Positions 1-53,023 of a DNA stretch of 53,023 nt are shown one piece after another. A program made the position numbers and the translations under genes. This stretch comes from a virus, in the IMG/VR virus record IMGVR_UViG_3300025674_000057, positions 1 to 53,023 of that record, one strand, 5' to 3'. Every line of letters begins with the position of its first letter. The first letter of the stretch is position 1. The notes under the pieces are model-generated. The model did not search any database. It was not told where the DNA came from and saw only the letters and a program-made list of their open reading frames with translations.

Positions 1-1024
1 CTTTTGCTACAAGACCTTTTAAGTTTTTAGAAGGAACTTCGTGAGGGGAATGAATTCCCATCTTTGTTACTTCCTCAATTTCTTCAACTTCTTCCTTTTT
101 TACACATCGATTATAAGTTTTACCAAAGAGTTTCTGAGTCCCTTTTTTCTCATAACCTGGCCAACATTTTTTACCAGCTTCATCAATCATTCTACTACCA
201 ATACCGTCTGTTGGTTTTAATGGTTCTGGTTTAATGATATCGATAAACTGTGCAAAAGTTTTTCCATCTGCAGTCTCAATCTCCACAGACTCGGATTTAT
301 TTCCCCAATTTGCTGCACCAACTTTACGACACTTAACTAAAGCACCAGAAGCATATGCACTTGGCCAAACAGAATAACGTGACTTTACTTTATGGTAACA
401 AGCATCCTTTTTACCACTACCTTTACCTGGTTTATCTTTTACTTCCTGCAGATCGGTCTCTTCAGTTGCAACATTCGTTGGTTTTGCTCCACCAGTTTTT
501 TCTGGTTGATTTGGATCTTGGCGATTTTTTCTTCTTCTCGCAGTTTCCTCTTCTTCATCACTCAAATTTGCCGCCATTTTAGAACTACCACATTTTGGTG
601 TGGAAGTTTGTCCAGGTTGACGAGCACAAGGTTTACCTGCCCATTTGCCGCCCAATTGAACCCAACCTTTTTTACCATCAGAAGATTTTGATTTACCAAA
701 CCAATCACGAAGTCCTTCATCTCCAGACTTTGTTTCCTCATTGGTCACATAATCTGCTGCAGTATCGATATAATCTGCTGCCTTAGTAATTTTTGACTGA
801 ACCCATGCTTGTAATTCACCCTCACCTTTTTTACCCATCTTCTTTTGAAGACGACCGGCGGCATTTTTAATTGTTTTAATTTCTGAACGAGCCATTGAAT
901 ACTCGTGATCTTTCTTCTTTTCTTCGTTCATTTTTTTCTCTTTACCCTGACAATGGGCGCGTTGTGAAAATCCTTTTGGATCATCACAATTGATCGATTT
1001 TTTATATTTTTCAGACCAACCCAT
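1..1024 (-). CDS. Cyanophage virion structural protein, 3' end cut by window edge
   Basis: An open frame starts with ATG at 1024, eight bases after the gp16 stop, and runs off the left edge after about 341 codons. The N-terminus begins MGWSEKYKKSINCDDPKG. A lysine- and cysteine-containing middle has the stretch CYHKVKSRYSVWPSAYASGA followed by LVKCRKVGAANWG, a signature I recall from T4-like cyanophage structural proteins (DUF5872-like). The coordinate position is where gp17 (large terminase) or its neighbours would be expected next. Its role in the particle is unknown. The protein identity is from memory of the family, not a search. Confidence 0.8.
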   Translation of the reverse strand, partial: MGWSEKYKKSINCDDPKGFSQRAHCQGKEKKMNEEKKKDHEYSMARSEIKTIKNAAGRLQKKMGKKGEGELQAWVQSKITKAADYIDTAADYVTNEETKSGDEGLRDWFGKSKSSDGKKGWVQLGGKWAGKPCARQPGQTSTPKCGSSKMAANLSDEEEETARRRKNRQDPNQPEKTGGAKPTNVATEETDLQEVKDKPGKGSGKKDACYHKVKSRYSVWPSAYASGALVKCRKVGAANWGNKSESVEIETADGKTFAQFIDIIKPEPLKPTDGIGSRMIDEAGKKCWPGYEKKGTQKLFGKTYNRCVKKEEVEEIEEVTKMGIHSPHEVPSKNLKGLVAK

Positions 1025-1031
1025 TGATATT

Positions 1032-1460
1032 TTAAGATTCTTCTTTATTATTTAGAAAACCTTGTTTGAGTAATTTTGAAAGTTCTGACGTAGATCCAAC
1101 AAATAATGCATTGTTTGTTACGTTATTAGTTGTTTGTTTCATATTATCTTCTTCCATATCTTTTAGTTTCTTTTGCAAATCTAAAAGTTTATCGGTGGTA
1201 TCACCAACGCTTTTGATTATTTGTCCGGCAACTTCATATGCTCTAGGACTATCACTTTCCGATGCTAGTTCCATAATACCATTTAGAGCTTCTTGTCCCT
1301 TTTCTATTAGGGAATATAAATTTGCTCTAGTATATTGATAATCTTTTTTAATGTCCTCAGAATCCTGATTTTTGACTATTTCGGATGGTGGATTAGAATC
1401 TACGCTAACAATATTAGTTTCGGTGTTTAGCGATTTGCTTATAGAATCAAATTTATCCAT
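1032..1460 (-). CDS. gp16: Terminase small subunit (gp16)
   Basis: 142 residues, close to T4 gp16 (about 164). The small terminase subunit recognises phage DNA and stimulates the large subunit (gp17) that pumps DNA into the prohead. The middle of the protein (about residues 40-110) reads as long helices with the cyanophage-type stretch YTRANLYSLIEKGQEALNG and later KLLDLQKKLKDMEED, consistent with the central coiled-coil oligomerisation core of this family. It lies five bases after gp15 in the conserved order gp13-gp14-gp15-gp16. I see no HTH motif that I could call with confidence. Confidence 0.85.
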   Translation of the reverse strand: MDKFDSISKSLNTETNIVSVDSNPPSEIVKNQDSEDIKKDYQYTRANLYSLIEKGQEALNGIMELASESDSPRAYEVAGQIIKSVGDTTDKLLDLQKKLKDMEEDNMKQTTNNVTNNALFVGSTSELSKLLKQGFLNNKEES

Positions 1461-1464
1461 AATT

Positions 1465-2514
1465 TTAAATTAGATCTGTGTTTCTAGTGTTGCTATATTC
1501 TCCTGCATCTTGGAAAAATGATGTCTCTTCACTAAATCCAAAATCATCACCAACAACAATTGCCGTATTATCTGCCTCACTCAATACATCAATAGAAGTT
1601 CCAGTAGTATGCGTTGCGGCAATTGTGTCATTATATCCTCTAACAACTGTGATAGAATCTGAAGTCTTAGATTTAATCTTCATAATTTCACTATCAATGA
1701 TAACTCTATCTCCAACAGAAAGAAGACTTGTGGAGGTAACTCCTACTAGAGTTTCTTGCGTTGTTAGGTCTTCACTCAATGAAGATGAATTATCATCATT
1801 ATAATCTTTCTTGGCGATAGGAGTTGCTACATATCTGACCTGTCTTCTAGCATTTTGAACATCAGTATTTGAATAGTAATCGACTTGAACCTTCTTAATG
1901 AGTCCGTCAGTGCTGTCTGCAATAGGTCCGAACAGATAAGTTTTTACTGAAAATTGCAATGTATAAATTAACGCTCTTCTTGTTGTGAAGTCTCCTTCGT
2001 AATCATCTTGGAAACTAATGTTTTCTAAAACTACTGGAATATCTCTCTTTTCACCAATAGAATCTACCAAATCAATAGTAACATTGAATGATGGTTGAAA
2101 AAATGGTAAAATTTGCTCAAGGATTTGTAGAGCATCATCATTTAATTTTGTTAGAATATTTAATTCAAATCCCAAGTTATATGGGACGGGCATGAAGACT
2201 TTTTTGACTCTGCTATTATTATCTACTGCTTTAAAAGTTTGCGTTACTGATGTTTTTCTTGTCGAATCATATTGAATACCGTTCATTTCGAAAGACATTC
2301 TTGGTAAAGTCAACTGAACTGCTTTATTCAGTTCTGCTTGCTGTTCAATTCTTGCGAGGAACTTTTGCATTGGACCATAAGCAAGAGGAACTTTCATCTT
2401 GCTTATAACTTGATTTGAGTTATTTTCGTGTGCAACATACACTTGGTTGAACAGTGTTCCAAAAGCAACAACTGTTTTACGTATTATCTCGTGATAAAAA
2501 TAAGTTCCTAACAT
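1465..2514 (-). CDS. gp15: Proximal tail sheath stabilisation protein (gp15)
   Basis: 349 residues. gp15 caps the tail tube and sheath and forms the joint between tail and neck. The N-terminus starts MLGTYFYHEIIRKTVVAFG followed by FNQVYV, the typical T4-type gp15 start in which the protein's first domain covers tail-assembly contacts. The body contains RRQVRYVATPIAKKDYND and a predicted beta-rich C-terminal part. T4 gp15 is about 272 residues, so there is a modest C-terminal extension (from about residue 255) with repeats related to those in other tail genes of this phage (VGVTSTSLLSVGDRVIIDS). Its ATG overlaps the gp14 stop by one base (TAATG), so the two are probably translationally coupled. 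Confidence 0.9.
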   Translation of the reverse strand: MLGTYFYHEIIRKTVVAFGTLFNQVYVAHENNSNQVISKMKVPLAYGPMQKFLARIEQQAELNKAVQLTLPRMSFEMNGIQYDSTRKTSVTQTFKAVDNNSRVKKVFMPVPYNLGFELNILTKLNDDALQILEQILPFFQPSFNVTIDLVDSIGEKRDIPVVLENISFQDDYEGDFTTRRALIYTLQFSVKTYLFGPIADSTDGLIKKVQVDYYSNTDVQNARRQVRYVATPIAKKDYNDDNSSSLSEDLTTQETLVGVTSTSLLSVGDRVIIDSEIMKIKSKTSDSITVVRGYNDTIAATHTTGTSIDVLSEADNTAIVVGDDFGFSEETSFFQDAGEYSNTRNTDLI

Positions 2515-5063
2515 TAATATGTACCAAAGGGATTAGATTCTGTAAAATCAAGAATAAGATCTGCTTCTGCTTCTATTTCGTCATTATCACTGTATTTATC
2601 ATAAATGTCTCTATCGTCATATGATTTAACCGAATACCTAGCAGAAGATGAAGATCCAACAATAACTTCTCCAGCAGCAAATGCTCCATCGTTTATAGAA
2701 ACTTTCAATACATTAGTGCTAGAATTCCATTCTTTAACTCTTGCTGTAGTTCCAGTAGTTGATCCTGTTACAATCTCATTAAATTCGAAAGTTCCTATTC
2801 CTGCAGTTACTGGTGGTGCTGCAGCAGAAACCGTAGGAACTAATATATTAGGAATGTAAATATAACCTTCACCAGGGTCCTCAATATAAATTTCATCAAT
2901 CTCTCCAGCACTATTGATTGTACTTCTAGCGGTTGCTGTAGATATACCTGGAATTATATCCTTATAATTCTTCTCATTAACATCATTAGTTATTGTTACG
3001 GTTGGTGGAGACAAGTATCCACCACCACCTTTAGTAATTATGATTCCAGTAACAATTCCGCATTGATCTATACCAAATTCAAATACAGAAGTAGCAACAC
3101 CAACATTTGTTGGGGTATTTGAAATTGTAAGTGAAGTTGAACCAATTCCAGTTACATAAGTATCTTCTGGAATAAAATTATAAGAGTCGCTATGTCCTAT
3201 TGCTAATCTTACTCTATCTCCAACTATAATATTTGTTGTAGTGATACCTGTTATTGTAGTTGAACCAATACCAAGAGTTCCTGTAGTTTGAACCGAGCTA
3301 ACACGCAATGTAGCAATACCAGTCGCTCTGAAAGATTCTCCTGCACCACCAGATCCAGAAATACTAACAGAAGGCACTGTTCCTGATGCATAACCATATC
3401 CACTATCTGTAACAGTGATACCAGTTACAGTTCCTGCTGCAGACACAGTTGCAGTTGCAGTTGCTCTTGTAGCTCCAGTACTTCCAGAGAAAGTAATATT
3501 TGGTGGTACTGTATAACCAAATCCGATTGTAGCACCAGTTCCAACTGCCCAAGCATCTACCTCATCGAAAGATACTGCTGTTACTATACCTGTAATTGGA
3601 TGAATTGTAGCAACGCCTACTGCCGCTGTAGTGGGCGGAACGATACCATATGATCCTCCAGTGCTAATCGCTACCGTAGGAGCTGTTGTGTACGCTCTAC
3701 CGGTGGTGCTAAACGCAATAGAACCAGGATCAATAGAAGATCCATTGATTCCTCCACCAATATCAATGGTTGCAGAAGCATAACTAAATCCTGGATGGTC
3801 TATAGTAACAGTTGGGACATCTCCGTAGTATTTTCCTTCAGATCCAGGAGTAACAGTGATACTATCTACAGTTCCACCATTTGTTGCATAATCAGTCATG
3901 GTTGCAGTAGCAGCCGCTGACTCTCCAGTTCCAGTTGGTAGACTAAACGTAACTGTTGGTGGAGTTTTGTAGAATACACCTCCAGTTGTCCCACCTGGGA
4001 ACAGGTAACTGGATGATCCAATGCTTATTGGGGCAGATAAAACACTAACACCAGCACCAATTGGGAAGTCTATAATAGCAGTTGCTGCAGCACCAACATG
4101 TTTTGGTGGAGTAATTGTTATTTCTGGAGCAACGACATATCCAGTTCCACCATCATCGACAACTGTTGCAATTACACCCGTTCTCACAGTCTCTATACCA
4201 CATGTAGCAGCTGCTCCTACACCTCCACCTCCAGTAATAGTGATTGTTGGTGGAACTGTATAACCATATCCAGCGTTTGTTAAGATTATTTCTTTAAGGG
4301 AATATGATCCACCAATGGAAGTTGTTATTGCTACTGCAGTTGCTGTTCCACCACTCATTGGGGAAGTCGAAAATCCTATCGTTGGTGGTCTTGTATATCC
4401 TCTACCGTCTGCATTAATAAAAATATTTCTAACATATCCAGAATTGTTATCTAAAACTGGGGAAAGAGTAGGACTTCTACCAACACTAATAAGATTTAAT
4501 GTTGTAATAAAACCTTCTTCCTGAATTTGTGTGTCTATTTCTTCAATTGAAGTATCAATAACTTCATCCTCATATTCATACAATTCACATTTAAGTTCAT
4601 AAACATAAGTTTTACCTAATTGGTAAAATGGTTGCTCGTGCTCAACAAACTTAACTTCAAACAGTCTTTGCCCCAAAGGAAAATAAACTAAATCTCCTTC
4701 CCTTGGTCTTGATGATAAAACAATTTCATCATCATCCGCTGCTTCTAAAAAAGGTGAAACAAAATCTTCAAATCTTTCTTTTGAAATTGTTATTGTTAAT
4801 TCATCTCTTAATGATACGCCAAATTTAGTCATTAGATCGCCAGCACCAGAATATCCTTCGTAGGTGTTGACGTATGCTTCTATGGTAAAATTATCATCAA
4901 ACTTTGATGATTGAATTTCTCTGAATATAGAATCTCTTTTTACAAATTTTCTTGGAATATAGGTTACATCAATACCATAAATCTTCAACTGCTCATTAAT
5001 AAGCTGTTGAACTAATCTTTGTTCAGATGTTGAACCTTGAAGAAAAAAGGGATTTAAAGCCAT
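2514..5063 (-). CDS. gp14: Neck protein gp14 with a very large repeat insertion
   Basis: 849 residues, against about 256 in T4 gp14. gp14 forms the neck ring with gp13 and closes the filled head. Residues 1 to about 185 match the family: MALNPFFLQGSTSEQRLVQQ, then the stretches YIPRKFV and FGVSLRDELTITISKERFED. The usual acidic C-terminus is also present (EAEADLILDFTESNPFGTY). Between them, about residues 190-790, sit a dozen or more Gly/Thr/Pro/Val-rich repeats of the type GYGYTVPPTITITGGGG, low in charged residues and probably beta-structured. The insertion is in frame, with no sign of a frameshift. Its purpose is unknown; exposed fibre-like or decoration material at the neck is one inference. 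Confidence 0.85.
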   Translation of the reverse strand: MALNPFFLQGSTSEQRLVQQLINEQLKIYGIDVTYIPRKFVKRDSIFREIQSSKFDDNFTIEAYVNTYEGYSGAGDLMTKFGVSLRDELTITISKERFEDFVSPFLEAADDDEIVLSSRPREGDLVYFPLGQRLFEVKFVEHEQPFYQLGKTYVYELKCELYEYEDEVIDTSIEEIDTQIQEEGFITTLNLISVGRSPTLSPVLDNNSGYVRNIFINADGRGYTRPPTIGFSTSPMSGGTATAVAITTSIGGSYSLKEIILTNAGYGYTVPPTITITGGGGVGAAATCGIETVRTGVIATVVDDGGTGYVVAPEITITPPKHVGAAATAIIDFPIGAGVSVLSAPISIGSSSYLFPGGTTGGVFYKTPPTVTFSLPTGTGESAAATATMTDYATNGGTVDSITVTPGSEGKYYGDVPTVTIDHPGFSYASATIDIGGGINGSSIDPGSIAFSTTGRAYTTAPTVAISTGGSYGIVPPTTAAVGVATIHPITGIVTAVSFDEVDAWAVGTGATIGFGYTVPPNITFSGSTGATRATATATVSAAGTVTGITVTDSGYGYASGTVPSVSISGSGGAGESFRATGIATLRVSSVQTTGTLGIGSTTITGITTTNIIVGDRVRLAIGHSDSYNFIPEDTYVTGIGSTSLTISNTPTNVGVATSVFEFGIDQCGIVTGIIITKGGGGYLSPPTVTITNDVNEKNYKDIIPGISTATARSTINSAGEIDEIYIEDPGEGYIYIPNILVPTVSAAAPPVTAGIGTFEFNEIVTGSTTGTTARVKEWNSSTNVLKVSINDGAFAAGEVIVGSSSSARYSVKSYDDRDIYDKYSDNDEIEAEADLILDFTESNPFGTY

Positions 5064-5893
5064 TATCCTATCATATCATAAGGTGGAAGTTCATGTTCTA
5101 GAGCCATCTTTGATCTCAACTGTTCTATCTCTCTTTCAGCATCTTCATAAATTTCTCTACCATTGAGTTCAAGACCTCCAGGTAGTTTGACTCCTCTAAA
5201 CTTAATTAAATTTTGACCCCACTGACGCTTAATGAGAGCAGTCAAATATCTCTTTAAAAAACTATCATTATATACTTGACTAAAATCTGAAGGATCTAAT
5301 GCTCTATAGCAATCAATGATCAAATAGTTATCAACATTTTGTGCTGACCAATCAATATCTAGATATAGTCTATCTTGTCTCTTATTAAATCTGACTTGCT
5401 TATCTGTAGTGAGTAAAAAGTCTATATCTTCAAGATAACTCTTTACCATAGAATACTGTAGTAATTCTACAGAGTTGAAATAGTATAAGTCATTTAGAAA
5501 TAACTGATACTTGATACTAAACATTCCACCAGAAACATCACTAGTATCAAACTTAAATATTTTTTCAATACCAATTACTGAATCTGGAACTTGAATAAAG
5601 TTTGAATTCTCATAAAACGTAAAAGACGTTCCAGTTGTAGCAGTCGCTGATGTTGATACTACACCAGTTCCACTAGGTGGTTTTGCTTTTCCACGATCAA
5701 TGTCGTCTTGGGTTATTTTATATTTCAAGAACATTCTTTCAACACCATCAAAATGACGCTCTTGGAAATACTGAAGAGCGTCATCTACTAGGTCATCAAT
5801 TTGATCATCATCAACATTAATTTCTAATACTGGCGCACCAAGTCTTCTTAAACAATAATCAATTAATCCTTGTCTGGTGCTTGGTTTAGCCAT
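5063..5893 (-). CDS. gp13: Neck protein gp13
   Basis: 276 residues, similar to T4 gp13 (about 309). gp13 completes the head after packaging and, with gp14, provides the attachment site for the tail. The N-terminal part has the family stretch MAKPSTRQGLIDYCLRRLG and then DDQIDDLVDDALQYFQERHF. Further on are FLKYKITQDDID and the tail GREIYEDAEREIEQLRSKM, ending in HELPPYDMIG. It overlaps gp14 by one base and shares a base with the small coiled-coil gene upstream, so the cluster reads as one operon. Confidence 0.9.
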   Translation of the reverse strand: MAKPSTRQGLIDYCLRRLGAPVLEINVDDDQIDDLVDDALQYFQERHFDGVERMFLKYKITQDDIDRGKAKPPSGTGVVSTSATATTGTSFTFYENSNFIQVPDSVIGIEKIFKFDTSDVSGGMFSIKYQLFLNDLYYFNSVELLQYSMVKSYLEDIDFLLTTDKQVRFNKRQDRLYLDIDWSAQNVDNYLIIDCYRALDPSDFSQVYNDSFLKRYLTALIKRQWGQNLIKFRGVKLPGGLELNGREIYEDAEREIEQLRSKMALEHELPPYDMIG

Positions 5894-6120
5894 TATTCAA
5901 CTCCTGATTGTTGATAATCTTCTACTTTCTTTCTACTCTTTTGTGGTTGTTCTCTAGACAATTCGGAAATTTTCAATAATAATGAATCTTTTTCATCAGC
6001 ATATTCTGTTTGGAGTGTTTTTAATTTTGCCTCCAATAAAATATTTTGATTCATTAAAGTAGATAATTTTTGATTGTATATAGTCACTAAAACATTAATA
6101 TCAACTTCACCATTATCCAT
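5893..6120 (-). CDS. Small coiled-coil protein, probably virion-associated
   Basis: 75 residues. Residues 15-55 form an amphipathic heptad-like helix (YNQKLSTLMNQNILLEAKLK continuing into TLQTEYADEKD), followed by a basic, polar tail. It sits between the fibre-like gene and gp13 with one- to two-base junctions, a position held by a similar small coiled-coil protein in related cyanophages. A trimerising or chaperone role for the neighbouring fibre protein is possible but is only inferred from size, coiled coil and neighbourhood. Confidence 0.75.
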   Translation of the reverse strand: MDNGEVDINVLVTIYNQKLSTLMNQNILLEAKLKTLQTEYADEKDSLLLKISELSREQPQKSRKKVEDYQQSGVE

Positions 6121-6121
6121 G

Positions 6122-8833
6122 TTAGAATGTTCCTCCGTCTATAGTATCAGTCCAAGTTGGTTTGTTAGTGTAAACCGTAGTTACAGTATCAGGAACTATG
6201 GAAATATTAGTTCCATTTACTTTCAAATCGTTAGTTGTATCAAAGGTTCCTTGTACACCTATAATAGTTATAGTAGTTCCAGAACTTGTTGTTTTAACAA
6301 CACCATAAGCACTTGAGTTATTGAGTTGAGTTATTTGATCGCCTGCAGTTACAGAAGTTGAAGATGGTAAATCTAATGTGACTTCGGTTACAGCAGTAAG
6401 AATTTGAGTAGAAGTTCTAGTATTAGATGCCGTAGATGGATTGTTAGTAGATCTCTGTAATCCAGCATCATCAAAGAATACGACGCCATTGGTATCAAAA
6501 TCACCAGACTGATAGTAAATACCTTTAACGTCTAAGAATCCTTTTGTTCCACTTACAACACTATTTGTTATAGATGCATCTGGAATATAAGTCCATCTTC
6601 TACTACCATCTGCATGTGTTCCATTTGTTAGTGTGGTAACAGAGCTGTCTGCTATGGAACTATCATCAAATCCGAAGAATCCTACCTTGTTATTGGAAAT
6701 TCCTGAACTTGTATTGTAATCGAAGGAAACACCACGATCTGTACTAGTATCAAATGCGTGTGTTACTGTTAATTGTGTTGTTGTAACAATACCTGCAGAC
6801 GTTACTCCATCAATACGAACAGTATTTGTTCCAGAATCAAAGGAGTGAACAGTTGTTGTTCCAGCACCAGGTAAAGAAGCACTACCAGAAATTAAATCTC
6901 CAGTATTGATACCTACAAGAGAATCTACTACAATTTCAGAACTACCAGTTCCAACTGTAGTCATTACAGTTCTTACACTGCTTACGTCACCAAGATTTAA
7001 AATGGCTTCGTTGACACTTACAGAACTTGAGTTGACTGTGGTTGTAGTTCCATCAACTTGCAGGTCACCTTTGATGATGACTGTTCCTTCATTACTTAAT
7101 CCATCGGGGAATGGATCAATGAATAATTGATTTCCTCCACCAGATTGGGTGAAGATCATGTTGGACTTAATTCCAACATTATCAATTACAACACCACCTG
7201 TATTGGTAAACTCACCTACATGAGCAACGTCACCAGTGATATCAATGGTGTCTGAAACTGAATTTCCTAATGTAGTGTTACCATTAACGATTAAATCATT
7301 AGTAATCGTTACATTACCTGAGGTAAATGCAACTGCCCCAGCAACGTTCAGTGCTCCACCAACATTGAGGGTCTTAGCAATTCCAACTCCACCATCTACA
7401 ACTAATGCTCCACTAGTTGTATCAGATGAGTCTTGAGTTGAAGTAAGTTTAACCCGATCATTTCTAATTGTGGTGATACCTGTTGTAGCACCAATTACCA
7501 GATTTACTCCAGCACCAAGAACGTTTGCCTCAGTTACTGTGGAATTGAGTAAATTAAATGATGTTTGATTTGAAGTTAAATCTCCACCATCAACATTCAA
7601 ATCACCATCTAAATCGACGGTAGCATTTCTAATAGTTGCAACACCAGTCGTTGCACCCATTACGATATTGGTAGCTGCTCCAAAAGCATCTACCTTCGTC
7701 GCTGTAGTATTAAACAGCTCTTGTGTCGTTTGAGATCCAACTACTGTTGGATTATTGATAGTTAATGTTCCAGATGTAGCACCAATATCAATAGATGTTG
7801 CAGCACCAAAAGCATTAACAGTAGTTGCTACAGTATCGTATAGATTTTGGGTAGCATTTACACCAACTACCGTATTCGGTCTTAGTGTTAATGTTCCTGT
7901 TGTTGTACCAAGAGCAATTGTAGAACCATCGCCCAGAACATTAGCGGTAGTTACATTAACATCAAATAAATTTAAATTGGCGTTTGTACTATTAACATCA
8001 CCACCTTCAACATTAAGATCTCCACCAATGTGGACAGTCTTTCCTATTCCAACACCACCAGCAACTACTAGAGCACCAGTTGTTGTGCTTGTTGAGTCAG
8101 TTGTATCACTAATTGTGGTGATACCAGTTAGTCCAAGGTTACCACCAACAAATAAATTCTCCTCAATACCAACACCACCTTCAATAACCAAAGCACCAGT
8201 ATCTTTACTGGTGGATCCAGTGGTATCGGAAATGGTTATCGCAACACCACTAGCAAAATTCCAATCGGCACCTTCTACCTGAATTTTATCCGATGTTGCC
8301 TCATCATAATAAATTCTGGCGTCATTATCTGTACCAAATTGGAAGTGAATGTCGTCAGCAATTCTTATATCTGCTGTTGCTCCTGCTTCACCTCTTTCAA
8401 AGAAGATCGCATCCTTATCAGTATCATAAGACAGTCTTATATCATCACTAGTACCAAACTGGAGTTCATCGTTATCTAAAAACTGAACTCTACCAGTCCC
8501 ATTTGGAGTGATGGTAATATTTCCATCAGTATCAGTAGAAGTTAGAGCATTACCATCTAACCTTAAATTATCTACATTCCATACATCAATTTTGGAGCTA
8601 GAATCAACAATAACAGCAGAAGATGCTGTTAAAGTACCATGAACGTGATCTAGAAGATCGGTATAATATTTACCACCAATTTCTATCGGATTATTCGATG
8701 AATTACCGACAAAAAATCTTTCTCCCTTATTTCCCTGTGATCCAGATCCAATTGTGAGGGCAAGTTCACCGTAATTCAGGGTGGATGGGGCAGTCGTACC
8801 CGTAGATCTTTTGACCCTAATAATGCTTGCCAT
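6122..8833 (-). CDS. Repeat-rich fibre-like structural protein
   Basis: 903 residues, rich in Thr, Ser, Gly, Val and Asn. The N-terminal part begins MASIIRVKRSTGTTAPSTLN then YGELALTIG, a start typical of cyanophage fibre or structural proteins that probably dock to the baseplate or neck. Two repeat types follow. The first is three copies of a unit like TGALVVAGGVGIGKT (about residues 215-480). The second is four copies of a unit of about 36 residues, such as TVNAFGAATSIDIGATSGTL. Such units commonly form beta-helical or trimeric shafts. The C-terminus ends WTDTIDGGTF, similar to the NLDINGGSF end of the next protein. A host-recognition or fibre role is inference; the exact T4 counterpart is unclear. 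Confidence 0.75.
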   Translation of the reverse strand: MASIIRVKRSTGTTAPSTLNYGELALTIGSGSQGNKGERFFVGNSSNNPIEIGGKYYTDLLDHVHGTLTASSAVIVDSSSKIDVWNVDNLRLDGNALTSTDTDGNITITPNGTGRVQFLDNDELQFGTSDDIRLSYDTDKDAIFFERGEAGATADIRIADDIHFQFGTDNDARIYYDEATSDKIQVEGADWNFASGVAITISDTTGSTSKDTGALVIEGGVGIEENLFVGGNLGLTGITTISDTTDSTSTTTGALVVAGGVGIGKTVHIGGDLNVEGGDVNSTNANLNLFDVNVTTANVLGDGSTIALGTTTGTLTLRPNTVVGVNATQNLYDTVATTVNAFGAATSIDIGATSGTLTINNPTVVGSQTTQELFNTTATKVDAFGAATNIVMGATTGVATIRNATVDLDGDLNVDGGDLTSNQTSFNLLNSTVTEANVLGAGVNLVIGATTGITTIRNDRVKLTSTQDSSDTTSGALVVDGGVGIAKTLNVGGALNVAGAVAFTSGNVTITNDLIVNGNTTLGNSVSDTIDITGDVAHVGEFTNTGGVVIDNVGIKSNMIFTQSGGGNQLFIDPFPDGLSNEGTVIIKGDLQVDGTTTTVNSSSVSVNEAILNLGDVSSVRTVMTTVGTGSSEIVVDSLVGINTGDLISGSASLPGAGTTTVHSFDSGTNTVRIDGVTSAGIVTTTQLTVTHAFDTSTDRGVSFDYNTSSGISNNKVGFFGFDDSSIADSSVTTLTNGTHADGSRRWTYIPDASITNSVVSGTKGFLDVKGIYYQSGDFDTNGVVFFDDAGLQRSTNNPSTASNTRTSTQILTAVTEVTLDLPSSTSVTAGDQITQLNNSSAYGVVKTTSSGTTITIIGVQGTFDTTNDLKVNGTNISIVPDTVTTVYTNKPTWTDTIDGGTF

Positions 8834-9063
8834 TAAAAGCTACCTCCGTTAATGTCTAGATTCTGTGTTGCTCCTGGAGTTAGGTCTAAAGTTGCATCCC
8901 ACTTATTAGTAGAACCATTATATACTAGAACCATTCCATTAGATAACCCACCACTTACATCAATATCGCTCAATCCAGCAAGAGTACCGGAGCTAGTTCC
9001 AGAAATTGAAGATAGAACTTTTATTGAGTTTTGTTGACCAACACGTACTTTTATGTCTGCCAT
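8833..9063 (-). CDS. Short virion structural protein paired with the fibre-like protein
   Basis: 76 residues. The sequence has ISGTSSGTLAGLSDIDVSGG, then GMVLVYNGSTNKWDATLDL and the C-terminus NLDINGGSF. The motif LSD(I/V)DVS.GLS(N/D)GMVLVYN.....W is one I recall from tail-fibre-associated proteins of T4-like cyanophages. It abuts the fibre-like gene, sharing its last base, and both end in a similar D.NGGSF / D..DGGTF motif, suggesting related folds or a shared docking element. A good Shine-Dalgarno (AAGGAG) precedes the ATG. A late promoter motif lies about 70 bases upstream. Confidence 0.75.
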   Translation of the reverse strand: MADIKVRVGQQNSIKVLSSISGTSSGTLAGLSDIDVSGGLSNGMVLVYNGSTNKWDATLDLTPGATQNLDINGGSF

Positions 9064-9130
9064 TATAATGACTCCTTAAAGATTGCATATGAATATAAAA
9101 CTGCCATCTTATAAGTTTCAGGATCTAAAG

Positions 9131-9143
9131 TATATTTATACTC
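9131..9143 (-). promoter_or_regulatory. T4-type late promoter motif
   Basis: On the minus strand the site reads GAGTATAAATATA and contains the exact T4 late -10 element TATAAATA (9133-9140). It overlaps the stop codon of the 56-residue gene and lies about 70 bases upstream of the short structural/fibre pair. The same 13 bases occur before gp8 at 18160-18172. In T4, such sites are read by gp55-modified polymerase. Confidence 0.65.
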
Positions 9144-9312
9144 ACAATAATCCCATAGAAGAAATCACTTCCTGCTGCTTCAAATACAATTTACAATAAA
9201 GTTTTGCAAAGTCTCTACATTCTTCAAAATTTAGCAAATCGATTTGTCTTGAGTGTTTTTCATATTCAAACATCTTACCAACCGTTTCAAGATTAATTTC
9301 TTCTGGTTTCAT
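9142..9312 (-). CDS. Conserved cyanophage protein, 56 residues
   Basis: Begins MKPEEINLETVGKMFEYEK, with the later stretch CRDFAKLYCKLYLKQQEVIS, and looks wholly alpha-helical. It lies in the late cluster, overlapping the start region of the 68-residue gene by 20 bases, and is followed by a late promoter motif. Short helical proteins of this type are common at this point of T4-like cyanophage genomes. The size and helix pattern superficially recall NblA, the phycobilisome degradation adaptor, but I do not see enough to claim it. Function unknown. Confidence 0.75.
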   Translation of the reverse strand: MKPEEINLETVGKMFEYEKHSRQIDLLNFEECRDFAKLYCKLYLKQQEVISSMGLL

Positions 9313-9499
9313 TGATTAACTCCATAAGTAAACTTTTAATTTCAGAAACTTCACTTTTCAAAGATTCGATTTCTTGTTTTTGTTCCTGTTTATTCTTTTT
9401 CATTTTAGAATATTTTTGATACTCTAGTGTATCGCAATTAACAATAGCACCAGAGTTTTCGTCTCTGAACAAATTTGGAAATCCTTCTATTGGTATCAT
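9293..9499 (-). CDS. Small coiled-coil protein after the DUF4815 gene
   Basis: 68 residues. The N-terminal third is MIPIEGFPNLFRDENSGAIV, with the next ten residues including NCDTLEYQKY, a short globular segment conserved in cyanophage homologues. From about residue 32 it is a charged coiled coil (KQEIESLKSEVSEIKSLLME). The ATG overlaps the last codon of the 2,362-residue gene, implying translational coupling. Possibly an assembly accessory for the large protein, judged only from position. Confidence 0.75.
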   Translation of the reverse strand: MIPIEGFPNLFRDENSGAIVNCDTLEYQKYSKMKKNKQEQKQEIESLKSEVSEIKSLLMELINETRRN

Positions 9500-12400
9500 G
9501 CTAATGCAATCGCTCTTAAATCTTTGAATCTTGGAGCGTATGCTTCATTAGTTCCGTTCATAACAATTTTAATCACAAATCCAGAAAATTCACCAAGGTC
9601 ATTAGCAGTAAACTGATAATCTAGGTACTCATCTTCACTACTTGCTTTAACAAAAGTATCTGGTAATCCATCATTCAAAGAAACATCAACAACGGTATCA
9701 CCTATTCCATCACCATCACTATCACTTAAGTTATTGTATCCTGGGAATAATTGATATGCTTGATCTACTTCACTTGAATCTGACTTAATGAGTTTGTATA
9801 AAACTCTAAAATCACTAGAAGCATGGCGATATGCAGATAGCAATACTTTGAGTGAATTTGCTGGTTGTTTTAAGTCAACTCTCTTAGAGATATAAACGCT
9901 GGAATGTGGGTCTCCAGTATTTGCATTTGATCTGGAATCATATGCATAATTGTCTATTGGTTTGTTAATTCTATTTCTACCAAATACGAAAGTTGCTGCC
10001 TCAGATGTATCAATGACTGGAGACAAATTGGTGTTATTTGTCGCTAAGGTTATACCAAGAGTAAGAGACTTACTGTTTGTATTTGATGAAAGAAGGTTTG
10101 TTTCATTTAATCTAGAAGCTACCAATCTTGGTGTGCTAAAGTAATTTACATCATTTAGAGCTACTGACTGGAATCCTTGATCGACGAATGATGTTTCAGT
10201 ACCATCAACACTTGTTCCAGAAGTAGTCCTCAGTAGTGAAGAAACACTTGTATTATCTGGAGTTAAAACATTAAAGTATGGTGCTACTGAAGAGAATTGG
10301 ACATTTTGAGATGCCTTGCAATTTGGTCCTCCAGCAACTTTAGCATCAGTGAAACTTATCTGTGTATCTCCAGAAGATCTGTCTGAGAGATATGATCTAT
10401 CAAATTCCAAATGATACTTATCAGTTCCCCTTAAAGAATTTAAGGTTGCATTTGAAGGTAATGTATGCTGCCTATTAATTCTAGACAGAGAAACTCCATT
10501 TAGTTCATACTTATACGCAATATCACCAGATGCATGTGTTCTACTTGGTGATCCAAATTGACCCTTTGTACCAATAGTCAAAGATTGAGATCCTACAGAA
10601 GTATAAGAAATAATTTCATTATTAATTAACACATATCCAGGATTGCTAGCACTTACTGCTAAACCTTCAAAGGTAGTAAAGTTTGCTGTACTTCCCAAAG
10701 AAATAGTTGTACTATCTGCAGTTATACTTGCAGTGATTGCTTCTCCAGGAGTATCTGGGAATACGTTAGAAATAACAACGGTATTGTTATTTGCCTGCAT
10801 TCCATGGTTATATTGTGTAACTTCGAAGACGTTACCAGAATAAACATACTCTGGTACATAAGAATTCTTAGTTACCACAGTTCCCCCCATCGATACTTCG
10901 GTTGATCCACTATAGAATGATATCGCTTGACTTAATGTAAACTCTAATCCTTGAACATTAGTCAAATATAGTGTATCAACGTTAGATCTTTCTGAAACAG
11001 TTAATCTAGCACCGCTACCCTTAACTACAGAACTCGTAGTAATTCCCAAAACATCACCGACTGCATATCCAGATCCACTATACGCGATAGAGACATTTGA
11101 TATTTGATTATCGGTAACTGTAATATCGGCAGTAGCACTAATACCGTATCCAGTTATATTGTATAGAGGAACTTCGGTAAAGGTTCCGTTTGAATATCCA
11201 GTTCCAACATTTGATGTTGTAATAGCAACTATGTTACCACCAACATTTTCAATGTATCCATAAGCATCACCTTCCGCAATTTTAGTTCCAGTAGTGAATA
11301 CTGAACCAACTACAGAATCTGGAGAAGTTGAAATTCCAACATTTAACTTTCTTGGAAGTGTTTTGATTGGATTGCTAATCAGTTTTGGAACATTTAAATC
11401 ATCAACGTATGTGGTGCTTCCAACAGAAACGTTTGGATTATTAAAGTATGCAGTTCCAGTGGTTGATGTGAAATTACACTTATAGAGTCTGAATGTTAAA
11501 TCTTCAGATGTTGAAGAATTCCAAATAGATCCATTTTGTGGTTTATACAGATTACCACCAATGTAATTATTTGAATAAATTACTTGTTGTGCATTTGGTA
11601 GGTTTTGTGTTGCTACAGTCGCGTCATTTGACTTTGCAATCCAAACCTTGTAGTCATCTGAAGATGGGCAAGTTAAAGTAAGTGCATATTGCTTGTTTGG
11701 TTCAAGATAAATTGGTGATGGGAATACTACATTTGTAGCAGTTTGTCCAGTTGATGAAGTTGTAATACCTGATGGATAGATTTCTGCTCTAGCATAATCT
11801 TGAACCAAATTTGTTTTTGGAGTTCCACCGATATCAGTTTCTCTAACTTCAACAAATATCTTCTCTGTTGAGTCTTTACTTGAGAAGTATAAGTCTACAG
11901 ATGATAAGAAGAATCCATCATTATCTGTTCTAAATGTTTGAGATAGTGGATCTGGTCTTAAAGCATTGAGAGGTAATGCTGGAGATGGTCTTCTCAGAGA
12001 AACACTTTCGGTGTAAGTATTTGCATTTACTATTCCAGATGCATAGAATGTATTTTGAGAATACGTTACTGATGTTGCTGAAGAATTAGTAGAACTTGAG
12101 GATAGTTTAAATGTTTTTGATCCAACCCCAAAAGTTGATGATGGTGTTGGTGTTTGTAAAGGATTTCTTATGAAGAAGCAACCAATTAGATCTCCAACAT
12201 TATCTGTAGTCAGTGACTGAGTTGATACTGTTGCCTGTGCTCCAGATGTTTTTCCAATCAAAGTTGCTCCAGATGGGGTATATCCGAAGAATCTTCCAGT
12301 CGCATCATCTGCTAAGGAATAGGTATCAATATTTAAAACTGTAGATGATGAAGAATATGCTGCTAAAGATAATGATGTATTATATGGGTTTTGTGAATAT

Positions 12401-15400
12401 TCTGTAGTTGGTGTTGTTAAGTTATAGGTTCCTTTTTTATGTGTTGCTGATGCAAGTCTGAAACTTCCAATTTTAACACCAGCACTATAAACATCTACAG
12501 ATTCTCCAGTTTGGAATGCCGCAGATCCAGAACCCATAGTTACTTGAAGTAATTTAGGTATTACATCAATATCAGAATTTCCGTCAAAGAATGAATAATA
12601 CTGTGTATTTGGTTTCAATCCAGTTGCGTAGAACTGAACATTTTTGGATTTAAACTTAGTTGATGGATTAGTACTAACTAAAAGATTATTAACGTAAGAA
12701 TTTTCCCAATCACCTTGAGATCTAATAATCAATCCACTCTGAGAATTTACTGATCTTACCCAAGTATCAGAAGATGGAGTTAACTTCACATATCCATTGT
12801 AATTTGTAACACCAGCTGGGTTTACATTTTGTTCTGAAGTACTATAAGTTTGTCCTACACCTGCTAGAGTTTCAGTATAATTCAGAGTAATTAGATCACC
12901 AGTCTTTTTAACATTATTATCTAACAAACTCAAATTAGTAGAAAAGTCTGCAGAGTCCAAACTTACACTACCATCAACAGCTACTTCAGACTTGAGAGAA
13001 TATAAAGAAATATCGGCATTAAGTTCTTCAGATTCCTTATCAACAACACACTTTGCATCCGAATTTTCAAGATCAATAAAGTTGTTTGTCTTAAAGTTAT
13101 CTACGAAGAAACCAGATTTGAATTTGCTTACTCCGTCAGAGTCAGTAACTTGAAGTGCCTGAGTGCTCAATTCAAGTAAAGATAGTGAAGAAGCTAATTC
13201 AACATTTTCAATTCTTTCTTCCAGGACACCAATGTCCCTCATTGTATAGCGTTTGTTGTTGGTTAGTTTAATCAAACTATCATCAGGATTATACAAATAT
13301 GCTGGTAATTCGATAACAGCAACATCCATTGAATTATCAATAGATGTTGGTTGCTTTGGACTGGTTGATGATGTTCCCTTTATTAATGTGAAAGATCCAT
13401 TCTTATTGAGGACAATCTTATCAATTCTTGGTAGATAATATGAATATCCAACTGTGGAACTTTCATTTGGAGTTAAAACCAATGTTGGATTATTTCCTGC
13501 AGCAGCAAAGGATCTGCTAGCAAAGTCAAATGGTGAAAGTGTTGTTGATGTGAATGGAGATACTCTTGGTCTAAAGTCTAAAGTATCAGATGCTCTTACC
13601 CCATTGAGAAGTTTTGGAACATCATTACCAAATCTATCAGATGCATATGAATTCGCAGTATAAACATCCCCACTATCGCTAGATGGGACGGTATAATAAT
13701 CATATATGACTAATAGTTTTCTTGCTGGTGAAGTTGATGGATCTTTTCTGACTATTCTAGAATAATCATAAAACTGCTCTCTTTGACCCTTATCTAAATT
13801 ATATTCTTCAGTTCTATCAACATAAGCTCCAGTAGTAATACTTTGAACTGGGGCGACAATATTTGACTCTTTAAATGTAACCGTTTCATTATTTACAAAT
13901 CTATTAGAATTCAAATATACAAATTCTACTTTAGTTGATGTGCTTCTTGTAACTATTTGACCAACTGCACCGCTAGTCTCACCAACTATCTGCTCACCAA
14001 GAATTGAGTTTGTATTGAGGTTTAATCCAGATTGAAAGTTTAGCGCATCTAATACTGGTGATGAACTATTTACAGACTCATAAATCGCAACAACTTTTGC
14101 TACATCTGGTACATTGAGTGAAATCTCTTCATCTTCAATTCTAAGACCATAGTACTTACTTGTAGTTAATCCAGATACTGCTGCTGAAGATCCAGTAACA
14201 CAATTAGATACTTCTAATTTCTGACTTCTAACATAAAGTTTTTGCTTATTTCTAATTGAGTTTTTCTTAACAGTTGAATTAACAACAACATTAGATTCAC
14301 TAGGAGTTAATCCACTGAAAGTTATTGAAGTTCCAGAACCATCAAGAGAGAACTTATCTGATGTTAACTGCTCAACAGTACCATCAGAGTAAATTACAGA
14401 ATATCTCTCTGTATCAAAAGTTTCAAAATACGCACTGGTAATTCCAACATCAGATAAACTGACTGATAGTGTACCAACAGCATTAGTTGATTTACCAGAT
14501 GTCTGGCGAGATACTCTGAGTTCTGATCCTACAAAATTAACCTCAGAAACATTTTTATCATTCAATTTAGCATACAAAAATGCATTATCACTATTTTGAA
14601 TTGATGGGGATCCTACAGAAAATGTTGTGCTTGTTTCTGATGTTGGGAGAGAACCATCACAAACTCCCAATACTGTTGCAACACCTACTAACGTGATTGA
14701 TAATCCATCAGTGGAAACATCAGATATTCTATTGAAAGTTTCTGTTGAAAAACCTGTTTTTTGATATCTAATTATAGTATCACTAGCAACTCCGATAAAG
14801 TTTCTACCAGCACAAGTTGCTATTCCAGATGGACTAATAGTTAATGTATCAGTTGAATTAAAATTAGGAATTATGTTGCTTGATAAGAATGTGTCTGCAA
14901 CAAAATCTGTAGATAATCCAATAGTACTTGAATCTTGATATACTGATTTTACATCACTTACCTTATATTCTCTAATGGTTTCTACAGTTCTCGAAAACTC
15001 GGTAGAACCATTAATAGAAATTTGTTCTCCAGGACTAAAAGTGCCTGAGGTCTGAGTAATAGTTACATTTTCATCGGTTGGTGCCGATGTAACATAACCA
15101 GAAGCACCACTACTCAATCCTTTAATGCGTGATGATGCTGGACATGAATCAGAATTGAGTGCTTGATTTAGAGTTAATTTGGTGTGTGTTTGTACGTCAA
15201 ACAGATACAAATCCCATTTTGATGCATTGTTTGAGTATGCACTATCGGTTAATCCAAAAGAATATACTCTTGCCTTTCCAATCTCATTTCCAGTTCCGGC
15301 AATGGTAGAGTTCTTTCTTTGATCACGTAAACTTACAGTATGATTATTATCAATTCCAATAACAGGAGAACCCGAAACATTATTGATTCTCAATAAATTG

Positions 15401-16584
15401 CCCATTTCAAATGGGATAGAAGATGATGATACTGTAGAAGTATCTCTTGGTTTTTCTACATCTAAAATAGTTGTTTCTACTTTTTCAATATCAAATCCTC
15501 TAACGTAAGCTTTTCCTGGAGAAATTCTTACCGATAAGAGATCCTTTGTTGGGGTATTGTTTTGATCAGTTTTTTGCTCTTCAAAATAAATTCCATCAGA
15601 AGAAACTCTATCATTTAGAGAATTTTTAACTTCTACTGCAAATGGTTTAATTGAATAGTTTCCAGACTCATCATAAGTTCTTTTCGCAATGTAATCTTTA
15701 ATGAGTGAATATGTATTACTATCCTGTAATTTCTTTACAACTCCGTTAGAAATTCTAAGTATTTCGATGAAATTTTTATCATCAAAATCAGTAATCGCTT
15801 TCTTAGAAAGAATTGCTGAAATTTTTAATCTATCTGCACCAGGAGCTGAATAATTTGAAAATCCTCTAGCATTATCAAATAGGTCTGGATTTTCCGAAGA
15901 TGCAAATTCAATACTTTCCTGAACACTTAGTCCAACTCTATAAGAAGGGGAATTCGTGTACTGATCTAAAATTAATGTTCTATCATCAACAGTTACAAAA
16001 GATCCTCTTATGAAATAAACACCACTAGAAATTGATACTGCAGATCCTGTTGAAGTTGCATTATCAGATATTAGAGATGCAATTGTTTGTCCAGAATTTA
16101 CTGTAGTATTCCCATATTCAAATGTATCTAAAGATATTAAAGTTTCACCATCACTAAATGGATTTGATACATTATTAACATCAGAATCCAAATACTTTAC
16201 ATAAAGAGTATATGTATCATCAATTGAACTTTCTTTAGTTAAAATATTTTTAACTACCGCTGTTACTTGTGAATTTTGCCCCTTTATTTTCTTACCAACT
16301 AATTCGTTAATATATACGCCAACGTCTAGACCTAGATGTAAGTCATTAATCTTTACTGCATAGTATTCTGGATCGTATATTACATTACCAGGAATTACTA
16401 CAGACCCTTCTTTGAAAAAGTGAGATCCAAAAGACTCTATTTGACCTTGTAGTATCGACTGTAATGTCGTTAATTCTCTAGACTGGACTGGAAATCCTGG
16501 TTTGAATAGTACCCTATAGAAATTATTAGAGGGATCAAAATCATCAAAATAAGGTGATACATTTAAATCTGTTTTTTGGGACAT
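9496..16584 (-). CDS. Very large DUF4815 baseplate/tail structural protein (gp10-like)
   Basis: 2,362 residues. The N-terminus is the hallmark of DUF4815 tail proteins: SPYFDDFDPSNNFYRVLFKP, then ELTTLQSILQGQIESFGSHF. The rest is Ser/Thr/Asn/Gly-rich, with many beta-type repeats, carbohydrate-binding-like segments (such as LYFSSKDSTEKIFVEVRETD), and a C-terminal portion ending APRFKDLRAIALA. T4 gp10 is 602 residues, so if this is the gp10 counterpart it is about four times longer. It lies three bases after gp8, consistent with a baseplate wedge component carrying fibres at the baseplate periphery. The equivalence to gp10 is an inference from order and domain, not from clear similarity. Confidence 0.75.
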   Translation of the reverse strand: MSQKTDLNVSPYFDDFDPSNNFYRVLFKPGFPVQSRELTTLQSILQGQIESFGSHFFKEGSVVIPGNVIYDPEYYAVKINDLHLGLDVGVYINELVGKKIKGQNSQVTAVVKNILTKESSIDDTYTLYVKYLDSDVNNVSNPFSDGETLISLDTFEYGNTTVNSGQTIASLISDNATSTGSAVSISSGVYFIRGSFVTVDDRTLILDQYTNSPSYRVGLSVQESIEFASSENPDLFDNARGFSNYSAPGADRLKISAILSKKAITDFDDKNFIEILRISNGVVKKLQDSNTYSLIKDYIAKRTYDESGNYSIKPFAVEVKNSLNDRVSSDGIYFEEQKTDQNNTPTKDLLSVRISPGKAYVRGFDIEKVETTILDVEKPRDTSTVSSSSIPFEMGNLLRINNVSGSPVIGIDNNHTVSLRDQRKNSTIAGTGNEIGKARVYSFGLTDSAYSNNASKWDLYLFDVQTHTKLTLNQALNSDSCPASSRIKGLSSGASGYVTSAPTDENVTITQTSGTFSPGEQISINGSTEFSRTVETIREYKVSDVKSVYQDSSTIGLSTDFVADTFLSSNIIPNFNSTDTLTISPSGIATCAGRNFIGVASDTIIRYQKTGFSTETFNRISDVSTDGLSITLVGVATVLGVCDGSLPTSETSTTFSVGSPSIQNSDNAFLYAKLNDKNVSEVNFVGSELRVSRQTSGKSTNAVGTLSVSLSDVGITSAYFETFDTERYSVIYSDGTVEQLTSDKFSLDGSGTSITFSGLTPSESNVVVNSTVKKNSIRNKQKLYVRSQKLEVSNCVTGSSAAVSGLTTSKYYGLRIEDEEISLNVPDVAKVVAIYESVNSSSPVLDALNFQSGLNLNTNSILGEQIVGETSGAVGQIVTRSTSTKVEFVYLNSNRFVNNETVTFKESNIVAPVQSITTGAYVDRTEEYNLDKGQREQFYDYSRIVRKDPSTSPARKLLVIYDYYTVPSSDSGDVYTANSYASDRFGNDVPKLLNGVRASDTLDFRPRVSPFTSTTLSPFDFASRSFAAAGNNPTLVLTPNESSTVGYSYYLPRIDKIVLNKNGSFTLIKGTSSTSPKQPTSIDNSMDVAVIELPAYLYNPDDSLIKLTNNKRYTMRDIGVLEERIENVELASSLSLLELSTQALQVTDSDGVSKFKSGFFVDNFKTNNFIDLENSDAKCVVDKESEELNADISLYSLKSEVAVDGSVSLDSADFSTNLSLLDNNVKKTGDLITLNYTETLAGVGQTYSTSEQNVNPAGVTNYNGYVKLTPSSDTWVRSVNSQSGLIIRSQGDWENSYVNNLLVSTNPSTKFKSKNVQFYATGLKPNTQYYSFFDGNSDIDVIPKLLQVTMGSGSAAFQTGESVDVYSAGVKIGSFRLASATHKKGTYNLTTPTTEYSQNPYNTSLSLAAYSSSSTVLNIDTYSLADDATGRFFGYTPSGATLIGKTSGAQATVSTQSLTTDNVGDLIGCFFIRNPLQTPTPSSTFGVGSKTFKLSSSSTNSSATSVTYSQNTFYASGIVNANTYTESVSLRRPSPALPLNALRPDPLSQTFRTDNDGFFLSSVDLYFSSKDSTEKIFVEVRETDIGGTPKTNLVQDYARAEIYPSGITTSSTGQTATNVVFPSPIYLEPNKQYALTLTCPSSDDYKVWIAKSNDATVATQNLPNAQQVIYSNNYIGGNLYKPQNGSIWNSSTSEDLTFRLYKCNFTSTTGTAYFNNPNVSVGSTTYVDDLNVPKLISNPIKTLPRKLNVGISTSPDSVVGSVFTTGTKIAEGDAYGYIENVGGNIVAITTSNVGTGYSNGTFTEVPLYNITGYGISATADITVTDNQISNVSIAYSGSGYAVGDVLGITTSSVVKGSGARLTVSERSNVDTLYLTNVQGLEFTLSQAISFYSGSTEVSMGGTVVTKNSYVPEYVYSGNVFEVTQYNHGMQANNNTVVISNVFPDTPGEAITASITADSTTISLGSTANFTTFEGLAVSASNPGYVLINNEIISYTSVGSQSLTIGTKGQFGSPSRTHASGDIAYKYELNGVSLSRINRQHTLPSNATLNSLRGTDKYHLEFDRSYLSDRSSGDTQISFTDAKVAGGPNCKASQNVQFSSVAPYFNVLTPDNTSVSSLLRTTSGTSVDGTETSFVDQGFQSVALNDVNYFSTPRLVASRLNETNLLSSNTNSKSLTLGITLATNNTNLSPVIDTSEAATFVFGRNRINKPIDNYAYDSRSNANTGDPHSSVYISKRVDLKQPANSLKVLLSAYRHASSDFRVLYKLIKSDSSEVDQAYQLFPGYNNLSDSDGDGIGDTVVDVSLNDGLPDTFVKASSEDEYLDYQFTANDLGEFSGFVIKIVMNGTNEAYAPRFKDLRAIALA

Positions 16585-16586
16585 CT

Positions 16587-18143
16587 TTAGAATTCCAGTA
16601 TAACTTTAATGTCTTCTTTTTGTCTTGGATTTCTCGTAACCACTGGTCTGTTATCTAGATATAGAATGGTTCCGCTTGTTTTATTTATCTCTGGTGAGGC
16701 AACTCCATTTGTAAATTGAGTTGCTAAATTAACTATCTTAGATGCTGTTATTGCAGTAGTAATTCCACTAAAGTTCGGATCTATAGTGCAACTAAAATTA
16801 TTTGACGCAGTAACTGTTCCACCAGAAGCAGTAAAGCTTACCGACGTAGTTTCGTTAACAACGTTGAAAGAATCCTTTTGATCGTATGATGTTGGATTGA
16901 AGAATAAAGATCTATCTACAAAATACTTTAAAACTTTGGTTTCATCATCATATGATGCAACATATCCAACTGCAGTCCCAACTCCAGATACAGACTGGTA
17001 AATTTTAGTTCCTGGGATAGCATCGTCTGGATTAGAAACAGACAGTAATTTCAATGAATATAAATTAGAAAACTGACTATCTGTAAATATCGACGTTGCG
17101 GACCCAATTTGAGTTGGGTTTTTGATAATTCCAATTTGAGAGAATTTTGTATCTAATGGAAAATCCTTTGTAGAATCATCAAATCTTGAATAAATTAATA
17201 CCTTATCAGTTCCTAGTTCTGTGTAAATATCAAAACCATGTCCTTTTGATGGTGGGATGATTGGAACTAGATTAGCAAAAGTTGTTGCACCAGAATTAAT
17301 TGAAGATAAATCAACTCTTCCATACGTGTAATTTTTTCCACCAGAAGAAACTGTTGTTTCTAATATTTTTCCACCACTAACATTAACAACTACTTTTCCT
17401 CCAGTACCATCGCCAATAATATCTAATTCTGCACTAGTGCTATTATAACCTGCTCCTTGATTTTCTACGTAAACTTTTTTTATCTGGTTATTATTTACAG
17501 TAGAATCACCATTCTCTCTTACCGCTTGTATTTGAGCATCAGTGGTTGTTTCCCAGTCATTTGGGACTGGAATATATTCGATAGAATCAAATTTAATAAT
17601 ATCACTTGGAGAAACAGTGAACATGTATTTCCACACATATCCATCTCCACTCTCACCTGCTCTAGATGGTTCCAAGTCAATAAACGTTGGTTCATCCTGA
17701 GAGAAATTACCACCTGGTTTTGTTTGATTAGATCCGTTATCTATACAAACATAAACTCTATAATCACTATTAATTACATAATAGTTAGCGTCATACAATC
17801 TAGTTGAACTAGTTTGTGGGGACTGATTGTAAATGCTATAATCATGACGGTACATTTCATAAATTGTACCTTGAGTCCAATCAACTCTTCTTATAAGTCT
17901 TCTAACATTATTAGATGTTATCCTTCTACCAAAGATAATAGTATCTTTTACATGATTTAAATAATTTGGATTATCTGTAGGACTTGGAATATTTGTATCC
18001 CAAGTAGTAGACCTACCAAACCCAACAGCGTCGGGATTTGGTAGGCTTAAAAACACATAATAAGAATTGTTGGTGTCCCGAACAGAATCAACAAAGTTAT
18101 TCGCATTTAGAATTCTAAATTGATCTGTGACAATTGCAGACAT
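16587..18143 (-). CDS. gp8: Baseplate wedge protein gp8
   Basis: 518 residues, compared with 334 in T4 gp8, which forms a dimer in each baseplate wedge. The N-terminus MSAIVTDQFRILNANNFVDS and the motif SLPNPDAVGFGRSTTWDTNI, followed by FIDLEPSRAGESGDGYVWKY, are typical of cyanophage gp8. A Gly-rich insertion of the same kind as in gp14 occurs around residues 225-275 (ENQGAGYNSTSAELDIIGDG). The ATG is 19 bases downstream of a perfect late promoter element and 34 bases after the giant gene, so gp8 and downstream genes can be transcribed independently of the wedge genes upstream. Confidence 0.87.
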   Translation of the reverse strand: MSAIVTDQFRILNANNFVDSVRDTNNSYYVFLSLPNPDAVGFGRSTTWDTNIPSPTDNPNYLNHVKDTIIFGRRITSNNVRRLIRRVDWTQGTIYEMYRHDYSIYNQSPQTSSTRLYDANYYVINSDYRVYVCIDNGSNQTKPGGNFSQDEPTFIDLEPSRAGESGDGYVWKYMFTVSPSDIIKFDSIEYIPVPNDWETTTDAQIQAVRENGDSTVNNNQIKKVYVENQGAGYNSTSAELDIIGDGTGGKVVVNVSGGKILETTVSSGGKNYTYGRVDLSSINSGATTFANLVPIIPPSKGHGFDIYTELGTDKVLIYSRFDDSTKDFPLDTKFSQIGIIKNPTQIGSATSIFTDSQFSNLYSLKLLSVSNPDDAIPGTKIYQSVSGVGTAVGYVASYDDETKVLKYFVDRSLFFNPTSYDQKDSFNVVNETTSVSFTASGGTVTASNNFSCTIDPNFSGITTAITASKIVNLATQFTNGVASPEINKTSGTILYLDNRPVVTRNPRQKEDIKVILEF

Positions 18144-18159
18144 ATTATTAGCTTTTTTC

Positions 18160-18172
18160 TATATTTATACTC
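18160..18172 (-). promoter_or_regulatory. T4-type late promoter motif before gp8
   Basis: Minus-strand sequence GAGTATAAATATA containing TATAAATA (18162-18169). It lies in the only clear gap of the baseplate cluster, between the giant gp7-like gene and gp8, with the element about 19 bases before the gp8 ATG. An identical 13-mer occurs at 9131-9143. Confidence 0.75.
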
Positions 18173-18177
18173 TGTAC

Positions 18178-21100
18178 TTAACCTAACTCTTTACTTAGGC
18201 CACCAGTATTCCTCAATCCATATCCCCTACGTAGTATTTGTGGGAATGTAGTGAGTCCACTATTCACTGTATATCCACTAACTCCAACAGAAATTGGACT
18301 CGTAGATCTTTCAATTCCGAACAATCTGCCCCAAGAGAATCTTCCTACAAAATCCGCAGATGTTTCTAAACCAGTGATGTTTGTTGTAGATAGAATATTG
18401 CAGGTTAGAACTCCGACCAGATTGTCTCTAGATATTTGGTTGATAACATAAACATTATCAGCAAATGTAGTTCCAATACCAACTACGTCACTATCTGAGG
18501 TGTTGATTGATGTTACTCCAGATCCAATATTAGTATCAGAAACATATATGTAATAACCTTGAAGAAGTGAGTCAATATCAGAATTCGAATCATACAATAC
18601 TTGGAGATTGAGTGCTAGAGGATTCGATCCACTACCAGCAGATGTTGTTATTCCTGTGATAATTCCACTAAATCCTTCTACAAATCTAATTTCTGGAATC
18701 AGTTCTCTATTGAATGATGGAATAGATGCTGCAATAACTGCTGGTGGATTCGTATAAGTATATCCACTTCCAGGATTTGTAATACTTACAGAAGAAACAG
18801 TTCCAGCAGCAGAAACTGTAGCGGTTGCTGTTGCAGTGCTTCCAACTCCAATTGGACCACCAATCTTCAATGTTATAGTTGATCCTGCAGTGTATCCACT
18901 ACCACCAGTTAGAATACCAATAGAAGAAATTGTCGAGAATCCACTTACAGAGGCGCTGAATCCTGCAGAAACTGGATTTGTATCCGATTCTACAAGGAAT
19001 CCTTCAAATTGTTGTATCACAGTGCTTGTATTTGGATCATTCTCTTCATACTTAAACAGTTGAGCACTATCTACAAATATTTCTTCGTCAGTTAAAGAAA
19101 CATCTTTAATAACTCTTGTTGCTGGTATAACAAATGGTTCTAAAGAATCTCTAGACTTGAACTGATAATCTTCTTTTACAATTAGATCTCTCTTTTGCTT
19201 AGACCAGTGAATTGGTCTGAAATTATCTTCATCAATACCATCCCCAAGATAGATTCCTGTCTCAACAACATCAGCACTTTGTATCAGAGAAACTGTGCGA
19301 CCTGTTTGAGATACAGTTGAAGGAATGAAGTTATTCTTAACTAATTCTAAAGTATCACCTGGTTTTACAGTTTCATTTACATTAACAGTAAAGCTATCAA
19401 CGTTGCGTGTTCCTCTATAGAAGAATATCGCTATATTATCTTCAGCCTTTGGTGCTTCTTTGAATCTGAAGGTTGTTCCACCTTCAAATACATATGAAAC
19501 ATTTGGTTCTTGCATGACTCCATTGAGGAAGATTAAAAGAACCGCGTTAAAATCAATCAGATCTGATTCTGGATTTGTTCTATCTTTTTCGAAACTTAGA
19601 AGCTCATTATTTCTGAATAATGGGAATCTAGTTCTTGAACCATTTTGCAATGATTTTATGCTATCAATATAATCAAGTTCACCTAACTGCCATGAAGCGA
19701 AGGAATCTGTAAATACATCTTCAACGGTGAATATTAGTTCTTCAGTTGGTTCGGATAGTCTAGCATCAGTGACCAGTCCTACCAGTCTGAATTTATCACC
19801 TCTTCTAAATGCATATCCAGGTTTTGTAATAGTTGTTGTTTTGACTTCAAATAGACTTGTTCCAACTCCAACGACAGATGATTGTCCAACGTTAACAGTC
19901 ATTGATAGACCGATTCCAGCATCAGTAGTATTTCCTACAGATAGTCTAGATACACCACTGATCGTTAGATTTTCGTATGAAGGATCGTCAATTCTAATAG
20001 ATGGATTGGTGTAACCACTACCACCACCTTTAATGGTGAATGATAGTGAACCACCAGCACCAACTGCTGCAGTGATAGTAGCACCAGAACCAGTTGAATC
20101 ACTAATTCCTACACCAATTGTTCCACCATAATATCCAGAACCAAACGTTAAATCTCCATAATAATGATATGCAGTTCCCTGTCCAACATAAGTATGTGTA
20201 ATTGTGCTGGTTCCAACTTGTGCTTTGAAAGTTGTAGCAGAAACAATCCCCGTTACTGGGAAAACAAATCCATATGGACTGGATCCGGGGTATGGGAATA
20301 TAGTAGAAGTTATACCAGATCCACCAGGGCAACTAAACTCAAGACCTTCCAAGAAGACTCTGTTTCCAGATCCAGTAAGTCCATGATCAGTAGATGTAGT
20401 TATTTCAATAATACCTGTGGTATTGTTGTATGAAGATGTGCTGATGGAATATGAAGATCCTGTTGTAGCAATACCAACAATCTCTGTAATAGATCCTCCA
20501 GCACCTGTTCTAGCAATAACTTTTGCTCCAACTAAAGGTGCATATCCAAGACCTCCAGTTGATCCAAGAGAAATGATAATTCCACCACGAGGAACTTGGT
20601 TTTGGTTAACGTCATAATCTACAACGATTACATCATCAGTATTTGGTCTAGTGACTGAAGTGAACGTTACTGTGGTTAGTCCTGCATTAGAATCTGATTC
20701 TAACTCATAGTTGTTTCCTGCATTATTTTCAGTATCTGGAGTTTGGAAAACATCATTGATGAACACAAGTCCACTTCCAGGTTCGACACCCGACGTTGAT
20801 TCACCCTCTATCGTTAGATTGAAAGTTCTACCAATTCCAGTGAATTGATCTGAAATATCATCATATAATTTGTTGAATTCATAATCTCTACGTAAGAAAA
20901 CTCTACCATTAAACGTGGACTTAGGTAATGGTAAACCACCTTGATCTAATCTATCATTATTACCTTTACCATCAGGAGCTTCGGTGAAGTGAATTTTGTT
21001 ACCGACAATGTTATATGCACCTCTATAAATTCTTGCTTCTGTTCCATCAGTATGGGTAGTTGCAGAAGATCCTACAAATCCTCTATTAACTTCAACAATA

Positions 21101-24100
21101 GGAACTGTTCCCAAACCAGTTACAGGTCCAGTATTTGTTGTACCGAATCCAACATTAACTACTCTTAGATACTCATCATCAACTTTGATCAAGTCTCTAG
21201 GCGCAACAGAAGCAATTCCAGACAATCCAAGGAATGTTACTGCAGCACCAATTGCTCCACCATTATAGTCTAAAGTATGATTAATAGGAGTCCAGATAAT
21301 TGGATACTGATTAACACCATTTACCGTAATTAAACTCTTTTCGAGTTTTTTCTTCATCTCAAGTTTATGGTAATTACCAGAACCAGATGAAGTGAATGTA
21401 AATCCAATTCCATTACCACCACTCACACCAGTGAGTTTAAATGAATCATTATCAACCCTAATTGCATAAACAGTAGTTGGTGCAATATCAGTTGAAATGC
21501 CTGTTATAAAGTTTGCACGTATTGTAGTTCCAGTTGAAACTTGAGAAACTTCTACTGAGGTTTTAACCTGTTCGGAGTAGAAAGTAGTTCCAGTTCCTTC
21601 ATCTACAACTTCTGTTGATGTGATGGAATTGATTCCAATAGAAACAATTGTTCCAATTCCACTATTATTTCCGGAGAAAATACCAGAACCAACAGTAAGT
21701 ATTGATGTATTTGCAATGCCTGTAATAACAGAAGATCCGCCAGATACCACATTACCAACAAAATATGTAAATGTTGATCCTATTGAAATAACTGTCGTTC
21801 CTGCAGAAACTGAAGGTCCGATAATAGTGTCTCCAATGTTAATACCAGTTGTAGATGCAACGCCAGTTATTGTTGAAAATCCTGTAATAAAATCACCTTT
21901 AAAGTTTCTTCCTCCAACTAAAGTAGATCCAATACCAACAGCACTAGCAGTAACTCCAGAAAGAGTTGAATATGGAGTGTAGATTAATTCTTCTCCAGTT
22001 TGGAAGAAGTGGTTTGGTATCGAGAATACACCAGTAGATTGATTTAGAACGCTAGCATTATTTGGATTAAATGTCTTTTCAAAAATTGGTGTTCCTCCGT
22101 AATTTAGATCAAACTCTAATCTATCCTTACCAAAATTATTCAATGCTCCATAGAAAGCTGTAGTTAGTTCCTCAATTCCAACTCCATATGTAAAATCATC
22201 TGGAGTATTAAATTCATCAGACTCAAAGTATATAAATTGATCAAACTTTTGAAGCAATACAGTATCTGAAGAGAAATCGGAATCTGGATAGAATTTAACT
22301 TTTACTTGAGATCCATCAACGTCTGCACCAAAAGTTCCTATTCCACTTGTAGATGCAGACCCAACGGATAGGAATGGATATTGTTGAATATTAACTCTTC
22401 CATTATCAGAAACTACCAAGAATTGATGTAGAGCAACAGTTGTTCCCACACCGACTCTTACTAGTGATTTTAATGTACCTTCAACACCCAAATCGTAAGT
22501 ATTAATCGTAGTGATACCAGTTGAAGACTGGAAAGTTGATTCCAATCTAGCACTCTTCTCAGTACCAGCATCTTGATCTGTAACTAAGTATCTGTAAGTT
22601 CCAATACCAGATGCTGTTGAACCAAAACCAACAGTTTTTGCCTTTACAGTAACTTCATTATTTGTGTTATTTGTAAAGTTTAGTTTGAAAACTCCACCAT
22701 CGACAGAAACTCCAAATGTACCAATAAATCCAAATGATGAACCACTGATATTACTATCAGTATCAAAGTAGTATTCACTAATATATCCATCGTTTCCATC
22801 ATGATACGCTAGAATTTCGAAATAATTCATATCCAAAGTATCTTCATTTCTGATAAAGACATTAGAATATATCGTATCAATAGAAGATAATTGAGACTTG
22901 AATATATCTGTAGTAACACCAACTGTTGGGAAATCTTCCGTTCTAGCAGTTAGTCTTAAGAATCCAATATCAGTAAATCCTACTCCAACATTTGTTTCAC
23001 TTAAAGAGAAATAATCTCTATAAATTTTCAAATTATAACTGAAGACTAATGGATCTGTAGGATCAAATCTCATAGCAGAGTTTCCATTATCTGCAAAAGT
23101 TCCAGATAAAGTGCCTAAAGATTCTTCACCAGTGTAGAGATTTGCCTTATTTAAAGTATAGGTATTATTATAGTTGTTTAGAATTACAACTTCACTAGCT
23201 TGAATGTTAGTTTTATCTTCATCGACGATTTGAACCAAGAACTTGGAGAATTGATCCGTAACTGAATATTCAAATGCATCTATAAAGGTATCTCTATTAA
23301 ATTCTGCACTTGAGAATTTATTACTAATATCATCAATTTGAAGAACTCTATTGGATATACATTGAATAAAGTCTGCAAGTTTCTTATTTCTAAGGATGAT
23401 AGCATCAGAAGAATTTGTTGTTGGTAGGTAATCGATCGCTAAATCAAAGTTATTGAATGTATCAACTCTTTCTTCATTAACAAAATCTAAAATTTGACTT
23501 AAAAATTGATCAGATCCAATTCCAACAGAAGCTGAAGATGTTATACCAACATCAGCAAAGTTTTTAAATCCTGATGGGTGAACCAAACGATTTACAGAAT
23601 CTTTTGATTTATCAAAACTTACTATCTTATTATCTTTATATCTTTCACCAGTCGTCTTAATCGAATAAGATAAATTCTGATAATAATCATTATCTGGTAA
23701 AACCTGATAACTATTGTTTAATTTACCAGTATCATTCTTCCATCCATATTTTCTTTCCTTAGAATAATTTACAGTATAACTACTATCTAATATAATATCT
23801 TCTTCAACTCTAGCAAGATTTCCAGAAATGAAACCACTAATGGAATCATTATAAGATAACTTATACTCTCCAGAAACAGTTATATAATTTTTATTTGCAG
23901 TTTGTACAAATAAATCAGTGTCTGAACCATTGGCTAAGATTTTTTCACCCAGATAGAATATACTTGGAACTCTTGTAATACTAAATGTTGGATAATTCTT
24001 CTGATTTACAATACTTGTAAATGTTGTTGGTGGAGATACTGCTGTTCCAGCATTATCTGTATATTCTCCAATATCATATTTAAGTACTGCAGGGTTTGAA

Positions 24101-27100
24101 TTAGTGTATTCAACTACTCTAAAGAATCTATACCCATTATCAGGAGAATTAAATCCTGTTCCTGGAGAAGATACCACTCCAAGAGCATCTGTTGTAGACT
24201 GCTTTTGAATCCCTTCAACAAAAACATAATCACCCTCTGCAAATGGTGGAACAACAAATCCATTAATCGCTGGTGTGGTCAATTCACACTCAACTATTCC
24301 ATTTGTATAACTTAAAATTCTCTCTACACTAACACCATTACTATTGTTTTCAGTGAATATTGTATGTTTGACTGATTCTAGTCCTTTTGGTTCTTCAACA
24401 ATATCAACATCAAGAAGAGCAGATCCTCTTAGATTTGCTTCTAACAGACCACTAGAAACTTTAGATCTAGTATTATCATTAACTAAAGAAAGAGTTGGCT
24501 CTGAAAGGTAATTTTTTCCACCATAAACAACACTTACTTGAGTAATCTTATCAGACTTTTGTAATCTAATTAATCTTGGAATGTCTGCTTGTGGTTTTAG
24601 AGTTTTGTCTGATGAGAATTCAAATCCTTCATCAGCAATTCGTAAATCTTCAATTCTACCAATATTTGTAGAATTTGTCTTTATAACTGCGTTTGTACCA
24701 GAACTTAATGTGCTTATACCAGAAACTATTGGTAATCTATTATATCCAATACCTCCAGAAATTAAGTCTAATTTTTCTATTCCGCCAGTAGCCGTTTTGG
24801 AAGTAGTGTTATATTTAATAACCTCACAATCTGCAGACTTATATGAATATTTTTCTGGAATATCTTTTAAAGAAATATTGAATGTTGTAGATCCAACCCC
24901 AAAAATCTTATGTTCACCAGTATAAACACTATCACGGTAAATTAAGTTTGATTTATTGTGAACATCAGCATCAACAGAAACTAAAGATCCAGATTTTTCT
25001 AGATTATAATATAGATTGGTTGGAATGCTAGTATTGAATCCAATTGTTACTGATGCCGTAGATGATACACCAATAGTTCCGACACCAGAAACTGCAAAAA
25101 CGGAAGTATTTCCTATTGATACAAATTCATTCTTAAATTCCGAATCAAAGAAGAACTTAAGATCATATCCAGAAAGTGAAGTATCGGATAAGTCAAATAC
25201 TACATCATTATTCTTAGTTACTGTTAACTGTGGATTGATTAAACTTAGTTCTTGATCTGCTCCTCCAGTAGATGCGATACTAACGACTCTTGGTGGAGAC
25301 GCTATAGAATCCGAATATGTATCGCATAGATAAATGTAATCATCATTTATTCTGTATACAAAATATCCACCAGTACTAAGACCAGATGATACTAAATCAT
25401 TAGCATCATAGAATACCTTTTCGCCTGTGGTAAATCCATGTAGAGGTATATTAATTTTATTATTTGTTGTGTTTATTCCAGTAGAATTGAATCCTACAGT
25501 GTTAACTAAAAGTCTATCGAAAGAAGAATTATATTTTACAGATACACTAGATGCCGTAGTTCCAATACCTGTAGATAATCCAGGTTTTACTATCAACTGA
25601 ATAGTATCACCATAACTTAGACCATGTGCCGTTGAAACGGATACTTGACTTGTTATTTTTTTAACATCTGCAGTAATTTGTGTATGCTGTGGTTCAAGAT
25701 AATAGTAATCGCTATTAGATCCTGTTCCACTGTAGAATAGTCCACTAGTTGTAGTTGTTAAACCAACATCAGTTACAATACCGATTGTATCTGGAGTCTT
25801 GTTTATGATATAAACATATTGACTATCTCCAGACTCTGGTAAATTGAAGAATGAAGAACCTGGAGTGTTTCTAACAATTAGAGCACCTGAACCGCTTGGT
25901 TTTACAAATAAAACTCTTTGGTTTGTTACAAATGGGTGATTTGGAATATAGATGCTTTGAGTTTCTACAGAAACAGTCTCCGCATTAACACCAAGTTGAT
26001 ATTGAACACTATTAAATGTTCCAGTATCAAGACCAGAACTTACAGATACACTTGGGTTGAAGTAAACCTTATCGTTACTTCTAGAATTGAAATATGAATT
26101 GTCTAGATCAATAGTAAACTTATTATTATAAAAATCTACTTGTGTGCTTGCTGTGTGACCAGCAGAAACACCTCTAGAGACTCTCAGTATACTTTCATCA
26201 TCAAATACATTTAATACAGATAAAGTCTCTGTTCCAATCCCTAATGTAGATCCAATACTGATATTGCTTGGGAATGGTGAAATGTAAATATCAGTTACAA
26301 CACCAGCAGTAGCGTTTGATGATACATCAAAAATCAAAGATGAAAATACTGAAGTAACACCTACTTTGTGAGATCCAGATAGTTTCCCAATAGATGTAGT
26401 GGAAACTCCTGTGATTTCTACTACATCACCATCTAAAAGATCGTGATATGGATCTACTTTTATCTCAATTTGATTTGGATTTTTTCTAAGAACTAAAGAA
26501 TTATTGTATACTTCTGCAGTTGTAGAAATTTCTACAACACCTTTACCTTTGATCGAACCAACTACTGCAGATACTCCACTACCACCAGTATTTCCATTAT
26601 CAAAAGTTAGTGCTTCTCCTACAGCATAATCACTTCCACCAGAGAGAACGGATAAAGATTCTACAGATCCTTCAGAAACTATCTCAACAACTGATGTTTG
26701 CTTTCCTAATTTATTTGGTTCAATAATAAAATCGTTATTTGAGTATTGTTGACTTACTCTATATGGGAAAGTGTTTCTGACCAAGTTGGAACTATTAAAG
26801 TCCAAATCCTGAGATTGATTTAAATTTGTATCGAATTTGGATCTATAGTTATTTCCAATGAAGTATGGGAATTTTGGTTCTAACTTATTTGTTTGAATAT
26901 TTGTCGATACACCAACATAGTATGCATAAACACCATTTGGAAACTCTGGAGTTTTTGAGAATCTTCCATTATAAGAATCCAAATCGCCATTATCTGTGTA
27001 GACATAATCTTCTACAAAGAATCCAAGGTTAAATCCACTTGGTCTATTATATACATTAGATAGATTTGTGGTATATCCAGTATCTAAAACTTTTAATGCT

Positions 27101-30100
27101 GAGTTTCTATCCTTTGGATCTGAATATCCATATGGACCATAAACTGGGTTTCCATCATATGCCCATCCAATTATCTTAGAGTGTTCATACTGACTTTCTC
27201 CATCTTCATAGAAAGAAGAACCCTCTCTATCCGTAGAATATCCGACAACGCCATAAGATAAATCATCACCATTCTCAAGTAAAATTTCATCAGAAAATCT
27301 AACTTTGTTGTTTATGGTTAGAGATCTTACATCTGATAGTAAAGATCCATTTTTTCCTAATGGTTTTACAGCAATAGAAGTATTTCTAGGATTATAATTT
27401 GTTCCAGAATTAATTACAATAACTCTAGTAATTCTTCCACCAGAAACTTCTGCTCTTAATTTTGCACCAACTCCATCACCATTTACAACAAGATCTGGTG
27501 AAGAAGAGTAATATAGTCCACTATTTTGAACTTCAACGTTGACTATTTTTCCATCAGACACAATTGGTTTTAATTGTGCAGATTGTCCACTTCTTACAGT
27601 TAATGTTGGTCTTCTGTGGAAATTGAGAATCTTTGATCCATAATCTGTACCAGGTTCATAGAGATATGCATCAACAATTTCTCCTTTAAAAACTGGTGTT
27701 GCTGTAATAGTACCAATTGTTCCAGCATATTCAACTTCTAAGTTGAGTGTTATTGGTGGATACTCGAAAATATGTTGACCAGATCCAATGGAAGAGAATT
27801 TGACGTATTCTCCTCTATTGAATTCGTCTTTAGATGGTGTAGATGTGCTAAGACCAGCATTTGCTAATCTAAATCTAGAATCATCTAATTTAAGTACATA
27901 ATACTGATTCGAAGTTGTAAGACCTGAAATACTTTCTGTATAAGTATATCCAAATCCAACAGCAGTTCTATAATTGATCAAATCTCCATTCTTAAATCCA
28001 TGATTATCAAAAGTTATCGAATTGAATACTGTCGATATACCAGTTGGTTTAATTTTTAAAGACCTATTTTCATATCCAGATCCACCACTAACAACTTGTA
28101 TAGAACTTAGAATATTCTTACTATCTAAAAGTCTAAATTTGTGAATACCTCCAGCGTTAGCTGTAGTAAATCCAATAGTATTAATACCAGAATTTAAATC
28201 TGATATTGTGTTATAAAGTTTAATGGTGCTTGTATTAACAATTTCTGGGTAGTATACTGAACCATTGGACAAATATCTACCCTGATCTGTGTTTGAAGCA
28301 CCAAATGTTCCAATACCTAGTGGTTCATTTCCATTTCTATTATAGACAATAGGTGTCCCATCCTGAAGGTTATGGAACGATAAAAATGCTATAACATCAT
28401 CTGATATATTCACTCCACCGCCAAAAGTAGTAGTTTGGGCGTTGAAACTGATTTCTTTGAATCTTTCCTCAACATATGGTTCTAAAATTGCTCCTGACCC
28501 ATTACCACCAGAGATTGATGCAGAAACAACTCTGTTAACATCTACTTCATTTGGATCTACAATGACTTCTTTTAAGTTACCACGAACAACTAAATCAACT
28601 AAAGCAGTTGTACCAAGACCCACTGTAGGATTTGATACTACTACTGTTGGTGGACTTAAAACATCATAATCTGAACCAGAATTTATAATGTTGACGTTGG
28701 ATAGTGGACCATAATAAATTTTATCATTTGATTTATAATTTATAATTTCAACACCATTGATCAACATTCCAGTTGGTCCTGGTTTTGTTTCTTCTCCAGT
28801 TCCAGATTGAATATTTTGAACTAATGAAATTTTTCTTAATAATTTTTTGGGAGCAAGTTTCTTATCGCCAGTTTGTTCTTCTAGTGTAAAAACATGATCA
28901 GATACAGTAGAAGAGGATTGGAATTTCACATAATTATTACTTCCAATAAAAGATCTAGCGTTATATAATCTTATCTTATTTTTTATATCACCAGGATTTG
29001 TGGGGTCTAGAACTTCAACGTAGTAAGTTTGACCAAATGTTAATCCACTAATTTCTGATGAAGAACCACTGTAAACAACTGCATCTCCAGTAATGAATGG
29101 AACTGCGGTTGAAAAAGAAAGTATAGTGTACTTGGTTATACCATTTGTATCAATCTCAGTACCAGAGAAAATATTATTTAAATTTGACGATGCAGTAATA
29201 GAAAGAGTTTTTGAAACAATGTCTTTCGTTACACTATAATCTGGTAGAGAATTAGATGCTACATGAATATATTTTGAATTTTCTTCATAGGTATTCTGAA
29301 CGTTTGCTGTAATTTTTGGATATTTTAATGAAACATTAACAGAAGAAGCATTTTCTATGTTTCTTCTTATACTAATTTTTCTATTTGAATTTATTCCAGT
29401 AATACTTTTGTTTAATAAAACGACTCTAGGGAGTGCTAGATCAGGTCTATTTGTAATAGAAGTTACTATAGCATCCTCTATAATAATATTTTCGGAATTT
29501 CTGTCTAAAACATTAACAGAATCACCGACCTTCAAACTTGACTTGTCTGGCGTTTCATGTAAAATAACTTGATTTCCTGTAAATGATTCTACTTCATATC
29601 TTGAAGATGTATTATAAATCCATGAGTTGAAGAGTAACTCCTTGTATGTTTTACCATTAGATGGATTTTCTATCTTTTTACCAATATTTTTTACAGAAAT
29701 AACATCACCAACTGATCTGAAATAGATATCATTCTGATTTTCTAACTCCGATAAGACACCTGTGATTCTCAACTCCACTTTTTTAGTGGTATCACCATTC
29801 TCATATCCATAAATGATCTTATCAGATCTTAAATCTGATCCAGGATCGATGGTGGATGTAATTCCACTGCAACCGAAGAACTGATTAACGCTCTTATCAG
29901 TATAAGTTATGGTGTCTGATCCTACAGTTATTGTTCCAGAAGAATCAAATCCTACTGTAGAATCAACCGTGATTACAGTGTCTGTCGATAAAACTTTCTC
30001 TACTACTTTAGTTTTCGGAGTAATTTCAAAAGTACCTTCAATCAAACTCTTTTCATCATATCCAGCAAATAGTTGAATCTTATAAAGAGTCTTATTATTT

Positions 30101-30945
30101 CTTGTTATAATCTCTACTTCAGAAACAGGTGCTGATGCAGTATTATCATTATTATTGATAACCTGACCAACAAGGTTATTTGGATTACTTCCAGAGATTA
30201 ATTCAGCTACAAGAACTTCTCTTCTAATAAACTCTGCATCAGATGATCTAACTAAGAATTCTTTCAGATTTAAAATAGTTGGATCTAATCCATAGAGAAC
30301 ATTATAAAGAATTCTAAATGATTCTGATGTTCCCTTTGTTTGATAGAAAGTTCTAATTTCTTTAAGGAAATTATTTAAATCTAAATTTTCTACGAAATCA
30401 AGATCTTCAAATCCAGGAGCTAATGATTGTTTTAACTTTCTATAGAACTCCTTTAAAAATAATGCGCTTAGGTTTTGTGCTACGCTTCCTACAGAGTGCG
30501 TACCTGCATTGGTTGATGAAAATTCTAGTTCTTCTGGATTTAATGCGCTGCGATAAGAAGTAATACCACTAAATCCTCTTACACATCCAGTAAATGAATT
30601 TGTTGTAATACCAGTATAAGTGATAATCTCATCATCAATCTTCACCAAACCATACTGAGGTGGGAATCCCTTTGTATTATCTACGTAAATCTCAGTATCG
30701 CTTGTTCCTATCTGTGTAGACACAGTAGAAACACCAGATATTACATCAGGATTTAAGTTGTTTAATTTTTTATATTGATCTAGATTCTCTGCAATATCAA
30801 TAGGACCACCCTGGAATTCTTGAGAAATATAATATTGCTTTAGGAATTCCACCGCTTTGGGTGTTTCTGATATAACAAACTCTGGTAACTGATTTTCAAT
30901 TATTTGCTGAATCTTAACTCTAGAATCAAAACCAGTCGTGACCAT
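18178..30945 (-). CDS. Giant baseplate wedge protein (gp7-like), 4,255 residues
   Basis: An uninterrupted frame of 12.8 kb. T4 gp7, the wedge protein between gp6 and gp8, has 1,032 residues; the gene here sits exactly between gp6 and gp8. The N-terminus is FDSRVKIQQIIENQLPEFVI, then a region with FLKQYYISQEFQGGP, and residues 95-250 resemble viral neck and wedge connectors (KLKQSLAPGFEDLDFVENLD). Most of the remainder is Gly/Ser/Thr/Val/Ile-rich repeats of about 40-100 residues carrying motifs such as GGSGYTAGSTITLKIG and GSGYTYTNPPAV, like those of gp14. Several YDGNPVYGPYGY elements (around residue 1,260) resemble segments seen in fibre or carbohydrate-binding domains. The gp7 assignment is positional; the huge extension is real and in frame. 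Confidence 0.7.
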   Translation of the reverse strand: MVTTGFDSRVKIQQIIENQLPEFVISETPKAVEFLKQYYISQEFQGGPIDIAENLDQYKKLNNLNPDVISGVSTVSTQIGTSDTEIYVDNTKGFPPQYGLVKIDDEIITYTGITTNSFTGCVRGFSGITSYRSALNPEELEFSSTNAGTHSVGSVAQNLSALFLKEFYRKLKQSLAPGFEDLDFVENLDLNNFLKEIRTFYQTKGTSESFRILYNVLYGLDPTILNLKEFLVRSSDAEFIRREVLVAELISGSNPNNLVGQVINNNDNTASAPVSEVEIITRNNKTLYKIQLFAGYDEKSLIEGTFEITPKTKVVEKVLSTDTVITVDSTVGFDSSGTITVGSDTITYTDKSVNQFFGCSGITSTIDPGSDLRSDKIIYGYENGDTTKKVELRITGVLSELENQNDIYFRSVGDVISVKNIGKKIENPSNGKTYKELLFNSWIYNTSSRYEVESFTGNQVILHETPDKSSLKVGDSVNVLDRNSENIIIEDAIVTSITNRPDLALPRVVLLNKSITGINSNRKISIRRNIENASSVNVSLKYPKITANVQNTYEENSKYIHVASNSLPDYSVTKDIVSKTLSITASSNLNNIFSGTEIDTNGITKYTILSFSTAVPFITGDAVVYSGSSSEISGLTFGQTYYVEVLDPTNPGDIKNKIRLYNARSFIGSNNYVKFQSSSTVSDHVFTLEEQTGDKKLAPKKLLRKISLVQNIQSGTGEETKPGPTGMLINGVEIINYKSNDKIYYGPLSNVNIINSGSDYDVLSPPTVVVSNPTVGLGTTALVDLVVRGNLKEVIVDPNEVDVNRVVSASISGGNGSGAILEPYVEERFKEISFNAQTTTFGGGVNISDDVIAFLSFHNLQDGTPIVYNRNGNEPLGIGTFGASNTDQGRYLSNGSVYYPEIVNTSTIKLYNTISDLNSGINTIGFTTANAGGIHKFRLLDSKNILSSIQVVSGGSGYENRSLKIKPTGISTVFNSITFDNHGFKNGDLINYRTAVGFGYTYTESISGLTTSNQYYVLKLDDSRFRLANAGLSTSTPSKDEFNRGEYVKFSSIGSGQHIFEYPPITLNLEVEYAGTIGTITATPVFKGEIVDAYLYEPGTDYGSKILNFHRRPTLTVRSGQSAQLKPIVSDGKIVNVEVQNSGLYYSSSPDLVVNGDGVGAKLRAEVSGGRITRVIVINSGTNYNPRNTSIAVKPLGKNGSLLSDVRSLTINNKVRFSDEILLENGDDLSYGVVGYSTDREGSSFYEDGESQYEHSKIIGWAYDGNPVYGPYGYSDPKDRNSALKVLDTGYTTNLSNVYNRPSGFNLGFFVEDYVYTDNGDLDSYNGRFSKTPEFPNGVYAYYVGVSTNIQTNKLEPKFPYFIGNNYRSKFDTNLNQSQDLDFNSSNLVRNTFPYRVSQQYSNNDFIIEPNKLGKQTSVVEIVSEGSVESLSVLSGGSDYAVGEALTFDNGNTGGSGVSAVVGSIKGKGVVEISTTAEVYNNSLVLRKNPNQIEIKVDPYHDLLDGDVVEITGVSTTSIGKLSGSHKVGVTSVFSSLIFDVSSNATAGVVTDIYISPFPSNISIGSTLGIGTETLSVLNVFDDESILRVSRGVSAGHTASTQVDFYNNKFTIDLDNSYFNSRSNDKVYFNPSVSVSSGLDTGTFNSVQYQLGVNAETVSVETQSIYIPNHPFVTNQRVLFVKPSGSGALIVRNTPGSSFFNLPESGDSQYVYIINKTPDTIGIVTDVGLTTTTSGLFYSGTGSNSDYYYLEPQHTQITADVKKITSQVSVSTAHGLSYGDTIQLIVKPGLSTGIGTTASSVSVKYNSSFDRLLVNTVGFNSTGINTTNNKINIPLHGFTTGEKVFYDANDLVSSGLSTGGYFVYRINDDYIYLCDTYSDSIASPPRVVSIASTGGADQELSLINPQLTVTKNNDVVFDLSDTSLSGYDLKFFFDSEFKNEFVSIGNTSVFAVSGVGTIGVSSTASVTIGFNTSIPTNLYYNLEKSGSLVSVDADVHNKSNLIYRDSVYTGEHKIFGVGSTTFNISLKDIPEKYSYKSADCEVIKYNTTSKTATGGIEKLDLISGGIGYNRLPIVSGISTLSSGTNAVIKTNSTNIGRIEDLRIADEGFEFSSDKTLKPQADIPRLIRLQKSDKITQVSVVYGGKNYLSEPTLSLVNDNTRSKVSSGLLEANLRGSALLDVDIVEEPKGLESVKHTIFTENNSNGVSVERILSYTNGIVECELTTPAINGFVVPPFAEGDYVFVEGIQKQSTTDALGVVSSPGTGFNSPDNGYRFFRVVEYTNSNPAVLKYDIGEYTDNAGTAVSPPTTFTSIVNQKNYPTFSITRVPSIFYLGEKILANGSDTDLFVQTANKNYITVSGEYKLSYNDSISGFISGNLARVEEDIILDSSYTVNYSKERKYGWKNDTGKLNNSYQVLPDNDYYQNLSYSIKTTGERYKDNKIVSFDKSKDSVNRLVHPSGFKNFADVGITSSASVGIGSDQFLSQILDFVNEERVDTFNNFDLAIDYLPTTNSSDAIILRNKKLADFIQCISNRVLQIDDISNKFSSAEFNRDTFIDAFEYSVTDQFSKFLVQIVDEDKTNIQASEVVILNNYNNTYTLNKANLYTGEESLGTLSGTFADNGNSAMRFDPTDPLVFSYNLKIYRDYFSLSETNVGVGFTDIGFLRLTARTEDFPTVGVTTDIFKSQLSSIDTIYSNVFIRNEDTLDMNYFEILAYHDGNDGYISEYYFDTDSNISGSSFGFIGTFGVSVDGGVFKLNFTNNTNNEVTVKAKTVGFGSTASGIGTYRYLVTDQDAGTEKSARLESTFQSSTGITTINTYDLGVEGTLKSLVRVGVGTTVALHQFLVVSDNGRVNIQQYPFLSVGSASTSGIGTFGADVDGSQVKVKFYPDSDFSSDTVLLQKFDQFIYFESDEFNTPDDFTYGVGIEELTTAFYGALNNFGKDRLEFDLNYGGTPIFEKTFNPNNASVLNQSTGVFSIPNHFFQTGEELIYTPYSTLSGVTASAVGIGSTLVGGRNFKGDFITGFSTITGVASTTGINIGDTIIGPSVSAGTTVISIGSTFTYFVGNVVSGGSSVITGIANTSILTVGSGIFSGNNSGIGTIVSIGINSITSTEVVDEGTGTTFYSEQVKTSVEVSQVSTGTTIRANFITGISTDIAPTTVYAIRVDNDSFKLTGVSGGNGIGFTFTSSGSGNYHKLEMKKKLEKSLITVNGVNQYPIIWTPINHTLDYNGGAIGAAVTFLGLSGIASVAPRDLIKVDDEYLRVVNVGFGTTNTGPVTGLGTVPIVEVNRGFVGSSATTHTDGTEARIYRGAYNIVGNKIHFTEAPDGKGNNDRLDQGGLPLPKSTFNGRVFLRRDYEFNKLYDDISDQFTGIGRTFNLTIEGESTSGVEPGSGLVFINDVFQTPDTENNAGNNYELESDSNAGLTTVTFTSVTRPNTDDVIVVDYDVNQNQVPRGGIIISLGSTGGLGYAPLVGAKVIARTGAGGSITEIVGIATTGSSYSISTSSYNNTTGIIEITTSTDHGLTGSGNRVFLEGLEFSCPGGSGITSTIFPYPGSSPYGFVFPVTGIVSATTFKAQVGTSTITHTYVGQGTAYHYYGDLTFGSGYYGGTIGVGISDSTGSGATITAAVGAGGSLSFTIKGGGSGYTNPSIRIDDPSYENLTISGVSRLSVGNTTDAGIGLSMTVNVGQSSVVGVGTSLFEVKTTTITKPGYAFRRGDKFRLVGLVTDARLSEPTEELIFTVEDVFTDSFASWQLGELDYIDSIKSLQNGSRTRFPLFRNNELLSFEKDRTNPESDLIDFNAVLLIFLNGVMQEPNVSYVFEGGTTFRFKEAPKAEDNIAIFFYRGTRNVDSFTVNVNETVKPGDTLELVKNNFIPSTVSQTGRTVSLIQSADVVETGIYLGDGIDEDNFRPIHWSKQKRDLIVKEDYQFKSRDSLEPFVIPATRVIKDVSLTDEEIFVDSAQLFKYEENDPNTSTVIQQFEGFLVESDTNPVSAGFSASVSGFSTISSIGILTGGSGYTAGSTITLKIGGPIGVGSTATATATVSAAGTVSSVSITNPGSGYTYTNPPAVIAASIPSFNRELIPEIRFVEGFSGIITGITTSAGSGSNPLALNLQVLYDSNSDIDSLLQGYYIYVSDTNIGSGVTSINTSDSDVVGIGTTFADNVYVINQISRDNLVGVLTCNILSTTNITGLETSADFVGRFSWGRLFGIERSTSPISVGVSGYTVNSGLTTFPQILRRGYGLRNTGGLSKELG

Positions 30946-30946
30946 A

Positions 30947-32812
30947 TTACCTCGTTAACGTTCCGTTTGAATAACTTGATGTGGAGTCAAAATTGATACC
31001 TGATATTTGCTCTCCAGAAGAGATTGTATCCTTCTTCATATTTATGGTGCTTTTTGAGATATCAAATACTAGATACAAGTCCTTGAGTCCAACAACATCA
31101 TTAGATTCTGGGAATGCCTGTATTTCAATGACTTCATCTGGAAGTGACGTTGATGTAATATTAATGGTATTAACAAGTACTTCGCCCTTTACATAATCAA
31201 CAGATCCTATAGATTTTTTAACAATCTGATATTGTCCTGGTGTTGAAGTTGGTTTAACAATAGAAAGAACTCCAATATCACTACCTTCAACAGGAACATC
31301 TGAGAAATATACAGTATCATTTTCTCCAGCAATCTTAAATCCAGTACTCTTGATATTATATCCTACAGGATTCTTATGGAATCGATTACCAAAACAGATT
31401 TCATATTGTGCAAAAGTATTCAGTACAGCATTCAAATTACGTCTAATCTTAACCTTAGTAATGTTTGAGGTAATTGACGTATCAACATTATCAATAACCT
31501 GAACAACCTTACTATATTTGAATCTTCCACCAAACTTATTAAAATCAACAGAATCCGAATATTGTGTTAGAGTGTTAATAACATTTGTTCTTAGATTCTC
31601 AATATTAGAAACTGCTGATGAATTGTAGTAAACTGTGCTATCAATCTCAACATAAAGTAATTTAAGGTCTATAATTTTTTGATTTATTCCTGCTACAGAA
31701 TATTTTTTCAAATCATTTAGAATACTAGTCTTTGTAAAGTCAGAAATTGACGTACCATTTTTTGGTTTAATACTGATCAATACTGTTCCAAATTGAGGTG
31801 GGTCTAACTCTTCTCCACCAACAATTGAAACAGACTCAGTATTGGGGTATACTTGCTGAATAATCGATTCGTAATCCCTCGCTGTGACCGCCCGGTACTG
31901 CGAAGAGTACACTCTTGGGGCAAAGTACTTAACGGAGTCAATTGACTCGATTGAAGCGCCTCCCTTAGACGAATCAACGGTTGTTACAGTTACTGTACTG
32001 GAAGGGTCAATTGTTATTCCATTGGAATCTACAATCGTTCCAGAGAAGGTGAAGACTCTTGGACCATTACCATCTTCACCATCAGTAATGATATAACTTG
32101 CTTTGATAGTAGTTCCATTTTCTACTTTCTTACCGAAGACATCATCACCAAACAACAACTCATATTTCTCATCAGTTACTTCTTGAATTAAGAAGATTTC
32201 AGAGGTTTTATCAATTTCAAATAAGTTATCAACTGCACTATATGTTCTACTTCCAACTTTTACTCTAATAGTGCTAGCATCAATACCAGAATTATCGAGT
32301 ACGAATCTTTGATTGAGTGATGTATCTGCAGTAAACGTTTTATTTAAAAATACACCCTGATAGATGGTTACATTTTCAAAGGACGCAGATCCATTTGTTA
32401 CACTAACTGTGATATCTTCTGGAACTGAAAAGATATATGGACTCGATTGACCATCACCCCCAATGCACACCAGACCCGCTTTAAGGGTGATCTGAGGTGA
32501 TGTGGTGGTAGTTGCTATATTAAATGATATTCTCGCCGTTGCTGCCTTTTTTGAGCGGGGTACATAACCAACATTACGCGCTAATGCTACAACATTTTCA
32601 CGAAGAGTCGCTGAGTCTAAGAAAGACTCATTGACGATCATGTTTGAATTGAAAGCAGTGATATATGTATTATATGCTAACGTATCGATCAGGACAGAAA
32701 AATTTGATCCCTCAAAGTCAAAATCCGTGAATGTAGAGTTTGCACGGAGATAATCCTTGATGGATGTCTTTATTTGATCGAAATCTAGATTAGTAAATTT
32801 TGTAAAAGGCAT
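30947..32812 (-). CDS. gp6: Baseplate wedge protein gp6
   Basis: 621 residues, close to T4 gp6 (660), which joins the six wedges into the baseplate ring together with gp53 and gp25. The N-terminal family core is clear: MPFTKFTNLDFDQIKTSIKD, then the stretch LIDTLAYNTYITAFNSNMIV and FLDSATLRENVVALARNVGY. The central YSSQYRAVTARDYESIIQQV is the conserved T4/P2-J core also found in contractile injection machines. It follows gp25 by one base and precedes the giant gene by one base, so these three are one translational unit. The DNA of the core (31.85-32.0 kb) is slightly more GC-rich than its surroundings. Confidence 0.92.
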   Translation of the reverse strand: MPFTKFTNLDFDQIKTSIKDYLRANSTFTDFDFEGSNFSVLIDTLAYNTYITAFNSNMIVNESFLDSATLRENVVALARNVGYVPRSKKAATARISFNIATTTTSPQITLKAGLVCIGGDGQSSPYIFSVPEDITVSVTNGSASFENVTIYQGVFLNKTFTADTSLNQRFVLDNSGIDASTIRVKVGSRTYSAVDNLFEIDKTSEIFLIQEVTDEKYELLFGDDVFGKKVENGTTIKASYIITDGEDGNGPRVFTFSGTIVDSNGITIDPSSTVTVTTVDSSKGGASIESIDSVKYFAPRVYSSQYRAVTARDYESIIQQVYPNTESVSIVGGEELDPPQFGTVLISIKPKNGTSISDFTKTSILNDLKKYSVAGINQKIIDLKLLYVEIDSTVYYNSSAVSNIENLRTNVINTLTQYSDSVDFNKFGGRFKYSKVVQVIDNVDTSITSNITKVKIRRNLNAVLNTFAQYEICFGNRFHKNPVGYNIKSTGFKIAGENDTVYFSDVPVEGSDIGVLSIVKPTSTPGQYQIVKKSIGSVDYVKGEVLVNTINITSTSLPDEVIEIQAFPESNDVVGLKDLYLVFDISKSTINMKKDTISSGEQISGINFDSTSSYSNGTLTR

Positions 32813-32813
32813 G

Positions 32814-33215
32814 TTATCTTCTGGTTGCCTCTAAAATGTAGTTAAATTCTTGCTGAGGGAAGTCTTGTCCTATAATATCAAAGTAAACTGTAATATCAAA
32901 AGCGTTTTCATCGTATCTTGGACTGACTTCAACACGAACATTATCAGCTCTAGGTTCGTAATTTACAACGGAGTTATAAATTTGAGTCTCAACAGTGGTC
33001 GCAGTACCGTAATCTACAAAATCAAACAAACTAGTTGTTAAATTTGACCCAATTGTGTTATTAAAAAACCTTTCGCCAGGTAATGTTTGAACAATATTAC
33101 GAATTGAACGTTTAATCGCATCTTCATTCTTAAGCACAAGGATATCTCGTGTCACAGGATGCATATCAAAGGACAAACTAATGTCCTTAAACTGTCGAGA
33201 TATCCTTTGTACCAC
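32814..33215 (-). CDS. gp25: Baseplate wedge protein gp25
   Basis: 133 residues, the same size as T4 gp25 (132). gp25 is the lysozyme-like-fold wedge core protein that helps trigger sheath contraction and is conserved in all contractile tails. Key stretches are ISRQFKDISLSFDMHPVTRD, then IKRSIRNIVQTLPGERFFNN and NVRVEVSPRYDENAFDITVY, in which the ...R.I...L.T..GER.f.P..G pattern is typical. A late-promoter-like CATAAATA lies about 24 bases upstream. Confidence 0.95.
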   Translation of the reverse strand: MVQRISRQFKDISLSFDMHPVTRDILVLKNEDAIKRSIRNIVQTLPGERFFNNTIGSNLTTSLFDFVDYGTATTVETQIYNSVVNYEPRADNVRVEVSPRYDENAFDITVYFDIIGQDFPQQEFNYILEATRR

Positions 33216-33238
33216 TGAAATGTCTCAAGTCTTCTTTT

Positions 33239-33246
33239 TATTTATG
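33239..33246 (-). promoter_or_regulatory. Late-promoter-like motif before gp25
   Basis: Minus-strand CATAAATA, one base off the T4 late element, at the stop codon of the 84-residue gene and 24 bases before the gp25 ATG. The spacing resembles that of the perfect motif before gp8. A weaker variant than the other two sites. Confidence 0.45.
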
Positions 33247-33496
33247 CCCCAGTTACCCCATAATTTGGTTCTGTACCATATTCCCAGTCATCATAATCAT
33301 CATCATTTCTGATTTTTTGGTGTAATTCCGATTGTTCTTTTAAATGATGTCTTTTTGGTGAAATATCATCGTGCATAATCTCCTGAATCACCTTTTTTTG
33401 TGGATCTGGATAATTATAATCAGTTACAAGGTGTGTTGTACCCCACATTTGGTACATGTAATCGACATTTCTGTCTGGATTTGGTGAATTCGCCAT
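33242..33496 (-). CDS. Conserved cyanophage protein of the baseplate cluster, 84 residues
   Basis: Starts MANSPNPDRNVDYMYQMWGT, later KKVIQEIMHDDISPKRHHLK, ending in an acidic, Tyr-rich tail (NDDYDDWEYGTEPNYG). Polar and probably helical. It directly precedes gp25 in the late cluster, as a protein of this type does in related cyanophages. No function known. The start has little Shine-Dalgarno signal, and a hairpin lies eight bases upstream of the ATG. Confidence 0.8.
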   Translation of the reverse strand: MANSPNPDRNVDYMYQMWGTTHLVTDYNYPDPQKKVIQEIMHDDISPKRHHLKEQSELHQKIRNDDDYDDWEYGTEPNYGVTGA

Positions 33497-33503
33497 TTTT
33501 TTC

Positions 33504-33532
33504 GTTCTAAACTATAAAATTAGAACTTTTTT
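33504..33532 (+). terminator. Hairpin with T-run on the plus strand
   Basis: Arms GTTCTAA (33504-33510) and TTAGAAC (33520-33526) followed by six T on the plus strand, the form of an intrinsic terminator for rightward (antisense) transcription. On the minus strand the same hairpin lies in the leader of the 84-residue gene, eight bases before its ATG, and has no T-run after it. All genes here are leftward, so its role is uncertain: it could block antisense transcripts or modulate translation. Confidence 0.4.
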
Positions 33533-33553
33533 CGGGGTTTCTATCCCGCAAAA

Positions 33554-34210
33554 TTATTTATTTTCACGTTCTTCGGTGGTTTCCCAGAAATATTCGTCGG
33601 TATCACCCAGTCTTCCCCAGTCAACACCGTTCTCAACCTGATAATATTCTGTAGAAACCTTAAAATCAGGTGTTTTTGGTTTATCTGGAGTCAAACTTAT
33701 ATCATAAACACGACATCTATTGTTCGGATAGAGTGCAAATTGTCCATTGACTAGTTCAATGAGGTTAAATGACTTATGTTCTTGAGGAATTTCTGCCGTA
33801 CTATAGTCAATAATGTCTGCACTGTTATGATAATTGTCTAAAGTACAGATATAATACCCTCTCATTGATCCAAAATGACGTGTACGAACCTCCCAGTCCA
33901 TTGATGCGACAAATTGCTTCGTAATTGTCGTCACACCATAGTCCATACAGTTCCAAAACTGTAAGTTTTCAAGGTCCATATCAGTCTCAGGTGTCTCTGG
34001 ACGAGACAAAAAGGCACTAATCGGTAATTTATCATAAAGAGCACCATATTCTGGTAAATATGTCTCAAAATAAAAAGCGCGTCCAGGCATCGACTTAGCC
34101 GATACCCAAACGCCCTCAACAAATTCACCATGACCATCTTTTAAATCGCGTAGGTATTCTTTACGAACCCATACTCTTTGTGCTGGTAGATTAGTGATTA
34201 AACAACTCAT
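33554..34210 (-). CDS. Conserved cyanophage protein, 218 residues
   Basis: Begins MSCLITNLPAQRVWVRKEYL, with GEFVEGVWVSAKSMPGRAFY, FETYLPEYGALYDKLPISAF and a mid-section LQFWNCMDYGVTTITKQFVA. I recognise this as a widespread protein of T4-like cyanophages, found next to the baseplate genes and usually annotated as hypothetical. It looks like a soluble mixed alpha/beta protein without membrane segments. Its ATG overlaps the stop of the small basic gene upstream (ATGA). The terminal codons (GAAAATAAATAA) include a late-promoter-like AATAAATA that may serve the next gene. Function unknown. Confidence 0.85.
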   Translation of the reverse strand: MSCLITNLPAQRVWVRKEYLRDLKDGHGEFVEGVWVSAKSMPGRAFYFETYLPEYGALYDKLPISAFLSRPETPETDMDLENLQFWNCMDYGVTTITKQFVASMDWEVRTRHFGSMRGYYICTLDNYHNSADIIDYSTAEIPQEHKSFNLIELVNGQFALYPNNRCRVYDISLTPDKPKTPDFKVSTEYYQVENGVDWGRLGDTDEYFWETTEERENK

Positions 34211-34359
34211 CCTTTTCCTTGACCCCTATACTTCTTACGTGCTTTATTGCGAGAAGACGCGGCGTACTTCGTTCCTCCCCCATCGCCTTGACGAGATTTC
34301 TTAGGAGGTCCCGGAATATAAGAAGTCTTATTCAGTCCACCTTTTGCGCGTACAGCCAT
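34207..34359 (-). CDS. Small basic protein, 50 residues
   Basis: Sequence starts MAVRAKGGLNKTSYIPGPPK and ends RNKARKKYRGQGKG. Fourteen or so Lys/Arg residues in 50 and many Gly make it a strongly basic, probably disordered, nucleic-acid-binding-like protein. I recall near-identical proteins in many T4-like cyanophages. Stop and next start overlap (ATGA). Function unknown; DNA or RNA binding is suggested only by composition. Confidence 0.85.
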   Translation of the reverse strand: MAVRAKGGLNKTSYIPGPPKKSRQGDGGGTKYAASSRNKARKKYRGQGKG

Positions 34360-34361
34360 AA

Positions 34362-34529
34362 TTAATTCTCCAAAATTTCGTGTGTGATTTCATGTGGTTC
34401 GGGAGAACCCGTCTCATAAAATTGTTGAGCCAGGTCCTCCATTGCATCGAAAAATTCTTCCTCAGAAAGATCTGTGAAGATTTTCTCTCCTTGCTTTAAT
34501 ATATTAAATCGTGAGGGTTTGTTTTCCAT
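34362..34529 (-). CDS. Small acidic conserved protein, 55 residues
   Basis: Starts MENKPSRFNILKQGEKIFTD, then LSEEEFFDAMEDLAQQFYET, ending HEITHEILEN. Mostly helical and acidic, which contrasts with the very basic protein two bases downstream. Its ATG overlaps the glycosyltransferase stop (TGATG). Conserved in cyanophages at this position; function unknown. Confidence 0.8.
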   Translation of the reverse strand: MENKPSRFNILKQGEKIFTDLSEEEFFDAMEDLAQQFYETGSPEPHEITHEILEN

Positions 34530-35287
34530 CAAATGATTCTTGTCTTCTCGTGACCAACTCTAATACGAGGATCACACCAAATTTCAAATCCTGCTTCCTT
34601 TGCATCCAAACAGAAACTCACATCCTCTCCGCACATATCTTGAACCTCTCCAGATTCAAATACTTGCATCTTCGGAGCAAACCAAGGATACTTCATCTCC
34701 GAATGCTCAAAGACTCCGTTCTTGATTAGCAACCATCCAAATCCAGTGTAATCGACTGTGAATGGCTTTCTACGCTTGGAAATTGATTCCAATGTTTCAT
34801 GATTCATCACTCCACCATTGTTACGGAAATCATCTTCCTCTAACCAGTGTGCAACAGATGTCGTGTGACCGTCCTCAGTGCAATACCACCCAGCAGCAAT
34901 GTCTTGTTCCATGAGAACCAACTGCCAGAAGTTGTTGCTATTGAATACAATATCACTATCGATCCACAGTTGCCAATCATAATTCAACTTGCCGTCCCAG
35001 GGAATTTGGTCTGGTCCACGCAGTACGTTTGCACCAAGACACTTGCAACGGGCAAAGTTCACCATTGAACTGTAGTCTTGGGAAATCTGAATACTTGCCC
35101 CTGCCTGAACTAAGTCAAAACAAAGTTGTACAAAGTTCTTCAAGTAAGTATAAGAAACTCCTCTTCCAGGAAGACAAAAGACAATCGATTTTCCACGAAC
35201 CAATTCTTTTGCTTTTTCATAGTCCCACTCTGGTTCTTTTGTTGAACTCACGGGCGCTTTTGCTTTTACAGTAAATCCTTTAGCCAT
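34529..35287 (-). CDS. Glycosyltransferase, GT-A fold (family 2-like)
   Basis: 252 residues. Likely transfers a sugar from a nucleotide donor to a phage or host acceptor. After an N-terminal segment, residues 32-70 (KSIVFCLPGRGVSYTYLKNF then QAGASIQISQDYS) resemble the nucleotide-binding start of GT-A enzymes. The metal-binding DxD motif is D110-S-D112 in YDWQLWIDSDIVF. A second acidic cluster with a putative base follows (CGEDVSFCLDAKEAGFEIWC). The protein is a standard cyanophage gene between the small AbrB-like gene and the baseplate cluster. It has its own sigma70-like promoter with a palindromic site just downstream. The acceptor is unknown; modification of the virion is an inference from neighbourhood. 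Confidence 0.82.
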   Translation of the reverse strand: MAKGFTVKAKAPVSSTKEPEWDYEKAKELVRGKSIVFCLPGRGVSYTYLKNFVQLCFDLVQAGASIQISQDYSSMVNFARCKCLGANVLRGPDQIPWDGKLNYDWQLWIDSDIVFNSNNFWQLVLMEQDIAAGWYCTEDGHTTSVAHWLEEDDFRNNGGVMNHETLESISKRRKPFTVDYTGFGWLLIKNGVFEHSEMKYPWFAPKMQVFESGEVQDMCGEDVSFCLDAKEAGFEIWCDPRIRVGHEKTRII

Positions 35288-35308
35288 AAGAAAGTGTAAT
35301 TACGTCAG

Positions 35309-35322
35309 GTTGTACGTACAAC
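35309..35322. promoter_or_regulatory. Perfect 14-bp palindrome, candidate operator
   Basis: GTTGTACGTACAAC is fully self-complementary. It begins four bases downstream of the -10 box of the glycosyltransferase promoter (about the start point) and ends 21 bases before the ATG. This is the place for a dimeric repressor, or for a stem that occludes the leader. No matching regulator gene is identified. Confidence 0.5.
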
Positions 35323-35326
35323 GAAT

Positions 35327-35355
35327 ATCATACAATATTATCTATACAATGTCAA
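35327..35355 (-). promoter_or_regulatory. Sigma70-type promoter of the glycosyltransferase gene
   Basis: Minus strand TTGACA (35350-35355), 17-base spacer, TATGAT (35327-35332): the -35 is a perfect consensus and the -10 is 5 of 6. The -35 hexamer overlaps the stop codon (TGA) of the small gene upstream. The strength suggests early use by unmodified host polymerase. Confidence 0.75.
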
Positions 35356-35528
35356 TCTACTTCCCTTTCAGACATGATAATCTCACTACCCTCTAGGGAA
35401 ATATTGATCTCTGTATCTTCATACCAGGACAGATCATTCGCCATCCATTCAGGTATTATAACATAATATTCGCCAGTTACTGGATCGACCTGTAGAGGTT
35501 GAAAATTTTCTCCGGAATTTTTTCTCAT
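35352..35528 (-). CDS. AbrB/MazE-like small protein, 58 residues
   Basis: Starts MRKNSGENFQPLQVDPVTGE then YYVIIPEWMANDLSWYEDTE and INISLEGSEIIM. The pattern (beta strand, Val/Ile-Pro turn, short helix, acidic turn, two strands) fits the swapped-hairpin AbrB fold used by MazE/AbrB/SpoVT DNA-binding proteins. Proteins of this type recur in T4-like cyanophages. In bacteria such proteins bind DNA as dimers and often regulate their own operon. A role as regulator of the adjacent GT promoter, with its 14-bp palindrome, is an attractive but untested inference. Confidence 0.75.
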   Translation of the reverse strand: MRKNSGENFQPLQVDPVTGEYYVIIPEWMANDLSWYEDTEINISLEGSEIIMSEREVD

Positions 35529-35644
35529 CGCCGTTAAACAAGTTTGGGTTTTTGTTTTTATATAGCAAAAACTAAATATCTCCCTTGTGTAACACTTTGT
35601 AGACTACAGGGACCCATGGGTTTTATATACGGGGGGCTTATACG

Positions 35645-35669
35645 CGCCGCGACCCCCGAAGGGGCGGCG
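35645..35669 (-). terminator. C(UUCG)G hairpin, possible transcript end
   Basis: On the minus strand, arms CGCCG and CGGCG enclose CCCC-UUCG-GGGG with a three-base bulge. UUCG closed by C-G is an extra-stable RNA tetraloop. It follows the GC-rich gene at 35704-35898. There is no T-run, so termination is uncertain; protection of a 3' end is an alternative. Confidence 0.45.
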
Positions 35670-35703
35670 ACCCTATAACTGCTGAGTCACGAACGGATGC
35701 CCA

Positions 35704-35898
35704 TCACGAATAGGTGTGACCGCTAACGGGACAGGGAGCGACCTCATCAGACCAGACCTCAGAGAACTGACCAGCGATAGCGAATGCACTGATGCCCAAC
35801 TGAGGTTGCAGACGCGACCCCATAGGGGAGTCGTCGTTGTTGCGACCCGTCCAAACGATGCGGCGGGTCTGGAGGTCGGAGGACATGGAGAGGATCAT
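35704..35898 (-). CDS. Small GC-rich gene, 64 residues, unknown function
   Basis: Starts MILSMSSDLQTRRIVWTGRN, middle LQPQLGISAFAIAGQFSEVW, end CPVSGHTYS. No recognised domain. Support for being real: an ATG placed 24 bases after a -10-like TACAAT in the leader pattern shared with neighbouring genes, a stop followed by a stable hairpin, and GC-rich codon use like the other genes of the island. No overlapping better frame exists. Confidence 0.5.
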   Translation of the reverse strand: MILSMSSDLQTRRIVWTGRNNDDSPMGSRLQPQLGISAFAIAGQFSEVWSDEVAPCPVSGHTYS

Positions 35899-35922
35899 GG
35901 AGGTCCCGTTGTGGTTGAGAGT

Positions 35923-35928
35923 ATTGTA
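35923..35928 (-). promoter_or_regulatory. -10 box (TACAAT) before the 64-residue gene
   Basis: Minus strand TACAAT followed by ACTCTCAACCACAAC, close to the leader of the DUF7249-like gene (ATAGTCTCAACAACAC). No good -35 at 17 bases. Confidence 0.45.
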
Positions 35929-35933
35929 GCAGA

Positions 35934-36683
35934 TCAGAGGGGGATGACGCGAACGTCGTCGGCACCCGCCACCAACTGATCCACACGGTCCTGCTGCAAC
36001 TTCAGAACGACCGACGAATTGCGGTTCGCTTTGGACAAACCCAGGAAAGCACGAATCCCGTTGTTGCTGGTGACGCGGAGGCGGAGACCGACCTCAACGA
36101 TGTGGTGATCTTTGACCAGCACGACCTTACGGGAAGTCATGCCGCGACCCTTCTCAACGCGGGCACCGTATCCGTCTTCTAGGAGACGGGCAGCGCGGAT
36201 CGCTTCGTGTTCGATCACGTAGCAGCGTTGGGCGTCGGTGTCGGTGATCGCCATCACCATGCCGTCGTTTTCTGCGATCAGTTCGGAGCGCAACCAAGCG
36301 GTGAGGGTCACGGGGTCGATCGAATCAAGAGCAGCAGAGCAGATCTCATTAAAGAGGTCGCGGCACTCATTCACAATCGCGTCGCGCTTAGCGGTCTCCC
36401 ACTGACGGGCGTCGCTGACGAACTTGAGAAAGGGATTGAACTGAGAGGCGTCGATCAGGGTGTCGGTCTTTGAGGTGTTAACCCAATCGAAAGATCCGTT
36501 CTTCAGTCCTGCCTTGTGCTTGATGCTGATTCGCTTAGCGCCTGCCGTGGCGTCTGCCTTGTTATGGGTGCCGCCCTTATGGGTCACGATGTCGGGAAAG
36601 ACGCGGTGATCGTTGAGCAGTTGAATGGTCGCCAGTTCGTTGGCGATGCCTTCGTGATGGGTGCTGCCGTTGGTTTTGAACAT
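35934..36683 (-). CDS. Putative PD-(D/E)XK-type nuclease in the GC-rich island
   Basis: 249 residues, visibly GC-rich. I do not recognise the family as such. The first 60 residues have the outline of a PD-(D/E)XK nuclease core: a helix with Glu (HHEGIANELATIQLLND, E11/E16), a strand with Asp (HKGGTHNKADA, D44) and then a strand with the catalytic-type Lys (KRISIKHKAG, K55 or K57). A following segment reads NGSFDWVNTS. The C-terminal half (SRKVVLVKDHHIVEVGLRLR) has alternating beta and helix and could give specificity. Without a structural prediction this remains a hypothesis; a DNA-processing or anti-host role would fit. The leader carries a GGGTGG/CCACCC hairpin just before the ATG. Confidence 0.65.
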   Translation of the reverse strand: MFKTNGSTHHEGIANELATIQLLNDHRVFPDIVTHKGGTHNKADATAGAKRISIKHKAGLKNGSFDWVNTSKTDTLIDASQFNPFLKFVSDARQWETAKRDAIVNECRDLFNEICSAALDSIDPVTLTAWLRSELIAENDGMVMAITDTDAQRCYVIEHEAIRAARLLEDGYGARVEKGRGMTSRKVVLVKDHHIVEVGLRLRVTSNNGIRAFLGLSKANRNSSVVLKLQQDRVDQLVAGADDVRVIPL

Positions 36684-36692
36684 GTTAGAAGC

Positions 36693-36708
36693 GGGTGGAG
36701 TGCCACCC
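36693..36708 (-). other. Leader hairpin before the putative nuclease gene
   Basis: Perfect six-base-pair stem GGGTGG / CCACCC with a four-base loop, ending nine bases before the ATG at 36683. It could sequester the ribosome site or mark the leader's 5' end. Confidence 0.4.
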
Positions 36709-36734
36709 GACGAATTGAACAGTGTAGGAGGGGG

Positions 36735-36757
36735 AGTCTTTAAGGCGCTGCCGTTCC
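36735..36757 (-). repeat. 23-bp leader repeat, copy 1
   Basis: Identical over 23 bases to 36936-36958 (plus-strand core AAGGCGCTGCCG). On the minus strand it contains GCGCCTTAAAGACT, similar to the GCCTTATACT promoter element found elsewhere in this window. It lies between the 45-residue gene and the putative nuclease gene, so it may be a promoter or leader unit. Confidence 0.7.
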
Positions 36758-36770
36758 CTTCCTGTGTATC

Positions 36771-36908
36771 TTACCAGATCACGGGGTTTCCGTCAAAGTC
36801 AGTCACGGTGCCCTGTTCGGTGTCCTCTGCGATCGACTCCAGAATTTCCAGGAGTTGGGCACCGTCAGCGGCACGGTTGAGCAGGGAGGTAGCAAGGTCG
36901 CGGGTCAT
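36771..36908 (-). CDS. 45-residue protein, unknown function
   Basis: Starts MTRDLATSLLNRAADGAQLL, then EILESIAEDTEQ, ending FDGNPVIW. Two amphipathic helices followed by a short beta segment. Small proteins opening (M)TR.LA.SLL are frequent in cyanophages of Synechococcus. Too short for most gene callers, but it has a clean frame, GC-rich codon use like its neighbours, and a 23-bp leader repeat upstream. Confidence 0.65.
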   Translation of the reverse strand: MTRDLATSLLNRAADGAQLLEILESIAEDTEQGTVTDFDGNPVIW

Positions 36909-36935
36909 GGTAGGATGTTGGTTTGGTTTGGCGGC

Positions 36936-36958
36936 AGTCTTTAAGGCGCTGCCGTTCC
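36936..36958 (-). repeat. 23-bp leader repeat, copy 2
   Basis: Second identical copy of the unit at 36735-36757, located between the DUF7249-like gene and the 45-residue gene, starting 28 bases upstream of the latter's ATG. Here the flank extends it to a GGCAG/CTGCC stem. Confidence 0.7.
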
Positions 36959-36965
36959 TATGGGA

Positions 36966-37247
36966 TCAGAGATCCCAGAGCATGTCGTTCATTTCCTGGG
37001 CGTCGATCGCGGGGTCATCCCAGCGAACGCCGTCGCCAGTCTTAACCAGGTGGCGACCGATCTGCCCGTCAGTCATGCAGCGAACGAACTTCTCCCAGGG
37101 GGTCTCAATGCCTGCCTCCCTGTAGGTCACACATGCCTTAGCGGTGTTGTAGAGGAACTCATCGTTGCCGATCCAGAGGGCGGCATTCCAGGTTTCGTAG
37201 TTTGCCCAACCGTTGTAGGTGGGGAGGGTGGCGGTTGCGTTGGTCAT
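36966..37247 (-). CDS. DUF7249-like small protein, 93 residues
   Basis: I choose ATG 37247 (MTNATATLPTYNGWANYETW) because the frame open to 37322 starts before the -10 box. The signature YNGWANYETWNAALWIGNDE is a widespread family in cyanophages and in some bacteria (DUF7249-type), followed by NTAKACVTYREAG. The C-terminal helix-rich part carries MTDGQIGRHLVKTGDGVRWD. Function unknown. GC-rich like its neighbours. Confidence 0.8.
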   Translation of the reverse strand: MTNATATLPTYNGWANYETWNAALWIGNDEFLYNTAKACVTYREAGIETPWEKFVRCMTDGQIGRHLVKTGDGVRWDDPAIDAQEMNDMLWDL

Positions 37248-37269
37248 GCTTGTCTGTGTTGTTGAGACT

Positions 37270-37275
37270 ATTATA
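37270..37275 (-). promoter_or_regulatory. -10 box (TATAAT) before the DUF7249-like gene
   Basis: Minus strand GTGCCTATAATAGTCTCAAC: a perfect -10 with no convincing -35, and a leader shared with the genes starting at 45509 and 35898. Confidence 0.6.
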
Positions 37276-37294
37276 GGCACAGGGTGTGGCGGAA

Positions 37295-37519
37295 TCAGGC
37301 AAGCAGTGTACGGTTTGCCCACTGTCCCACACTGCCCTTACGGTTGATCAGCAGTCGCAGCATGTCACGACGGCGGCAGTTGTGGGCACTGACTGAACCA
37401 TTGTGCCATTTCACGATGGCACGACGGGTCAGGGGTGATAGGATGACATTCTGGCAGGCAGTGCTAGGACGCTGCACGTTCATGAACACGGGCAGGTGAT
37501 CTAGGGCGAAGTCCAGCAT
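37295..37519 (-). CDS. 74-residue GC-rich gene, unknown function
   Basis: A longer frame with ATG at 37543 exists, but that ATG overlaps the TATAAT box, so I use the next ATG at 37519 (MLDFALDHLPVFMNVQRPST). The central region is basic (LSPLTRRAIVKWHNGSVSAH, then CRRRDMLRLLINRKG). It may bind nucleic acid, but no family is recognised. Leader arrangement and GC content match the neighbouring genes. Confidence 0.6.
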   Translation of the reverse strand: MLDFALDHLPVFMNVQRPSTACQNVILSPLTRRAIVKWHNGSVSAHNCRRRDMLRLLINRKGSVGQWANRTLLA

Positions 37520-37541
37520 GGTTGTCGTTTGAACTGAGGTC

Positions 37542-37547
37542 ATTATA
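37542..37547 (-). promoter_or_regulatory. -10 box (TATAAT) before the 74-residue gene
   Basis: Minus strand CCCCTTATAATGACC. It overlaps an upstream ATG, which decides the start codon of the gene downstream at 37519. No -35 at the standard distance. Confidence 0.55.
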
Positions 37548-37586
37548 AGGGGTCAGGGGTGCCCTTTGGGGCGGATGGTGGACGGT

Positions 37587-37811
37587 TCAGCAACCGAACA
37601 CCAGGTCAGCGATCTGATCAACCTGGGACACCTTTCCGCCTGCTCGCATCCACTTGTAAGCAGGACCGCTGGTAGGGACGCGCCAGATCATGCACTCCTC
37701 ACCCATCCCATGGAATTCAGCGATCCGCTGGGCATGGTTGACGGAGGTTGCCCACCAGCAAGCGTGCTGATCGAACTTGGACCAGTAGGCGGGTTGAACG
37801 GCGAAGGTCAT
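37587..37811 (-). CDS. 74-residue protein, unknown function
   Basis: Starts MTFAVQPAYWSKFDQHACWW, then ATSVNHAQRIAEFHGMGEEC and MIWRVPTSGPAYKWMRAGGK. Trp- and Met-rich with no recognised domain. ATG is 23 bases after a perfect TATAAT. GC-rich codon use like the rest of the island. Confidence 0.65.
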   Translation of the reverse strand: MTFAVQPAYWSKFDQHACWWATSVNHAQRIAEFHGMGEECMIWRVPTSGPAYKWMRAGGKVSQVDQIADLVFGC

Positions 37812-37834
37812 CTTGGTTCGTTTGGTATGAAACC

Positions 37835-37840
37835 ATTATA
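37835..37840 (-). promoter_or_regulatory. -10 box (TATAAT) before the gene at 37811
   Basis: Minus strand GCCCCCTATAATGG, the same GCC-T/C-TATAAT arrangement as several other leaders and without a clear -35. Confidence 0.55.
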
Positions 37841-37924
37841 GGGGGCAGATCCGCCGCAATCGGGGAATGGGTGGACAGTACGCTCATCGTCACGCGGGCA
37901 GCCGAAAGTTAGTTATACAAACTC

Positions 37925-38836
37925 TCAGGGAGTTTGTGCAAACTTAGCGTTGTTGAAGTTAGCATGACTGAAACGCTCACGATTCACCAGTTTCATTGTA
38001 CCGAACTCATTGGAGTAGACATAACCTTCGGCGTCAATTCGATCAGATCCAATGTAAGCAGCAGGACCATCATTGCGGCAAAGGAAGAGTGCATCATCTT
38101 TGATAGATTTGATCAGTTTCCAGTAAGCAATCAGAGTGTAATCACAATCAAATGCATTATCATCAATCGGCGTACCTTCGCGGATGCACTTATTCAATGC
38201 CTTCTTAATCTCTGCTGCTTTCTTATCATCGACAAACTGAACACATTGCGCCATTTGCTTAGCGAACTTGATCACATCATCAAGGTCATGAAAACGGCGC
38301 AGTCCGTCATCATAATACCCAGAGAAGATCCGTGCCTTGGGTTTCACAAACTTACAGTTATGTCCATCCTCTAAGTTAACAGTCAGAGGGATTGCCCAAC
38401 TATCACGAAGGTCATCATTTGCCTCATAACGGGTATGTGGAGCAATGATGATTTCCTCATGAATTACTTCACTGAACTGATAGGTGATTGTGTTCGGAGT
38501 GTATTCTGACTGTCCACCGAATCCGATGAAGTCACCTTGGAAAATGCCATCTGTATGAGGCAACCAATCAAAACAAGCGTGAAGAATCTTTGCAACTTCG
38601 CCTGCATGGTTAGCATCAATGTCCGCATGAGATTCGTTGATCTTAATCTTTACTTTGTTGAAGACACTTTTGGTGCCCACGAAGAAATTACCCGTAGCAG
38701 GATTGCGTCCCCAAACTACAGCGGGAGCACCGTCGATCTTAACGGACAGGGCACCTGCTGCCTCAAACCAGTCCAGGGCGTTCAGGTCGCCCGTGAGGAT
38801 GGTGTCTTCGGGGTGTTCGATGTGTTTGTTTTGCAT
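37925..38836 (-). CDS. KxDG nucleotidyltransferase (ATP-dependent ligase-like)
   Basis: 303 residues from ATG 38836 (MQNKHIEHPEDTILTGDLNA). The motifs of the ligase/capping-enzyme superfamily are present in order. Motif I is K33-I-D-G-A-P in LSVKIDGAPAVVWGRNP, where Lys would carry AMP. A motif III-like element is GIFQGDFIGF (around residue 98). Motif IV is E270-G in AEGYVYSNEFG, and motif V is K282 in GTMKLVNR. FFVGTKSVFNK after motif I resembles proteins I recall from T4-like phages annotated as putative nucleotidyltransferases. Whether it joins RNA or DNA, or only nicks and repairs, cannot be said. The ATG is only six bases after a TATTGT -10-like box, so it may be made from a leaderless message. 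Confidence 0.8.
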   Translation of the reverse strand: MQNKHIEHPEDTILTGDLNALDWFEAAGALSVKIDGAPAVVWGRNPATGNFFVGTKSVFNKVKIKINESHADIDANHAGEVAKILHACFDWLPHTDGIFQGDFIGFGGQSEYTPNTITYQFSEVIHEEIIIAPHTRYEANDDLRDSWAIPLTVNLEDGHNCKFVKPKARIFSGYYDDGLRRFHDLDDVIKFAKQMAQCVQFVDDKKAAEIKKALNKCIREGTPIDDNAFDCDYTLIAYWKLIKSIKDDALFLCRNDGPAAYIGSDRIDAEGYVYSNEFGTMKLVNRERFSHANFNNAKFAQTP

Positions 38837-38842
38837 GAGAGT

Positions 38843-38848
38843 ACAATA
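38843..38848 (-). promoter_or_regulatory. -10-like TATTGT of the shared promoter module
   Basis: Minus strand CCCCAAAACCGTGTATTGT, the element shared with the modules at 39448, 40301, 40992 and 41319. Six bases separate it from the ATG at 38836. Confidence 0.5.
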
Positions 38849-38876
38849 CACGGTTTTGGGGTCTTGTGCGGGTTTA

Positions 38877-38901
38877 GTGGACAGTTCCCTAAAGTGTCCA
38901 C
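38877..38901. promoter_or_regulatory. Inverted repeat GTGGACA / TGTCCAC
   Basis: Perfect 7-bp arms separated by 11 bases, located about 30-55 bases upstream of the TATTGT box, a possible regulator site. The 38837-39056 gap otherwise holds this site, the -10 box and the terminator of the gene upstream. Confidence 0.4.
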
Positions 38902-39022
38902 AGTCGGCTGCCTGCGGCATCCCCTGGCTCTACAATAGGTTCACAACCGAAGGAGGGGCAGGGTCGCCCTGATGACGAAAAAAATCGACACTCAGGCAGC
39001 TCAATTTTAAATTAACTTAATT

Positions 39023-39049
39023 AAAAAAAAGGGGAGATTAAATCCCCCC
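39023..39049 (-). terminator. Intrinsic terminator after the 113-residue gene
   Basis: Minus strand GGGGGGAT-TTA-ATCTCCCC (8-bp stem, one G-U) followed by eight T. It lies just after the stop of the gene at 39057-39398 and separates it from the ligase-like gene. Confidence 0.85.
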
Positions 39050-39056
39050 GAATTAA

Positions 39057-39398
39057 TCAGGCAAACACATAACCACTGCAGAAATCTTCGGTCTTGTATA
39101 CATTCTGACCGTTAACTGCACCCACAAACTTTCTCACATACCAGAGGAAATCTTTCTGAAATACACCTTCACCAGCAATGCAGAATTCAGAGCAAAGTGC
39201 ATTCAAACGGGATTTTGTGGTGGTGGATTGCCAACCATCGTCAAAAATGGTCATGCTGGTGTCATCAATCATGGCAATCTTGTTGCCGTGCAGATACACA
39301 AAAGAAACACCATCCATGGTAACAACTTGAGTGTTTCCAGATGACCAGTTCTCATTTGCCTTGATAGCAGCGATCATCTGGGTTTCGATCTTACGCAT
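39057..39398 (-). CDS. Conserved cyanophage protein, 113 residues
   Basis: Starts MRKIETQMIAAIKANENWSS, then VSFVYLHGNKIAMIDDTSMT and FDDGWQSTTTKSRLNALCSE, ending VYKTEDFCSGYVFA. I recognise this as a frequent small protein of marine cyanophages and some other phages, with the invariant LHGN.IA and GGWQS.TTKSRLNA blocks. A beta-rich fold is likely. Function unknown. It is the first gene behind a full sigma70 promoter and ends in a strong terminator, so it is transcribed alone. Confidence 0.85.
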   Translation of the reverse strand: MRKIETQMIAAIKANENWSSGNTQVVTMDGVSFVYLHGNKIAMIDDTSMTIFDDGWQSTTTKSRLNALCSEFCIAGEGVFQKDFLWYVRKFVGAVNGQNVYKTEDFCSGYVFA

Positions 39399-39447
39399 GA
39401 GAGAGAAGAGAAAGGACGTGGGAGGGTGCTGTCCCCTCCACCTCTAT

Positions 39448-39476
39448 ACAATACAGCATTTTGGGGGTCGTGCCAA
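39448..39476 (-). promoter_or_regulatory. Sigma70-type promoter of the 113-residue gene
   Basis: Minus strand TTGGCA (39471-39476), 17 bases, TATTGT (39448-39453). Spacer CGACCCCCAAAATGCTG is nearly identical to the one at 40301-40329. ATG is 50 bases downstream. Confidence 0.7.
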
Positions 39477-39553
39477 AATCGTGTGTAGGTTGCTCAACCG
39501 TCCACCCGCGGCTGCGATTCTCAATAGTAAAAATACTTGAGAATCGAAACGGT
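39448..39553 (-). repeat. Promoter-hairpin intergenic module, copy 1
   Basis: About 105 bases with close similarity to 40301-40407: the promoter, the block GTCCACCCGCGGCTG, a 10-bp inverted repeat (CGATTCTCAA ... TTGAGAATCG, 39515-39546) and AAACGGTT. On the minus strand the hairpin comes first, then the promoter of the next gene. Confidence 0.75.
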
Positions 39554-39566
39554 TAGTGATAGAAAC

Positions 39567-39728
39567 TCACTGACCGTTTGTGTAACTTCCTAGAAGATGT
39601 TCACCCTGACGAACTTCGGCATAACCAAATTCTTCAGAGAGATCTAAACACAAACCCCATGCATCGTCGATATCAACAAAGGAAGAATTTTCGTAAGGTG
39701 CAGATGGGCAGTGAACAGAATAACGCAT
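39567..39728 (-). CDS. Conserved small cyanophage protein, 53 residues
   Basis: Starts MRYSVHCPSAPYENSSFVDI, then DDAWGLCLDLSEEFGYAEVR, ending LLGSYTNGQ. A mixed beta/alpha small protein that I believe recurs in cyanophages. Its 3' end can fold into a 12-bp hairpin with the following bases (AACGGTTAGTGA / TCACTGACCGTT). Function unknown. Confidence 0.75.
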   Translation of the reverse strand: MRYSVHCPSAPYENSSFVDIDDAWGLCLDLSEEFGYAEVRQGEHLLGSYTNGQ

Positions 39729-39761
39729 GATGATGTTAATGAAGGAACGAATGAGTTAGTG

Positions 39762-40016
39762 TTAACGAAGGAGTTGCAGTTTCACAACCTCAGGCACACT
39801 ATGATCCTCTCTCACAGTGTGAATGTGGAAATTAGGATTGAGACGTTGGCATGTAGCAATTGCATCCTCTTTAGTGGCAGCAATGTAACCCAACTCATCA
39901 CGCATAATGTGACCATTAGGACGTTCAAAACGACCGGAAATGATGAACTTGGTTTCGTGAATTGCCATAAGCTGATTGTCAGTTTGGAGTGCGATTGTGC
40001 AAGGGTCAGTGTACAT
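39762..40016 (-). CDS. Conserved small protein, 84 residues
   Basis: Open from ATG 40016 (MYTDPCTIALQTDNQLMAIH), ending LNPNFHIHTVREDHSVPEVV-type residues. An internal ATG (MAIHETKFIISG) could be the true start, because the first 16 codons resemble a leader segment that also precedes the gene at 41261 (TAC-ACY-GAC-CCY-TGC). The body has a beta-hairpin-like RFERPNGHIMRDELGYIAAT. Function unknown. Its start overlaps the stop of the gene upstream. Confidence 0.7.
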   Translation of the reverse strand: MYTDPCTIALQTDNQLMAIHETKFIISGRFERPNGHIMRDELGYIAATKEDAIATCQRLNPNFHIHTVREDHSVPEVVKLQLLR

Positions 40017-40276
40017 CAGTCGATGTAAATGTTTCGGAGGTCGTTACGATTGTCGCAGGATTCCCACACAGAGTAGAAAGAATTCCATGCACCTTCGTTA
40101 TCAACAAAGGAGTCAATATCGAGCATCTCACATACCCAATCATATGCCATATCGATGTCGGCATTTGTATCATTCACGAATGCACACATCTGACCCATAA
40201 TGTCATCCCAAGTTGCTTGCATTTCGGGGGAGATAGAGAACATGCCGTTTGAATAAGTGAAGAGGAAAGTTGCCAT
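40016..40276 (-). CDS. Small helical protein, 86 residues, paralogue of 41079-41261
   Basis: I use ATG 40276 (MATFLFTYSNGMFSISPEMQ), because the longer frame to 40342 runs through the promoter. The middle has MCAFVNDTNADIDMAYDWVC and a Trp-rich end (NEGAWNSFYSVWESC). It matches the gene at 41079 in spacing and motif (DAD...MVYDWME), so the two look like diverged copies. Both follow a copy of the shared promoter module. Function unknown. Confidence 0.75.
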   Translation of the reverse strand: MATFLFTYSNGMFSISPEMQATWDDIMGQMCAFVNDTNADIDMAYDWVCEMLDIDSFVDNEGAWNSFYSVWESCDNRNDLRNIYID

Positions 40277-40300
40277 TGCTTGTGTTTCTTTGACCCTTCT

Positions 40301-40329
40301 ACAATACATGATTTTGGGGGTCGTGCCCA
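40301..40329 (-). promoter_or_regulatory. Sigma70-type promoter of the 86-residue gene
   Basis: Minus strand TGGGCA (40324-40329), 17 bases (CGACCCCCAAAATCATG), TATTGT (40301-40306). ATG 40276 is 25 bases downstream. Confidence 0.65.
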
Positions 40330-40407
40330 TTTTGTGTTCCACCTATCCGACCGTCCACCCGCGGCTGCGATTCTCAATAATAAAAGTACTTGAGAATCGA
40401 AACGGTT
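40301..40407 (-). repeat. Promoter-hairpin intergenic module, copy 2
   Basis: Second copy of the module at 39448-39553, with the inverted repeat at 40368-40399 (CGATTCTCAA / TTGAGAATCG). Partial copies of the promoter part stand at 40992 and 41319. Confidence 0.75.
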
Positions 40408-40411
40408 TATA

Positions 40412-40570
40412 TCAACTAGCAGGAAAGTTACGGCAGACAGCATCACACAAAACCTTCACAAGTTCAGAGTCGTTTGTGATACCATACTCTTGGAAATACT
40501 CCTCAATGATACAATCAATGTCCTCCATAAGTTGTTCACGAGCAGTCAGCATTTCAAGATTAGTGTTCAT
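40412..40570 (-). CDS. Conserved small helical protein, 52 residues
   Basis: I choose ATG 40570 (MNTNLEMLTAREQLMEDIDC); further upstream codons give only a poor extension. The pattern LTAREQL.EDI...I.EYF..YGI, ending LCDAVCRNFPAS, is one I recall from cyanophages. Entirely helical. The stop is followed by the GATTCTCAA hairpin. Function unknown. Confidence 0.75.
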   Translation of the reverse strand: MNTNLEMLTAREQLMEDIDCIIEEYFQEYGITNDSELVKVLCDAVCRNFPAS

Positions 40571-40602
40571 TTTAGAATAGGAGAAAGATGATACGAAAGA
40601 CA

Positions 40603-40737
40603 TCAATAGTCGATGTTAGCCTTGAGATAATCTTCTACGTCAAACTTATCATCTTTCTCCCATTCTTCTTTATACTCGATGACATCGTAGATCTCACCGG
40701 GAGCATCAACAATTTCAGACCAAGTTGCATCAAACAT
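40603..40737 (-). CDS. Small acidic protein, 44 residues
   Basis: Starts MFDATWSEIVDAPGEIYDVI, then EYKEEWEKDDKFDVEDYLKA, ending NIDY. About one third Asp/Glu. Clean frame in an otherwise empty gap between two genes, with phage-like codon use. Function unknown. Confidence 0.6.
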   Translation of the reverse strand: MFDATWSEIVDAPGEIYDVIEYKEEWEKDDKFDVEDYLKANIDY

Positions 40738-40765
40738 AATCAAATAGCAAAGGGACAGTTAGTGA

Positions 40766-40984
40766 TTACCAAGAGAGAACAATACCCTGTCCAGGGTCAG
40801 CAATTCTCACATTTTCTTTCTGTTTAACAAACATTTTCTTCCAAGTTGATTGTCCATCAATCTCACCAACGATAAAATCTACGGTGCGGGTTGATACTTT
40901 CACCCCTGCCAATCCGTTGAGCACGAGTGAGCAACCTACGCAAACTTCAGAGAATGGAACAATCATTGGAGTGAAATGTCTCAA
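40766..40984 (-). CDS. Small protein, 72 residues, unknown function
   Basis: Starts MRHFTPMIVPFSEVCVGCSL, then VLNGLAGVKVSTRTVDFIVG and a basic segment (STWKKMFVKQKENVRI), ending GIVLSW. Looks beta-rich and soluble. The ATG lies eight bases after the TATTGT element of the promoter module, so the message could be almost leaderless. No recognised family. Confidence 0.65.
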   Translation of the reverse strand: MRHFTPMIVPFSEVCVGCSLVLNGLAGVKVSTRTVDFIVGEIDGQSTWKKMFVKQKENVRIADPGQGIVLSW

Positions 40985-40991
40985 CTTAAAT

Positions 40992-40997
40992 ACAATA
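40992..40997 (-). promoter_or_regulatory. -10-like TATTGT of module copy 3
   Basis: Minus strand CCCCAGAATCGTGTATTGT, upstream of the 72-residue gene. Only the promoter-proximal part of the module is kept here; the -35 (CGCCAC) is poor. Confidence 0.5.
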
Positions 40998-41078
40998 CAC
41001 GATTCTGGGGTCTTGTGGCGGTTTGGTGGACACCTTGCCGACCGTCACAGCGGGTCAGCCGCCGCGAGTATAAAGAAC

Positions 41079-41261
41079 TCACGGGCAGTTGTACCTAGAA
41101 TCGTTCATGTATTCTTTATACACCTCAGCAACTTCTTCCCAATGCTCATCACGAAGTTCACCACACATGTTCTCCATCCAATCATAAACCATGCCCCAAT
41201 CTGCATCATTTTCCATAATGAATTGAGGCAGAGACTGCAGGTAAAACTGGAAAGAATTCAT
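41079..41261 (-). CDS. Small helical protein, 60 residues, paralogue of 40016-40276
   Basis: ATG 41261 (MNSFQFYLQSLPQFIMENDA) is preferred over an in-frame GTG at 41327 that overlaps the promoter. The stretch DADWGMVYDWMENMCGELRD matches DADIDMAYDWVCEMLD in the protein at 40016. The C-terminus is WEEVAEVYKEYMNDSRYN. Acidic and helical. Function unknown. Confidence 0.7.
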   Translation of the reverse strand: MNSFQFYLQSLPQFIMENDADWGMVYDWMENMCGELRDEHWEEVAEVYKEYMNDSRYNCP

Positions 41262-41318
41262 GGCGAAAGTGCAGGGGTCGGTGTAAACCAAAATCAGGTC
41301 GTTTTCGAACTTGAAACT

Positions 41319-41324
41319 ACAATA
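41319..41324 (-). promoter_or_regulatory. -10-like TATTGT of module copy 4
   Basis: Minus strand CCCCCCAAAATCGTGTATTGT in the gap 41262-41364, 57 bases before the ATG at 41261. The immediately upstream GGGGGG/CCCCCC hairpin overlaps the region of a -35. Confidence 0.45.
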
Positions 41325-41333
41325 CACGATTTT

Positions 41334-41352
41334 GGGGGGATATCAACCCCCC
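41334..41352 (-). terminator. G6/C6 hairpin after the 103-residue gene
   Basis: GGGGGG (41334-41339) and CCCCCC (41347-41352) with a seven-base loop, just after the stop of the gene at 41365. There is no T-run, so it may stop or merely stabilise the transcript. Confidence 0.45.
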
Positions 41353-41364
41353 TTGTGACAGTTC

Positions 41365-41676
41365 TCAGATCGTCCGCACGTAGTTATAAACAGAGCGACA
41401 ATCGTTGTAGAATTCTTTACACTCAGGCACGAACACAGTATTAATCCATGCCCAGAAAGTCTTTGCACCTTCGATAACCTGAAGCACGAACAATTGAGTC
41501 CGTTCGGTCATATCATGCTCTTTCCACTTCTGAGCAATCACAGTAGCAATTGCAGCAACGATTAGGCACAGGTTCTCAACACCATCCATGAAAGTGTTGT
41601 AGTGTTTCTTATAATCAATCTCGACAATCATCTCCACGAATGCATCAACGGGAGGGAAAGATTTGGTCAGTTCCAT
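41365..41676 (-). CDS. Small protein with a hydrophobic segment, 103 residues
   Basis: Starts MELTKSFPPVDAFVEMIVEI, with a hydrophobic run NLCLIVAAIATVIA at about residues 35-48 and a second helix pair (FVLQVIEGAKTFWAWINTVF). It might associate with the membrane, although the hydrophobic run is short. A sigma70 promoter is upstream and a hairpin downstream. Function unknown. Confidence 0.7.
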   Translation of the reverse strand: MELTKSFPPVDAFVEMIVEIDYKKHYNTFMDGVENLCLIVAAIATVIAQKWKEHDMTERTQLFVLQVIEGAKTFWAWINTVFVPECKEFYNDCRSVYNYVRTI

Positions 41677-41736
41677 TGTTGTTTAAAAAAAAAGGATTTG
41701 TGGGGGAAAATGTAGCGAATTCCCGACCACAAAACC

Positions 41737-41765
41737 AACATAATCGATCTCGGCGCACAAGTCAA
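41737..41765 (-). promoter_or_regulatory. Sigma70-type promoter of the 103-residue gene
   Basis: Minus strand TTGACT (41760-41765), 17-base spacer, TATGTT (41737-41742), ending 61 bases before the ATG at 41676. Confidence 0.65.
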
Positions 41766-41796
41766 CCCATCTGCGCCAGTTCTCCAACTGTCCACC

Positions 41797-41825
41797 ATTC
41801 TCAATAAGACTTAGTTATTGAGAAT
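41797..41825. repeat. 11-bp inverted repeat ATTCTCAATAA / TTATTGAGAAT
   Basis: Perfect arms with a seven-base loop, the longest member of the GATTCTCAA hairpin family (also at 39515-39546, 40368-40399 and 42691-42745). The gap 41677-41873 holds this, the promoter for 41676 and the weak hairpin CCAGT/ACTGG (41853-41868 approx.). Confidence 0.6.
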
Positions 41826-41873
41826 CAATAAGATCTTTTAAATGAGAATGGGTCCAGTCTCCGAACTGGCACA

Positions 41874-42038
41874 TTAAAAGATATCGGAGTAATCCTTGAT
41901 GGTAATATTAATATCCTCGTCTCCTTCTAGCTCCAGAAGATCTTTCCAGTCAAGATCTTCTAGTTCTAGATCATCATAACACATGATGTCTAGTGTTACA
42001 CGTACTAGGCGTTTTTGTGCGACCATGTGTGCAGGCAT
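41874..42038 (-). CDS. Acidic microprotein, 54 residues
   Basis: ATG 42038 opens MPAHMVAQKRLVRVTLDIMC, a short basic segment, followed by the acidic YDDLELEDLDWKDLLELEGD and then EDINITIKDYSDIF. About 16 Asp/Glu fall in the last 35 residues. I recall cyanophage proteins with RVTLD...YDDLEL.DL.W.DLL. A TTGCGT-17-TATAAT promoter ends 24 bases before the start, inside the last codons of the other acidic gene. Possible DNA-mimic or regulator-binding protein; function unknown. Confidence 0.75.
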   Translation of the reverse strand: MPAHMVAQKRLVRVTLDIMCYDDLELEDLDWKDLLELEGDEDINITIKDYSDIF

Positions 42039-42061
42039 GACTCTCGTGCTGTGTGTACTAG

Positions 42062-42090
42062 ATTATATCATGCATAATGCTTATACGCAA
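42062..42090 (-). promoter_or_regulatory. Sigma70-type promoter of the 54-residue acidic gene
   Basis: Minus strand TTGCGT (42085-42090), 17 bases, TATAAT (42062-42067, perfect). Overlaps the end of the gene at 42068-42253. Confidence 0.75.
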
Positions 42091-42253
42091 GCGCATCATA
42101 ATCTAGTGCATCTCGTGTGTAGTCGTCATCGTCATATGAATCTAGTGCTTGTGCATCTAGTGCATATGATTGCATATATGTCTCATACATCTCGTCGAGA
42201 TCGTATGTGTAATCTTGTGTGAATGAGTAGTCGAGATCGTAGTCGTCGTACAT
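42068..42253 (-). CDS. Acidic Asp/Tyr-rich microprotein, 61 residues
   Basis: MYDDYDLDYSFTQDYTYDLD and then EMYETYMQSYALDAQALDSY, ending LDYDALAYKHYA. There are 16 Asp, two Glu and 13 Tyr, but only one Lys, one Arg and one His. It is extremely acidic, the composition of a DNA-mimic or of a scaffold with repeated Asp-Tyr. The DNA of its first half contains one palindrome copy (42190-42200), so part of the composition is dictated by the operator repeat. The reading frame is intact, ending at the next promoter. Its own promoters lie in the array upstream. A role against host DNA-binding enzymes is conceivable but unproven. Confidence 0.6.
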   Translation of the reverse strand: MYDDYDLDYSFTQDYTYDLDEMYETYMQSYALDAQALDSYDDDDYTRDALDYDALAYKHYA

Positions 42254-42286
42254 AATTCTCGTCGAGATTGTGTATGATGCTTTATG

Positions 42287-42315
42287 ATTATACTGTATTC
42301 TCGTCGAGATCGCAA
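42287..42315 (-). promoter_or_regulatory. Promoter with palindrome in its spacer (array promoter 1)
   Basis: Minus strand TTGCGA (42310-42315) then 17 bases, TATAAT (42287-42292, perfect). The spacer is the palindrome copy 42299-42309 plus six bases, the copy starting directly after the -35. The ATG of the acidic gene is 33 bases downstream, with a further palindrome (42257-42267) between. Confidence 0.75.
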
Positions 42316-42412
42316 GTCCCTATAATGCCTGATTCTCGTCGAGATGCATAATAATATATATGTATTCTCGTCTAGATTTGTGTTATTATGCACATAATGC
42401 TCGTCGAGATTC

Positions 42413-42441
42413 ATTATAGCATAATCTCGCCTAGATGTCTA
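42413..42441 (-). promoter_or_regulatory. Promoter with palindrome in its spacer (array promoter 2)
   Basis: Minus strand TAGACA (42436-42441), 17 bases, TATAAT (42413-42418, perfect). The spacer again consists of a palindrome copy (42425-42435) starting directly after the -35 and six more bases, exactly the layout of promoter 1. Confidence 0.7.
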
Positions 42442-42448
42442 GTCTAGA

Positions 42449-42543
42449 TTTTATAAGACTGTGTGGGTCTCAGAGTTTTTCGCCGCCCCGTGACTTGACG
42501 AACCGCGCTCCTTATGCTACGCTCGCTAAACTTGCATCAGGGA
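42449..42543. other. Spacer between palindrome array and tandem repeat
   Basis: No open frame worth calling. It holds a -10-like TATAAA (minus, about 42450) and a GC-rich stretch (42480-42540), with GCTACGCTCGC near 42516. Not tRNA-like on inspection. Confidence 0.5.
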
Positions 42544-42660
42544 GGCACCTTTACATAAGATTATCGGCACCTTTACATAAGATTATCGGCACCTTTACAT
42601 AAGATTATCGGCACCTTTACATAAGATTTCTATGAGATTATCGGCACCTTTACATAAGAT
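42544..42660. repeat. Tandem repeat, 22-bp unit, five copies
   Basis: Unit starts GGCACCTTTACATAAGATT and ends ATC. Copies begin at 42544, 42566, 42588, 42610 and 42643; the first three are identical. Copy 4 has 11 extra bases (TCTATGAGATT-like) and copy 5 degenerates into further ACATAAGA/TATGAGAT pieces to about 42682. The 22-bp period is close to two helical turns. It has no coding potential. A binding-site array or replication/recombination hotspot is possible. Confidence 0.85.
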
Positions 42661-42823
42661 TTACATAAGACTTCTATGAGATAAAACCATCTATTCTCAA
42701 CAATAATACCTTATTGATTCTCAATTAATCTAAACTATTGAGAACTGTATAAACAACAACTTTATATTTAAAAAGGTATTTTTTTAATTAAAACAAGGTT
42801 AAAACACCCAGATTAAGGCATTT
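42661..42823. other. AT-rich gap with GATTCTCAA-type inverted repeats
   Basis: Contains ATTCTCAA (about 42693), GATTCTCAAT (about 42717) and ATTGAGAA (about 42737), members of the same short-palindrome family as 39515, 40368 and 41797, then a poly-A/T stretch. No gene seen. Confidence 0.55.
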
Positions 42824-43075
42824 TTACCATTTTTTCACTGGACACTGTGCAGCAGTCAGTCCTGCCTTATGTTCCATATAACAACCACACTTCTTACATC
42901 TCTTTGAGTTCTGTTCAAAGTGTTCACAACCTAGACAAAGACTTAATCTACGACTCTTCTCTAATGGTTCAACAAACAACTTATTATTCTTAATTGCATC
43001 ACGAATTACATCAGCAATTAACAATGTTGAATTCTTTGCTTGTTCTGGTAATGATGGAAACTGATCTTCAGACAT
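42824..43075 (-). CDS. Small zinc-ribbon-like protein, 83 residues
   Basis: After a helical N-terminal half (LIADVIRDAIKNNKLFVEPL) comes CLGCEHFEQNSKRCKKCGCY: Cys47-x2-Cys50, Cys60-x2-Cys63, with Cys65 and Cys78 near the C-terminal QCPVKKW. This is the layout of a small zinc-binding module found in many T4-like cyanophages and other marine phages (RL..C..CE...RCK.CGC.M..K..L....CP...W). A DNA/RNA- or protein-binding role is likely in general terms; the partner is unknown. It starts the gene run that extends leftwards into the repeat arrays. Confidence 0.85.
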   Translation of the reverse strand: MSEDQFPSLPEQAKNSTLLIADVIRDAIKNNKLFVEPLEKSRRLSLCLGCEHFEQNSKRCKKCGCYMEHKAGLTAAQCPVKKW

Positions 43076-43080
43076 ATGAC

Positions 43081-43233
43081 CTAATTGAATATTGGAATGA
43101 TTTCACTATTTACATATCCTTCATTCATCACATATTTCTCCCAACGTACAGCATCTTCAATTGTATAAAACACTGCTTTCTGTTGAGAGACTTTATTCTT
43201 CTTCTTTCGTTGATAGATGACTTGATACTTCAT
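43081..43233 (-). CDS. Small protein, 50 residues, unknown function
   Basis: Starts MKYQVIYQRKKKNKVSQQKA, then VFYTIEDAVRWEKYVMNEGY, ending SEIIPIFN. A basic beta-strand followed by a helix: the outline of a small (beta-alpha) single-domain protein, also met in other phages. Clean frame, coupled closely with the zinc-ribbon gene. Function unknown. Confidence 0.65.
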   Translation of the reverse strand: MKYQVIYQRKKKNKVSQQKAVFYTIEDAVRWEKYVMNEGYVNSEIIPIFN

Positions 43234-43240
43234 AATGCAA

Positions 43241-43507
43241 TTAAGGATCAGAATAACGATAAAGTTGTGACTTATATAAATCCTCTGAACTTCTTGACTT
43301 TACATACTCCAACTCATTCCAATACTGTGGATAACATACTACACAACAATGAGTCTTCTTATGAAAATTGACCAGATTATCAGGTTTATCTTTTACAGAA
43401 ATCTCAATTGTACAATATTCACTATCAACAAAATACACCCATCCTTCTAAATCAGTATGAGAGTTTTTCCACCTTACATAATCATTTAACTTAGGGACAT
43501 AAGACAT
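43241..43507 (-). CDS. Small beta-rich protein, 88 residues
   Basis: Starts MSYVPKLNDYVRWKNSHTDL then EGWVYFVDSEYCTIEISVKD, ending ELEYVKSRSSEDLYKSQ with a tail. The first 45 residues read like an SH3-type or Tudor-like small barrel (YV.W...D.EGWVYFV....C.IEI). Similar proteins are common in cyanophages. Its ATG lies inside the 3' end of the next upstream gene (22-base overlap). Confidence 0.75.
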   Translation of the reverse strand: MSYVPKLNDYVRWKNSHTDLEGWVYFVDSEYCTIEISVKDKPDNLVNFHKKTHCCVVCYPQYWNELEYVKSRSSEDLYKSQLYRYSDP

Positions 43508-43824
43508 TGCTCTAATGGATTTAACTTGAGTTGCATTGCAGAATATGGAGTCGTTTTGTTTATATCTACTTGATCACCTTGTTTGACGGAATTGATTGGT
43601 GCATAGTAGGTGTCTGTTTTTGTGTTATAGAATCCCCAGATACAAACAGATTCATCATGAGAATTGTAATTAAACCCATGCTGATGTACAGTCCAAATTG
43701 AAAGAACATGACGTTTAAATTGTAACGTTCGGTAGTAGTATCCTTCTGGGGGACGGTGAATGAAAGATGCTGGGAGTTCATGATTCACGAGTCGCTCGGA
43801 GATGATTGGGATTGTATCCTTCAT
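43486..43824 (-). CDS. Conserved protein, 112 residues
   Basis: Contains HRPPEGYYYRTLQFKRHVLS, then FNYNSHDESVCIWGFYNTKT and PINSVKQGDQVDI. Tyr-rich, beta-rich, probably a small all-beta domain; similar proteins recur in cyanophages. It overlaps the 5' neighbour (43778-43930) by 47 bases in another frame. Function unknown. Confidence 0.75.
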   Translation of the reverse strand: MKDTIPIISERLVNHELPASFIHRPPEGYYYRTLQFKRHVLSIWTVHQHGFNYNSHDESVCIWGFYNTKTDTYYAPINSVKQGDQVDINKTTPYSAMQLKLNPLEQCLMSLS

Positions 43825-43930
43825 GAATCAAGGATTGTAGTTTTTCAGATGCTTGTGAACGAGTCAGGTGTTCTTCAATAGGTTCCCAACCTGTTGTACA
43901 AAACTCTTCAATACGATACAGTGCTTCCAT
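43778..43930 (-). CDS. Conserved small cyanophage protein, 50 residues
   Basis: MEALYRIEEFCTTGWEPIEE, then HLTRSQASEKLQSLIHEGYN, ending PNHLRATRES. The YRIEEF.TTGW..IE....L....LI.EGYNP..LRATR pattern is well known to me from T4-like cyanophages, a widely distributed orphan family. It may be a small regulatory or binding protein. The 47-base overlap with the next gene supports tight packing. Confidence 0.85.
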   Translation of the reverse strand: MEALYRIEEFCTTGWEPIEEHLTRSQASEKLQSLIHEGYNPNHLRATRES

Positions 43931-43938
43931 AATACTAA

Positions 43939-44175
43939 TCAGGTGGTAAAAGATTCAACAACATGAGATTGAACATCATCGGCAAGTGTATACACACGAG
44001 CATCATTGATATTCTTTCTTAAATTACTATAATACTCTGGATACTGCTCATTATCAGAATCAGTAATCAGATCAAAACATTCCTCATTACTCTCCGCAAT
44101 TACATTCCAAACACCACCATACTCTGAAGCAGGAAAAGGAATGAAATGATCAACGATGTAAAGAAACTTCGTCAT
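43939..44175 (-). CDS. Conserved small cyanophage protein, 78 residues
   Basis: MTKFLYIVDHFIPFPASEYG, then GVWNVIAESNEECFDLITDS and VYTLADDVQSHVVESFTT. Looks like an alpha/beta fold with the conserved FIPFP.SEYGG. The family is common in marine cyanophages. The ATG is preceded by AAGGAGTAA, which is both the end of the upstream gene and its ribosome site. Function unknown. Confidence 0.82.
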   Translation of the reverse strand: MTKFLYIVDHFIPFPASEYGGVWNVIAESNEECFDLITDSDNEQYPEYYSNLRKNINDARVYTLADDVQSHVVESFTT

Positions 44176-44188
44176 TGTCTTTTATAAA

Positions 44189-44359
44189 TTACTCCTTGAT
44201 TTTAGTTGATTGTGTAAGATTTGTCAATTGTCGATTTAATTCATACTTAATTCCATATAACTTACCACACATATAATTCTCATAAGAATTACCTTTCAAT
44301 AGTGAGAGCAAATTATCAACCTGCATTTGAGCAAGAATGAGTTTGGTTTCTTCAGTCAT
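44189..44359 (-). CDS. Small helical protein, 56 residues
   Basis: MTEETKLILAQMQVDNLLSL, then NYMCGKLYGIKYELNRQLTN, ending STKIKE. Two amphipathic helices with a YGIKYELNRQL element, similar in size and pattern to the 56-residue gene at 46660 (IYGKLMGMKH). Function unknown. Start overlaps the previous stop (TGATG). Confidence 0.7.
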   Translation of the reverse strand: MTEETKLILAQMQVDNLLSLLKGNSYENYMCGKLYGIKYELNRQLTNLTQSTKIKE

Positions 44360-44541
44360 CAGAGAAACTCCGCCATGTAATAATCTACAGTCACTTCTAA
44401 CTCTGATGCCTTCTTCTCATAAAACTGATTCGTATAGTCCTCTGCTTCTTTCCATTGCTCATAAGAATGAATGTTTTCTTCGGAGTGATTCATAAAATCA
44501 GAAAATGCAGAAAGAAATTGTTTGATGTCTTCGTCGTTCAT
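44359..44541 (-). CDS. Small acidic helical protein, 60 residues
   Basis: I choose ATG 44541 (MNDEDIKQFLSAFSDFMNHS). An upstream in-frame extension overlaps the neighbouring gene and has no Shine-Dalgarno sequence. The end is EVTVDYYMAEFL. Acidic, helical and conserved in cyanophages in similar neighbourhoods. Function unknown. Confidence 0.65.
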   Translation of the reverse strand: MNDEDIKQFLSAFSDFMNHSEENIHSYEQWKEAEDYTNQFYEKKASELEVTVDYYMAEFL

Positions 44542-44542
44542 A

Positions 44543-44746
44543 TCAGAAAGATGGTACAACATCATTGCGAATACCAGTCTCAGATTGATCCATTTGTTCC
44601 CAGATTGTATGAAGTTTATGATACAATACAGAAACACTTCCATACTCACGAGCAATTAAATACTCATCACGTCCATCTAATTGTTGAAGTGCCGTTAACA
44701 ATATACCAATCTCATGTACATTTAGATTCATACTCGTTTCGGTCAT
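44543..44746 (-). CDS. Conserved small helical protein, 67 residues
   Basis: ATG 44746 follows an AGGAGG Shine-Dalgarno; the longer frame to 44797 would begin inside the upstream gene. The sequence has NLNVHEIGILLTALQQLDGR, then DEYLIAREYGSVSVLYHKLH and TIWEQMDQSE, matching a common cyanophage pattern LL.AL..LDGRDEYLI. Its first 35 bases overlap the upstream gene. Function unknown. Confidence 0.8.
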   Translation of the reverse strand: MTETSMNLNVHEIGILLTALQQLDGRDEYLIAREYGSVSVLYHKLHTIWEQMDQSETGIRNDVVPSF

Positions 44747-44858
44747 ATTCCTCCTGTAGTTTGCGTAAAAATTGAATCTCACGATCGATTTGTTCAATGT
44801 CTTCCAAAAGTTTCACCTTGCGTATACTAAGTTCAAGAATACTACTCTCAAATTCCAT
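44712..44858 (-). CDS. Small coiled-coil protein, 48 residues
   Basis: MEFESSILELSIRKVKLLED, then IEQIDREIQFLRKLQEEYDR, ending YESKCT. Heptad-rich coiled coil, terminal Cys. Start overlaps the next stop upstream, and the gene carries the ribosome site for 44543-44746. Function unknown. Confidence 0.7.
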   Translation of the reverse strand: MEFESSILELSIRKVKLLEDIEQIDREIQFLRKLQEEYDRNEYESKCT

Positions 44859-45061
44859 CATTTTAAATCAATACGATCGAATACTAACATACCAATTTCA
44901 AAAAACAACTCATCATCCATATCACCCATAATGTTTCGAATACCATCGGCAACACTATCCTGCATCGCCTGAGTCACGGTATCATCATTAATTATATACT
45001 CAATGATCGCGGGTTTTAATGCATCCGCAATCTTAGAAACAGAAGAATGAGAAAGTTTCAT
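44858..45061 (-). CDS. Small helical protein, 67 residues
   Basis: MKLSHSSVSKIADALKPAII, then EYIINDDTVTQAMQDSVADG and a hydrophobic-acidic end (GDMDDELFFEIGMLVFDRID). Typical acidic early-phage protein; similar ones occur in cyanophages. Function unknown. ATG/TGA overlaps at both ends. Confidence 0.75.
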   Translation of the reverse strand: MKLSHSSVSKIADALKPAIIEYIINDDTVTQAMQDSVADGIRNIMGDMDDELFFEIGMLVFDRIDLK

Positions 45062-45201
45062 TAAAACAGTTCCAGTTGAGTGAAAAGAATGTGATCGCAG
45101 CAGGTATCATCATCCTGCAAATCAATCATATCAGTATCAATATGTTTGGTGAGTTTACCAAAGAGAAAGTCAATAAACTCATGATCTTCTTTAGTGAACA
45201 T
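45061..45201 (-). CDS. Small acidic protein, 46 residues
   Basis: ATG 45201 (MFTKEDHEFIDFLFGKLTKH) is preferred to a far upstream start that would overlap the next gene. The acidic core is DTDMIDLQDDDTCCDHI, with two adjacent Cys. Function unknown. Confidence 0.6.
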   Translation of the reverse strand: MFTKEDHEFIDFLFGKLTKHIDTDMIDLQDDDTCCDHILFTQLELF

Positions 45202-45352
45202 TGCAGTCAGGGTGTGGTTGTGGAAGTGTAGCACAGATGCGGGAGATACGTTCCATCTGTTCAATCTTACTCTCTCCTTGATAGACCATCTTCATGGCGC
45301 TGATAGCAGCAAGAACAAGGAAGACTACAAGGAGAGGATTTTTAGAAAACAT
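45191..45352 (-). CDS. Small protein with an N-terminal signal anchor, 53 residues
   Basis: MFSKNPLLVVFLVLAAISAM is a hydrophobic helix after a single Lys, the outline of a signal anchor, so the protein probably sits in the host membrane with its short Cys-containing tail (ISRICATLPQPHPDCNV) in the periplasm. It overlaps both neighbours. Function unknown. Confidence 0.65.
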   Translation of the reverse strand: MFSKNPLLVVFLVLAAISAMKMVYQGESKIEQMERISRICATLPQPHPDCNVH

Positions 45353-45509
45353 TAGTCCACTTGGTGTGATTTGCTTTGGTGATACGACCTTCTGCTAACA
45401 TGTTATCACACACATTAACGAAGACTTGAAACTTCTGCTCACGAGTGAGAGAATGACCACAAGCAGCAGTCTTAATCACACGGAGCATTTGTGCTTTGGT
45501 AGTGATCAT
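45342..45509 (-). CDS. Small protein, 55 residues
   Basis: MITTKAQMLRVIKTAACGHS, then LTREQKFQVFVNVCDNMLAE, ending HTKWTNVF. Three short helices; the Lys/Arg-rich surface could bind nucleic acid. It has its own -10 box (TATACT) 25 bases upstream. A similar protein family exists in cyanophages. Function unknown. Confidence 0.7.
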   Translation of the reverse strand: MITTKAQMLRVIKTAACGHSLTREQKFQVFVNVCDNMLAEGRITKANHTKWTNVF

Positions 45510-45534
45510 GGATCTCTGTTGCGTTGATGAGACT

Positions 45535-45540
45535 AGTATA
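45535..45540 (-). promoter_or_regulatory. -10 box (TATACT) before the gene at 45509
   Basis: Minus strand GATGCCTTATACTAGTCTCA, nearly identical to the element at 48382-48387 (GATGCCTTATACTAACTA). No -35 at 17 bases. Confidence 0.55.
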
Positions 45541-45580
45541 AGGCATCCAGAAGGCGTTTCCAGATGCCCTGTGCCGCTTT

Positions 45581-45829
45581 TTAAACCGCCATAGATTGCT
45601 GGAAGTATAACCCAACTCGCTTCATCATGTCAATTAGTGCGAACTGAATCTCTTCCAGTTCTTCTACATCAGCATCAGATTCCCAGAAGTCAACCATATC
45701 AAACTCTTCCATGTTCACAGTACCGTTCTGATACATTGGAGCATAGAACAATTCACCTTCGGTGGAAACCGTGTAGATGCAACCGTGATTTTCAACAGTC
45801 AGGAACACGCCAGAAAAAACAGGGGTCAT
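45581..45829 (-). CDS. Conserved cyanophage protein, 82 residues
   Basis: Starts MTPVFSGVFLTVENHGCIYT, then VSTEGELFYAPMYQNGTVNM and ELEEIQFALIDMMKRVG. A beta-hairpin followed by an acidic helix. Conserved in this neighbourhood in cyanophages. Function unknown. Confidence 0.78.
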   Translation of the reverse strand: MTPVFSGVFLTVENHGCIYTVSTEGELFYAPMYQNGTVNMEEFDMVDFWESDADVEELEEIQFALIDMMKRVGLYFQQSMAV

Positions 45830-45868
45830 TGTAGGAAAAGTGGAAGGTTTAATGCGGAGTTTGTGGAA

Positions 45869-46111
45869 TCAGCAAGCCATGGGAGAATAATCAGAACCTT
45901 GGTATGCTTCCAGGTTGAAGTCAGTCACAGTAGCACCGTTAGCAATGTACTGATTCACATCATAAACCATATCAGATTTGGTGATGGTAGCAAAGGTGAC
46001 CATTTGAGTCCGCTCACAACCAGGATGCCAGGTCACACGGCGAACGAAACCCTTACCAGCAGAAGTGAGGGGATAGTAATCAATTTGCTTGGCGGCGTTC
46101 AGGAGTTGCAT
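45869..46111 (-). CDS. Conserved small protein, 80 residues
   Basis: MQLLNAAKQIDYYPLTSAGK, then RTQMVTFATITKSDMVYDVN and DFNLEAYQGSDYSPMAC. Beta-rich, neutral. Promoter-like TATAAT 26-31 bases upstream. Recalls cyanophage hypothetical proteins; no function known. Confidence 0.75.
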   Translation of the reverse strand: MQLLNAAKQIDYYPLTSAGKGFVRRVTWHPGCERTQMVTFATITKSDMVYDVNQYIANGATVTDFNLEAYQGSDYSPMAC

Positions 46112-46136
46112 GGGGTGTTCCCTCGATTACCTTGTA

Positions 46137-46142
46137 ATTATA
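46137..46142 (-). promoter_or_regulatory. -10 box (TATAAT) before the gene at 46111
   Basis: Minus strand GGCAGTATAATTACAAGG, partly overlapping the stop of the metalloprotease gene. Same class as the other TATAAT leaders. Confidence 0.5.
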
Positions 46143-46614
46143 CTGCCTCTCTCAGGCGATTCGGGAAGAACTGGGACACTTCCACCTCTGGCACACCAAA
46201 AGTATCAGTCAACCACCAATCATATAACCTTTCTTCTTCCTCTCGTGCCTCAATTTCATGTGGTTGATACCAATACTCCCAATTTTCCACTGGTGTTTTA
46301 CAATAACACAATTTTCCATAACGGTGCCGCAGGGAACCACGTATCCACTGCGCCAGGTGGGTCAGTTCATGCAAAAGAGTTTTTATATACAACTCCTTAT
46401 CCATGTAAGTGTTCAATTCTATAATGAAGTGGCGAGGACGATGAGTATCACCCACAACATCACAATATCCATGAACTCCTTCACGTTTCAGACCACGATG
46501 AACAATATCCACCGTGATCTTATGGCGTGGAAAGAAGTTATTCAGAAACCAAGAGGTAACATCCTCACAGAGGATTTTAGAATAACCGTATCCAGAATGG
46601 CAGATGTAAGACAT
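46138..46614 (-). CDS. SprT-like zinc metalloprotease, 158 residues
   Basis: The zinc-binding motif HExxH is clear: LLHELTHLAQWIRG (H82, E83, H86), with downstream HEIEAREEEERLYDWW as the likely third ligand region. The N-terminal half (KITVDIVHRGLKREGVHGYC) is a mixed alpha/beta domain. Such SprT/WSS1-like proteases cut DNA-bound proteins in bacteria and eukaryotes; small SprT-like proteins occur in phages. The acceptor and role here are unknown. Start: ATG 46614 (MSYICHSGYGYSKI); a TTG seven codons upstream would be possible. Confidence 0.82.
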   Translation of the reverse strand: MSYICHSGYGYSKILCEDVTSWFLNNFFPRHKITVDIVHRGLKREGVHGYCDVVGDTHRPRHFIIELNTYMDKELYIKTLLHELTHLAQWIRGSLRHRYGKLCYCKTPVENWEYWYQPHEIEAREEEERLYDWWLTDTFGVPEVEVSQFFPNRLREAV

Positions 46615-46659
46615 GAACCCCAGTGAAGAAACCAAACGAAAGAACCAATAAAGATGAGT

Positions 46660-46830
46660 TTATGAGTTGCAGTCATGTTTCATTCCCATCAACTTTCCGT
46701 AGATTTTAGCGTAAAACATTTGAATTGGTTTTTTATTATCACTACAAACTTGTTGCTTTACAAGTTCCATCAGTGCCTCTACTTCTTTTACAGTTAAATC
46801 AGCATCTATGTTGTGTTCCGTGACCCTCAT
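46660..46830 (-). CDS. Small helical protein, 56 residues
   Basis: MRVTEHNIDADLTVKEVEAL, then QVCSDNKKPIQMFYAKIYGK, ending MGMKHDCNS. Two helices with IYGKLMGMK, similar in layout to the protein at 44189. Start overlaps the next stop (ATGA). Function unknown. Confidence 0.65.
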   Translation of the reverse strand: MRVTEHNIDADLTVKEVEALMELVKQQVCSDNKKPIQMFYAKIYGKLMGMKHDCNS

Positions 46831-47030
46831 CCCCATGCCTCAATGTATTCCATGAGTGTAAAGTTCTCATCGGTATCAGTTTCTTCTACTAACTCATCAT
46901 AAGACATACCCTTTAGCATGTTGAGATAATCCTCTGGGGCAATGTCCACATCAGGATCATAATCATCATGACATAACCAGACATATTCATTGAAGAGTGC
47001 TTCGATTAATGCTTCTTTAGGAAAAATCAT
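46827..47030 (-). CDS. Acidic small protein, 67 residues
   Basis: MIFPKEALIEALFNEYVWLC, then HDDYDPDVDIAPEDYLNMLK and DELVEETDTDENFTLMEYIE. Very acidic (about 20 Asp/Glu). Conserved in cyanophages. Function unknown. Confidence 0.72.
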   Translation of the reverse strand: MIFPKEALIEALFNEYVWLCHDDYDPDVDIAPEDYLNMLKGMSYDELVEETDTDENFTLMEYIEAWG

Positions 47031-47191
47031 GACGCATCATCAGTAACCAAAGAATCATCAGGGAGATTATTTGCTCGGGTTTTCATGCGATTCATTTTTG
47101 AAATGTTCCAACCATTTGTATCAGCATCATGCACAACTCCATCCAGTTGGCGACGCTCGCTCTCGGTGTGATAGTGACGTTGATCATTCAT
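47027..47191 (-). CDS. Small protein, 54 residues
   Basis: MNDQRHYHTESERRQLDGVV, then HDADTNGWNISKMNRMKTRA, ending NLPDDSLVTDDAS. Basic-then-acidic charge pattern; overlaps the next gene by four bases. No family recognised with confidence. Confidence 0.65.
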   Translation of the reverse strand: MNDQRHYHTESERRQLDGVVHDADTNGWNISKMNRMKTRANNLPDDSLVTDDAS

Positions 47192-47227
47192 AATTTGTCC
47201 TCAAATGAACATAAAAATTATAGCACA

Positions 47228-47626
47228 TCACCGTGCATAAAGATAACCACCTGCCCAGTCTGCATTTTCCAGCAACCACTCACGTTGCTCAATGATTCGC
47301 AGATCATAACGAACACCTTTTGCAGGTGCTTTGAATGATGCAGACTTATACACTTCACCAGTCTTCTTATCAATGAAAGCGTGAACACTACGGGAAGGAG
47401 GACGATTGTTGTTAGGAATCTCCATAATGATTTTGAAATACTTACGTCCTTCCTCAGGATAGAACTTATAGACAGGAGCATCATAACCACCAACTTTACC
47501 GTGATTGCGGGACTTGAAGTTGTCCATCAGAGCATCACACAGCATCAGAGTCCACTTGCGGACATTCAGTTGGATGGTGTTCCTGGCGTCTTGAGTGGCG
47601 CAGTAGTCAGCGAAGGTGGTAGTCAT
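47228..47626 (-). CDS. Conserved cyanophage protein, 132 residues
   Basis: MTTTFADYCATQDARNTIQL, then KSRNHGKVGGYDAPVYKFYP and SVHAFIDKKTGEVYKSASFK, ending WLLENADWAGGYLYAR. A well-conserved protein of marine T4-like phages, probably a single alpha/beta domain with a basic strand pair (KKTGEVYKSASFKAPAKGVR). Function unknown. TATAAT lies 22-27 bases upstream. Confidence 0.85.
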   Translation of the reverse strand: MTTTFADYCATQDARNTIQLNVRKWTLMLCDALMDNFKSRNHGKVGGYDAPVYKFYPEEGRKYFKIIMEIPNNNRPPSRSVHAFIDKKTGEVYKSASFKAPAKGVRYDLRIIEQREWLLENADWAGGYLYAR

Positions 47627-47647
47627 CGGTTGCTTGCGTATGAACGT

Positions 47648-47653
47648 ATTATA
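47648..47653 (-). promoter_or_regulatory. -10 box (TATAAT) before the 132-residue gene
   Basis: Minus strand GACGCCCTATAATACG. Perfect -10, no -35 seen. Confidence 0.55.
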
Positions 47654-47691
47654 GGGCGTCCTAGGTGCCTCTCAAGGCACCATGTGACACT

Positions 47692-47931
47692 TCACTTACC
47701 GACCCCATAGTCAGGTGCTTTTGCTTCCAATTGACTAATCTCTTCATCCAACTGGCGCAGAATACCTTCCCTGGTATATGCTCCAGTAGCATTTTTACGT
47801 CGATCCATTTCTTCTTCAATCTTTTGAGTGATAGAAGCATGGCGGCGGATCTCTCCACCCATAGACATCATCTTTTTAGTTTGACTCATGCAAAACTGAA
47901 GTTGCATAAGTTCCATATCATCAAATTGCAT
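47692..47931 (-). CDS. Small coiled-coil-type protein, 79 residues
   Basis: MQFDDMELMQLQFCMSQTKK, then GGEIRRHASITQKIEEEMDR and EGILRQLDEEISQLEAKAPD. Long charged helices, Met-rich N-terminal part. Cyanophage-type protein; function unknown. Confidence 0.72.
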   Translation of the reverse strand: MQFDDMELMQLQFCMSQTKKMMSMGGEIRRHASITQKIEEEMDRRKNATGAYTREGILRQLDEEISQLEAKAPDYGVGK

Positions 47932-47945
47932 AATTAGTCTCCAAA

Positions 47946-48356
47946 TTAAACTGCAAGTGCTCCTGCAGGAATTTCCTGACCTTCCATATAGGAATCACGC
48001 CAGGAGCAGGTATCATAGCACAACCAACCTTCGCTCTGAGTATAAACATACGAATACTCTTCGCTGTTTTGAAGATACTCACCCAGGTCTTTATCAAGGC
48101 GAGGAGGAATATTCTCACCGCGCTGAGAGTAGTATTGTGGACCATAAACTCCCTTCACACCAGTATCATCCCAGCGGTCATCAGTCCAGCAGGAAGACAT
48201 ATCGCCACCGTCAATCAGTTCGGAAGCAAGAGACTTTCCGTTGTAATGAGTCTTCAGGATGCGACCCAACCACTCAGGATAACCGTCCCAGTGGTGATAA
48301 ACAGAGAGCACAGAACCGTCTTTGAGTTCAAGACCGATGCGAGCACGGGTGGCCAT
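47946..48356 (-). CDS. Conserved cyanophage/cyanobacterial protein, 136 residues
   Basis: MATRARIGLELKDGSVLSVY, then HHWDGYPEWLGRILKTHYNG and LIDGGDMSSCWTDDRWDDTG. The SVYHHWDGYPEWLGRIL block is a hallmark of a protein family I recall in cyanophages and some bacteria, with an aromatic-rich alpha/beta fold. Function unknown. A TATACT box lies 26-31 bases upstream inside the end of the methyltransferase gene. Confidence 0.85.
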   Translation of the reverse strand: MATRARIGLELKDGSVLSVYHHWDGYPEWLGRILKTHYNGKSLASELIDGGDMSSCWTDDRWDDTGVKGVYGPQYYSQRGENIPPRLDKDLGEYLQNSEEYSYVYTQSEGWLCYDTCSWRDSYMEGQEIPAGALAV

Positions 48357-48379
48357 TGGGGCGTCTGTCGATTACTTAG

Positions 48380-49357
48380 TTAGTATAAGGCATCCATCAG
48401 GGGATTCTGTGCCTCCTGTACCAGTTCGTCAACTGTCTCCTGAGCAATGCTGATAGCATCTGGGTTCACGTCCATCGTGATACAATTTCGGTTCAGGTTA
48501 AAAGCGGATATTGCTGTCGTTCCAGATCCGCAGAAGGGGTCTAGGACCCATCCACCCTCAGGACATGACGATTTTATGATACGTTCTAACAGTTTCAGGG
48601 GTTTTTGAGTGGGATATTTACGCTTATTCTTCTCAGATCGACTGATAAAGTATACATCATCCCACAGATTCTGCACGGGAACACCCTTGGACTCATGAGA
48701 ATAGATTTTTTTGTAAAGGTTGTTGCTGCCGTAGTGCAAACGGTCCTGGGCGTCCAGTTCTTCCAGTTTTTCCCTTGTTATACGAAACCCGTACTGAGGA
48801 TTATATCCTTTGTACTCAAATCGCGCACAAGGACGACTCTTTTCACCAGTAACTTTAGCAAGAGCATAATATCCAACTGCATCCTTATTTTGGAAACTAT
48901 TCGCAGCATAAACAGGATCAAGAGAGGTATATTCAACCTCAAAGTATGGACTACCCTTACGGAGCACCATGATACTGTCTACAATATTACCCCAACCGTT
49001 CTTGATATTGTTCTTAGGACCACTACGTTTCCAGGAGATATTGGTATAGAATGCATCCCGAACTTTACGATCAATCTTAGAAAGAACTAGAGCATTTCCA
49101 ATAAAGTTGTTGTGTGCGTACAACCAACCATTCTTATTCAGTTTTTTATATGCATTATTGATTACTTCAGCATACCAATCAATATAATCATCAAAGGAAC
49201 TCCAGGTATCAGAGAATCCTTTCTCTTGACCATCTTCCTCCTGCATGGTAAAGTCACGCTGCAATCCAAACGGAGGATCCATATAAATTAGGTCAAATGT
49301 CTGATCAATGGTATCTAATTCTTCTACTGGTTTTTGAAGGATCTTTATCTCAGACAT
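48380..49357 (-). CDS. DNA methyltransferase, beta class (N6-adenine or N4-cytosine)
   Basis: 325 residues from ATG 49357; a GTG two codons upstream is also possible. Transfers a methyl group from S-adenosylmethionine to a base. The catalytic motif IV is FDLIYMDPPFGL (D27-P-P-F) near the N-terminus. The SAM-binding motif I (VLDPFCGSGTT, about residue 275) follows near the C-terminus. The order IV-then-I defines the beta class, as in the N6_N4_Mtase family. DPPF instead of DPPY is a known variant. The C-terminal side has KYPTQKPLKLLERIIKSSCP, the usual contact before motif I. No restriction enzyme is adjacent, so it is an orphan enzyme that may protect phage DNA or regulate. Target unknown. 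Confidence 0.9.
   Translation of the reverse strand: MSEIKILQKPVEELDTIDQTFDLIYMDPPFGLQRDFTMQEEDGQEKGFSDTWSSFDDYIDWYAEVINNAYKKLNKNGWLYAHNNFIGNALVLSKIDRKVRDAFYTNISWKRSGPKNNIKNGWGNIVDSIMVLRKGSPYFEVEYTSLDPVYAANSFQNKDAVGYYALAKVTGEKSRPCARFEYKGYNPQYGFRITREKLEELDAQDRLHYGSNNLYKKIYSHESKGVPVQNLWDDVYFISRSEKNKRKYPTQKPLKLLERIIKSSCPEGGWVLDPFCGSGTTAISAFNLNRNCITMDVNPDAISIAQETVDELVQEAQNPLMDALY
48382..48387 (-). promoter_or_regulatory. -10 box (TATACT) inside the end of the methyltransferase gene
   Basis: Minus strand GATGCCTTATACTAAC, matching the site at 45535. It overlaps the stop codon of the methyltransferase gene and serves the 136-residue gene. Confidence 0.55.
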
Positions 49358-49389
49358 AACCACTCACTAACAACAATAGATCATACCAT

Positions 49390-49414
49390 AAAAAAAGGAG
49401 GGCGTCAACCCTCC
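49390..49414 (-). terminator. Intrinsic terminator
   Basis: Minus strand GGAGGG-TTGACG-CCCTCC followed by seven T (49390-49396). Perfect six-base-pair stem right after the 75-residue gene, so transcription of the methyltransferase must start after it. Confidence 0.85.
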
Positions 49415-49420
49415 AAGTCA

Positions 49421-49648
49421 TCAATCATCGTAAACTAAACACTCAGGTGCTTCTGGATTCGCATCACAATAGAGTTCAAGTGGTGATGGATCATGATGAT
49501 CTCCTGCTGCAATTTCTTCTTTGTGATGTTCTGCATATGCTTCTAGTTCCTCAAGTTCACCTTCAATGTGGCGGCGTTGTTGAGGAGAAGTAGTGGGATC
49601 TTGGAGGATTTCTTTGTCCTTTTCAATATGCTTTTCGATACTTTCCAT
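49421..49648 (-). CDS. Conserved cyanophage protein, 75 residues
   Basis: MESIEKHIEKDKEILQDPTT, then RRHIEGELEELEAYAEHHKE and GDHHDPSPLELYCDANPEAP, ending ECLVYDD. Helical N-terminal half and conserved acidic Cys-containing tail (ELYCDAN..APEC.VYDD), common in marine cyanophages. Function unknown. Followed by a strong terminator. Confidence 0.85.
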   Translation of the reverse strand: MESIEKHIEKDKEILQDPTTSPQQRRHIEGELEELEAYAEHHKEEIAAGDHHDPSPLELYCDANPEAPECLVYDD

Positions 49649-49669
49649 TGTTTTGTAACGTGATAATAC

Positions 49670-49825
49670 TTATTTATTTTCTTCCTTTGCTTTTTGCACC
49701 AAATATTCGGCAAATGCCTCCATTTTCTCAGGATGAATTTGCTGAATACCAGAGTCTTTTACTGCATTTGTGATGCTGTAGATCTCGTTTTCAGTGAGTT
49801 TTTTACCTTGCGAGGGAAGAGTCAT
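49670..49825 (-). CDS. Small protein, 51 residues
   Basis: MTLPSQGKKLTENEIYSITN, then VKDSGIQQIHPEKMEAFAEY, ending KAKEENK. Helical with a C-terminal AAT-AAA-TAA end that includes a late-promoter-like AATAAATA. Function unknown. Confidence 0.65.
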   Translation of the reverse strand: MTLPSQGKKLTENEIYSITNAVKDSGIQQIHPEKMEAFAEYLVQKAKEENK

Positions 49826-49913
49826 TGTGGTGTTCTGATGTAATCCAAGTATAACTCGGGAAGTTACTAATATCTAGGAACTTAAGGTTTTCTTTGGGAT
49901 TGATTTGCAGTTC

Positions 49914-50141
49914 TTAATCTCGGTCGAACATGGTTCCAAAGAACCCAGAATCACCATCTTTACGATTTTCAATCTTATCAATCAAAGCATCAGCACTGAT
50001 TAGATTATCGATTTGCATAATCATATCAGCAATATGTTTACCGATGAATGGTTTTTCTTGACGTGCAGCAAATGCTAGTGCATTTCGCAGTGATGATTCT
50101 GCTTCTCTTAGAGATTCTTCGACAGATTTAGATAGAGCCAT
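49914..50141 (-). CDS. Small helical protein, 75 residues
   Basis: ATG 50141 (MALSKSVEESLREAESSLRN) is preferred to an upstream start that overlaps the next gene. It continues FAARQEKPFIGKHIADMIMQ, ending FGTMFDRD. Amphipathic helices, conserved in cyanophages. Function unknown. Confidence 0.72.
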   Translation of the reverse strand: MALSKSVEESLREAESSLRNALAFAARQEKPFIGKHIADMIMQIDNLISADALIDKIENRKDGDSGFFGTMFDRD

Positions 50142-50325
50142 TTGATTCCTCACATTTGCGGTAAAATACCCCATTTACATAGCAGGATTTACCAGGTTCA
50201 TAATATTTTACCACAGGTGGTGATGTTTGTCTAACATTACATAATTCACCTTGTTTTTCAACAAAGTTTCCCATACACAGAGATGCAACAAAAGGAGCAA
50301 GAAGTTTAAGAGTGTACATCAGCAT
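50128..50325 (-). CDS. Small protein with N-terminal hydrophobic segment, 65 residues
   Basis: MLMYTLKLLAPFVASLCMGN is a signal-like hydrophobic stretch with a Cys; the tail (KSCYVNGVFYRKCEESNGSI) has paired Cys that could form a disulphide in the periplasm. Overlaps both neighbours. Possibly exported; function unknown. Confidence 0.65.
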   Translation of the reverse strand: MLMYTLKLLAPFVASLCMGNFVEKQGELCNVRQTSPPVVKYYEPGKSCYVNGVFYRKCEESNGSI

Positions 50326-51029
50326 TCATCCATTCGAAGAGGTTGAACAATCTTACGTAGTTCATAAGATCCATCACCACGATCAATCCACTCTATACTA
50401 TCACCTTCCTTAAGATTTGCTGCTTCTAGAAGATCATTGGGAAAGGTAACAAAGTATTCAGTTTCCATAGTATCGCCGTTTTCTACTTCTTCAACAGAAA
50501 GACGCCACTTCTTTACTTCGTCTTTTTCAGTAAGTGGAGTCCACTCATAACCACCTGCAGACTTGATTGCCTCATACTCAGCATCAAGTTGTGCTCGCTT
50601 GTTATAGTATTCTGCCTCACGCAGATTGTACTCACGGGACTTCTCTTTGTCCTCAGCAGCATCACACATAGCGTTCATTTCTTCTTCAGTGTACTGCTTG
50701 TGCTCTTCTGGATAATAGGTTTCTTCCCAGAAATCAACCCAATCTTTTTGGGTTGCAGAAGAAACACCAGGTGATGCATCAATATCATCAAGAGATGTAT
50801 CAATTTCAAAGGAACGATGACCTTTCAGAAGGGAAAGAATTTCTACACTCTTAGTGAAATACTTCTTGTGATACGTTACACTCTCATTCACAACATTTAC
50901 GATAGTGTCGTAGATGTCTTGTGGTGTAAGATCCTCACAATTCACAGCATCATTCACCCAGTTATCAAGTTGTTCAAGAGAATACTTCTTGTAGGAAAAG
51001 TCACTACTGCGGGGATCGTTCGAGTTCAT
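50319..51029 (-). CDS. AbrB-like C-terminal domain protein, 236 residues
   Basis: The first 165 residues are acidic and helical (NWVNDAVNCEDLTPQDIYDT and EYEAIKSAGG). The C-terminal part (about residues 185-230), TEYFVTFPNDLLEAANLKEG followed by DSIEWIDRGDGSYELRKI, shows the beta-strand, Pro-turn, helix, Gly-Asp and beta-hairpin pattern of the AbrB/MazE swapped-hairpin domain. That domain binds DNA as a dimer in bacteria. The helical part could be the partner or effector module. The organisation resembles AbrB-tailed proteins of other T4-like phages. Function in infection unknown. Confidence 0.75.
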   Translation of the reverse strand: MNSNDPRSSDFSYKKYSLEQLDNWVNDAVNCEDLTPQDIYDTIVNVVNESVTYHKKYFTKSVEILSLLKGHRSFEIDTSLDDIDASPGVSSATQKDWVDFWEETYYPEEHKQYTEEEMNAMCDAAEDKEKSREYNLREAEYYNKRAQLDAEYEAIKSAGGYEWTPLTEKDEVKKWRLSVEEVENGDTMETEYFVTFPNDLLEAANLKEGDSIEWIDRGDGSYELRKIVQPLRMDEC

Positions 51030-51183
51030 CGAGGTAGTCCTTAATTGCTTGCTCCATAATAACCTGAATCTCCTTCTGTGTCAACTGGTTCATCCAGGAC
51101 CATTTTGGGTCTTGTGGGTCCCAGTCCATCGTGAAGGATCCATCTTCATTCTGTGATATTTTAAGGGTATCAACACTCATCAT
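51004..51183 (-). CDS. Conserved small cyanophage protein, 59 residues
   Basis: MMSVDTLKISQNEDGSFTMD, then WDPQDPKWSWMNQLTQKEIQ, ending DELERSPQ. Several in-frame starts lie at 51186 (GTG), 51183 and 51180; I use 51183. The pattern LKIS.NEDGSFTM.WD..DP.W...N.LT.KEIQVI.EQAIK is common in cyanophages. Function unknown. Confidence 0.82.
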   Translation of the reverse strand: MMSVDTLKISQNEDGSFTMDWDPQDPKWSWMNQLTQKEIQVIMEQAIKDYLDELERSPQ

Positions 51184-51364
51184 CACACTCCCTGTTTTGT
51201 TTCCAAGTTTTACGAACTCGCTTCAGTTCTTTGAGTTCCAGTTTAATGTTTTGATAGGCAGTCTCGCTATCAATCTTATCCGCCATTTCCATAGCGATGA
51301 TGACATCAACTCTTGTACCAAAGTGTTTTAGAGCGGTTTCGAAGCAATCGAGATCTTCATACAT
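51170..51364 (-). CDS. Small protein, 64 residues
   Basis: MYEDLDCFETALKHFGTRVD, then VIIAMEMADKIDSETAYQNI and ELKELKRVRKTWKQNREC. Basic C-terminal helix, overlapping the next gene by 14 bases. Function unknown. Confidence 0.72.
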   Translation of the reverse strand: MYEDLDCFETALKHFGTRVDVIIAMEMADKIDSETAYQNIKLELKELKRVRKTWKQNRECDDEC

Positions 51365-51578
51365 CGTCTTTAATCCATTTTTCTGCAGTCAAAATATCTA
51401 TGCGAGCATCAAGAGAATTCCAACATTCATAGAGTGCATTAGTCTGCTCTATATTTGCATCTTCAAGAAGTTTAATACGTTCTTCAAGTTGATCAATCTT
51501 ATCAGAAAGAGATTGGATAGGAACTTGTTGGTTGATACCCCACTTTTCAAAAAACCAATAAGGATTCTGTTTAGTCAT
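51357..51578 (-). CDS. Small coiled-coil protein, 73 residues
   Basis: MTKQNPYWFFEKWGINQQVP, then DKIDQLEERIKLLEDANIEQ and ARIDILTAEKWIKDD. Heptad-rich middle. Overlaps the genes on both sides by eight bases. Function unknown. Confidence 0.72.
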   Translation of the reverse strand: MTKQNPYWFFEKWGINQQVPIQSLSDKIDQLEERIKLLEDANIEQTNALYECWNSLDARIDILTAEKWIKDDV

Positions 51579-51825
51579 GAGTTTTAGTTTTTACCTTCAG
51601 TTTGTGTATTTCTTGCTGAACCCAGATTATTTCGTCCTGAAGACGTGCTATTTTTTCATCATGAGATTTCAACCAATCATAATTCAAACTATTATCAAAG
51701 TCAACACTTGGTAAATTATATTTACGTGAAACATCTTCTGGTGGGTTTTGATGTTTCCATGGATACAGATAATATTCTAATTCTGCAACAATTGTCCAGA
51801 GAAAAACACGAAGATTAAAAATCAT
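51571..51825 (-). CDS. Small protein with hydrophobic N-terminus and coiled coil, 84 residues
   Basis: MIFNLRVFLWTIVAELEYYL is moderately hydrophobic; the end (EKIARLQDEIIWVQQEIHKL) is a coiled coil. May be a membrane-anchored dimer, but the anchor is short. Overlaps the next start by a few bases. Function unknown. Confidence 0.68.
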   Translation of the reverse strand: MIFNLRVFLWTIVAELEYYLYPWKHQNPPEDVSRKYNLPSVDFDNSLNYDWLKSHDEKIARLQDEIIWVQQEIHKLKVKTKTHD

Positions 51826-52004
51826 TACAAGACACCGACTTCTTTCAAGTAATTACGATATGCTGCATATCGATTCCATTTCGGTTGATTGGGCACATTT
51901 AACTGATGACAAATTTCACAGTACATTAACCACTCATACCATGGAGTAGTAGGATCTAATTCATGATAAGGATAATCAGAGTTTTCCACCGACCGTCCCT
52001 TCAT
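51825..52004 (-). CDS. Conserved cyanophage protein, 59 residues
   Basis: MKGRSVENSDYPYHELDPTT, then PWYEWLMYCEICHQLNVPNQ, ending RNYLKEVGVL. The YPYHELDP.TPWYEWL.YCE..HQLNVPNQPKWN block is a widespread cyanophage family. Function unknown. Confidence 0.82.
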   Translation of the reverse strand: MKGRSVENSDYPYHELDPTTPWYEWLMYCEICHQLNVPNQPKWNRYAAYRNYLKEVGVL

Positions 52005-52254
52005 ATGTAATTGATCTTACGTTAGACCAACCTTCTTGAACGCCTTTCAAATGAAAACGAGTCATTTGGATTACAACTTCTTTCGTCAGTCCAGTAACAA
52101 TTCCTTTTCCGTTCTTATCAAAAGACTCCCATGTTCCCCATGTCTTTTCTTCAACTCGGAAACAATCATCATACCATTCTACTTCAGCAATCTCTGGATG
52201 TTCAGCACTCGTCTGATCCGATTGCATTTCCTGTTGTTGATTCTGTTCCGTCAT
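51976..52254 (-). CDS. Small protein, 92 residues
   Basis: ATG 52254 (MTEQNQQQEMQSDQTSAEHP) is preferred to a TTG seven codons upstream. After a disordered Gln/Ser-rich start comes ECEWYDD-like (VEWYDDCFRVEEKTWGTWES), then FDKNGKGIVTGLTKEVVIQM and TRFHLKGVQEGWS. Beta-rich end. Function unknown. Confidence 0.7.
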   Translation of the reverse strand: MTEQNQQQEMQSDQTSAEHPEIAEVEWYDDCFRVEEKTWGTWESFDKNGKGIVTGLTKEVVIQMTRFHLKGVQEGWSNVRSITYEGTVGGKL

Positions 52255-52450
52255 TTGTTTGTTTGTTAAATCCAAAAGATGCTTCTTTTTCTTCTAATGC
52301 TAACTTCAATGCTACACCACCAACTGCTTCCATTACTTTCAGAATGTCTTCTGGTTTAGCATCTTCACCCAATTCTTTGGCGACATACCAATACTTTGGC
52401 CAAAAGGTTTCACCTGCCTTTTGATAGTCTTCAAGTGTTAATAGTTTCAT
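52202..52450 (-). CDS. Small protein, 82 residues
   Basis: MKLLTLEDYQKAGETFWPKY, then EDILKVMEAVGGVALKLALE and a disordered tail ending GNAIGSDEC. Overlaps the neighbouring gene on either side. A known cyanophage-type protein, no function assigned. Confidence 0.72.
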   Translation of the reverse strand: MKLLTLEDYQKAGETFWPKYWYVAKELGEDAKPEDILKVMEAVGGVALKLALEEKEASFGFNKQTNDGTESTTGNAIGSDEC

Positions 52451-52613
52451 CTAAGTAAGTTTCAGAATAAGCATATGGGTAAAGTACATCAAGAATGTAT
52501 CCCAAATCGTGATACATTCCTTTATAGCAAGGTACAGATTGTGGGTGCGCTTGCTGATACTTTCTAACAGCAGTAAAAATAAGTTTCCACTGATGATGTG
52601 TAAGTTCAGGCAT
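52431..52613 (-). CDS. Small helical protein, 60 residues
   Basis: ATG 52613 (MPELTHHQWKLIFTAVRKYQ); the frame extends upstream but overlaps the next gene. The Tyr-rich end is YHDLGYILDVLYPYAYSETY. Conserved in cyanophages. Function unknown. Confidence 0.72.
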   Translation of the reverse strand: MPELTHHQWKLIFTAVRKYQQAHPQSVPCYKGMYHDLGYILDVLYPYAYSETYLDETINT

Positions 52614-52785
52614 CCTTCTTAATATCAGGATGGGGAGCATACAGTGGACCTTGATAATCGTGAGGACGATTAACTCTGTTATTAACCACTGTTTTATGGA
52701 GTTGCTTTAGTGCTTTGATGGTCTCAGGAGTTTCAGTCCAAGACCATGAATTTCCATTTTTGTCTACAAAGTTTCTTTCAGTCAT
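52606..52785 (-). CDS. Small protein, 59 residues
   Basis: ATG 52785 overlaps the epimerase stop (ATGA); a GTG four codons upstream is an alternative. MTERNFVDKNGNSWSWTETP, then ETIKALKQLHKTVVNNRVNR and YQGPLYAPHPDI. Function unknown. Confidence 0.68.
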   Translation of the reverse strand: MTERNFVDKNGNSWSWTETPETIKALKQLHKTVVNNRVNRPHDYQGPLYAPHPDIKKDA

Positions 52786-53023
52786 AGAGTGATCCACCTT
52801 TGATTGTTAAGTGTCCAGTTTGTAACTTCAGCAATACGATCCCTAACAGATTTAGAAGGAACCCATCCGAGTTGCTTCATTTTATCACCATCTAGGGCAT
52901 AACGCAAGTCATGACCAGGACGGGAAGAATGGAAGTCAACAAGTTCGTATTTCAGTTCTTTTCCTTGGGATTCTGCGATGATTTTTGCGAGTTCCAAGTT
53001 GTTGAGTTCTTCCGCTCCAACAA
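52782..53023 (-). CDS. Nucleotide-sugar epimerase/dehydratase, C-terminal end only
   Basis: The gene runs off the right edge; only the last 80 residues are visible. They match the C-terminal part of the extended short-chain dehydrogenase family (such as dTDP-glucose 4,6-dehydratase or GDP-mannose dehydratase): GAEELNNLELAKIIAESQGK, then RPGHDLRYALDGDKMKQLGW and RDRIAEVTNWTLNNQRW. RPGHD.RYA.D..K...LGW is the typical stretch for the substrate-binding end. It points to phage-encoded sugar metabolism, possibly the donor for the glycosyltransferase at 34529. NAD-binding motifs would lie outside the window. Confidence 0.85.
   Translation of the reverse strand, partial: VGAEELNNLELAKIIAESQGKELKYELVDFHSSRPGHDLRYALDGDKMKQLGWVPSKSVRDRIAEVTNWTLNNQRWITL

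Follow-up and report, generated by a model that had tools for sequence, protein, structure and literature searches.

A conserved palindromic operator-like array in phase with the promoters of a small acidic peptide gene in T4-like cyanophages

In phages of the lambda and P22 type, the OR and OL control regions each hold several palindromic operators that overlap the −35 and −10 elements. The MotA box of T4 is a non-palindromic activator site standing in place of the −35, and a GIY-YIG enzyme of T4 represses its own late promoter. Autorepression at a T4 late promoter has been described for I-TevI (PMC2988022), while the repressor of Cluster A (L5-type) mycobacteriophages works with stoperators, many copies of a short site at early promoters and elsewhere (PMC9283540). 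For cyanophages, a late-promoter motif, NATAAATA, has been reported in S-PM2 (PMC2984593). Here we describe an array of short palindromes in viruses infecting ocean and lake cyanobacteria, which looks like a tightly conserved and so far undescribed off-switch. The open-access cyanophage review and genome papers mention no such operator, and searching the open-access literature for the motif string returned four papers, all judged unrelated by title only.

Palindrome copies and promoters in the window

The window, an IMG/VR virus record of 53,023 bp analysed over its whole length, comes from a T4-like cyanophage (Kyanoviridae); its baseplate gene matched T4-like cyanophages, with S-SKS1 as the top isolate (64%). 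An earlier sequence-only reading had claimed eight copies of a palindrome, and all eight, of the form TCTCGACGAGA, were located on the minus strand between 42190 and 42448 (starts at 42190, 42257, 42299, 42334, 42366, 42399, 42425, and 42438), an orientation that agrees with that of the genes around them. The exact sequence (TCTCGTCGAGA on the plus strand, equal to TCTCGACGAGA on the gene strand) is found in four copies, and the remaining four read TCTCGTCTAGA, GCTCGTCGAGA, TCTCGCCTAGA, and TCTAGTCTAGA; alignment of 296 copies from IMG/VR loci with close exact pairs gave the extended consensus AA-TCTCGACGAGA-TT. The claimed spacing of 26 to 42 bp did not hold, as the start-to-start distances are 67, 42, 35, 32, 33, 26, and 13 bp and hence not uniform. 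Spacing peaked at 23-24 and 32 bp without a clean 10.5-bp periodicity, so that we do not claim sites on one helical face. The pattern TCTNGNCNAGA had 8 matches in the 53-kb window, 7 of them inside 259 bp, compared to a mean of 0.71 and a maximum of 3 in 100 shuffles, and chance was thereby ruled out as the origin of the array. A simple tandem repeat was also ruled out, since the sole TRF array of the window is a different one, a 22-bp tandem repeat at 42544-42628.

Two sigma70-type promoters are read on the minus strand. The proximal one (42287-42315) consists of TTGCGA (42315-42310), a 17-bp spacer and TATAAT (42292-42287), and has a homologue in relatives; the distal one (42413-42441) has TAGACA (42441-42436), a 17-bp spacer and TATAAT (42418-42413), with TGC before the −10. 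Both match the earlier description, also in having a palindrome that opens directly past the −35 and stops 6 bp short of the −10. These are the copies at 42299-42309 and 42425-42435 (TCTAGGCGAGA), the first 11 bp of the proximal and distal spacers, respectively. Another copy (42334-42344) is found upstream of the proximal −35, followed by those at 42366-42376 (TCTAGACGAGA), at 42399-42409 (TCTCGACGAGC), just downstream of the distal −10, and at 42438-42448 (TCTAGACTAGA), where both arms are changed and the site overlaps the distal −35. The gap after the copy at 42366-42376 is where relatives hold TATAAATA, a motif like the T4-type late promoter; it is degenerate here, and a clear TATAAATA is absent from the window.

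The proximal promoter precedes a gene for a 61-aa acidic, Y/D-rich peptide of a conserved family (42068-42253, minus strand; MYDDYDLDY...LAYKHYA), whose downstream partner is a second small acidic gene, phrog_12516 (41874-42038, minus strand). The copy that had been noted in the leader of the peptide gene was found at 42257-42267, ending 3 bp ahead of the ATG (42253), and a further one, reading TCTCGACGAGA, lies inside the ORF at 42190-42200, where it codes part of DLDE.

Conservation of the array and of its promoter phase

In IMG/VR, at least 120 stretches had exact copies in pairs 4 to 30 bp apart. A separate search, made by the acidic peptide and not by the array, gave 71 loci with at least 250 bp of upstream sequence. 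Within 350 bp upstream of the peptide gene, at least one palindrome was present in 69 of these 71 loci and at least two in 61, whereas the remainder of the same loci, about 265 kb, contained 26 copies. Promoter phase was counted in 54 non-redundant upstream regions, taking the best promoter of each. The spacer was 17 bp in 52 of them, an intact TTG-type −35 was found in nearly all (TTGACA in 26), and the −10 was TATAAT in 37. The palindrome began 0 bp from the end of the −35 in 35 promoters and at −1 bp in 11, with none in the other 8. These promoters are related by descent, the 54 counting effectively as about 32, and part of the conserved phase is therefore inherited. With weighting for redundancy, the operator columns carried 0.72 bits, compared to 0.44 for the six bases past the operator, 0.49 for the leader, and 0.19 for upstream columns.

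Among 58 non-redundant relatives, 19 copies ended at −3 of the ATG. The motif TATAAATA was present upstream in 30 of the 54 regions; in 25 regions the next operator came 19 bp on, counted from the first base of the motif, and in 13 an operator lay upstream of it, ending 2 bp before the motif. Some arrays have no evident sigma70 promoter, e.g., S-SRM01 90905-90994 and similar ones. The sequence-only reading had taken one copy as compensatorily changed. That copy is indeed altered in both arms, but at arm position 4/8 among 205 sites in relatives we counted 46 single-arm changes and 6 paired ones, so that compensation is not the rule.

A search of other cyanophages for the 11-mer in the same −35/−10 phase, which had been proposed as a check, found it in many, with the layout kept in isolates. 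The array is borne by P-SSM2, P-SSM5, S-SKS1, S-SRM01, and S-T4. A PWM scan detected clusters in S-SRM01 (three), S-SKS1, P-SSM2, and S-T4 (two identical ones, at 2.7 and 174.3 kb), and none in S-PM2, S-SM2, S-CAM7, Sf-CH5, Syn9, or DSL-LC02; shuffled genomes gave neither close pairs nor clusters. P-SSM5 and the single-cell virus AG-345-F15 were matched by BLAST. P-SSM2, with its array at 66000-66170, shows the layout as TTGACA-ATCTCGACTAGATctgg-TATAAT ahead of PSSM2_098, a gene that was not found in papers by our literature search. Alternative spacer palindromes in array-negative isolates reached shuffle-level numbers only. By eye, the phrog_12516 promoter of S-CAM7 (KU686212, about 54920-54955) has a palindrome of another sequence, TATTCTAGG-TTTTT-CCTAGAATA, immediately before the −10, which is perhaps an analogous operator.

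The genes behind the arrays are mostly of one kind. Adjoining ORFs repeatedly code for the small acidic peptide, whose middle part varies (MYDDYDLDY...(DDEYARD)...LAYRHYA), and it accompanies 159 of the 239 arrays with at least three sites. Other arrays in this set precede phrog_1653 (17), the MHNNTREINS family (8), or phrog_12516 directly (7). The second array of S-SRM01 precedes a phrog_1653 gene, and in most phrog_1653 genes the ATG is 2 to 5 bp past the last operator copy. Since the operator also stands before other small genes in some phages, it appears to define a small regulon. The peptide family had no PHROG or Pfam match, tblastn with the peptide gave no phage matches, probably due to the low-complexity filter, and its AlphaFold2 model was uninformative (pLDDT 62.8).

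Copies inside the peptide gene are kept in frame, with DLDE written as GAT CTC GAC GAG 116 times and DLDY as GAT CTC GAC TAT 70 times. In long ORFs of the same loci, CTC makes up 13% of Leu, GAC 26% of Asp, and GAG 33% of Glu codons; against this background the bias indicates that a DNA word is conserved in the gene beyond the protein. Operators running in frame apparently dictate part of the protein sequence. The homologue in array-free Sf-CH5 (36794 onward), read from its sequence, has neither the DLDE repeats nor those codons.

Candidate regulators and surroundings of the cassette

The sequence-only reading had interpreted the layout as that of one regulator blocking several promoters. The operator array on promoters, in the same phase in many cyanophages, bears out the first half of this proposal; a regulator of that kind was not found by gene content or Pfam searches. 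A strict gene-content comparison of genomes returned no candidate, Pfam searches with HTH_3, RHH_1, and MazE gave no consistent match, and genes linked to the arrays were weak leads only. Among these linked genes is an ORF of 100 aa, unannotated and winged-helix-like, next to the third S-SRM01 array (90334-90636, plus strand; 2335-2637 of locus L310), with homologues in 11 loci only. A separate lead is an acidic 58-aa AbrB/MazE-like protein (35352-35528 of the window, minus strand), present in all array-bearing genomes tested, including the window. It also occurs in array-negative Sf-CH5, S-CAM7, and S-PM2, and in ACG-2014f, and was kept as a weak lead; its top Foldseek matches were of the AbrB fold, but with E ≥ 0.095. 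The window additionally codes for a 236-aa protein (50319-51029, minus strand) whose C-terminal part exceeds the Pfam cut-off for a MazE-type domain, and a fuller homologue is found in S-SRM01.

On the bacterial side, paired exact copies were absent from all GTDB r220 records titled cyanobacterial; this is compatible with a regulator encoded by the phage but does not prove one. In 84,980 bacterial genomes the paired site occurred in 30 stretches, none titled Cyanobacteria and none with the peptide, and these matches were taken as chance or unrelated.

Upstream of the array, a divergent promoter free of operators (42495-42523, plus strand; TTGACG-17-TACGCT) is conserved in relatives, with TTGAC-N17-TA...T in 49 of 53 loci compared to 11 of 854 control windows. 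By eye, it was also seen in array-free Sf-CH5 and S-SM2. An ORF lies on its strand in 20 of 48 loci, several with a length typical of nearby GIY-YIG genes, and the remaining loci have no evident gene behind it. Homing endonuclease genes of the GIY-YIG family start near many arrays, 54 of 71 in that family (e.g., 7324-8142 of locus L225), and some are apparently read from the divergent promoter. The zone past this promoter, where the window has its 22-bp tandem repeat, is occupied in relatives by repeats of 10-12 or 21-22 bp whose sequences differ, with autocorrelation peaks at 10-11, 22, and 32 bp and an AT peak near −375. The cassette in the window is flanked by TTATTGAGAA/ATTCTCAAT inverted-repeat elements, one downstream (41797-41849) and its partner upstream (42693-42744). 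In relatives, TTATTGAGAA elements cluster at −400 to −300 and 300 to 500 bp downstream (+300 to +500), and they are mutually exclusive with DnaA boxes, as loci with such boxes never have them. These surroundings resemble a replication origin, but GC skew does not point the same way in all genomes.

A putative repressor and its place among known systems

We consider it fairly probable that the copies of the array are operators to which a DNA-binding protein attaches as a dimer. This putative protein is most likely a repressor, and the best reading is that it closes early and often late promoters together. With a dimer seated in the spacer right past the −35, the host sigma70 RNA polymerase would be kept off, while copies at the start codon, round the late promoter and in the gene could let dimers bind cooperatively, shut the late promoter and hinder elongation. 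The acidic MYDDYDLDY peptide and phrog_12516 would form the small operon under this control. From the sequence we infer that a protein binds, that it comes from the phage, that it represses and does not activate, and at what time it acts. A more far-reaching version, which we regard as rather doubtful, is that one repressor acts simultaneously against the early sigma70 promoter, against elongation and often against a late promoter of the T4 type, that the protein owes its DLDE repeats to operators that extended into its reading frame, and that the operator-free divergent promoter, behind which lie phased repeats and either DnaA boxes or TTATTGAGAA elements, couples transcription control with the start of replication.

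The same palindromes might instead be bound by an activator of the phage that turns these promoters into middle ones and stands in for the missing MotA/AsiA of T4. Cyanomyoviruses are without motA and asiA and their middle mode of expression is unexplained (PMC2984593), and some copies do lie upstream of the −35. However, promoters so close to consensus, with the usual 17 bp between their elements, need no activator. MerR-type spacer activators, by comparison, require 19-20 bp. Copies also abut the −35 and sit in the leader and the gene, where a steric block is expected, which makes activation unlikely. For a role in replication, with the palindromes as initiator-binding iterons or as origin-linked control of transcription, one can point to the adjoining zone, with its AT-rich DNA, repeats phased at about 11 bp, and either TTATTGAGAA inverted repeats or the DnaA boxes of other phages, and to the conserved operator-free divergent promoter nearby. 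Yet the palindromes follow the promoter and gene and not the AT-rich zone, they occur at other genes too, the similar divergent promoter of Sf-CH5 and S-SM2 (seen by eye) comes without an array, and GC-skew extremes do not coincide consistently across genomes; we therefore hold this explanation to be quite unlikely.

That the repressor belongs to the cyanobacterial host, whose state the phage would sense through it, would agree with the failure of gene-content and Pfam searches to find a phage regulator, but we judge it very unlikely given that the search for paired copies found none in cyanobacterial-titled GTDB r220 records. Control at the RNA level, by a short mRNA hairpin bound by a translational repressor such as RegA, seems highly improbable. 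In many relatives a copy near −3 of the ATG does overlap the ribosome site, and RegA (Pfam Translat_reg) was among the conserved proteins scanned, but the arms do not covary, pairing being broken far more often singly than restored in pairs, and there was no Rfam match. Many copies are also upstream of the predicted start site, several of them upstream of any such site, and together with the singly varying arms this argues that the site is read as DNA, as the repressor reading supposes.

The timing of gene expression in T4-like cyanophages without MotA/AsiA is not settled, and the array offers a direct handle on it. Being precisely phased and conserved in cultured P-SSM2, S-SKS1, S-SRM01, and S-T4 as well as in many environmental genomes, it is also usable as bait for the regulator.

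Compared to described systems, the array has the marks of a phage operator system, i.e., multiple symmetric, near-identical sites in fixed phase overlapping promoter elements. Like the stoperators of Cluster A mycobacteriophages (PMC9283540), it consists of many copies of one short site with a proposed block of initiation and elongation; stoperators, however, are asymmetric, dispersed over the genome and bound by an immunity repressor, whereas the sites here are palindromic, clustered at one to three loci, and carried by lytic T4-like phages. As in the OR and OL regions of lambda and P22, several palindromic operators overlap and flank the promoters of a region, but no linked repressor gene or lysogeny module was seen, and here the operators enter coding sequence and, in roughly half of the relatives, lie on either side of a late promoter of the T4 type. 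An early and a late promoter in tandem before a single gene are also described for cyanomyoviruses (PMC2984593). Unlike in T4 MotA-box promoters, no such box replaces the −35, which is intact, and the palindrome stands behind it. GIY-YIG genes are often near the arrays, as in the I-TevI case (PMC2988022), although the arrays mostly serve the acidic peptide, consist of multi-copy palindromes, and also occur without an adjacent endonuclease. Among forms of phage operator control, the array stands out by its putative, undescribed regulator and by the operators inside the gene.
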